Shown here: positions 1-64,000 of the stretch, piece by piece
Position numbering within the stretch: the stretch's first letter is position 1
How the letters are laid out: each line of letters opens with the position of its first letter
Assembly (NCBI GenBank): GCA_964019415.1
Contig: OZ025885.1
Span: forward strand, 4,428,620-4,492,619
Source: Ianthella basta
Taxonomy: Eukaryota; Porifera; Demospongiae; Verongiida; Ianthellidae
DNA length: 64,000 bases
Reading direction: 5' to 3'
Made by a program: the position numbers and the translations under genes
Notes under the pieces: model-generated
Told to the model about the DNA's origin: nothing
Databases searched by the model: none
The model's input: the letters and a program-made list of their open reading frames with translations, nothing else

Positions 1-92
1 TCTGAACTAACCAACCAACCTATAGCTACAAAACACACAGCTACTAATAGAACAGAATTGTATGCACGTTGGCAGAACACATTGCTACATAC

Positions 93-2172
93 CCAATTCA
101 CACCAGGAGAATACACAGTGAGGTCCTCCAGTGGCTCTTTCCTCTCTGCCAGTGCTTTGAGAACAGGCATTGGAAGGTGACGAATCACAAGTTGACACAG
201 CTGAGCCAAGGCAGCCACACAAGTGCCAAGTGCACCAACACCATCATCAGGGAGAGGTTCCTCCACTGTAGTGAATGACAAGAGGATGTCATCATCATAA
301 CACATCTACAACAAACCATGCATGTAGCCCACAACAACCCAAACACAATCCATACATCTAGTGAAGGGACACAGAAGAGCTCCTTTGCACATACAGTGGA
401 CTGGATAGCATAACATGTTGCATGAACCTACAACTTGAAAGGATCACCTGTATCTGTACATGCACTGAACTAGGAGTCTAAGGACTACCCACACAGGAAC
501 ATACAACACAAAGGGAAGCATGTGGGGGTACTCCCAAAATAAGAAAGTGATGCATGGAGACAGAGTTTACTGCCACATCATACACACTTTGTGAGTGTGT
601 AATGAGAAGAGACATAGTACAATGACTCACTGGTAAGATGGAGGTACTGTATGGAGGTGTTCCTACCCCTGGTGAGTGCCCTCAGCATGTTGTCAATGAA
701 GGCATCACATCCATCGAGCCGCAGTGAGTTCAAATGCTTGTTATCTGTTAGACTAGTCTCCACTTGCTGCCATCCACTGTCATCCTGGAAGAAGGGAACA
801 AGAATCAACAAAACATCAGTACTGCAGAGTGTGGGTGGTGAGGTATGTGTACATGTGTGAATGGATGTGTGTGACGTGTGTGAGTATAATTTGTATGCAT
901 ATACATGCGTGTGACCAGAGTGGACTGTGACACCATTACACACTTTTGATGGTGAGGTAGGGATGCTCATGCAATAATGATGGACCGTTGACAAAATATG
1001 ATGTTCAATAGTAATGGTACGTTGTGTTTAGAGTATGGCAATTATAATAACACGTACCCAAAGGTCAACACTAATTATAACCATAAACAAAGTACACTTT
1101 GAAGACCGCATTTATTGCACAACATTACTGGTATACTCCAGACACTTTGCTAACAATGTAGTGGTAGTAGGAGGAACTTGGGAAATGTGTACAAACTATT
1201 GAGAGTGTGGGCAGTGAAGTAGACACTATTATGTGCATGTGTGTGTAGTGCAGTGTTGGTTGATAGTGCCTTTCAGTATCACGATTGTTGCTACAACATT
1301 GAACTCTATCATGATAGCTGATGCCTAGCATACAATGTAGCAAGTAGAATGTGACAATGGGTCTCAATGGGAACTCATTACCATTCAATCATGGTGGTAT
1401 TCCACTCTACCAATGGCAACACAGATTGAGTATAGCTAAAGATTTCCAAATTCCAAACAATAACAAGTCACCAAAGCACAAAAGTATACAGTGTGCTGCC
1501 ATGCTATAATAGCAGGAGTATAGTTTTAGCGAAGAATTTCAGTCCATACACTGTCATTTATTGGAATAGCATTTGGAGCTTTCTGGGCTATAACCTTCAC
1601 ATTCAATTACCATTTTTAATCCATAATTAGGCCTAGAGGGGTACAAAATGGCGGTCAAACAGGATTCCGTGAACCAACAAAGCTCAACCATGCAAATGAA
1701 AAGTAATTGGCCAATTTAATTGTCCAGTAGTGAGGACTCAATATCCGCTTTGCTAACTAATACTTACAACACTAGTGTGATGATGATATAATAGAGGTTT
1801 TCTACGTCAAAGAACGTCAGTGGGTGTCAAAGAACAATGTACCACGTGATTCATTATGCTCAAAATCGTTTCCCCTATCTACTAGTGTGATAGGAGGACA
1901 CCCACCATCGCATTGCAATTGTTTCGTACTAAAGCAAAAATAGCACTATTTATAGTATCACACAGCACTTGTAGTGTGTACTGTGTGTAGGCAGAATGCC
2001 ACTGCTGTACAAAACAATCATGTACTTGCCTTCACGCCACTATGGACAGTGACATCCAACCGCCTCACTCCAGGGAGGCTACAAACGGTGGAGAGTGCTA
2101 CACAGTCTGTGTGGGATACTTTTAGGTCTACTTCCTCCAATGACACTGCTACTTGAGACAGTGTCTGGGCAT
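93..2172 (-). CDS. NLR-1 LRR exon block (three exons)
   Basis: Three short exons at 2172-2030 (143 bp), 784-631 (154 bp) and 265-93 (173 bp). The first reads from S-A-D into A-Q-T-L-S-Q-V and ends ..S-G-V-K at a GC donor (AAG then GCAAGT). The second starts D-D-S-G-W-Q-Q and holds an LRR-like L-x-S-L-R-L-D-G-C-D. The third ends ..S-P-G-V-N-W. Phases 0 and 1 match between the exons. The intron sequence between 1120 and 1400 is conserved among paralogues but does not fit the phase, so I treat it as intron. Confidence 0.75.
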
Positions 2173-5100
2173 CTGATGGTTGAGAGTTTTAGACAGAACA
2201 ACAATAAATTATCATAATTTGATAGCATCATTAAATCAGCACATAAAGCATGCAATAGACATTGATGATATTTGACTATTGACAGACATTTACTGTACTC
2301 ACATTGTAAGAGACATCAGTACAAATGACCACTTACTACAAACACACTACACCACACATTTCAGCAGTCAGCAATCACAATGTGTACAGCATACACACAT
2401 ACAGTACTGCGCAGACTCACCATCAGCTGAGAAGTGATCACAAGAGAGGCATAGATAACCATCAAAGTCAAGTTGACACTGTGGATTGGCCTGGCACACC
2501 GCCTTTAAATGTGACAGGCCCTGAGCAGATAAACATTTGTATGTGTACAATGGCATATAAAGTCGCCTCAGGTGGGAGCACTGACTGAGGCAGTATGCAA
2601 TTGCCATTGTGTCAAAGGCGGAGAGAGAGAGGCTGAATGAAAGCGCAGATCGAATCTGTTTTGTCACTTTGCTGGTTAATGGGAGATTTTGTGATTCATA
2701 AAAAGCATGAAAGATGAAGAGAAGATGAGGCTTCGCATTGCTGCATTCATCCTCCTGCTCTCCAAATACCCAGTTCCGAAAAGTTTCCAAAATGGGCTCG
2801 TCGCGCGATTCCTTGATGGTGGATATGCAAAGCTGCTTGGCCACTTTCGGTACACTGAGACCAGTGAGGCCAGCATAGAATCGAAGGACGACAGAGAAGG
2901 AGATGTTTAAGAGATTCTTCTTCCAAAACCTCGCTTGCTCCTTAGGTGACAGATGACTCACATGGAGGGCAGCAAAGAACTCTTGCTGAGTGGCATGGGG
3001 AAAGGAGAAAGACAGAGAGGACTGATAGCCCTTCCGACTAGCATGAACATGCAGAAGACCCTTGAAGAGAGACTCATCAATGGGGGCACCCGGGGGGAGC
3101 TTAGGGAAGGCTGCACGAATGGAAGATTCATCAAAAACAAAACGAGGTGTGTTTTCGCAAAGACCATTATACGAAAGCCTGCCCAGTGATGACATGAGAT
3201 CATCAATATCTCTTGGGAGGTCCCTCAGAGTGGGATCAATGTGCACATCTCTTCCCTCTCTACTGCACTCACGAGAAATGGTGTGGGCCGCAAAGGCCTG
3301 GTAGCAGGCGGTCATTGTGGCAGGAAAACAGGAATCATGCTCAAAGACTGAGCAAAGGATGAAGCAATTCATAGGGATATACATTCCACCAAGCAGGTCA
3401 GGGCGGCTGGCCAGCTGTGACAGCATCCTGTCAGCAGCATGAGGGTTGGCCTCATAGAAGCTCTTCACATATAAAGTGATGGCATCATGATCAAAGCCTT
3501 GCACTTCGTAGAATGTGGCAGCATGGTCCTCTAGGGAAGGACAGGCACCAGGACGTGAAGAGATGAGAATATGGGCTTCAGGGAGAACACGTCCTTGAAT
3601 AAGGCTCAGAACAACAGATTCAGAATACAACTTCAGCAGATCATTCACTTCGTCTGCACCGTCAAACACCAGGAGAAGCCCCTTACCCTTGCTGTCCATT
3701 AATACCTTCACCAAACTGAAGACCTCTGCTGGGTCCTCATTCAGCATGTAGTAGCTCAGAAGGCTCTGGAGGCCACCTGCACTAGACACAGGTGTCTCTC
3801 GTAGTGGGAAGAACAGCACCAACTCATAATCACTTTCACCTTCTTCAGTGGAAAGCACCCTGCACATCTGTTTTAGCAGAGTGGTCTTCCCAGACCCAGC
3901 CTGACCATACACTACACGAATGCGCTCACTTCCTTTCTTGAGAAGGTCGACGGGTTTTATGTGTGACACTTTCTCCCCTGCTAATCTAGGACCACACTTC
4001 TTGAATCGTTTCATCACTTCCATTTTATCCTTTACATCCTTTGGGTGAGATGATGGTGGTCTCTCCAGCACAGCTAATTTAGTGTACTCTACAATCGACT
4101 TTGGACCTTCTCCCATTTTAAGCCGCTGGTACTCATCGTATGCTTGCTCCTTCAGCAGGGCAGCTTGTGGTGGGAGTCCAGTGCTGGTCACTGTGAGCTG
4201 TGAACAGGAGGGATAGGGAGAGCATGAAAGTACAAAATACCACATGTGCATTTGCACATGTTGCCATTTCGGCCAACCATTCTGAAATCGACTGTCACAG
4301 TACTTTCATGTACTTAGCCTATTCACCACAATATTGTCATATGCAACATACCACATGTGCATTTGCACATGTTGCCATTTTGGCCAACCATTCTGAAATC
4401 GACTGTCACAGTACTTTCATGTACTTAGCCTATTCACCACAATATTGTCATATGCAACATATCATTGCTTATACAGCCCCACAAGCTGTCTGGCTAGATT
4501 CATTCTCACAAGAGACAACTACAGGCATACTACTAACATTGTAGCACAATGTATTTGTTGCATACACATTCAACTAGTGACTCACACTCTCAGAGCCCTC
4601 AGGACCTCTTTTATACTTTCATGAATTATGAGGTGTGCACGGAATGTTGTCATTTCTGACTCAGCTCACTTAAGGCATTCCAATGAATCATATTCATTGT
4701 TTCAGGCTACATTGCTATGAATACAATTATCACACTGTAACTATCATGCATTCATTTCAATACCACAAGTCAGTCTCCGTGATCCAAGCAGTGAATACAA
4801 TAACAGTTTTGCATTTACAGTAGTGTGAACCAATCATTACATTACAGATTCCTAGTAGCTGCATGAGGGAGCCTGGGCCATGCTACTCAAAGGACATCAT
4901 TCAAACTGGTGCAACGACTCAGCTATTGATAGTTCTATGATGGCAGACGCTGCACAGAAAGACGTGAGCTATGCTATATACTGCATGGTGAGCAAACTGG
5001 CCACCATTCACCCAAAGCATTAACAACATACAATCTACACCTATTTTGAAACTAACACTGTAAGGCCCTCACTGAGAAAGCCTAAAGGATGGAAACCACA

Positions 5101-8100
5101 CCACTCGAGTCAGCAAGCTACACATTAAGGTGGTTGGGAAGGCTCAAGGCTTGTTTAGGGTACATTATTTTGATTATGCATCCAATTTGACTATGCATCC
5201 ATCAAACCATGCAACCTATCATATCCCCTTCCCATGTGGCCCTCGCTGCAAGGGAAGCAATTAATGTTGGTGGCCAGCCAAGCTTAAAAGGTAAAAACCC
5301 AGAAGTATGCCCTTCTGGGTTCCAGTCAGCATTTTGTTCCTTTTGCCATTGAAACATCAGGGGTGTTTGGGTCAGAGGCCATGTCCTTCATCAAGGAGCT
5401 GGGTCGCAGGATCAGGGCTGAGACCGGGGAACCACGTTCACTGCAGTTTTTGATCCAGGGAATTGCGGTGGTGGTCCAGCGGGGCAACACGGCAGCGGTG
5501 AGAAGTACCTTTCCCCATCAGACAATGCTTTTATTTGATTATTCGCAATCATTTAGTAGTGCAGTGGTTTAGGCACTGCCCATTTTCAGTACTAGTAATT
5601 AGTAATTTTATTATATAATTATATGCAGACTTCAAGTTGACCTTTATGTTTCTTAATTTTATATAATATATACACGCACAATTATTATAATATAATTATT
5701 ATGTACATTGCATCGCATTGAATATTACAGATATGATTATCAAGTAAATTTCTCATTATCTGGTGTCAGTCATAGATTGATAGGCACTTCCGTTATTGAG
5801 ATGAATTGGAAGTTTGAAAATTATCACTTCAGATGAAGTGAACCAGCTTCAGGAAAACTCTATCTAGTTCTAACTTGAATGGTTGAAAGGGACCAAGCCT
5901 GGGATATAGAACCTATACATGCATGTGCACACAAAACAATGGCAGCGATTATTCTTTTTCCCTTTCATTGCAGATTTGTTCCAGTTTGCTTACAAAAAGG
6001 TATGGCAAAACCACCTGGCGGACAAACCGTAATAGCAAGGAGGGGGGGGGCGGTCCATGCAAAGAGGGGGCCAGCCAGTCCATGCAACAAAGAGGAGGGC
6101 TGGTCCATGCAAAACCCAGGTCATTAACATGCGCTGACTTTGATTACGTTTTCACCATCTCTACATCTGCCAACATTTTGCTGTGCTTGCGATCTTGCTA
6201 CCATCCCCTGTTTCTCCGCCTGCGTATTATAGTGCAATTGTGAGTATGCAATAACATGGGCTGCCACAGGAGACTATATCCTACTGCATGCATATGCCCA
6301 TTCCAGCTATATCTTTCCATGTACACATATACCACCATGCTACATGCATACATTCATGGACATGACTGAAACACAAATAAGGAAAGCCAGAATAGCCAGA
6401 AATTGCAATCTGGTGTGCACCATGGCGCATGTACAGCTGCACACTGTATGCCCTATAAGCCACTCGCAACCTGGATATAGGGAGTTTTAACTTCATAAGT
6501 GTTGACAGTGAGGTGTACAATGTTTGTGCTGTTTGTGGGGAAGTTCTATGAGGCTTACATCTTGCCACATTCGATTACTGTGACATTGTTTGGAACTGCT
6601 GCACCTAACACCAAGTAACTGTTCTTGAGCGCCTCCAGAACTATGCTAGTAGAATCATTCTAAGGGAGCGCCATGTCGCCTCGGCCTCAGCAATTCGTGA
6701 ATGCCTCGGATGGTCCACTTTGAAGGCTAGGCGCAGCCTCCGCGCTGTCAGATCAGTGTTCAAGTCCCAAAGGAATCTGACCCCCCTTTCCTTGAGTCTT
6801 TGCTGACCTCTACTTTGGCTGTTCATCAGCACAACACTCGTTCAGCCACGAACAATTGTTTCCGCCTCCCTCCACCTAAAACTGGTTTTGGCAAGAAAGT
6901 TTTTCCTTTCTATGCCTCGCAGCTGTGGAACAATTTGCCATCTGACATTAGAAACCTTGAATCACATCGTGCATTCTACAAAATCTGCGTGCTCATTTTA
7001 GAGTAACGTGCAATTAGCTATGTACTTATCATAAGTATACACATACGTCTCTTTTCTCCTATATATACATATTGCTCCTGAATTTTAGTTGTTGAATTGC
7101 AATTGATCCTTAAAGTTCACCATTCTCATACTTGTGTGTCCACTTTTTATTTAATTGTCATCACCTGTCATCCCTTTAAAATTATCTTTGTATTAATTAT
7201 GTATTGTTACTGGGTGCCTTAAGTTAGTAGGTACAGCTAAAAGCTTCCTTCAGGGTACATTACTTTTGCCTATGCAACTCTCAAACCATAAATCCACCAA
7301 TGATGATTGTTACAAATGTGATAAACAGGTAAATTTCCCATAATTTGGTGTCACTTGTTAATTGATTGGTGATTCCCTTATTGAGATAATCTAAGTGAAA
7401 GTGAAATATTATCCACTTGATTGAAGTCAAGCAACTCCAGGGAAATTCGATCTTCTTCTACCTCCAAATGATAAGATGAACCAAACCTGGGATATACAAT
7501 CTATAGATATGTGTGCACAAACCTTTGGCAGCGATTTACTAGTTTCCATCTCGTTGTGGAGTTATTTTCTATCCCTTTTTAACTTACAAAATTTGCGATA
7601 ACTCGATTACAGAAACAATTTTTTGTTATCGCTGCAATAGGAATCTGCCCAACATAATGCTCTACACAATGAAGCAAACCACGTTTGGATCGGTTGTAAC
7701 ACTTCAGACTAGATAGCTCTGCAACACCTTTAGCACGCACAGTGGTATGCCAGAGTAAGTGCCATTGAAACATTTCGTACTCGCTACCTAAGCCAACGCT
7801 AAGAACAACCGTTATAACGCAGAATCCAGTAACTTTCGAGCTTGGCAAGTGGAACAATCGCCCAGTATGCTATACTTTCCTCACCATTGATTTGGAAGGC
7901 CAAATAGTTGTGGTTTCACACCTCATTTCACACCTGTCACCTTCCGTACCATACGTATAAACATCCCTGCTGCCAACAGTCAGCAATTACAATTCAGACC
8001 ATTAACACTTAGAGTTTGACATAAATCACCGAATTTTCATTCGTTCATAACTTGTGACAGCGTGGAAGCACAGACTTGGAATTTTCAGTTAAGATTTCTG

Positions 8101-11100
8101 ATGATGAAGATAACTCAACCACTAAAAATGAAGGCCAACTGATTCGGTCATGTTAGACGTACCTACTACCTTAATAGTAGCCTTTGAGCTAGTGGCTCAC
8201 CCAGTCTACATAAGATCAATGAAATGAAATGGAACGTGCTGGTCTACCCTGTAAAACAGTGTTAGATTCAAACTGCCATTGGTGGTTTCTCAGGGACTAA
8301 AGTCGTTAAAGTGGTTGTTTGAAACCACTGCTTATCCCTGAGAATCACCACTGGTGGCTCGAAACCACCACTATTTTTACAATGTAAAGCAAAACAGAGA
8401 AAGACTGAAAGTGGGTGCACCAGTTTGCAGGCAGCAATGCAGTGAAGAGCAATGGTAGACAATGACATGTACTAGTAGCTGAGCTGGGTGGTTTTCCAGG
8501 GCTCAAGGCGGAGCAAGATGCATAGCTACATAAGTGGTGAATCCAAAGAATATGGGTCCTGCAACCAGCTGATACATGGAAACACATAATAGATTACGTG
8601 GAAGAGTAGGAGGATCTAGATTCTAGAGCACAGCAAAGTAGATTAAGTAGCAAGCAATTTGCAAGGATAAACCTAATAACTAGTGTACACAGCACACGCA
8701 ACAAAGCAGAAAGATGGGGAAATTGTAAGGCTGTACCTGTTGTTGTAAAGGGAAGCTGAAGAGCTGGAAGGGCCGGGCATGTATTAGTAGGAGACGCAGC
8801 AAAATGTTGGCAGATGTAGGGATGGTGAAAGCGTATTCAAAGTCAGCGCATGTTAATGACCTGGGTTTTGCATGGACCCGCCCTTCTCCTTGTTGCATGG
8901 ACCGGCTGGCCCCCCTCTTTGCATAGACCAGCCCACCTCCTTGTTCCTACATTTTTTTGCCAGGTGGTTTTGCCATACCTTGCAGGTACACACTGCACTA
9001 TCTCTACATCTGCCCTTGTTTTTGGGGGAAACATATTTACACACTCTTATAATTATTACAATTACCTATGTTTGGATTGGCTGATAGTTCTATTAGTTGT
9101 GATGCAGGCTAAGGCAGCAGAACCAGGGGGTTAGGGGCTGTAGCCCCCCAATACTCGATCCAGGAAATTTTGTCCATAGGCCTAGCCTGGCTTCGTCACC
9201 TAGCAGCGCCTATAAGCCCAATCTTCTTTTACTGTCAGGAGGGATATGCTGGCTTTATGTAGCTATACAGCTACCCACACCACAGGTGGTCGAGATGTAT
9301 GGCCCCTACATACAAGAGAGTTGCACCATATATTCCTACATTCCTGATGTAGGTTGTGGAGTGGAGCTGGAAGTGGCTGGTACCTAAAGCGCCGGCCAGA
9401 AGCGACTGCACAGTAATTGCAAACGGCTGTCAACTGGCACAACTGCGGATATCCTTTGACAATGGCACGCAGGTGAATGCCAGCCGATGCCTGTCTTGTA
9501 TTCATCTTGTAACAATCATCTGACTGCATTGTGGAAGTATTGAATCAAAACTGAAGGAGGATTAGGCAAATCACGGTGGCCAAAACGTTGGTGACGTCAG
9601 TGTAATATGGCGTCTTTCTCCCAGGAATGCCCCCCTAAGTTTTGGAAACTTCCATTTTTGTGAACTTGCTCGCGGAGTCATCTAACCTTCAAAAGGCACT
9701 TACCTGTTGAAAGCACTGTAGAACTGTGGGTAAATTATTCTCCTGCTCCCTATTGTTCGTGTGTTGTAGTTGACGACGAAGAAGAAGACGAATAGTGATA
9801 ATGAGACAAAACATGGCCACAGGTGACCCGTACATGCATACAAAAGAGCTGCATTATACCTACACCCTTGAATGCAGGATGATTGTGGAGTCGAACCGGA
9901 AGTGACAGCTAGTTCTGCACCGCCAAACGAACGAGGAAATGGCAGCTGGAAGCAACCGCGCAGTAAGTGAAAATGGCTGCCAAATGGCATGACCACAGAT
10001 AACCTCCAAAATGGTGCGCAGGCGAATATCAGTCAAAGCATGTCCTGTATGCATCCCTAGAACATCTGACTGCATTGTGGAACTAATGATTGAAATGCAA
10101 CTGAAAGAATTAGGTGGCCGGAGAAACAAACAATATAGGCCAGTTGCAACCGGTTGATCATCATGGGAAAATGGCAACTGTCCCATAGCTATGAACACTG
10201 TAGACCGGAGAATTGCCACATGCCATACTACGCCACAGCAATCCCTAACCTACAAAAGGCACTAGTCAGGAAGGAGGTCAGAAGAACTGTGAATGAATTG
10301 TTGTCTTACTCCTTGTCGTTCGTGGGCTACAGCTGACTGAGAAGAAGAAAAAGAAGAAGAAGACAAAACACGGAAAATAACAACAACGTTTTCTACCCGA
10401 TGGCAGGCTTGCGCTTGGAAGTAAAGTTAGCTCTGAATACTGTACAGCCTCCCTTCTTCATAGACGGTTTCTTTCGCCGGTTCTTACTTCTGTTCAGGAG
10501 TAGCGCTACTTTTCATTTGTATTACAGTATACAAACAACCACCACCATCCCTACATAGACAGCACTACTGTGCTGTCTGATAAGAAGACGAAACACGGAA
10601 AAAGGTGGCAGCACTTTCTTCACAACGGCACGCGCAGGCGTGAAAGTGAAAGTAGGGATAGCTCTGTATACTGTATACTGTACAGCCTCCATTCCTTGTA
10701 AGCATTTTTTGTGTTGGTTCTCACTACTGTCCAGGAGTAGTGCAACTTTCTGTTTGCATTACAGCATAAAAACAATCACCACCATCCGTACATGATAACA
10801 AATTTTATAGTAACTTCCACCCAATTACGTGTTTGTACAACCGCTGCCATAGTTCTCTGCGCACAACTATATTCTATCGAAAGCGGAAAATCACGTGTGG
10901 ATCGACTGCAATGCACCAGACTATATAGATAGGCCTGCAACATCTTTGCCCCATAAACTGCTATAACAGTGAGCAGTGATTTGTGCTTGAAACCCTGGCA
11001 CTGCAATTAGAACAAGTGATTTAAGTCTTTATACTGACCCAGATGGCTAATTGATTGATTTTCACACCTTGACTTCAAAATGTCTCTCTTGCCAAGATGA

Positions 11101-13095
11101 CCACAGTTTGGTCCACGGGCAGGTGGCGATTAAATGCCTTACGAGTTCAGCTGAAACAAAGGATTCAGTGTACATAGAACTTATTTACGGCGGGAAAAGT
11201 GAGCATAGGACCCTTCTTCGCAAAATCAGCGAGGCGCAGCGATGGAGTAAATTTAGCTATAGGCCAATCGATTGGCTCTTCTTTGCCCACTGAGCATGGG
11301 GCACTATTTAAGGCACTCCAGTCAAAAGACTTACTTGTTAATAGTATGAAATGGCTTAGCTTCATTGTCTGCAACAGTTGAATTGAACGATAATCGCTCG
11401 ATTCACGTCCACCATGAAAACAACCTTGAAGAACTAGTTAGCTAGAAGGCGCCTCGGGTGCTGGAGATGCATAGATCTACTTGAACAGTTCCTAATCGAG
11501 CATGGAGTACAGAATGTAGCTGAGGAGGGTTGAAAACACCAGTTTCGTGTTATAAATAAGCATTTGTCTAATCAGTTATTTACCTGTTACCTTAGTGGAA
11601 CACCTTTTCAGACTCCTATAACTCAGTCAGGGAAGGAGTGATCTGCTCCAAATTTGAGTGTGCATATTAGATGTCTAAATCATGTCTGTACCAAAAATTG
11701 TGCAGGTTTGATTTCATCACTTGAGCCTTCCCTTAACAGGCACATCTAGTTATAGTGGGTATCCTATTTCATGATACAAAACGACTACATATACCATCAT
11801 ATTCATCAGCACAAGTAGAATCTAATATAGACTATACCACTACATAGTTACACACATCCAAGATCACACTGGGCCCTCACCTTGACCGCTCTTACTCTCT
11901 ACGCATGTGGGGCATGGCTATGTAAACAATGCGCAGCCGATTTTGACCTAAGTATTTTGGCTAATATCTCCTAGCAGCTATGCTGGATCTGAGCGGAAGA
12001 AGCACCGAACGGAAGCCAAGGGACCGCTCTGTAACACTGTGAATAAGCGTTGTTAATAATACTTTTGTACTTCGAGGAATACCGACAATTGCAAAGACAC
12101 TGAAACAGCAGTAAATGCCGATGTCGCTATCGAGGAAAAGTCACAGCCACTAGAGAAAGGTATGATTGGATGCGCATTCGTATTATCTAACTTTTGCATG
12201 AGGCATAAGTTGTTAAAGCAATCCGCTGACAACTTATAGCAAGAAAACTATCACAACTTGTTGGTGTAAAATGTCGGGTCACATAGCTCTAGATAGGAAG
12301 GATGTGCAGCATTATGCCTCATGCAAAAGCTAGAGAATTTACTTGACTAACCATTTTAGCGTTCAGTTCGGCAAGAAGCCTTCTCATTGACAGCGACACG
12401 ACGTTTTTCTGAAAGTACAAGGTGAAAGCCTATTAGCATGTGATGTCACGTGGTATTCTCGTGACATTTTCGGAAAATGGCTGACAATCGTTGTGTGCTT
12501 CCCGTGATTCGACGGTTCCGCTTGAACAATTCAATCAAACTTCTGCGATTTGGCTTCCTCCCGTCTTCAAGAACGTACGTAGCAGCCAAACACTACATTT
12601 AAAGGCCATTTCGTCATGACCTATTGTCAAATCATGCGAATGTCACATGACAACGCTCGCGTAGCCATGGCAACACAGGAATTCACACTTTTCAGGTGTC
12701 ATACTTCCTTAAGTAAACAAAACAGCCATGTCCCACATGCGTAACCCTCACCTTGTCACTAAGGGCAGCAGCTTGGTAGTCAGGCTGTGCTGCAACCTCC
12801 CTCAGTCCCTTCCTTATCTCCTCCTCTGCAGTTGTGGCATGTCCTGTCTCCACTGCACACAGGACTGACTCCCATGAGCGCTTCTTGTTCCCTGTGCCAG
12901 GAGCACCTCGCAACCATTCTTTGAACATGGCGGTGCAGCAGTCATCTTTCCTCTTGTGTTCACTTTCAATCACCTCTAAATGCTCAGGAGACATTCCCAG
13001 CTGAAGTCCCACATAGTTCCACCGGGAAGACACCCTGAGTACCACCAATCTACAGAGCACTTCTAAGGAGGGAGGATCTTGGAGATAGGCAGCAC
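93..13095 (-). CDS. NLR-1: Death-NACHT-LRR innate immune receptor (3' end outside window)
   Basis: Minus-strand spliced gene. Coding exons I can place: Death 13095-12752, NACHT 4197-2421, LRR 2172-2030, 784-631 and 265-93. Phases agree throughout: Death ends phase 0, NACHT starts phase 0 and ends phase 1, LRR-a ends phase 0, LRR-b ends phase 1, LRR-c ends phase 0. A 128-bp upstream exon (13365-13238) joins the Death exon in frame. The terminal exon seen in its paralogues must lie left of base 1. No stop or frameshift interrupts the placed exons, so the gene looks functional. The family acts as cytosolic sensors: ligand binding at the LRRs is expected to free the NACHT ATPase to oligomerise and the Death domain to recruit partners. 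The Death-NACHT intron is swollen to about 8.5 kb by nested transposons. Species-level orthology cannot be given. Confidence 0.85.
2421..4197 (-). CDS. NLR-1 exon: NACHT NTPase
   Basis: Single 1,777-bp exon, open throughout, acceptor TTCACAG and donor GTGAGT. Walker A is GQAGSGKTT (about 3880-3910) and Walker B is LLLVFDGADE (about 3650-3685), the acidic pair typical of NACHT rather than NB-ARC. These are followed by the sensor-type ILISSRPG and a downstream FPHATQQEFFAA winged-helix motif. The C-terminal part grades into the first leucine-rich segments (LSQCSHLRRL). The NACHT domain is expected to bind and hydrolyse ATP and drive self-assembly. NLR-3 (50393-52157) and NLR-2 (29081-30836) are close relatives; NLR-1 and NLR-3 look most alike. 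Confidence 0.92.
4238..4460 (+). repeat. Tandem duplication, two copies of about 111 bp
   Basis: Two near-identical copies start at the word TACCACATGTGCATTTGCAC at 4238 and again about 111 bp later. They lie just 5' of the NACHT exon of NLR-1 (minus strand). NLR-2 and NLR-3 have only single, diverged versions, so the duplication is specific to NLR-1. Confidence 0.85.
5330..5650 (+). mobile_element. 3' fragment of RLE-type LINE (family B)
   Basis: The frame around 5340-5525 encodes a stretch with M-S-F-I-K-E-L-G-R-R and G-E-P-R-S-L. It aligns with the C-terminal end of the longer LINE at 40.77-43.93 kb (L-S-F-L-R-N-L-G-R-R, G-E-P-Q-S-F). Only the last 60 or so codons and some 3' sequence remain, a 5' truncation typical of target-primed insertion. 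Confidence 0.7.
5990..6200 (+). repeat. Interspersed repeat with internal CCATGCAAA tandem units
   Basis: This contains two to three degenerate repeats of the type GGTCCATGCAAAGAGGGGG. An inverted copy lies at about 8810-9010 and a third copy at about 61565-61815. All three share the neighbouring words CATCTCTACATCTGCC and CCAGGTGGTTTTGCCAT or close variants. No coding potential is convincing. Confidence 0.7.
6540..7010 (+). pseudogene. LINE reverse transcriptase C-terminal remnant (CR1/Jockey-like)
   Basis: Translation across frames gives F-D-Y-C-D-I-V-W-N, then L-Q-N-Y-A-S-R-I-I-L and, in the open frame 6800-7006, N-T-R-S-A-T-N-N and F-Y-A-S-Q-L-W-N-N-L-P. This order is characteristic of the thumb/C-terminal end of APE-type LINE reverse transcriptases. 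Several frameshifts show it is dead. It lies inside the larger TTAA insertion. Confidence 0.75.
7223..8170. mobile_element. 0.95-kb TTAA MITE (copy 1)
   Basis: TTAA flanks at 7219-7222 and 8171-8174. The ends share the inverted word TAGTAGGTAC. An inverted full-length copy lies at 48027-48975, also bounded by TTAA. The reading frame at 7579-7857 (minus) is partly conserved in the other copy, but this follows from overall DNA similarity and matches no transposase. Non-autonomous piggyBac-like or Kolobok-like behaviour is inferred from the TTAA target. Confidence 0.8.
8266..8380. repeat. Short imperfect inverted repeat
   Basis: GGTGGTTTCTCAGGGA near 8281 is mirrored by TCCCTGAGAATCACCAC near 8335, with further GGTGGTTTC-type words. 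It can fold into a hairpin. Its element class is unknown. Confidence 0.5.
8810..9010 (-). repeat. Interspersed repeat, inverted copy of 5990-6200
   Basis: This segment reads in the opposite sense to 5990-6200 and shares the GCATGGACC tandem units and the GCCAGGTGGTTTTGCCATACC word. The two copies could form a large stem across about 2.6 kb. Confidence 0.7.
9285..10110 (+). repeat. Diverged direct duplication, unit about 550 bp
   Basis: The block 9285-9560 is repeated at about 9825-10110. Shared words include GGAAGTG, GACTGCATTGTGGAA and a common order (TACATTC...GTGGAGT...GCGCAGTAA...CATCTGACTGCATTG). No protein-like frame spans the copies. Confidence 0.6.
10340..10795 (+). repeat. Tandem duplication, unit about 230 bp
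   Basis: Two adjacent copies share GACRAAACACGGAAAA, CTGTACAGCCTCC, TTCTCACTACTGTCCAGGAG or the matching variant, and AACAACCACCACCATCC or AACAATCACCACCATCC. Each copy is followed by a CCxTACAT word. Confidence 0.75.
11902..12741. mobile_element. CGCATGTGGG-ended MITE, copy 1 (840 bp)
   Basis: The element has inverted ends (CGCATGTGGGGCATGGCT and the complementary AGCCATGTCCCACATGCG) and a TA duplication at 11900-11901 and 12742-12743. It is nearly identical to copy 2 at 24263-25102 and of the same length. Inside are GCATGAGGCATAAGTTG and the reverse-complement word TATGCCTCATGC. No transposase frame. Its right border lies 10 nt inside the intron that follows the NLR-1 Death exon donor. Confidence 0.85.
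12752..13095 (-). CDS. NLR-1 exon: Death domain
   Basis: A 344-bp exon between acceptor CCAG (13096-13097 complement) and donor GTGAGG (12751 downward). It encodes about 114 residues with the pattern of a Death-fold helix bundle: W-x-x-V-G-L-Q-L-G-M, then I-E-S-E-H-K, then M-F-K-E-W-L-R-G and a K-R-S-W-E-S-V-L helix. The same exon with the same length occurs in NLR-2 (34667-35010). The donor is directly followed by a transposable element only 10 nt into the intron. The fold assignment rests on pattern and on the NACHT partner; a CARD or other Death-superfamily fold is less likely. Confidence 0.8.
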
Positions 13096-13237
13096 CTGGA
13101 CAGGGAGAGAGAAGAGGACAAAGTGCACCTGATGGATAGTGTACACATTTGTTCTCACTAATGCACACACTCATCACCACTAGGACACACCCACCCACTA
13201 CTACTACTACTACTACTACACACACACACACACACAC

Positions 13238-13365
13238 CTTCAAATCCAGGAAATTGCTGATTCCTGGCAATGTCAGTCCTGTCAGACCAAGGCTGCATGG
13301 TGAGGGAAGCAGCCCAGTAGTACAGTGTGAGAACATCTGGAGGATAACATGACGCATTCACTGCT
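13238..13365 (-). CDS. NLR-1 upstream exon, probable N-terminal coding
   Basis: A 128-bp exon with acceptor TTCCCCAG and donor GTGTGT inside the adjoining CA repeat. In one frame it is open and ends ..FPGFE-G, joining the Death exon in phase. The paralogous exon 35210-35337 in NLR-2 has the same length and frame. A minute exon at 13634-13648 (reading M-A-L-S-K before GTGAGT) is conserved in NLR-2 at 35632-35646, but its phase does not obviously join this exon, so the true start codon is unresolved. Confidence 0.5.
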
Positions 13366-13649
13366 CTGGGGAACACAAAAGCAAGATTAACAAACCCAAC
13401 CACAAATCTTTCTCCTGAAATAAGGGTTGAAACATCCCGCAGTGGGTACTTCACGCAGGGTCACAGAGGGAAATGGCGGACATAGCCACTTAGCTAGTTA
13501 CATCGTCAAAACCTTCGTAGCTAGGTTGCCGCCAGTCCACGAACGGTAAAGATAGATACAGCGTATCTTCAACTGTTCATAGTGGTAGCTAGCTATCGCG
13601 TCAGTCGGTCTGTCTACGTATGGTGTAACTCACTTTGGAGAGTGCCATG

Positions 13650-14110
13650 ATACGTGACCAGTGAGATGGGAGGACGGAGGCTATACCAGAGGGACTCAAC
13701 ACCGCAACTGTGACTCTGTCTTAGTCGAAAGATGTTGGGCGCGATCTGGGAAATTTTACATTACCATTTCTGTTTCAGGTAACTTCCCGACTGGACCGCA
13801 CTGACACACCCACTTGCACGTGCACATTGAGGCGAGACCAGGGGGACGCACAACACAGGTGCCTGAGCCGAGACTGGAGATGTGAGCGCGATCTGGAGAA
13901 TTGGCCTATAATAGCTTATACTGCTCAGAAACAGGTCAGAAATCCAGAAAGTCAAGTGAAATCCAGAAATCCATGTGAAATCCCGTGAATTTCGAAATCT
14001 CGTATATAAGCTTGAGCGAATCCTGTCGGACCCCGCAGCTCTTCAAGATTAGCTCCAGCAAGTTACCGTCTTCATCACAGAACAGGCCTAGGACAAGCAT
14101 GGATACACGT
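13650..14110. promoter_or_regulatory. Probable divergent 5' region between NLR-1 and the plus-strand gene
   Basis: NLR-1 runs leftward from here and the plus-strand membrane-protein gene starts near 14148. Part of this block (about 13735-13830) is duplicated upstream of NLR-2 (about 35725-35820), including the run TTTTACATTACCATTTCTG. That marks the outer limit of the NLR segmental duplication. No TATA box or clear initiator stands out, so promoter function is inferred from position only. Confidence 0.35.
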
Positions 14111-14147
14111 CTTAGAAATGGTCAGCCACTCATGTCAACTGAGGAAA

Positions 14148-16660
14148 ATGGAGGTTCCAGACAAGATGGTCTGTTCAAATACAACCGCCTCAACGCCCAC
14201 GCCGGCCGTTCACGATGGAACAGTTTCTCACTACGCCACTCGGGACATAGAATCCTCCACCAGCACTGCTAAGGGCAGCAGTGTGGGTAGTGTGGTGTTT
14301 TGACGTGTAACCGGTAAATGATGTGTTCCCTGCCAGAGCACTAGCATCACTAGTTCACTGATGGACTGTTCCCCTATCTTTAGCTACCAGGTACGGTGTA
14401 CACAGAGGTGTGGCATGTATAGGGGACATTCATAGGAGGACCATGGAGTAAGCATGTAGTGCTTAGGCTCACCTAGAGTAAATAAGATTACAACAGTAAT
14501 AACAACAATACAAACAGCAACAGTAGTTCACAAGCATTTTGGAACAGTGACCAGAGGACAGCAAGTATTTAAGTTGTTGTAACTGCAGCCATGATTGTCA
14601 CCGGGCAGGTCCTGTACACAACATTTCCTTCTTGTGTTGTTATGTGATTTGTTGGTTGTTGTACTTTTGCAAACTTATAATCACTGTTATGAGAGGTAAC
14701 TAGTTGCTTGTTCTTTCTCCAGTGTTGTTTGTAGGAGCTATTGCACTTTGTGTGTTGAGTGCTGGCATTGGGCAGACACTGACTGGGGATCAGGCTCAAA
14801 TGATGCAACTCTTCTGTGGGACTGCTGTGGAGAGAGAACCTATCATGTGGTTGCAGTGATCACTGCCCTAGGGAAGGAGATGGAGGACACAGCGGTGAGA
14901 TAGTGGACAGAGAGTGTGCATATGCTGCTTGGTACCTGTCGGAGGCATAAATTGACGATTAGCCTTGTACCAAGGCCAACTGTGGTAAAAGCAAGTTAAA
15001 CTTGACAGCTTAGGCACCACATTTCCTCCTTGGGTTAGTCTTGTGTAGGTAGATGGCTTTTCGGAGTCCACAGTGCGGATATGGTTCAGTGCTTATGCAA
15101 AGGGGAGGGGCATAGCTACATTCTACACCTAATTCCACCTGGCTGCCTCCCACCCACAAGTATGTATACAGCTATTCTACAATGAGTTGAACTATGGCAG
15201 ATTTGCTATGAGATGAGAAGGCAGGTTCAATGGGTCCTTGCCTTGATTGGTGTTAACAGTCTATCATAATTATAGACTTAAACTGTCGCAGGGGTAAACG
15301 TTCACAGTTAGCGAGTTATTGCGGTTTTTATATTTTTGCGGTTGTAAGGACTCAGTCTGGCTAGCTAAAGCCTCGTGTAAATTATTGCAGGTGAACTTTC
15401 ACAGATGATGATGATCTTGAAAATTGCAACATGCACAGTATCAAATCCTCTACAATGTGTGTCATGAATTCTGCTTGCAAATCATCTCATAATGAATCTA
15501 CTACTTTTGTTCTTAGACTAACCATTTGGGCAACACTGGCAGTTGCTATGGCTGGCCACTTTGTAATGCTGTAATACACCTGTAGGTACATTGGAATTGT
15601 AAAATGCATTAAATCACAAGTGTCATTGGAAACCATTATATTGGAGCCAAGTGATGTTCATTATTTTTTTAATTCATAGTGATAAATTGTCCTTCCATCA
15701 TGAATGTACATACAAGACTACCTTTACTAAAGTTTCTACGCACTTTATAGTAGTGAACAAGGTCAAGTGACATGTAACCATGGCTACTGGTTATATTCAT
15801 TTAGTGTCGATTTTGAAGCTGTCGTGTAACGCTTCTAAATAAATGCAGAATTAATTTATTGCACAATTTATACATGGCTCCTTAACTGTAAAATTGGAGG
15901 GCAGTGGAAATGACATGCAGAACTGTCAAAACTGCCATGGGACAACTGCATTCATGATAGCAGCAGACAGCTGTCCTTTGGCAACCAAACAACATGTAGT
16001 CTAGCTTTGTAAGTGAATGATAAAATGAATGAGTGAAGTAAAGTGATAGGGCCATACTCACAAACGTGTTGGTCTGGTGGTCATTTTAAGGCCAAAAAGG
16101 GCTGTGGGTCAACGAAGTCACGCTAGTCACTGGAAACATGTACAGGTTGTTGCTATGTACAGCCTGCTGAAGCAGTACTAATGGCTAAAACCCCTAATGA
16201 GCACCCCCTGTTGAGTTTGGTGTAATAGCTATCTATCAGTAGTGAACAGTGAGAGAGTAGAACTAACATGTCACATGGCTGTTTTGACATTTACACCGTT
16301 TCTGCTGTTTCCACCATTTCCACCATTTCACTGCCCCAACACCTGGTGCATTGTAATGGCAATGTGGTTGGGATGTGTATACATAGAGTGGATAATTATA
16401 ACTTCTTGTGTGCATTGATGACTAGTCTGTGTTCCCCATTGTGTGTGGTAAGTATTGACCAAGACTTGCAAAGCGGCTCTGAGTATATATAGACTAAGTG
16501 CAGGCTGATGATTTGAGTTATTGTATCTGGCTTCATCCATTGCTGATACACTGGGTACCTTGTGCATGGTGAGTGTGTGTGGTGGGAGGTGTGTCTGAGG
16601 CGGTGGGGTGAGATAAATGAGAGATTTGGATGGTCAGGTGAGTGAACGCATGTGTGTGTG

Positions 16661-16759
<99 letters not shown>

Positions 16760-19527
16760 ATGTGTGCTGTGTGGTTTTAGTGTTGGCCAATGTGGCAGGT
16801 TTAGTTCGTTGTTTCTAGTATAAGTGCTGTTCACTGCTCACCTTTCCTCCTACTCAGTTGATGACAAGAAGGCTTTTCTTGTGCTGAAGGCTGTCATGGA
16901 GCGTGATGAATCTCCCATGAGGTGTGTAGTCAGATAAAAAAAAGAATGAACACACTCACTTTTGAAGTATATGCAGCTGTGTTTTCAGTGGTAACGCTTG
17001 TTTGCTCTGTTTGCGTGCCCTGTTGCTATTGGTTTATTCCAGTCATTCCTGACTAATGACATTCAGTGATTCTCACTCATGTCTATTGCTAGCTCACACT
17101 ATTCTCCACAATGATACATACTGATAAACTGACGTGGTGATGATGAACCATTCTGTCATCCTATTTTCATCTGTGTATTTTACAGGATGTGGTGGCATGG
17201 GCAGACATAACTGAATCAATTGATCATGTAAATGATGAGCAGTACTGCAGCTTTAATAGAACGATGGGGGAGCAGGACATTTCAACCTGTTTTTTTGTCC
17301 ACTGCTTACAGTGTACTTACACTGTAAGCAGTTGACTTACACTGTAAGCAGTTGACAAAGACCCCCGGGTCGATACGTCCTGCTCCCCCATCGTTCTCTT
17401 AAAGCTGCAGTACTGCTCACTATTTACACAATCAATTGAACATCGCAACTATACGTCTCTATCAAATCATAACTGAATCAACTCTCTATGTGAGTCAGAA
17501 CAGCACTGCACTTGGAGTCTGTGATCATTGTCACAATTAGCTGAATGGAGCTATATGTGAATGCAGTTCCATGCAATTTGTTGACCTTTAGAATCCTACC
17601 ATTCCTTCTCTGTTTTCTTCCTTGCCGGTATGAAGATGATCTGCCCACTACTTCTACAGTAGCCACTGGTATCTTCCAGTGGATGGAAGCTATGAACAAA
17701 GCTACGAGCATCAGGAGTGTGAGTTGAGTGTGGCATAGAGCAGTCAGTGTGTGCATGACGACTGGCAAAAGTGTGTGTTTGTGCAAGGTGTTATCTTGCT
17801 TTTCTCTCCCTCGCCTTGTACTCACTCCCTTTGTGCGTACCTCATCCCATCACTTTCCATCTAGCTCCTCCTCCATTCTTCCCTGTAGTCTGATTTGGCC
17901 AAGTTGGGTAACTACTTTCTGAACCAGGTACTTATGCCTCCAATGTGGAGGATGCTGCCTCGGTTGCTGTATATAGCAACTGCTCATCTTGCCAGTAGCC
18001 ACAGTAGTTTCCACAATTGTCTTCATTAATTTTCCTGATTTGAAAATAGGATGGATGATGCTCTAGCTCGGCCCATTTGATGGGGTATTCCCCAGAACGG
18101 AGGATTGTATATACTAAAATTTCTTGCAAAGTTGTCTGGTAAGCATGTTATAACCTCATTTGCAATTTTGTCTGTGCTAGCTGATTTACCACTCTCTAAT
18201 TTTGAGATAGCATTGCCAGTTTCGGATAAGGAAATCTCAGAGATTATGAGTTTGTTCACATACACTTGGTCTGTACTGGAGCTGTTGTCACAGCGAATGA
18301 TGTTATTACCCTCTATATTGCTTGTGGGATTGTGATTGTTGCTTTGTGTGTGTGGGGGGGGGGGGGGTGCATTGGAGTAGCTTCATTTTAAAGGCCTTTG
18401 AAATAATATTATTGTTCTCATTTTGATACAGTTATATTGTTGGAAATTTCATTGGCTAGTTTGACTTAGACTTGAAGAGGTTCCAGATCTATTTTGGGTT
18501 GATTTGACTTGTTTAGAAATTTCAATGTTCCATTTTGCTGCGCTTCATTTTTTGCTCTGATGAAACATTTTCAGGCTGATTTAGTATTGTGGTATACTTT
18601 CCAAAGGTTTTGGTCTTGACGGTTTCTTTTCCAGGCAGACAGAGCAGAAGTAACAGTTACTGTATTTTCATGACTTTGCAGTCGTTATCAAACATGCAAA
18701 TTTTGTATGTCTTTGACGGTTGCTGGGTTTACTATGGGGTGCATCTGAGGAAGTAGCTATCTTGGCAAAGCCAGGGGAAGGCGAGGGCAGTTAATTGGCT
18801 AGTGAAAGCGTTTACCACAGTATCAATGTCCTCTGGTGAAATTGGGCCATTGTGTGGAGTAATGGAGGAATGTGGGTAAGAGTTTGTTGAATGGTTGCTA
18901 AGAAATTGTTCAGTTTGTTTTCACACCATAGACGTTGTTTATCGCTGGAACAGGTTGTGATTGGCCCATGATGCTCTAATATATTGTTTATGAGTTCAGA
19001 AGCCATGTGAAGGGTTGAGCCTAGCTGTGGGTTGTGCTGTGTGGTGGAGTGGTGTATATTGGCAGTAGCGAGAGCAGCTGATGACATTACTTGTCCCTAC
19101 TCTCCCTTCAGAGGTTGAGTATGTGGGAGCTAACCTGTCCATTGTGACCAGTAATGGCCCATGGGCTCTTGTCTTCCGACTGGATCTTGTTGGTGAGTTG
19201 TGTTGTCAACACTTTGACTACTGTGAATGTCTTGATGGTCAGCTTGTTCTTTCTCCTTCAGCCATTTCTGACCTGTGCTACTGCTTCTGGTCACAGCTGG
19301 TGAGTACTGTTTGTGTGGCTGTTCTAATGCAGTGTTCACATGTTCGCTTCCATTGTCACTACTCTTCCCATTGTGGTCATCCTCTGCTCTACTCCATCCC
19401 TCCGTCCAACCCTTCCAATTCTCCCCAGAACATGTTCCAGACCCTGATGTACCTTGCTGTGTTGGGTGCTCTAACCTTCATTGCTGGGAACAGGTTGCTG
19501 AGTAGGATTGCTCAGGCTAGGAAGTGA
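14148..19527 (+). CDS. Unidentified plus-strand gene, protein with C-terminal membrane helix
   Basis: The 3' part is well supported. Exons 19112-19192, 19262-19299 and 19429-19527 join in phase (1, 1, 0) and end in TGA. They encode L-S-I-V-T-S-N-G-P-W and A-I-S-D-L-C-Y-C-F-W, then a hydrophobic helix (T-L-M-Y-L-A-V-L-G-A-L-T-F-I-A-G) and a basic tail R-I-A-Q-A-R-K, the pattern of a tail-anchored protein. Possible upstream exons are 14148-14286 (Ser/Thr-rich), one starting 14723 (hydrophobic L-F-V-G-A-I-A-L-C-V-L-S-A-G), 16859-16922 and about 17635-17718. Their joining is less certain. A LINE remnant and a fold-back element sit in its introns. I do not recognise the family. Confidence 0.5.
15080..16250. 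other. No gene seen
   Basis: A stretch of intron-like sequence with AT-rich runs, no reading frame of note and no clear repeat boundary. If the plus-strand gene model is right, it is an intron. Confidence 0.4.
16649..16762 (+). repeat. (TG)n microsatellite
   Basis: Long TG repeat with rare interruptions (TTTG, GCATG). The long frames of alternating Cys/Val or His/Thr here are artefacts of the repeat. Confidence 0.95.
17216..17439. mobile_element. Fold-back element with 14-bp flanking repeat and degenerate hammerhead-like core
   Basis: Inverted ends start TCAATTGATCATG / TCAATTGATTGTG and run inward through GAGCAGTACTGCAGC and GATGGGGGAGCAGGAC. The direct repeat CATAACTGAATCAA lies at 17206-17219 and 17468-17481; 28 bp of extra sequence separates the right arm from its repeat. 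The centre has AAGCAG-TTGACAA, a GACCC/GGGTC stem, GAT-ACGTC and CTGCTCCCCC. This resembles a hammerhead core with several consensus bases changed. Confidence 0.7.
17930..19087 (-). pseudogene. LINE reverse transcriptase fragment (CR1/Jockey/RTE-like)
   Basis: The minus-strand frame 18265-18026 encodes I-S-E-I-S-L-S-E-T-G-N-A-I-S-K-L followed by K-S-A-S-T-D-K-I-A-N-E-V. This is the fingers-domain motif (GPDKI type) of APE-class LINE reverse transcriptases. The frame breaks after about 80 residues. The frame 19087-18812 upstream may belong to the same element. It lies antisense in an intron of the plus-strand gene. Confidence 0.65.
19429..19527 (+). CDS. Terminal exon of the plus-strand membrane-protein gene
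   Basis: Acceptor TTCTCCCCAG, phase 0, 99 bp to the TGA at 19525-19527. It encodes a single hydrophobic segment of about 18 residues followed by R-L-L-S-R-I-A-Q-A-R-K and stop. Immediately downstream is a long (CA)n tract (about 19570-19673). Confidence 0.65.
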   Translation, partial: NMFQTLMYLAVLGALTFIAGNRLLSRIAQARK

Positions 19528-19564
19528 GCTAACACACACACACATGCATGTACATATGTGCGCG

Positions 19565-19677
<113 letters not shown>

Positions 19678-19878
19678 CTTAGCTAGCAGAGGACCAGTGG
19701 TCTGTGAATGGGAGGGGCTGTGAGAGTGTGATATTGTCATCATGTCTCTTGTTCTGTTTGTGTAGGGCTTGAAGTCCACCAATAGCAGGAGCACTGTTAG
19801 GGACTTCTTTTTGAAGGACGTCTATCTTAATACTCTTCTTTACAGCTTATGTTTTGTTAGAATATTATTCAGTTGTTG

Positions 19879-20136
19879 CAAGGGTGTAGCCAGGGGGTTC
19901 AGGGGGTTCAGACGAACCCCCCTCTCTCCTGACTGTAGCCATGAATTAAGTGCATTTAGGTAGCTAGAAGTTTGGCACATACACTAGCTAGCAGACAGTG
20001 TCTCGTTTAACGGTAAATGGTTACATACCAGACCCAACCTGTCCATTGGCGGCCATTTATTTGTGACGTCATATGAGTCATACGGTCTGCATCCTTGGTA
20101 CTAGAACCCCCCTCCCAGATTCCTGGCTACACCCTT
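19879..20136. mobile_element. Short MITE with CAAGGGTGTAGCCAGG ends
   Basis: The left end CAAGGGTGTAGCCAGG and the right end CCTGGCTACACCCTTG are inverted. A flanking TGTTG occurs on both sides, a possible short target duplication. The element is about 258 bp with no coding capacity. Confidence 0.75.
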
Positions 20137-20752
20137 GTGTTGTAATAATATTGATATAGTTATGGCTTTAGTGAAGTGTGCATAGTGATGTATTTGTGTC
20201 CTATGCACATATATACAGTTTAAGGTATGCAGATTTTGTATATGTACAATATTTGCATGTATGCGAAAGTGCACGTACTGCATACCTACCTTGCACGGCT
20301 TCTGATCAGGAGGAGTACAGGATGATTGATTGAGGTGAATGTGGTCAATCTTATTACCTGAGGCTTATAATAATTCATTGTAATTAATGTAATTATAATT
20401 ATAATCCATTCATGCACAGTTTTTCATGAGACCTGAGGGTATGCTAGCACTGGCAAACTATGTATGTTATATATAATATGTGACCGTGCACCTCAGTACA
20501 CACAACATATTGTACGTAGAGGACTGGTATAATATGTGCATCACATCATGTGACTATATATTATAGTAAAATAATTATTTAATCACTCAATATACCACTT
20601 TGGATACATACTTTATGTCTGCAAAAGCATTATATTGACATTATAACTATTGAAATTGTAATTATACATAGGTCAATTTAAGGCATACAGATGAACACAG
20701 TATGTAAAATAGGTATGATGTGGCTTCACATAAAATTAATCTATAGAACTAA

Positions 20753-35337
<14,585 letters not shown>

Positions 35338-35859
35338 CTGGGGAACAAAATTGAAATTAGCTAGCTAACAACCAGAATCAGAAGTAGCTATACCTCCTTA
35401 ATTAAAAGGGAGTTGAAACTTTCTGTAATGGCCGGGTAGCTGCTTCACATACAGTCGCATAGTGAAACGACGGACATGGCCACTTAGATAGCTACGTAGC
35501 TAGCTAGCCGCCAGGTGTGAAAGGTAAAGATAGGTACACGTACCGCATGAAGATAGACAAACGTCGCACATTTTCAACTGCTCCTAGTAGTAAGCTAGCT
35601 ATTACGCCCGTCTACGTATAGTGTAACTCACTTTGGAGAGGGCCATGATACGCGACCAGCGAGAAGGCGGAACAGAGGTTATACCAGAGGGGCGCACTAC
35701 AACTGTGACTGTCTGAGTCGAAAGATGCTGGGCACGATCTGGGGAATTTTACATTACCATTTCTGTTTCAGGTAACTTCCCGACTGGACGCACTAACACC
35801 CACGTACATGTGCACATTGCGTAACACAATTAGACTACTGAAATGCCATTTACAATGTA

Positions 35860-36060
35860 TAGCAAAGCAACACACATGCAACAATGAGGTGGTGCCTCCT
35901 AGTTCCATTGTCTGCTGCCAAGGGTGACAGCAGGTGCAGTAGGCAACTAGGACCAGGGTCCACTGACATGGAGGGGAGGAGGTAGCTACAGAAGTTGGTC
36001 TGTAGCGAGAGGAAGTCAGGGATGTAGCACACATTGTAGGAAGTGGGGAATGATGATGGG
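35860..36060 (-). pseudogene. Second degenerate copy of the HECT terminal exon
   Basis: The minus strand near 36005-35950 reads C-A-G-A-C-C-A-A-C-T-T-C-T-G followed by CTCCTCCCCTCCATG. This closely matches the start of the HECT terminal exon at about 36366 (ATCAACTTCTGGACC, CTCCTCCCCTCCATG). The remainder has decayed and no frame holds. It sits between NLR-2 and the larger HECT pseudogene. Confidence 0.5.
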
Positions 36061-36182
36061 GTCAGCAGACTAGACTGACTGTAATTACTACTGCAGTACA
36101 TGTGTCAGAGACAGGGAGTGGAGGTAGCAAGCTACATGCAAGTTGTCCACTATAAATTGAACTAGCTGCACAAACACTTTAG

Positions 36183-38980
<2,798 letters not shown>

Positions 38981-39472
38981 TCCTCTCACACAACTCAGTA
39001 GCTGTACTCACTCTTTCCCATTAACTGTACACATGAAAGTGAACGTGAACACGAATGCACCTTCATTGGAATGGCCCTATACCATGCTCACTAAAAACTA
39101 ATACACAACTGCATTGTAAACACACACATTCACACACGACATGGCATAGCAATTACAAACATGTGCACACACAAACATACACTAGCACACAACCACACAC
39201 AGGTGTATGCATGTTATGGAAGCAGCAAACAAAATGGCTGCCTGCAGACAGGGTTGGGTACAAGACTAGACTGTGATAGAATGGAACAGCTAAGTGGGAT
39301 GGACAGGAAGAGTTATGATGATGGTGCTTAGACGTTGCTACGCGAGAGATGCCATTTTAACATGACGTAATGAACGCTTTGGCTATATTAGTTCGCCTAA
39401 TTCTCCTTCAGATTTAGTTCAATATTCAAAAGTGACTCTTGCAGTTAGGCCCCTGCAAAGGCTAGGTTTGTT

Positions 39473-39824
39473 GCTTGAAGGATCACTGGGTTTACACCAC
39501 CAACCAACTACGCCAGTATTGGTGTTACAGTTGGTTGGGAGCAGCTATGCTGCTTCTATGTGTTGAAACCACAAGTGTTTTAGCTTGTGGTGGATACATA
39601 TGGAGGTGACATTCATCCTATTACCATCAGTATGCCACACTGATGAGCCCCAATTAGGGCGAAACAGCTGTCTGTGGCTCTTCCATCTTTGTAGGATGTT
39701 AGGGGGAAGGGAATCACTGGTTGCCAACTCACCAACTTAATAGGGCCTTTTGGGTCTCCCAACCAACTGTAACACCAATACTGGTGTAGTTGGTTGGTGG
39801 TGTAAACCCAGTGATCCTTCAAGC
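39473..39824. mobile_element. Fold-back element carrying a hammerhead ribozyme
   Basis: Inverted arms of 69 bp at 39473-39541 and 39756-39824 with one mismatch (words GCTTGAAGGATCACTGGG and CCCAGTGATCCTTCAAGC). The direct repeat TTAGTTCAATAT lies at 39414-39425 and 39825-39836: the right copy abuts the right arm, the left copy is 47 bp outside the left arm. So the inserted unit is probably 39426-39824. A 12-bp target duplication, a one-sided extension and an internal ribozyme resemble Penelope-like terminal units or retrozymes more than DNA-transposon MITEs. No protein is encoded. Confidence 0.85.
39634..39678 (+). ncRNA. Type I hammerhead ribozyme
   Basis: All core positions match the consensus. 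Stem I is GCCACA (39634-39639) with TGTGGC (39673-39678), six perfect pairs. The core CTGATGA is at 39640-39646. Stem II is GCCC (39647-39650) with GGGC (39657-39660) around a six-base loop CAATTA. GAA is at 39661-39663. Stem III is the self-complementary ACAGCTGT (39664-39671). The cleavage base is C39672, scission expected between 39672 and 39673. The loopless stem III is typical of animal type I hammerheads thought to work as dimers. Confidence 0.9.
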
Positions 39825-40134
39825 TTAGTTCAATATCCTAGCAACGCCGCCGCGGTCCAATTAGAGGTGCGTACGTTAGTATCCCTGGCCAAAGGTAGCT
39901 TGCGCACGGTTTGAAAGGCAATTGCGGTATTTCCCGCCATTTTCTAATTACTACACAGTTGGCTTCCGGTCACCTATTCCGTATTCTTTTCGGTAGATTT
40001 GCGCAGAATCTAGGTGCTAGCCCTCACCTTAAGGATTACAGAAATATGGTACAAATGCCTGCACCATTGCCCTATAGTTGAGACTAAGTGTGCTGCCTCA
40101 GCTTGGCTGCCCACTATAAAAAGTACAGAAACTA

Positions 40135-40390
40135 GAAATAATAAAAATTTTCTACAAAAATTGTAAGGATGTAGGGATGGCATAAAAAGGACAGAAGCAA
40201 GTAAAGGCTGCTACACAGTGGAGCATTAACCATTGTCCCTACATTCAGGGGTGTAGGACTATAGGGTGAGACATTCTTGCATGTAGGAACCATGGTTAAC
40301 ACTCCACTGTGTAACAGCCTTAACTTGTTTCTGTCCTTTTTATGCCATCCCTACATCCTTATAATTTTACAGAAAATTTTATTATTTGTA
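40135..40390. repeat. Fold-back repeat with arms of about 100 bp
   Basis: GGATGTAGGGATGGCATAAA at the left mirrors TTTATGCCATCCCTACATCC at the right. CACAGTGGAG mirrors CTCCACTGTG. The core includes CCCTACATTC. Probably a non-autonomous element; class unknown. Confidence 0.8.
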
Positions 40391-40766
40391 TATAGGATAA
40401 TTATAACGGGTTGAGGTTAAGATAGTCAATCTTATCACTTGAGGCCTATATATCTAGTAGCTAAGGCCAGTCCATATAATTATAATCCATACAGCTATAC
40501 AGGCCTGGGGGTATACTGGTTTATATTAAATGCATATAATGGCCATGGGACTGCACCTCATGCAGCTATATATATTCAATACATGCACACACACTACTAT
40601 AAATTATATAAAAAGTAGTATACTAGTACTGCATTAGCATGCATATGAGACTATATAATTATATACACCACATATAGTTATTACTTAATGATTATACCAT
40701 TAAATTGTACTAATGCCCACAAACGTATTATTGACATAATAATTAGTTAATAATTAGTAATATCAA

Positions 40767-43700
40767 ATGGCGGCAAAAATGGCGGCAGCACCGCATTGTC
40801 AATCTCAGTCCAATTCACGGTGCTGCCCCTGCATGAAGAATGGCCAATGTGTCAGATGCCTGTGCGTGAAGAATGGCAGACTTTATGTAGATTGCTGGCC
40901 GTCCACATCCCAGCCCAATCAATGTATGAACAAACCTGAGGTGGGTCACCAATCTACAGTGAATGGCACTACCGATCATCAGCCTGCCGTTGATCTACAA
41001 CCAGACACCGTTCCACCACCAGACACCGTTCATCAATTAGCCAGTGATCAACAACTTGATATCTCTACACAAGCTGACATTGAATCCCTGATTTCACACC
41101 TTAGCTCGCCGATTAGGACTGTGAAGCAAATACCTCGGCTCTCTAGAGTGACTGTCACAGGAAGGCTGGCCAATGTGATTAGGCAGGTCGTCTCTAGAAA
41201 CGATGTGTCCTCTTGGGTGGGATTGCTCTCCTTTTCCAAGAAATGTCTGCAAACACCTGTCAGAGGGGGTAAGCACTGGAGTTTGGCAACCCTGATCAAC
41301 CAGCAGGTGACCCAGGAACCGTCCACCGAGACACCTGCTACTCAGCCTCCCCAGCAAGTGAGACCACCCAAAAAGCACAACCAGATGGAGCAGCTGGCCT
41401 CCAGGGTCTCCAGTAAACTGGAAGAGGGTGATTACCGAGGGGTTGTCCGGCTGGCTTGCAGCGAGGATGCTATTGTAGAACCCAGTAGTGAGACCCTACA
41501 AGCCCTCAAAGCTAAGCATCCCCTGCCACCGCCTGACTCTGACATCCCTTCCTTGGAACACACATCACCACTTGCTTTCACCGTTGATACCCAAGTCATC
41601 ATGAGGGTAATCTCATCCTTCCCCAAAGGATCGAGTGGGGGCTTTGATGGCCTACTCCCCAACATCCCAAAGACCTTACAAGTCCATCAGCAGGTGATGG
41701 GGGCGCATCCCTCTTAACAGCCCTAGTAGGTCTTACCACACTGATTCTTGATGGCAGAACCCCCCCCCCCCCCCCCTCTATCCGCCCCTTCTTCTTTGGA
41801 GCAAATCTGACTGCCTTAACTAAGAAAAGTGGTGGTATTTGCCCAAATGCAGTAGGTTGCACTCTGAGAAGGCTTGCCTCAAATGTGCCAGCCTACATGC
41901 CCTCGAATCCATTCCCCAGACGTTGGCACCCCACCAGCTGGGTTTTGGAGTCGCGGGTGGCATTGAGATGGCTGTCCATGCCAGCCGAATTTACCTGAAT
42001 CACCTACCCCCCCCCCCCCCCCCCACCAAGCCATGGTAAAAGTAGATTTTACGAATGCATTCAACTCTCTACGTCGGGACAAAATGCTGAGAGCTGTCAA
42101 GGACCACATCCCAGATCTGCTGCCTTTCGTCCACTCAGCATACAGTTCTCCTTCCATCCTTTTGTGGAATGATGTGCAAGTGTCGTCTGCTGAGGGCATA
42201 CAGCAGGGGGACCCCTGGGCCCAATGCTGTTTTGCCTGGGTATTCACAACCTGGTATCCAGCCTGTCATTGGAATTCAGTGTTCTACCTTGACGATGGCA
42301 CAATTGGCAGGAGTTTTGAAGACATCGAATCAGACCTATTGAAAATTGAGAATCAGGGGAAGGCATTAAGGCTATTCCTACTTGTAGACAAGTCTGAAGT
42401 GCTGTCTCGCAGTGAGTCCTCAGTCAGCCTTGTTCTGACGCCTTTTCCAGGTCTGCAGTATGTTCATGCCTCCCATGCCATCTTGTTGGGTTCTCCCCTA
42501 GGGAAGGAGGCTCTGCAGGCTTGCATTGAGGAACAATGTCGCCAGTTGAAAGTGACCAGGGAACGACTTTGCCACCTCCAAATGCACGATGCCTACACTA
42601 TCCTGCGACACTTCCTTTCCATCCTGAAGGTCTTGCACATCTTACGAACGTCACAAGCCTTTTGTCCCCACTCCTTGAGTCTTGGGACCACCTTCTGGAG
42701 TCCATTGTTTTTAGGATCACCAACATTGATTTTGCTCAGGGAGACTCATGGCTCCAGGCAACCCTCCCTGTGAAATCAGGTGGCCTTGGGTTTTGAAGTG
42801 CCTCCACTCTTGCACCATCTGCCTTTTTGGCATCTGCTGGTGGGGCCTCAGACCTAATGCAGGAGCTTCTCCCCGACCACCTGTCATCTACCCCATACCT
42901 TGACAGGGACCTGGCTCTGTCTAGATGGAAACAGGCACTGCCTGAAGACACACTGGTCCCTTCTGCCGTAAATCGCCAGAAATCCTGGGACAGACCTGTA
43001 GTCCAGCACACGTTCAACACCCTTCTGGAGCACTGCACCAATGAGATCTCAAGATCATGGCTGCTTGGTGTCGGCTCATTCGAGTCTGGAGCATGGTTGA
43101 ACGCACCACCTATCTCCTAACTTGGTCTTCGCATGCCCAACGAGGCTATCCGTATTGCCATTGGTCTCAGAGTGGGCGCCTCCATATGCCTACCCCACTC
43201 CTGCAGCTTCTGTGGAGGACCTGTCGACAAGTTTGGCCTTCATGGTCTGAGCTGCAGGATGAGCCAAGGCAGAATCCCTCGCCATCAGATGCTTAAATAA
43301 CACCATCTACCACTCGTTAGCTTCAGCCAACATCCCCAGCAGACTTGAACCATCTGGCCTTCACAGAGCTGATGGGAAGCGCCCAGATGGTGTTACCCTC
43401 ATCCCATGGACGGAGGGAAAATTCTTCATGTGGGGCGCAACATGCGTGGACTCCTTTTGTGACTCCTGCATTCTGGGATTGTCCAGGGAAGCGGGAGGGG
43501 CTGCAGCCGCAGCAGAGAAGAACAAGTACGCCCACCATGACAGCTAGGTCCTATGTATACCAGCCTATTGCAGTGGAAACCTGCGGCACAATAGGTCCAG
43601 ATTCATTGAGTTTCCTCCGAAACCTAGGCCGCAGGCTGAAGTCAACCACAGGGGAGCCTCAGTCTTTCACATACCTGCTCCAGCGACTATCCATGGCTAT

Positions 43701-43926
43701 ACAGATGGGGAACTCTGCCTCTGTGCAGAGCACTTTGGAGCTGCTAGGACTCCAGTCTATTGATTGATTGATTGATTTAATTGAATTGATTTGATTGATT
43801 TTATTTGATTTAATTCATCAATATGATTGTTCAATTAATGTAATGCGTATCTGTGTCTTTTTGTCTTATAATAATAATTATCATTATTATCATTTATTAT
43901 TACTATTATAATAAAGTGACCCTTCA
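40767..43926 (+). mobile_element. Near full-length RLE-type LINE, family B (inactivated)
   Basis: Starts with an ATG in AAAATGGCGG context. The N-terminal frame (40767-41717) has a Cys-rich cluster (C-C-P-C-M-K-N-G-Q-C-V-R-C-L-C-V). The reverse transcriptase region follows with L-T-A-L-T-K-K-S-G-G-I (about 41807), V-K-V-D-F-T-N-A-F-N-S-L (42036), Q-Q-G-D-P (about 42205) and F-Y-L-D-D-G (about 42280). Then come a zinc knuckle C-S-F-C-G-G-P-V-D (43199 on) and an endonuclease with R-H-Q-M-L and P-D-G-V-T. Two long C runs (41760-41777, 42007-42024) and several frameshifts break it. It lies upstream of the tail-to-tail copy at 43976-44955. Confidence 0.82.
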
Positions 43927-44955
43927 AAAAAAGAAAAAAATAATAATAATTATTATTATTATAAAAAATAATGTGTGAAGGGTCACTTTATTATAATAGT
44001 AATAATAAATGCTAATACTGATAATTATTATTATGAGACAAAGAGACACAGATACGCATTACATTAATTGAACAATCATATTGATGAATTAAATCAAATA
44101 AAATCAATCAAATCAATTCAAGTAAATCAATCAATCAATCAATAGACTGGAGTCCTGGCAGCTCCAAAGTGCTCTACATAGGACCTGTCAATGTGGGCGT
44201 ATTTGCTCTGCTTGTTCTTCTCTGCTGCGGCTGCAGCCCCTCGCGCTTCCCTGGTCGATCCCCGAATGCGGGAGTCACAAAAGGAGTCCACGCATGTTGC
44301 GTCCCACATGAGGAATTTTCCCTCCGTCCATGGGATGAGGGTAACACCATCTGGGCACTTCCCATCAGCTCTGTGAAGGCCAGATGGTTCAAGTCTGCTG
44401 GGGATGTTGGCTGAAGCTAACGAGTAGTAGATGGTGTTATTCAGCATCTGATGGCGAGGGATTCTGCCTTGGCTCATCCTGCAGCTCAGACCATGAAGGC
44501 CAAACTTGTCGACAGGTCCTCCACAGAAGCTGCAGGAGTGGGGTAGGCATATGGAGGCGCCCACTCTGAGACCAATGGCAATACGGATAGCCTCATTGGG
44601 CATGTGAAGACCCAGTTAGGAGATAGGTGGTGTGTTCAACCATGCTCCAGACTCGAATGAGCCGACACCAAGCAGCTGTGATCTTGAGATCTCATTGGTG
44701 CAGTGCTCCAGAAGGGTGTTGAATGTGTGCTGGACTACAGGTCTGTCCCAGGATTTCTGGCGATTTATGGCAGAAGGGACCGGTGTGTCTTCAGGCAGTG
44801 CCTGTTTCCATCTAGACAGAGCCAGGTCCCTGTCAAGGTATGGGGTAGATGACAGGTGGTCGGGGAGAAGCTCCTGCATTAGGTCTGAGGCCCCACGAGC
44901 AGATGCCAAAAAGGCAGATGGTGCAAGAGTGGAGGCACTTCGAAACCCAAGGCCA
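42781..44955. repeat. Large palindrome: two LINE-B 3' ends in inverted, tail-to-tail array
   Basis: Left arm 42781-43926, right arm 43976-44955, loop 43927-43975 (A/T-rich). The arms meet at CCCTTCA / TGAAGGG and match through the tail (TGATTGATTGATT words) and the endonuclease region. The right arm lacks about 160 bp present at about 43550-43725 of the left arm, and the left arm has a one-base insertion at about 43296 that shifts its frame. Confidence 0.88.
43976..44955 (-). mobile_element. 5'-truncated LINE-B copy, inverted
   Basis: The minus-strand frame 44603-44139 keeps the zinc knuckle C-S-F-C-G-G-P-V-D-K-F-G-L-H-G-L-S-C, R-H-Q-M-L-N-N-T, C-P-D-G-V-T-L-I-P-W and W-D-A-T-C-V-D-S in one frame. 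This fits a PD-(D/E)xK-type restriction-like endonuclease. The frame is better preserved than in the left copy. Its 5' edge at 44955 abuts an ATT microsatellite. Confidence 0.8.
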
Positions 44956-45106
44956 TTATTATTATTATTATTGAAATTGTAAATCTACAAAAAAAACATT
45001 TAAGGCTTACATATAAACACAGTATAAAATATAGTACTGTAGATATGACATTGCTCGAAGGGTGGGCATTCAGCTAGTACTGTACATATTACATTAATAG
45101 TACTGA

Positions 45107-45343
45107 TCAGTCCACATCCACATATGTCACAGTCTTCAGTGTGTGCTTCACTGACTCCTTCATCTCTTCAGGAACATTCCATAGTGCAATATGTGTAATG
45201 AAAGTGTTTGTGGCCAGTCCATCACAAATGGTTTGAACAGCTCTTGACTTCTGTCTGACACCAAACGACAGCTGCACCTCCCTCACTTTAGCACTGGCAG
45301 CAGCTTCTTCTGCCTCCTTCCACTGATCTTCACTCAAGCAATC
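45107..45343 (-). CDS. NLR-3 terminal exon
   Basis: Acceptor CTTATTCAG, 78 codons and TGA. Starts D-C-L-S-E-D-Q-W, ends T-V-T-Y-V-D-V-D. Six bases shorter than in NLR-2. A fold-back element (45418-45575) lies in the intron just upstream. Confidence 0.8.
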   Translation of the reverse strand, partial: DCLSEDQWKEAEEAAASAKVREVQLSFGVRQKSRAVQTICDGLATNTFITHIALWNVPEEMKESVKHTLKTVTYVDVD

Positions 45344-46781
45344 CTGAATAAGGAGAGAGCATAGAAGAAACAAATCATACCACAATGATTCGGTAGAGGC
45401 TAATAGCTGCAGTTGTAGATTTAGCAAATAATTAGATGAGCAATAGTGCAGCTTGAAGAAAGGGGGGGGGGGGGTTGCAAGAAGTAAGCAGTTGACGAGC
45501 GCTCTCGAGCCGAAACGTCCTGCAACCCTCCTTTCTTCAAGCTGCAGTATTGCTCACCTAATTATTTGCTAAATCACACCACAACACACAGGACTCCTAT
45601 TCCAGTGTAGCATATCCACAGTATTACCAGTGTAGTACATAAATGTGTATGTGACAGTATCAGACGTCACGCTCGTGACATCTATTTAAGAATGTGCCCG
45701 GTTCGTGGCGTCTCCTATCTTCATGTATTTGCGTGCTTTTCGGCGAAACTAGCCGAGCCGCAGCAAAGAAGAACAATTGAAGGCCATGGTTAAGCTCTTA
45801 TCAAAGGGTTAAGGGCCGCAATGTACCCAAAGTCAACCTGGAGTACATGTAAGAAGAAAGCGTCGCATGCTGCTGTTACCCCATTTTGTCTTTTCATATT
45901 CTTATTCTTTCCCACTGAATTTTTGCGCGCTCCTAGCACAAGACACAGGACACCTATGGACTTAAGTCACGTACCAGGACTCACACACGTACCTGAAGGG
46001 TGAAAATCTGAGCGCTGGTGGCAATCCAATTCATACAGCATTGGAGCGAGCGCACAGTTTGTTGCTCCAGTGTATTAAACATACCTGAATGCCGCCATTT
46101 TGTTGTGCTGGGATACCGTACGGTACACGGCAGCCGCTTCATTTAAAGCGGCATACCTGTGCTCAACGCTCTGCACAATCTTCAGCGAATTTAAGGAAGG
46201 GGTATTAGTCAGCGCTGGTATCAATCTGATGTAACCATATTCCTTTGAATGTGCAAAACTGTACAAACTGGTATAAAAATTTCTTTAGAATTAAAAGGGA
46301 TTTAGAAATGGCCAGCAGAAAAAGCTACTTGGCATAAGGCCTATTAGGTCTACAGCACAAGCTTTTGACACCCTACATGTGGATTGAGGTATTACCTGTT
46401 GCGCTTCGTCGCTTCTTTCTACTCCTTCTCAAAGAGCTGCCCATCATCTCTGGAACAAAATTTTGTCATGATGGCAAAGTTCCCAAGTACCTGCTTGCAT
46501 CCACCGGCTCAATAGAAATATCTTCTTTACATCCAAGTGTCGCTTATAGTTCAAAATATATAGATTTTACTATACAATATCTGGAGGTATTCTACTTTTG
46601 TAAGTAGTTCTGGGCAATGTGGGTTTGCTCTTGATCATTTCAGCATAAGAACAATTTAAACACTTGTAAATTAAGATCAGTCATTGGAAGCTAATTAGCC
46701 CAATTAGTTGGTTATTTAGTCATAGCGAGGTATTGGTGCAAATAGTTAGTGGGAACTGAAATAAATCAATACCGCCAACCC

Positions 46782-46841
<60 letters not shown>

Positions 46842-49800
46842 CATGCATGCTCACTGGTCAGAGCACACTCACAGAACATGGCTATATTCATACAGAAGTA
46901 ATGTCCAAAACGCTCTCACAAACTACATCACCACATCAGATGAAGTGCAGTACCAATGACAGTGGATTGGGCAATAGTCTGAACTAACCAACTAACCTAC
47001 AGATCACAAGGCTACTAATAGTAGAGTATTGATGTGCACATTGGCAGAACACATTGCTACTTACCCAATTCACACCAGGAGGCCACACATCGAGGTTCTC
47101 TAGTGGCTCTTTCCTCTCTGCCAGTGCTCTGATAACTGGCAATGGAAGGTGACAAATCCAAAGTTTACACAGTTGAGCCATGGCAGCCACACAAGTGCTA
47201 AGTGCACCAACAACATCATCAGGGAGAGGTTCACTCCCTGCAGTGAAAGACAAGAGGATGTCATCATCATAACACACAACAAACCATGCATGTAGCACAC
47301 AACATCTCAAACACAATCCACACATTTAGTGAAGGGACATAGAAGAGCTCCCTTTGACATACAATGGACTGGATAGCATAACACATTGCATGAACCTACA
47401 ACTTGTAAAGATCACATGTATCTGTACATGTACTGGACTAGGAGTCTATAAGGACTGACCCATGCACACAGGAACGTACAACACAAAGGGAAGTGTGTGG
47501 GGGTACTCCCAAAGGACGAAGCAATGGGGACAGAGTTTACTGCCACATCATACACACTACATGAGTGTGTCATGAGAAGGGACATAGTACAATGACTCAC
47601 TGCAAAGACTGAGGTACTGTATGGAGGTGTTCCTGCCCATGGCAAGTGCCCTCAGCATGTTGACAATGAAAGCATCACATCCACAAAGCCCCAGTTTGTT
47701 CAAATGCTTGTTTTCTGATAGACTAGTCTCCACTTGCTGCCATCCACTGTCATCCTACAAGGGAACAAGAACCATCAAAACATCAGTACACTGCAGAGTG
47801 TGGGTGGTTAGGTACGTACACATGTGTGAATGGATGTGTGTGATGTGTGTGAGCATATATGTGTATGCATATACGTGCGTGTGACCAGAGTGGACTGTGA
47901 CACCATTACACATTCCTTTTGATGGTGAGGTAGGGATGCTCAATAATGACGGACTGTTGACAGAATATGTGAGCGGATTTGAGAAAACAACCCACAGCAA
48001 TAGAGAACTCAACCACTCTGCTTTAAGGTAGTAGGTATGGCTAAAGTGACCAAATCAGTTGGCCTTCATTTTTAGTGGTTGAGTTGTCTTCATCATCAGA
48101 AATCTTAACTCAAAGTTCCAAGTCTGTACTTTCACGCTGTCACAAGTTATGAAAAAATGAAACTTCGGCGATTTGTCAAATTAGTGTTAATAGTCTGAAT
48201 CGTAATTGCTGACTGCTGGCAGTAGGAATGTTTAAACATAGGTACGGAAGGTGACAGATATGAAATGAGGTGTAAAACCACAACTATTTGGCCCTCTAAA
48301 TTAAGGGCGAGGGAAGTATTGCAGATTTAGGCATCTTCTGGGCGATCATTCCACTTGCAAAGCTCAAACGTTCCTGGATTCTGTGTTACAAAGGTTGTTC
48401 CTAGCGTTGGGTTAGGTAGTGAGTACAAAATGTTTCAATGGCACCTACTCTGGCATACCACTGTGCGTGTTAAAGGTGTTGTGGCAGAGCTATCTAGTCT
48501 GAAGTGTTACAATGGACCCAAATGCGGTTTGCTTCATCGTGTAGAGCATTATGTTGGGCAGATTCCTGTGGCAGCGGCAACGAAAAATCGTTTCTGTGAT
48601 CGAGTTATCACAAATTTCATAAGTTAGAAAGGGATAGAGAATAACTCCACAACTAGATGGAAACTGGTAAGTCGCTGCCATAGGTTTGTGCACACATGTC
48701 TATAGATTGTATATCCCTGGTTTGGTCCATCTCAGCCTTTGGGGGCAGAAGAAGATTGAATCTCCCTACAGTTGCTTGACTTCAATCAAGGTGATAATTT
48801 TTTACTTTCACTTAGATTATCTCAATAAGGGAATCACTGATCAATTAATGAGTGACACCAAATAATGGGAAATTTACCTGTTTATCACATTTGTAATAAT
48901 CATCATTGATGGACTTACGGTTACATAGGCAAGAGTAATGTACCCTAAAGGAAGCTTTTAGCTGTACCTATTACCTTAACACAATGCCACTAACTCAAAA
49001 TCAATGCACTGCATGAAGTGGGTCGTTTTCTCAAATCCACTCACATATGATGTTCAATAATAGGCAATTGTTGTATAATAATACATACCCTAAGGTCAAC
49101 ACTAATCATAACTGTAAACAAGTACACTTTGAAGACAGTAATTATTGCACATTACTGGTATATTCCAGACACTTTTATAACAGTAATAATGTAGTGGTAG
49201 TAGGAAGAACTTGGGAAATGTGTACAAACTAAGGAAAGTGTGGGCAGTGAAGCAGACACTGATATGTGCATGTGTGTGTAGTGCAGTGCTGGTTGATAGT
49301 GCCTTTCACAATCACGATTGTTGCTAGTGTAATATTCACAATATTGAACTCTATCACGATAGCCAATGCCTGGCATACAATGTAGCAAGCAGAAGAAATG
49401 TGACATATGAGTTATTAAACTCATTACCATTCATTAATTCATGAAGGTCTTTCCCTCTACTAATGGCAACAAGGATTGAGTAAAGTAAAAAAAATCCAAA
49501 CTCCAAACAATTAACAATTCACCAAAGCACAAAAGTACAGTGTGGTGCCATGCTATAGTAGCGGGAAAATTAATTGTTATACCCAATTGCTTTCATTTCC
49601 TTTGAATTAAGCTTTACGGGATATAACCACTTCATTCACTAACCATTTTGAATCCATAATAGGCCTAGACATACAACATGGCAATCAAAAAGAATTCTGC
49701 CAAGCTTCGCCAAGAAAGCTCTAAACTGACACACTGTTGGAACAAAATCAAAACTAATAGGCTAATTTCCCACAAGTGCATGAGAACTCAATATCCTGCT

Positions 49801-52800
49801 TTGCTAACTAATACTTATATGACACTAGCATGATAGGAGGACACCCACTATCGTATTACAATAGTTTTGTACTATAGCAATAATAGCATAATTGGCGTGA
49901 ATATTACACTAGCAACAATCGTGATAGCATAATTGATAGTTAGTGTGTACTGTGTGTGTAGGCAAAATGCCATTGCTGTACAAAACAATCATGTACTTGC
50001 CTTCACATCACTACGGACAGTGACATCCAACTCCTTCACTCCAGGGAGGCTGCAAACAGTGGAGAGTGCCACACAGTCTGTGTGGGATACACTCAGGACT
50101 AACTTCTCCAATGACACTGCTACTTGAGACAGTGTCTGGGCATCTGATGGTTGAGAGTTGTAGACAGAACAACAATAAAATTATTACAATTCATAAGATC
50201 ATTAAAATCATCACATTATTCAACAATTATGCAACAGACATAGGTCATATTTGACTATTGACAGACGTCTACTGTATTCACATTGTAAGAGACATCTGTA
50301 CAAATGAACACTTACTACAAACACACTACACCACACATTTCAGCAGTCAGCAGTCACAATGTGTACATACATATAGTACTGCACAGACTCACCATCAGAT
50401 GAGAAGTCATCATAATAGAGGGGTGGTGTACCTATAAGCTGACATTGTGAGTTGGCCTGGAGCACTGCCTTTAAATGTGCCATGCATTGAGCGGACAAAA
50501 GCCTGCATCTGTGCGATGACATATAAAGTTGCCTCAGATGGGAGCATTGACTGAGGCAGTACGCAATTGACATTGTGTCAAAGGCTGAGAGAGACAGGCG
50601 GAATGAAAGCGTAGATCGAATCTGTTTCATGACTTCGCTGGTTAAGGGGAGATTTTGCGATTCGTAAAAAGCATGAAAGACGAAGAGAAGATGAGGCTTC
50701 TCATTGCTGCATGTATCCTCCTGCCCTACCCAATTCAGAAAAGCATAGAAAAGAGGTCCATCACGCGACTCCTTGATGGAGGATGTGCAGAGCTGCTTGG
50801 CCACTTTGGGAACACTGAGACCAGTGAGGCCAGCATAGAATCGAAAAACGACAGAGAAGGAGATGTTAGAAAGATTCTTCTTCCAAAATCTCTCTTGCTC
50901 CTTAGGTGGTAGACGACTCACATGGAGGGCAGCAAAGAACTCTTGCTGCGTGGCATGGGGGAAGGAGAAGGACAGAGAGGACTGGTAGCCCTTCCGACTG
51001 GCATGAACATGCAGAAGACCCTTGAAGAGAGACTCATCAATGGGGGCACCCAGGGGGAGCTTAGGGAAGGCTGCACGAATGGAAGACTCGTCGAAAACAA
51101 AACGAGGTGGGTTTTCACAAAGACCATTATACGAAAGCCTGCCCAGTGATGACATGAGATCATCAACATCTCTTGGGAGGTCCCTCAGAGTGGGATCGAT
51201 GTGCACTTTTCTTCCCTCTCTACTGCACTCACGAGAAATGGTGTGGGCTGTGAAGGCCTGGTAGCAGGCGGTCATTGTGGCAGGGAAAGTGGAATCGTGC
51301 TCAAAGATTGAACAAAGGATGAAGCTATTCATGGGGATATACATCCCACCAAGCAGGTCAGGGCGGCTGGCTAGCTGTGACAGCATCCTGTCAGCAGCAT
51401 GAGGGTTGGCCTCAAAGAAGCTCTTCATGTACAAAGTGATGGCATCATGATCAAAGCCCTGCACTTCATAGAATGTGGCAGTGTGGTCCTGTAGAGAGGG
51501 ACAGGCACCAGGACGTGAAGAGATGATGATATGGGCTTCAGGAAGAACACATCCTTGAAGAAGGCTCTGAACAAGGGATTTATTGGACAGCTTCAGCAGA
51601 TCATTCACCTCATCAGCACCATCAAACACCAGGAGAAGCCCCTTACCCTTGCTGATCTTTGACACCTTCACCAAACTGGAGATCTCTGTTGGGTCCTCAT
51701 CATGCATGTAGTAGCTCAGAAGGCTCTGGAGGTCACCTGCACTGGACACATCTGGATCTCGTAGTGGGAAGAACAGCACCAACTCATAATCACTTACACC
51801 CTCCTTAGTGGAAAGTGCCTTGCACATGTGTTTTAGCAGAGTGGTCTTCCCAGACCCAGCATGACCATAAATTACACGAATGCGCTCGCTGCCCTTCTTG
51901 AGAAGGTCAACAGGTTTTATGTGTGACGCTTTCTCCCTTGCCAACTTAGAGCCACACTCCTTGAATCGTTGGATCGCTTCCATTTTACTCTTGACATCCT
52001 CTGGTTTAGATGACGGTGGCCTCTCCAGCACAGCTAATTTAGTGTACTCTACATTCGCTTTTGGACCTTCTCCCAGTTTAAACTGTCGGTACTGGTCGTA
52101 TGCTTGCTCCTTCAGCAGGGCAGTTTGTGGTGGGAGCTCAGTGCTGGTTACTGTGAGCTGTGGACAGGAGGGAGAGGGAGACTGACACATATATGAAGAA
52201 TGGAAGTAACAAAATACCACATGTGCAGTACGTGTGTTGTGCAGATTACAGCAAGGGGGGTGAATGCCCTCTCCCCCCTCATACTCATTAATGCATTCCT
52301 GCCACCTATCTATAGCATACATACAGTTCAAGGGTAAATGTACAGTACAAACACATTCATTGCTTAGTAAGACTTCTGCTATGAATACACTTATCACACC
52401 AAATGTCATGCACATTATTTCTGTTCTCAATTTCCCACTCGACTGTACATTACTGGAAACTAAACGCGAACAGTGGTGCCCTTACAATAGCGGGAATGGC
52501 CAGGTATGCCCTCTGGGGGTAGTGGAAAAGGTCTGGGCTACGTGACTTAAATAACATTAATCAAATTGGTGGATGGATTGACTTAATCATTGAAAGACCA
52601 GCAAACTTAACAAGCAATGAGAACTGAATGTAGCATAATTATGGTGACAGGTGACCCTCGCCCAGCATAAAATTGCATTATTAGGCTCTTACTTCATTCA
52701 TTTAAAAAGCATTGTTTAGCACTAGCACCAACGTCTTTACGGCAGGATAGTAGAAGACTACAAGATGACAGCATTTATAAAAACTGTAGATTCTGTGAGA

Positions 52801-55044
52801 AAACAATGTTGTGTTTACACTTCTCGCTGATAGGAATTCGTAATACCTCCACGATGGCAAGCTGGGCAGCTAATCTGACTCACTTTCAATGCTCCTACAT
52901 TGAGAAATACTTTGTGTCACCAATGTTTCAAACGAGAAGAGACAGTTTCTGTCTTCGTAACAGTGGCTAATGCCCTTCTACCATGCTACATGGGCCATTT
53001 TGGCCTATATCACAAAAATGGCAACATATATACAACCACAGAAGACACACTGCCTAAAGATAAAACCAAAATTTGTGGTCTAGTTGCCAATTTTGAGCTT
53101 AACCCATTAGCGCTGAAGTTTAAAATTCGCGCCGTGCACCAGGTGCCGAAATTAATGTGGCGACGCACGTGAGCTATTCAGTGTGCCACGGTTTTTTAAC
53201 TTTATTTGCGCCCGAGACGATAGGAAGAAGAGCGCCGTGTTGCCAATGTCAGGCAGAAAGATGGAAGGTTCGTCTCATAAGACTTCAAGACTCCTGCTCG
53301 CCCTGGTTTAGTCGCTGCATCGTGTAATAAACTCAACTTCACCCGTTGCGTACTGAGTGCAAACTTTGGCGCTCAAGTGCAGGCTTTGGACGCAAGTAAG
53401 GGACGAGACAACGCGGCTGTTCAAAGCTCCGTGACTGCTATCTATCCTTCGAAAGTGGTGTGTCCTTGCAAGGCTCGTAGTGAGAGATATACAAAGCTTA
53501 ATGCGCGCTTTCGGTTATGACGCCTACAGGCGTCATCCGGACTTACGCGCAAACAAATAAATGACGCCTACAGGTGTCATTCGGCGCTAATGGGTTAAGA
53601 GACACCAAAAGGTAGAGTCACTTGTAGTTCACCTGTGTACCTTGTACAATAATCATATAATTTATAATAATTATATGCAGGATACCACATAATAGTATTC
53701 ATTAAGTTGTAAGGATATTCACATGGCATGCACAAATGGCGACTAACCCACCACCTAAATAAATTTTTGAAGTGGGAGTTGGGCAATAGAGAGTTTTAGA
53801 TTATGTACACGGTAAATGTTGATTTCATAAAATATCACATGACAGTCACAGTGGATAACATTAATGGTAGATATCTAACAATTCCTAGGTCTGAAAAGAC
53901 ATTTCACCATGTGCGCATTCCAGGTGCTTAACTCTTCTGGTGTCCAGGGAATTCCATTCAACATTTTGTGAGTTTACTTGTTCAGTTCAATATCTATAAT
54001 CCATCACTTTGCTAACAAGAGCACTCTTCTCCACTTTAGGTGACTGTTAGCTATCTTACAAATTGACAATGTTGGGAATTTAGCCATGACATAGCGCTCA
54101 CTACCGAGGTCATCTGCAAACGTTCACACAAGCCAGCAAACTGGATTAATGATTTGACCGTTTACACTGAACAGATCCAAAATCATGTTTACTGCTAGTT
54201 GCTTATGGTGCACGCTGACGTCATTTGTCTGGTCACCATTCAACGTTAACTGTAAACAATACACTTAAACACTCTAATAGTTACTAACACCGCTCTACTA
54301 GCCTCAAATGAAATGAGAAATGAGACCTGGTGGCTAGACCATATACAGTATGCAAAGTACACATGCCATCACACAACACTTGTAGACATTCTAATGATGT
54401 TTAAGTCACTCAAGGATCAGCCCAAACAGTGAAAGAAATGAGGGCTACAAAGGACCATGTGCACCCTTCATTAACACACTTCTATCAATTCAGCTTGAAA
54501 ACATAATGAACAATTAGAGCAGTATGGCCAGGTAGACCAAAAACAGTATATACTTTACAGGCATGCATTACTGCTACTGAATGTAGCCCACAGTTATCCT
54601 ACAACAGGAAGTCATTGCCACATAACTCACTGCTGCTTCAGATGCTCCCCAGTTTGGTCCCTCCTCCTGCAGCTGGTTTGCTTGTGCATTGAGACCTGCC
54701 TGTCTCAAGGCCTGCAGCAACATGGCCCATGTCGCTCCCTTGCCCTTGCGCCACTGGCAAAGAACATGGTAAAAAGCCTCGTTGACATCATGCTTGTGGC
54801 TTTCAAGTATCTTGTCCACTGCTTCGTTTGAGATGTGGAGGTAGGTAGACACTGCCCTCCACTCACGTCCCACCTTTGGACAAACTTGAGAACGAAGGTG
54901 AGTCTCAGTGGGGCAAGACTGCAGGAAGGCTGGGGAGAGAGGAGGGAGGAGTGGGGATCATGGGTGACAGTGAGAACATGGAAACTGATGCAAAAAGGCA
55001 ATCTGCCTTGTACACATAGCACGGCCACACGCACACTCACATAG

Positions 55045-55130
<86 letters not shown>

Positions 55131-55156
55131 GCACAATCTGAATCAGCAGAGGCCAT
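45107..55156 (-). CDS. NLR-3: Death-NACHT-LRR innate immune receptor (complete)
   Basis: Complete coding set: start exon 55156-55129 (M-A-S-A-D-S-D-C-A), Death 54929-54631, NACHT 52157-50393, LRR 50143-50001, 47754-47601 and 47237-47065, terminal 45343-45107. Phases fit at every junction: the start exon ends with one base, which the Death exon completes to Ala. The Death exon is unlike that of NLR-1 and NLR-2, while NACHT and LRR exons are close to NLR-1, which suggests exchange of the N-terminal module. The gene is intact. Its introns hold nested MITEs at 48-49 kb and a TTAA MITE at 53.1-53.6 kb. Confidence 0.88.
45386..45575. mobile_element. Fold-back element with 14-bp flanking repeat and degenerate hammerhead-like core
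   Basis: Inverted arms GATTTAGCAAATAATTAG (45418) and CTAATTATTTGCTAAATC (to 45575), continuing inward through TGCAGCTTGAAGAAAGG. A direct repeat AAATCATACCACAA (45372-45385) / AAATCACACCACAA (45571-45584) flanks it, and NLR-4 shows the single empty site (AAATCACGCCACAA). The centre reads GCAG-TTGACGA, a GC-rich hairpin, C-GAA-ACGT-C-CTGC, a hammerhead layout with C3 changed to T. A G run (about 45463-45474) interrupts one arm. Confidence 0.75.
46787..46839 (+). repeat. (CA)n microsatellite
   Basis: CA repeat in the last intron of NLR-3, at the same relative place as the 22799-22854 repeat of NLR-2 (both followed by CTTCATGCATGCTCACTG or CTTCTTGCATGCTCACTG). Confidence 0.93.
47065..50143 (-). 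CDS. NLR-3 LRR exon block (three exons)
   Basis: Exons 50143-50001 (143 bp, GC donor GCAAGT), 47754-47601 (154 bp) and 47237-47065 (173 bp). The second contains L-N-K-L-G-L-C-G-C-D, the third ends ..P-P-G-V-N-W before GTAAGT. Intron 2 is extended by the nested MITEs at 47971-49041. Confidence 0.78.
47971..49041. mobile_element. MITE with TGAGYGGATTTGAGAAAAC ends, split by a TTAA MITE
   Basis: The left end TGAGCGGATTTGAGAAAAC and the right end (complement) TGAGTGGATTTGAGAAAAC face each other. The flank ATATG is repeated on both sides, and NLR-1 keeps the empty site AAAATATGATGTTC. Within it, 48027-48975 is a second element inserted at TTAA. Confidence 0.8.
48027..48975. mobile_element. 0.95-kb TTAA MITE (copy 2)
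   Basis: TTAA at 48023-48026 and 48976-48979, ends GGTAGTAGGTATGGC and GCTGTACCTATTACC. Inverted relative to copy 1 at 7223-8170 and similar across its whole length. Confidence 0.82.
50393..52157 (-). CDS. NLR-3 exon: NACHT NTPase
   Basis: A 1,765-bp exon, open throughout. Walker A is GHAGSGKTT (about 51840-51870; His replaces Gln of the paralogues), Walker B LLLVFDGADE (about 51610-51645), then I-I-S-S-R-P-G and FPHATQQEFFAA. Ends in phase 1 at donor GTGAGT. Confidence 0.92.
53103..53594. mobile_element. PiggyBac-like MITE (492 bp)
   Basis: TTAA at 53099-53102 and 53595-53598, ends CCCATTAGCGC and GCGCTAATGGG. TTAA followed by CCC is characteristic of piggyBac termini. The repeated word GACGCCTACAGG occurs near the right end. 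It lies in the Death-NACHT intron of NLR-3; the short frame running into its left edge is not a gene. Confidence 0.75.
54631..54929 (-). CDS. NLR-3 exon: Death domain of a different subtype
   Basis: A 299-bp exon, acceptor CTCCCCAG, donor GTGAGT. Reads V-G-R-E-W-R-A-V-S-T-Y-L, I-S-N-E-A-V-D-K-I, C-Q-W-R-K-G-K-G-A-T-W-A-M-L-L-Q-A-L-R: the W-xx-L and T-W-xx-L-L-x-A-L signature of classical Death domains. It is clearly not a recent copy of the NLR-1/NLR-2 Death exon. Confidence 0.82.
55049..55128 (+). repeat. (CA)n microsatellite
   Basis: CA repeat filling the start of NLR-3 intron 1 and supplying the donor dinucleotide. Confidence 0.95.
55129..55156 (-). CDS. NLR-3 start codon exon
   Basis: Acceptor CTTCTTGCAG 13 bases upstream of an ATG; nine codons plus one base before a donor GTGTGT that is the first unit of the (CA)n tract at 55049-55128. 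A likely 5' untranslated exon ends near 55675 at the donor GTGAGC. The splice donor of the start exon is thus made of microsatellite sequence. Confidence 0.65.
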
Positions 55157-55699
55157 AGAGGGGGTCTGCAAGAAGACAGTTAAGGGAGGAATGTTAACAT
55201 GTAAGTACGTATGTAGTGTCTGTTGCCATACGTAGCTAGATGGATCCTCCAGACTGCATGGAGGAACTATTCTATCGCGGTACAGCTAGCTACGGGTAAT
55301 TCATTGATCCAGTGTCACACAAATGTACGTAAGTAGCTAGCTAATAAAGCTATCGGCTATAGCTCGCTACGTAGCTATTGATCCTTCGTCTTCGTCTGGT
55401 GTGGCTTAACCTATCAGTGATTGAAGGCTGGGCCAAAGTACGTTAGCTACTGGTCATTGGCTAGCTACGCGTGTTTCGTAGTTAGGCAGCTAGCTAAGGT
55501 CATACACGCGCACTGTATTTGAGCCCCCTGGCACAGCGAACTGGTAGCTACGTACATTTACGTACACCGCCACTGTCGACAGCGCTAACCCCAGCCCTTA
55601 TAAACATATAGCCAAAACTTAAGGACAGCTAATTCAAGGAAAGTATCGATAGACGGTGAAGAAATTAGGCTCACCTCTGAACTTCAGTGAAGATTGAGG

Positions 55700-55900
55700 A
55701 TCATAAGCTTGTGAAGGCAGAGCAGTGGCTGAATGGAGGCCGGACCGTGGACCGGATGCAGCATGCAGCGCTGTGGTGAGGAAGAGAGGCGATAGGAATG
55801 CACTATACGCGCACTCCTCATCAGCTGTCCCATGTCACGTGCGTGCTTAGCAGCTATGCACGTACGTGGTATCGCTGGTCAGAAAAGTTCCTAACATACA
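55700..55900 (-). promoter_or_regulatory. Probable NLR-3 promoter region
   Basis: It lies just 5' of the proposed untranslated exon ending near 55675. Contains GTCACGTGCGTG (an E-box core) and no TATA box. The assignment is by position only. Confidence 0.3.
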
Positions 55901-57143
55901 TCTATACTGTCAGCAGGACTTCTTCATCACAGAATGGGACAACCAAGGAGGATACACATTTGAAATAGTGACTCATTCAGCCATGGCAAAGTAGCCCCGT
56001 AGGGTTAGTGTTTTCCTAACAAGTGTGGAGGTGCTTGTTGTGTAAGTTACTTTGTGTGTGTGAGTGTGTGTGCGTGCGTGCGTGTGTGTGTGCATTTTGT
56101 GCTGGGTGTATGAGGTAGGGGATGGTCTGAGTTGTGTGTTGCTGATTATAGTGTTGTGTTAATTCCTTGTTGTCTCTGTTCTCTTGCTGCTTAAGGGGCA
56201 CGTGAGCACCATTCTGGACAGTCCCTTGGGCCACAGTGAAGGCAGAGAGCATTACTGACAGTGAGGAGGAGAGGGTGGCAGCAGACAAGAGTTTCTCCAC
56301 CAAAGACAAGTCAGTGGGGAGGGGAGTGGGAGGGTGTGGAGGGAAGGGGTACAATTGGGGTGAGGAGAGGGAGTGGTTGTGAGTGGGACACGCCTACTAG
56401 GGCGCATGGTCAGGTGGTAGTGTGGTGGTGTAACAGGATTTCAGTCCCCCTCATTTCAGTTCCCCCCTGAACCTCCTGGTAAATGGGTTCTGGCAGACCT
56501 GGGCTCCTATCATTGTGCCCCCTCCCCGGAAGGTGCCTCTTATATAAGAGATCAGTTCCACCTTAGGATTTGAGATCCCCCCTGTTGGGTTTGATGCTTA
56601 GGACTGTGGTTCCCCCCTCTAGGATACCAGTTCCTCCATGTCAGGCACTGCTAGAGGAGTCGGTTGTTCTTCCACTGTGACTTTGGGATTAAAGTGCCTT
56701 ACTTGACAGGCTCTCCAAGATGACTACCGTTTCTTATCCTAAAGGAATTAGCTTGACATATATGTGTGTGTAGATTCCAGCCTTCTAATATGAGTACTAG
56801 TGCTGCATTTATACTCAGGGTGTGCACATGTGGTGTGTACTGTATGTACTGTGGGTGTTTTGTTCTAAGTGTTTGAGTGTGAGTGGAATGTGATTGTGTA
56901 CATTGACTCTGGCCAGGCACAGGTCACTTTCAACACTGCATGCGGATGTATAATGTGATATGCTGTAAGGTATTGAGTATGCTCAATAGTGTTCTGATGA
57001 GTGTCAATGGTGCTAATAGCCTTAACTGGCTTGAATGCTTTTATTATTACTAATATATGGTACCATGCTATAGCTATATAAAGGCTGTATAATGTTAGTC
57101 TCTGCATACAGTGTGAGCATATACATTAATTTGTGTTGTTTGT

Positions 57144-57146
<3 letters not shown>

Positions 57147-57227
<81 letters not shown>
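57147..57227 (+). repeat. (TG)n microsatellite
   Basis: Uninterrupted TG repeat. Confidence 0.95.
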
Positions 57228-57228
<1 letters not shown>

Positions 57229-57794
57229 GGTGTGCATGCATGTGGTGTGTGTCCTCTCACTTGTATCAGCACTCTTTCCCTTCCCTTCAATACCATTGCA
57301 CTATCCCATCCCCTCCCCACACCCGGCCCCACCCCAACCCCCTACTTCAGGGCTATTGACTGTATGCCGTCTCCTTTAGTAGAAACATATTCCAGTCCTA
57401 TTATCTGTCCTCCTATTAAGTAGGAACATCACCAAAAGTGCTACATATTTCGCAGTTCACTGTAGGACCTAGCTGGTATGTGTGGGAGAGTATATGTTAC
57501 ATGGCTTCTGGTTTTCCTCTTATAGCTGTGACAGATAACTGACTGCATTCCCTTCCATCTCCTCACATCCTAGCAATGACATCATGTGTTGTGATATATT
57601 GTCAGTACCATACCAATATCGCTGGAGCACATGTACCAGATCAAATGTGCTGTGTGCATGTGCTTGCATGCTATCCTATAACAACCAATGTTAACTGTAT
57701 GACTCTTTGGTCTTCCCTTCCCTCCCCAACCCCCTTCCATTCCTTTCTTCCTCTGTTTTCTTCTCTGCCCCTCCCCTGCCTTCCTTAGATGTTT

Positions 57795-57811
57795 GTGTGT
57801 GTGTGTGTGTG

Positions 57812-57903
<92 letters not shown>

Positions 57904-57920
57904 TGTGTGTGTGTGTGCGT
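57795..57920 (+). repeat. (TG)n microsatellite, imperfect
   Basis: TG repeat with TATG, GGTG and TTTG interruptions. Confidence 0.93.
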
Positions 57921-59504
57921 AGCTTACTCAGGGTATTCAAGCCCATGTGCATGCATGTTATTAGTCCACTGCATCCATGTGCATCTCCTCTCCCTTGTGT
58001 GGGAGAACTACAATTAGGTATGTGGGTAGGGGAGGGGGAAGTATTTGTCTGCTCTCATAATTTAACACACATGAACACCTACCTGTGAATCTCCCCACCT
58101 GTACCAATCCCTATACCATCAGAGTTTCTATCCTCTGCAGGTGTGTTCATTTCGTATTGTTTGGAGCACTCTCAAACATGGCAATGGTACTCTCTGTGAT
58201 CCATTAGGAAGTTCCCGTGCCATCTGGGGCGCACACCAACTTTAAAGTATAGTGTGTGGGTGTGAGTGGAATGTGAATATGGTGACTCTCAGTACACTTG
58301 GGACTGGCTGGGTACATAACATTTTCAATACTGCATTCATGTCTACAATGTAATGTGTGCATGGACATGTCCTTAATAGCACACACAGACATATGTGTTC
58401 TCTTGAGTACTACAGTGTACACTTGTATGGAGCCAGTACAATGTGTATCACTCTGTGATTATGTGTATCTAGACTCTCACTGTATTTCAACAGATGTTCA
58501 CTGAGTGATACAATGTGACCGAGTTATTATAATAGATGTTCTTTCTATACTAGGAGTATTGTATCTATGTTGTACATATGAATGTGTAGCTGTACTGATG
58601 AGTGTACATACTGTGTGTACATACTGTGTGTACTGTTGTGCATGGGTGTTTGGGTGTGAGAGTACGTGTGGATGCCACACTGCTATGAGCTGCAAGTGTT
58701 TTGACCACTGTGGCATGCAGCAGTAACTGGCCCAGTCTGCCACTCATAATGTGGGCCATGGCAACTCCACCCGCAAAGTTGCATGATTGGGATGACTTTG
58801 TCGTGCTATCATGAGGGCCCAGGAAGGTAATACATTGGCTTCAGATATAACCTTAACTAATGAAAGCCACTGTACCCTTCCTCAAGGAGTGTGAGTCACT
58901 GCTTTGCCCTGGTCAACACCTGTTAAAATAATCTGGGAAACCCTTCACTCACTGATACTGATATGAAGACTACTGGCTGTGAGTTTTTGACACTTCAAAG
59001 CATAACTCTTGGGATTCAAGTAATGACCTAATGTTGCTCAAAGTGCTGTGAGGTTAAGAGTATGCTGGATGTGTTCTGATGATGAGAGTCAATGGTACGA
59101 ATGCTATATTTGCACATGGTTACCATGGTAACTGCTGTTTAATGTTTGTATTTGTGCATATAGTGTGAGTGTGCACATTAATTTGTGTTGTTCTTATGTG
59201 TGTGTGCGCACATACGTGTGTGTGTGTGTTTGTGTGTGCACACACGTGTGTTTGTGTATTTTGCATGCTGTGTTTGTGGGGTTCATTATATGGCAGCCTA
59301 TATACTTTCATGTTGTCTCTGTCTGCTCTCTCCTTCATTGTACCATCAAACTGACATTTGCTGATCAGCCCTCAACACAAAAGGATCATCTTGATGCTTA
59401 CAATTATGGCTAAACCAAAAATTATAAAGCAAGTGCACAGTTCAGTGTGTTGTGTGAAGTGATGAGAGGTGATGTGATGTGTGGTTGACACATTGGGTAA
59501 AAAC

Positions 59505-59903
59505 ATGGCAGACGACTCGTACGCGAACAAGTGTCGCTGGCATGCGTTTCTGCCTAGGTTCGAAGTTCGAACGAAGGGAAATGGGCATATTGACAAGTCT
59601 TCGTAGGTGGTTCGTGCAGAAGTGTTTCTTCGAATGAAAACAGCAACTAATCGCAGTTTCCTTGCAGATAAACTCGTGAAAGTCACCCTACAACCCACCA
59701 TAGGCTCCACCTCTATGAACCCATCATCCATGCACTCAACGAGGGGAGCCTCCATCGCTCACCCAAGTAGATCTAGAGCTCCATCCTATCTTATGTCCCA
59801 ATGCAACAACAGCTATGTGTACGCCACAAGTCTGCCTCCAAACCCAACACCAGGCAGGCTGTTGGTAGTGGATTTGGAGGGGTCAGTTGCCTTCCCTCCT
59901 TGA
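59505..59903 (+). CDS. Plus-strand open frame interrupted by one TAG, unknown protein
   Basis: An ATG at 59505 opens a frame reading M-A-D-D-S-Y-A-N-K-C-R-W-H-A-F-L-P-R-F. After 33 codons a TAG (59604-59606) interrupts it. The same frame then continues (R-A-E-V-F-L-R-M-K-T-A) into a Ser/Pro-rich tail and stops at 59903. It may be one gene with a nonsense mutation, or two exons with the TAG removed by splicing (CTTC-GTAGGT is a possible donor). I recognise no family. Confidence 0.35.
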
Positions 59904-59948
59904 AGATTGCGAGGCTCTATCCTCCCATACGCACATACACACAAAAAT

Positions 59949-60254
<306 letters not shown>

Positions 60255-60599
60255 CTGACGGCAAACGAAGTGAAGAAGTGTCCTCGAAGACCACCAGAAC
60301 AACGCACAGGTCTGTCAGGTGTACCATAACACTGACTCGGAGCTGGCAGGGCTCCGACAGGCAAATGAGAGATGCTAGCATTCCCACCGGCTGAAGGGAA
60401 TCCTCTCAAACGGCTCCCTGCTATATATCACACAGCAGAATGAACTGGAGAGCAAGGTTGGTAACCAATGTTGGTAAGGTGGTCTGGCTCAAAAGTCCCA
60501 GCAACAACAGCACAGTGGACCTGTCAGTGACACACAACCAGGGAGCAGCACCACAAGATCAAGAAGCCTTTGACTCACCAGTTGACACTGTCACATGCA

Positions 60600-60780
60600 C
60601 ACAGACACACACTACCCATTCCACATGCATACACACGCATGCACCGTCCATATACATACACACAACCCATGCCTCATATGCATACACACAACCTCCATAT
60701 GCATATACAAAACCTCCACATGCATACACACAACCCACACCTCATATGCATACACACAACCTCCATATGCATACACCCTT
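60600..60780 (+). repeat. Minisatellite, units of about 20-24 bp
   Basis: Repeats of CATACACACAACCTCCATATG and variants, about five units. Confidence 0.8.
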
Positions 60781-61198
60781 GTCACTGCTACAAACCCAAG
60801 AGTCATTTAACAGTTGTAAATTGTGCCATGTGTCCCTCAACATGTAGACAATAACTGTGATTCCCATGGCTCCATTACCTTATTTTTGTACTGTTGTCTT
60901 AATAAGGAGATGTTTTATGTGTGATGGTAAGGTTCTGTGCCTTTGCTTATAGTTTACATGGTTTGAATTTATGTGCATTTGCTGGAGAGATTATTGTATG
61001 GTTGTGTTTCATATCACAAATGCCATCATGTTCATACATGTGACAATGATGTACATGTGCCATGCAATGTATTGTGAATACTGTCAAATACACATCATAT
61101 ACTACACTGGTACGTAATACTGTGGACATGCTACACTGGTAAAGAAGTCCTATGTGTTGTGGCGTGATTTGTTTCTTCCATGCTCTCTCCTTATCCAG

Positions 61199-61447
61199 GA
61201 TGGTTTGAGTGAAGATCAGTGGACGAAGGCAGAAGAAGCTGCTGTCTGTGCTAAAGTGAGGGAGGTGTTACTGTAGTTTGATGTAATCTCAAGACAGAGG
61301 TACAGAGCTGTCGAAACCATTAGTAATGGATTGAGCAAGAACAGCTTCATCAGACGTGTTGGACTACTGCATATTCCTAAAGAGATGAATGAGTCAGTGA
61401 AGCAGGCACTGAAGACTGTGACATATGTGCATGTGCTGACTAATTAG
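61199..61447 (+). pseudogene. Orphan inverted NLR terminal exon with nonsense codon
   Basis: After acceptor CTTATCCAG the plus strand reads D-G-L-S-E-D-Q-W-T-K-A-E-E-A-A and ends V-T-Y-V-H-V-L-T-N, clearly the NLR terminal exon. A TAG replaces the aromatic codon that follows V-L-L (TGG in NLR-2). The upstream intron (about 61000-61198) also matches that of NLR-2 and NLR-4, so the copy arose by inverted DNA duplication. No other NLR exon is found on this strand. Confidence 0.82.
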
Positions 61448-61564
61448 TACTATATTATATTTATGTAATGTGTGTTATGTATATATAACTAAGAAGGCCC
61501 TTTAGCTTGTTATTGCACACTCACAATTGCATAACAACATGCAGGTGGAATAATAGGGGATGGT

Positions 61565-61815
61565 AGCAAGACTGCAAGCGCAGCAAAATGCTGCCAGATG
61601 TAGTGATGGTGCAAGTGTATTCAAAGTCAGCAAATGTTAATGACCTGCATGGGTTTTATGTGGACAGGCTGCCCCCCCCCCCCCCCCCCCCCTCTTTGCA
61701 TGGACCAGTCCTCCTCCTTGTTCCTATGGCTATTCCGCCAGGTGGTTTGCCATGCCCTTCAGAGACACGATGCATGCACCATCCCTACATCTGCCCTTGT
61801 TTTGGAGGAAACATT
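61565..61815 (-). repeat. Interspersed repeat, third copy of 5990-6200 family
   Basis: Shares GCAGCAAAATG, TTCAAAGTCAGC, TTAATGACCTG, GCATGGACCAG and CATCTGCCCTTGTTTT with the copy at 8810-9010. A run of about 20 C at 61673-61692 replaces part of the tandem unit. Confidence 0.7.
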
Positions 61816-61899
61816 AATAAGTGGATCACTTCTGCACTATGTGGCAGCCATCTAAGTGTAACATTTGCATATATAATTATAATGTTGGTGGATTGAGAA

Positions 61900-63390
61900 A
61901 TTACGCGAAGTAAAATTTAACTTTTTTCATCAAATCACAAAAATGCAAATTAATGATTTAAATTAATTATATAAACCTTACAAAATTTTCCCACTGTATA
62001 CCATGTTCTCTCAAAACATTTGTCACTCTATATTTTCACCAGCCCTGAAAACTCTGTCCAAACATATTCTAATTCTTAACAAATTTCAGATATTCTAATA
62101 TTCGACATTACTCTAATAATTCGCCAAACGAAAATTGCATGTGTTGGATAGTTCTCCTCAGTAGACAGCCGCTCGCTGCTCTATTCCTTTTGAAGGGCAC
62201 CCAAGTACTTCATCTCCACCTCCTTACACGACTACAGCATGCCTGATGCATTAACTGACTCGTTCTTTGCACTCGCAGGTGGTCGTCAGTATCCAGTAGT
62301 CTGTGTGAACACGTTAGCCTCAAAAGGCTGTCCCGGACAATGATGAATTTAAAATCCGCCATTTCATAGATGTAAAAAGTAGTACTAGTACACTGCCTGT
62401 CATAGTGTATGATTATATAACGTACACCATAGTAATATTATTTAGCTAGACGAATGTAAAACATTTTGGAGGTGAATGGGAGTATGCATGCAGGAACATG
62501 TTGGTAATTAATGACGGTGACAGCAGGATTTGCATTAAGGTGTGGCATGCAGTGTCAGACTGCAGCTATTTGCAAGTGGCCAATATACAAGGAATAGACC
62601 CACCCAACCTTAACTTCCACTATAATACAGCTAGCAAGGCTGAGTAAGAGAACGTAGCTAAATGGTAGCAAAGCTGCAGCACACTACCCACCCTCCCTGT
62701 GATGTCCAGATAGAGCCAATTGGTCCAGTACACCCTCACTCATGATCCTGACAGGACCCATCCAACCAAAGTGGAAGTATGCATGTGAAGCTCTAACTGG
62801 ACCAATGCAACTTCCGCGACAACAAACAAGCCAGCCATCAAAGTATATGTACATTACACTTCACCCCTGACCCACTCAGTCCTTGTGTAGCTAGTGAACC
62901 AATGCCCGCATCCACTTCCCCCTCCCTATCCTACAGCTGGCAGGTGCCCCCATCAGTGGGTTCTCTACAGCTATTGGGCAAAACCCTAAAATCCAGATGC
63001 ATTGCAGACTGCTGACTCACATTGTGGCGAGAGGGAGCTAACCTTCTCCTAGCCCCTGGGAAAGAGGCTATAAGAGACAGCATGGATGCTATTGCACACA
63101 TGTAGCCCTGGAACGTACCTACCATACATGGTAAACTATATCATATTGTGCAAACACAATGTATCAAAAACTGTTGCGCAATGCAACATATGTACCATAT
63201 ATGGTGAACTATTGCACTAACGCGACATACCTAAACTTCTGGTTTCACACCACCCAGAAGAGAGGGGCTTTGCTTCGTTTGCCCCAATTATGCCATTAAT
63301 TTGTACTTGCAGGTATGACATTGAGGCAATATAATATAATGATTATGCAACACACAAATTAAATAACATAATTATACTGTACATAATTAT
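61900..63390. other. No gene seen
   Basis: AT-rich intergenic sequence between the orphan exon and NLR-4, with no convincing frame, RNA gene or repeat boundary. Confidence 0.45.
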
Positions 63391-63406
63391 AATTACATCG
63401 TTAGTA

Positions 63407-63652
63407 CTAATAATTCACATCCACATATGTCACAGTCTTCAGTGTCTGCTTCACCGACTTCTTCATCGCTTCAGGAACATTCCATAGTGTAATATCTCTA
63501 ATGAACTTATTTTTGGCCAAACCATCACAGATGGTTTGAACAGCTCTGAAAATCTGTCTTGACTTGCCATCAAAATACAGCCACACTTTCCTCACTTTAG
63601 CATTGGTAGCAGCTTCTTCTGCCTCCTTCCACTGATCTTCACTCAAGCCATC
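63407..63652 (-). CDS. NLR-4 terminal exon (gene continues beyond window)
   Basis: Acceptor TTATCCAG, 81 codons and TAG. Starts D-G-L-S-E-D-Q-W-K-E-A-E-E-A-A and ends T-Y-V-D-V-N-Y. Intact and closely related to the NLR-2 and NLR-3 terminal exons. Its remaining exons should lie right of 64000 on the minus strand. Confidence 0.78.
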   Translation of the reverse strand, partial: DGLSEDQWKEAEEAATNAKVRKVWLYFDGKSRQIFRAVQTICDGLAKNKFIRDITLWNVPEAMKKSVKQTLKTVTYVDVNY

Positions 63653-64000
63653 CTGGATAAGGAGAGAGCATGGAAGAAACAAATCACGCCACAACACACA
63701 GGACTCCTTTACCAGTGTAGCATGTCCACAGTATTACCAGTGTAGTACATAAATGTGTATGTGACAGTATTCACAATACATTGCATGGCACATGTACATC
63801 ATTGTAACATGTATGAACATGATGGCATTTGTGACATGGAACACATACAATAATCTCTTCAACAAATACACACATTCAAACTACCGTGTGGCCAGAAAGT
63901 TTGACAGGAAATATATTTGACAGATTGGCAGTTTTGAGAGCAATCCGCCAATATTTCTTCTGCCAAAATTTGTGCAATCATATAGTTTTCCCGCTTAACA

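Follow-up and report, generated by a model that had tools for sequence, protein, structure and literature searches.

The analyzed stretch of Ianthella basta DNA (64 kb; hereafter, the window) contains a 399-bp insertion at positions 39426-39824 that is flanked by 12-bp direct repeats, TTAGTTCAATAT. The insertion consists of two head-to-head arms, both derived from a 374-nt unit that is repeated in the host genome. The features are listed below, with phases counted along this unit from the first base after the hammerhead cut (phase 1), and with T1 and T2 denoting the shorter and the longer 3' end of the element, respectively.

39414-39425, no strand: left copy of the target-site duplication, TTAGTTCAATAT (exact 12-bp repeat abutting the element)
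39426-39541, minus strand: left cDNA arm, unit phases 199 down to 84, with the longer 3' end (T2) as its outer end (phase mapping and base-level comparison with an observed unit)
39473-39541, no strand: the portion of the left arm complementary to the right arm, phases 152-84
39542-39545, no strand: 4-nt filler CAGC at the inner head-to-head junction (base-level comparison)
39546-39824, plus strand: right cDNA arm, phases 248-374 and then 1-152, with the shorter 3' end (T1) as its outer end (phase mapping and base-level comparison)
39634-39678, plus strand: type I hammerhead, predicted cleavage 39672/39673 (RF00163, 40.1 bits; fold)
39756-39824, no strand: the matching portion of the right arm
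39825-39836, no strand: right copy of the target-site duplication, TTAGTTCAATAT (exact 12-bp repeat abutting the element)

A sequence-only reading of the same DNA had described a 352-bp fold-back unit with 69-bp inverted arms, in a form other than the usual tandem one of retrozymes. The inverted arms are present and 99% complementary; they represent phases 84-152, which are common to both cDNA arms of this copy. The insertion is longer than that reading assumed because the left arm, which is 98% identical to the unit (over its k-mer bounds), continues to the longer 3' end. The apparent fold-back is a pair of head-to-head, 5'-truncated cDNA arms ending at different unit phases rather than a pair of terminal inverted repeats. 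Each arm is shorter than one unit and the copy carries a single hammerhead, so its own transcript could be cut at most once and would be predicted to release no unit circle alone.

The covariance search by which the sequence-only reading proposed to check its hammerhead was run with Rfam cmscan over the entire window, on both strands, with 4227 families. The sole match at the gathering threshold was Hammerhead_1 (RF00163) at 39634-39678 of the plus strand (40.1 bits against a threshold of 34, E 1e-6, model positions 1-45 complete). With this score and the CTGATGA, GAA and C of the core all intact, the consensus type I hammerhead is borne out. Self-cleavage would occur between 39672 and 39673, the predicted place being the one named earlier. 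The minimum-energy structure of 39612-39704 (z -2.14) contains two of the three stems that had been claimed, stem I, extended past an internal loop by CATCCTA/TAGGATG, and stem II; stem III is absent from this free fold, where CUG pairs with the core CAG instead.

The surroundings of the insertion include a second hairpin at 40157-40368, about 330 bp beyond the retrozyme, with 98-nt inverted arms that are 88% complementary and 16 nt apart. Three long frames, 2368-4305, 29052-31181 and 50340-52481 (minus), look alike by eye; the first of these, the only one of the three that was scanned, contains a NACHT domain, and the three may thus form a cluster of NLR-type immune receptor genes. The open frames 31031-32917 and 40761-42773 resemble decayed reverse transcriptase (RT) genes, and among the four stretches scanned, only 41967-42773 reaches the RVT_1 profile (E 9e-4, below the curated cut-off).

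A search of the host genome (209 Mb in 96 contigs) with the window element as the query covered the best 40 of 812 candidate places, so that the sample leans to complete copies, and yielded 214 matches. Many of the matches are spaced 374 bp apart in tandem, and a minus-sense array often faces a plus-sense array. For this family (hereafter, family A), 38 places besides the window copy were collected, some of which duplicate one another. One observed unit of L042, identical in 374 of 374 positions to the neighboring unit, served as the reference; the unit has a G+C content of 48%. Duplicates were removed by dropping L069 (flanks identical to those of L068), L055 (same insertion as L054), the second copy in L062 (a mirror duplicate) and L052 (left flank identical to that of L040), and the resulting set was used for end phases, target duplications, core conservation, subfamily letters, arm lengths and reading through the cut site. 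The divergence comparison left out only the L062 mirror copy and L069, and the counts of arm lengths and inner ends additionally omit L045, L061 and L064, the arms of which are broken into pieces.

The deduplicated set comprises 36 family-A insertions, 28 of them two-armed and eight one-armed. Mapping of strand and phase reveals a recurrent plan in which two head-to-head arms both have an element 3' end as their outer end and each arm extends over 0.2 to 3.2 units in tandem (58 arms, 65 to 1194 nt long; maximum 3.19 units). The supposed departure from the tandem retrozyme form does not hold for the family, which makes tandem arrays of the 374-nt unit: 31 of the 58 arms are longer than one unit. 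A unit in the range of about 150-450 nt with a type I hammerhead, multiple copies and tandem units are the features of metazoan non-LTR retrozymes. The element belongs to a dispersed family of non-LTR retrozymes, a kind already known. The relation to retrozymes and to Penelope-like elements (PLEs) suggested in the sequence-only reading holds, that to PLEs through an insertion scar of the PLE type, and the interpretation given there is, as a whole, partly supported.

Intact cores are present in 66 of the 68 full hammerhead units, and nine of the 36 insertions carry at least two intact hammerheads in one arm. Of 396 site-by-insertion cells in the core, 3 are altered, all of them from the decayed L064, compared to 299 of 11434 outside the hammerhead. 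It is only these 11 core positions that are less variable: with stems and loops included, the hammerhead (51 of 1800 changed) varies no less than the rest of the unit. The intact cores would fit a ribozyme that is needed in the replication cycle, in a sample that leans to complete copies.

The outer ends of the insertions fall at two fixed positions of the unit. In all 28 two-armed family-A insertions, one outer end is T1 (phases 149-159, median 156) and the other is T2 (phases 193-205, median 202); were the ends independent at even odds, this outcome would have a probability of 3.7e-9. The interval between them, or 'tail', has a median of 46 nt (range 35-55), somewhat above the published 30-40 nt of PLEs. 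The inner junction phases, unlike the outer ends, are scattered. Both end sequences, ..AAGCAACAAAC.. at T1 and ..TTGAACAACC.. at T2 (also read out as ..TTCAAGCAACAAAC.. and ..CACTTTTGAACAACC.., respectively), are A/C-rich.

Taken as the longest stretch of exact identity close to the ends, target duplications reach 9 nt or more in 39 of 44 insertions (32 of 36 in family A and 7 of 8 in the second family described below), and 30 of these are 12-14 nt long. As a control, each left flank was paired with right flanks from the other members of its family, and matches of at least 9 nt were found in 27 of 1316 pairs. The match falls short of 9 nt in L043, L046, L049 (8 nt) and L056, that is, 4 of the 36 family-A insertions, and in L006; in L076, the counted 11-nt match lies inside the element, and the abutting repeat is 9 nt. 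Among the 25 duplications tallied by letter (the 28 two-armed copies without L040, L043 and L049), written with T1 on the left, 19 start with A (12 of them with AC) and 18 have T at the end, so both primers tend to finish in T. Such primers could pair with the A/C-rich start sites, although the border letters may belong to either side.

The same layout recurs in a second retrozyme family. Eight loci were taken from the Rfam search of the genome, one of which belongs to family A (L004) and six to family B (L001, L002, L003, L005, L006 and L007), which has a 368-nt unit that is most similar to that of family A in and around the hammerhead. A search with family B returned 128 matches from the best 40 of 922 candidates. 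Of the 12 loci examined, seven insertions have both ends readable; L078 duplicates L077, the ends of L001 and L005 are readable only in part, and L006 (one unreadable end, flanks in common with L007) and L008 (no match) were left out. In all seven, the ends fall at phases 144-152 on one side and 185-195 on the other, the duplications are 13-15 nt long, and both sites, ..CTCTATCAACC.. and ..CCTCTTAACAACC.., are again A/C-rich. A short hairpin is predicted between the two sites in each family (TTGCAG..CTGCAA in A, AGCAGT..ACTGCT in B); T2 itself is predicted to lie in a hairpin loop in family A and to be unpaired in family B, for which the AC-rich hairpin is absent from the prediction. The eighth locus, L008 (G000 C2:6408432-6408485), contains a third kind of hammerhead that scores above the Rfam cut-off and has CTGAAGA in its core; at the settings used, no repeat of at least 40 nt was found in its 3-kb locus.

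The arms also bear on the RNA from which they were copied. In each of the 36 family-A insertions, an arm that contains a whole hammerhead continues through the cut site; together with the 31 of 58 arms that exceed one unit, this reading through indicates that the template was something other than a cleaved linear monomer. The length of the arms, up to 3.2 units across the cleavage site, favors a circular or multimeric template, and a circle is the simplest reading of these arms. At subfamily-diagnostic positions, opposite arms of one insertion agree in 406 comparisons and disagree in 13 (13 of 419), and units within an arm agree in 253 and disagree in 9, compared to the 36% disagreement expected for random units, with the qualification that these sites are linked and the comparisons are not independent. 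Mean divergence is 0.9% within arms, 1.1% between arms and 2.4% between insertions. The agreement of the arms supports a common template or a common subfamily; gene conversion between the arms could homogenize them as well. Substitutions private to an insertion were considered as proof of a single template and give none (one is present in all units, eight in some and 90 in a single unit), so only the subfamily letters were used for this purpose.

Two further patterns concern the extent and composition of the template. Inner ends fall at phases 130-159 in 18 of 58 arms compared to 4.7 expected, for a phase window chosen after looking; these ends would lie about whole laps from T1, and the stem entered there could equally stop the enzyme. 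In both arms of L047, the outermost unit lacks an 8-nt deletion that the next unit inward carries, which hints at a template of two unlike units.

We compared these scars with the ends of PLEs from the same genome. Of 176 candidates for the GIY-YIG nuclease profile, 150 were scored and gave 55 matches, including 15 neighboring pairs within 5 kb, of which 13 are head-to-head, none is tail-to-tail and two are in tandem. One such PLE, on contig C14, encodes an RT (PF00078, E 3.1e-9) and a GIY-YIG domain (E 1.1e-6) in its left arm and a GIY-YIG domain in its right arm, with a 99.4% match between the arms over 792 bp. It is flanked by a 12-bp duplication, TTGAACAGTTAA, as is a PLE insertion on contig C18, with TTCTACGTAGAT; each of these two insertions has a right arm that extends 37 nt further at the 3' end, and the two end points agree. 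A genome search with the PLE 3' end, limited to the best 40 of 230 candidates, returned 47 matches (19 short, 26 long and two unclassed); the query was cut at the longer 3' end, so still longer ends are invisible in this search. Of 13 head-to-head pairs, 12 combine one short and one longer end, one has an unclassed end and none has two alike, a count from which two further pairings, on C4 and C17, were left out as they re-use an end of a counted pair. The retrozyme tail of 46 nt compares with 37 nt in the PLE family examined, and by eye the two tails are unlike in sequence. The Rfam search of four GIY-YIG loci (L083-L086) at E up to 0.5 detected no hammerhead, a result of little weight given the minimal hammerheads of PLEs and the 5' truncation of the C14 copy. 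The window element is not itself a PLE, its 399-bp insertion and 374-nt unit being too short for an RT and a GIY-YIG domain.

Taken as a whole, the layout is the published 'tail' signature of PLEs: two discrete 3' ends separated by a tail, with target duplications. The purified Anolis PLE protein has been reported to cleave and extend both target strands, and to begin reverse transcription at two internal, neighboring sites of an AC-rich stem-loop (PMC11167929). The interval between these start sites corresponds to an optional genomic 'tail' of 30-40 nt that is described there as unique to PLEs; in vitro, the strands did not differ in their use of the start sites, and hammerhead mutants had no effect on insertion (PMC11167929). 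Rotifer PLE copies, in the description of PMC3846280, have an inverted second end, a 31-bp tail that is optional on one inverted end, and duplications of 8-10 bp. The retrozymes reported here resemble Poseidon/Penelope-type PLEs in their head-to-head copies, the duplications (about 8-12 bp in PLEs), the two 3' ends separated by a tail that is optional at one inverted end, the A/C-rich start sites and the hammerhead upstream of these sites (PMC11167929, PMC3846280); they differ from them in the 374-nt unit, too short for a PLE protein, and in the 46-nt tail. The hammerhead described here matches the full type I model, whereas those of PLEs are described as minimal (PMC7761336).

We conclude, with a probability of roughly 80%, that the insertion in the window is a truncated copy of a 374-nt hammerhead retroelement (a non-LTR retrozyme of the metazoan type) that was moved by the PLE machinery. 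The genome carries the footprint of a double-strand cut, priming at two sites, a gap-fill duplication and synthesis over multiple laps. We infer hammerhead activity, circularization, a PLE protein as the enzyme and an order of events as follows. Tandem arrays would be transcribed, and the hammerheads would cut the RNA into 374-nt units that would then be closed as circles. A PLE protein with RT and GIY-YIG domains would cut both target strands about 12 bp apart, and on the retrozyme RNA, each freed 3' end would prime reverse transcription at an A/C-rich start site of its own, near phase 156 (T1) for one end and near phase 202 (T2) for the other. The enzymes would travel 0.2 to 3.2 times round the template, the two cDNAs would be joined head to head, and gap filling would duplicate the target of about 12 bp.

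A broader proposal, for which we would offer slightly less than even odds, is that animal retrozymes parasitize PLEs, with the RNA circle as the direct template of target-primed reverse transcription (TPRT) and a PLE dimer acting on one circle, where each strand would take a different start site and rolling-circle extension would produce head-to-head multimers. Two protomers bound to one RNA molecule would explain why every classed insertion uses one site of each kind (28 of 28 in family A, 7 of 7 in family B and 12 of 12 classed PLE pairs). Hammerhead circles would, if indeed the template, clearly exemplify rolling-circle TPRT in a form readable from ordinary genome assemblies.

Animal retrozymes were described previously as tandem repeats that give rise to circular RNA; both LINEs and PLEs were considered as helpers, and PLEs were favored, on circumstantial grounds, as the source of the enzyme (PMC7229834). 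The shared, unusual scar provides a direct and testable link on this point. The retrozymes of that survey (Cervera and de la Pena 2020, PMC7229834) are similar to those of I. basta in the type I hammerhead, the unit of about 170-400 nt, the tandem copies and the presence of several families per genome. The sponge elements differ from them in that 28 of the 36 family-A insertions are head-to-head, with two fixed 3' ends and duplications mostly of 12-14 nt, and in that the G+C content of the unit exceeds the <45% given there; in the main text of PMC7229834, the terms 'inverted' and 'target site' have no occurrences. The Schistosoma W-elements (PMC8490949) are likewise satellite-like, some with type I hammerheads, and internal inverted repeats are mentioned for them; a duplication flanking W25.2 was noted as possibly that of a target site. 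The passages of PMC8490949 on these repeats mention neither two fixed 3' ends nor head-to-head arms, and its text does not use the word retrozyme. Plant LTR retrozymes (PMC4918200) are also non-autonomous and hammerhead-bearing, with a proposed circular RNA intermediate, but their hammerheads are of type III and located in LTRs, and they have PBS and PPT features (summarized in PMC7229834).

A literature search, with supplements and subscription papers outside its reach, returned no description of the two-end, head-to-head layout in retrozymes. Within the same search, the combination of hammerhead ribozyme, head-to-head and retrotransposon gave nothing, that of retrozyme and target-primed reverse transcription gave, judging by titles, only work on LTR elements, and that of twin priming and Penelope gave nothing on this layout. 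What is new here is the integration scar that ties retrozymes to PLEs, which both retrozyme families share with PLEs of this genome, together with the use of one of each of the two start sites in every classed case of the sample. A tail on one of two inverted PLE ends had already been described (PMC3846280); the addition is that each classed two-ended insertion of this sample, in PLEs and in both retrozyme families, has exactly one tailed end, whereas the strands did not differ in start site with the purified enzyme (PMC11167929).

Several other routes to inverted arms have to be weighed against PLE-mediated insertion. The 69-bp arms, 99% matching in inverted orientation, and the direct repeats at the ends of the window copy could be those of a fold-back or MITE-like DNA transposon with terminal inverted repeats, in which the hammerhead occurs by chance. 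Both outer ends of such an element should be the same terminus inverted, and we reject this explanation, which is extremely improbable, because the outer ends differ in phase in 28 of 28 two-armed copies. The variable inner ends and arm lengths, the one-armed copies with duplications (L053, L057, L063 and L075) and the tandem units that make up the long arms also count against it. An inverted repeat would equally be produced if a single cDNA folded back and primed its own copying, the snap-back suggested for bdelloid PLEs (PMC3846280). The small palindrome around CAGC at the window junction would suit this mechanism, as would the 3 of 25 two-armed copies in which the inner ends lie within 5 nt of each other in phase. 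With only these three so placed, it was rejected as the main route and appears improbable: in the other 22, the inner ends of the two arms are 33-186 nt apart, so that a fold-back copy would need a later deletion, and snap-back would not be expected to arrive regularly at another fixed start site at a distance of 46 nt.

It is quite improbable, too, that a LINE of the APE or RLE type copies the retrozyme by ordinary TPRT with L1-like twin priming. Target duplications of about 12 bp occur with LINEs as well, and in L1 twin priming, both target strands prime synthesis, resulting in an inverted junction; moreover, the genome is rich in RT genes (3653 RVT_1 candidates, of which the best 150 were scored, a figure that shows only that such genes are many). 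However, L1-type twin priming starts the first strand from the tail and the second from variable internal positions, whereas both starts here are fixed and A/C-rich, lie 46 nt apart and are used as T1 at one end and T2 at the other, and a comparison of retrozyme and PLE ends reveals the same two-end layout on PLEs of this genome. A last variant retains the remainder of the PLE model and replaces the circles by linear, uncleaved multimers transcribed from genomic arrays. The use of unprocessed RNA by the PLE in vitro, with insertion unaffected by hammerhead mutations (PMC11167929), would agree with such templates, and the L047 deletion in the second, not the outermost, unit of both arms fits a template of unlike units. 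We nevertheless consider this variant less likely than not, given that multimers with intact cores in 66 of 68 units should self-cleave and that 18 of 58 arms stop at phases 130-159, approximately whole laps after T1, although pausing at the stem might also explain these stops.

Some family-A loci bear traces of other changes in the host DNA. The insertions in L054 and L055, which are located about 74 kb and about 69 kb from opposite ends of contig C15 (G000), represent one retrozyme insertion, identical in junction and letters, in opposite orientation. This insertion sits inside a satellite-like repeat, suggesting exchange between chromosome ends, and similar flanking repeats are found in L041, L042, L045 and L059. 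L062 (G000 C4:3406600-3409400) holds two mirror-image copies of its insertion and flanks, separated by about 0.5 kb, which appear to be a host palindrome that arose after the insertion. Finally, an 8-nt deletion between CCAACTT repeats, within phases 49-59, recurs in some units of L047, L064 and L043, other units being without it.
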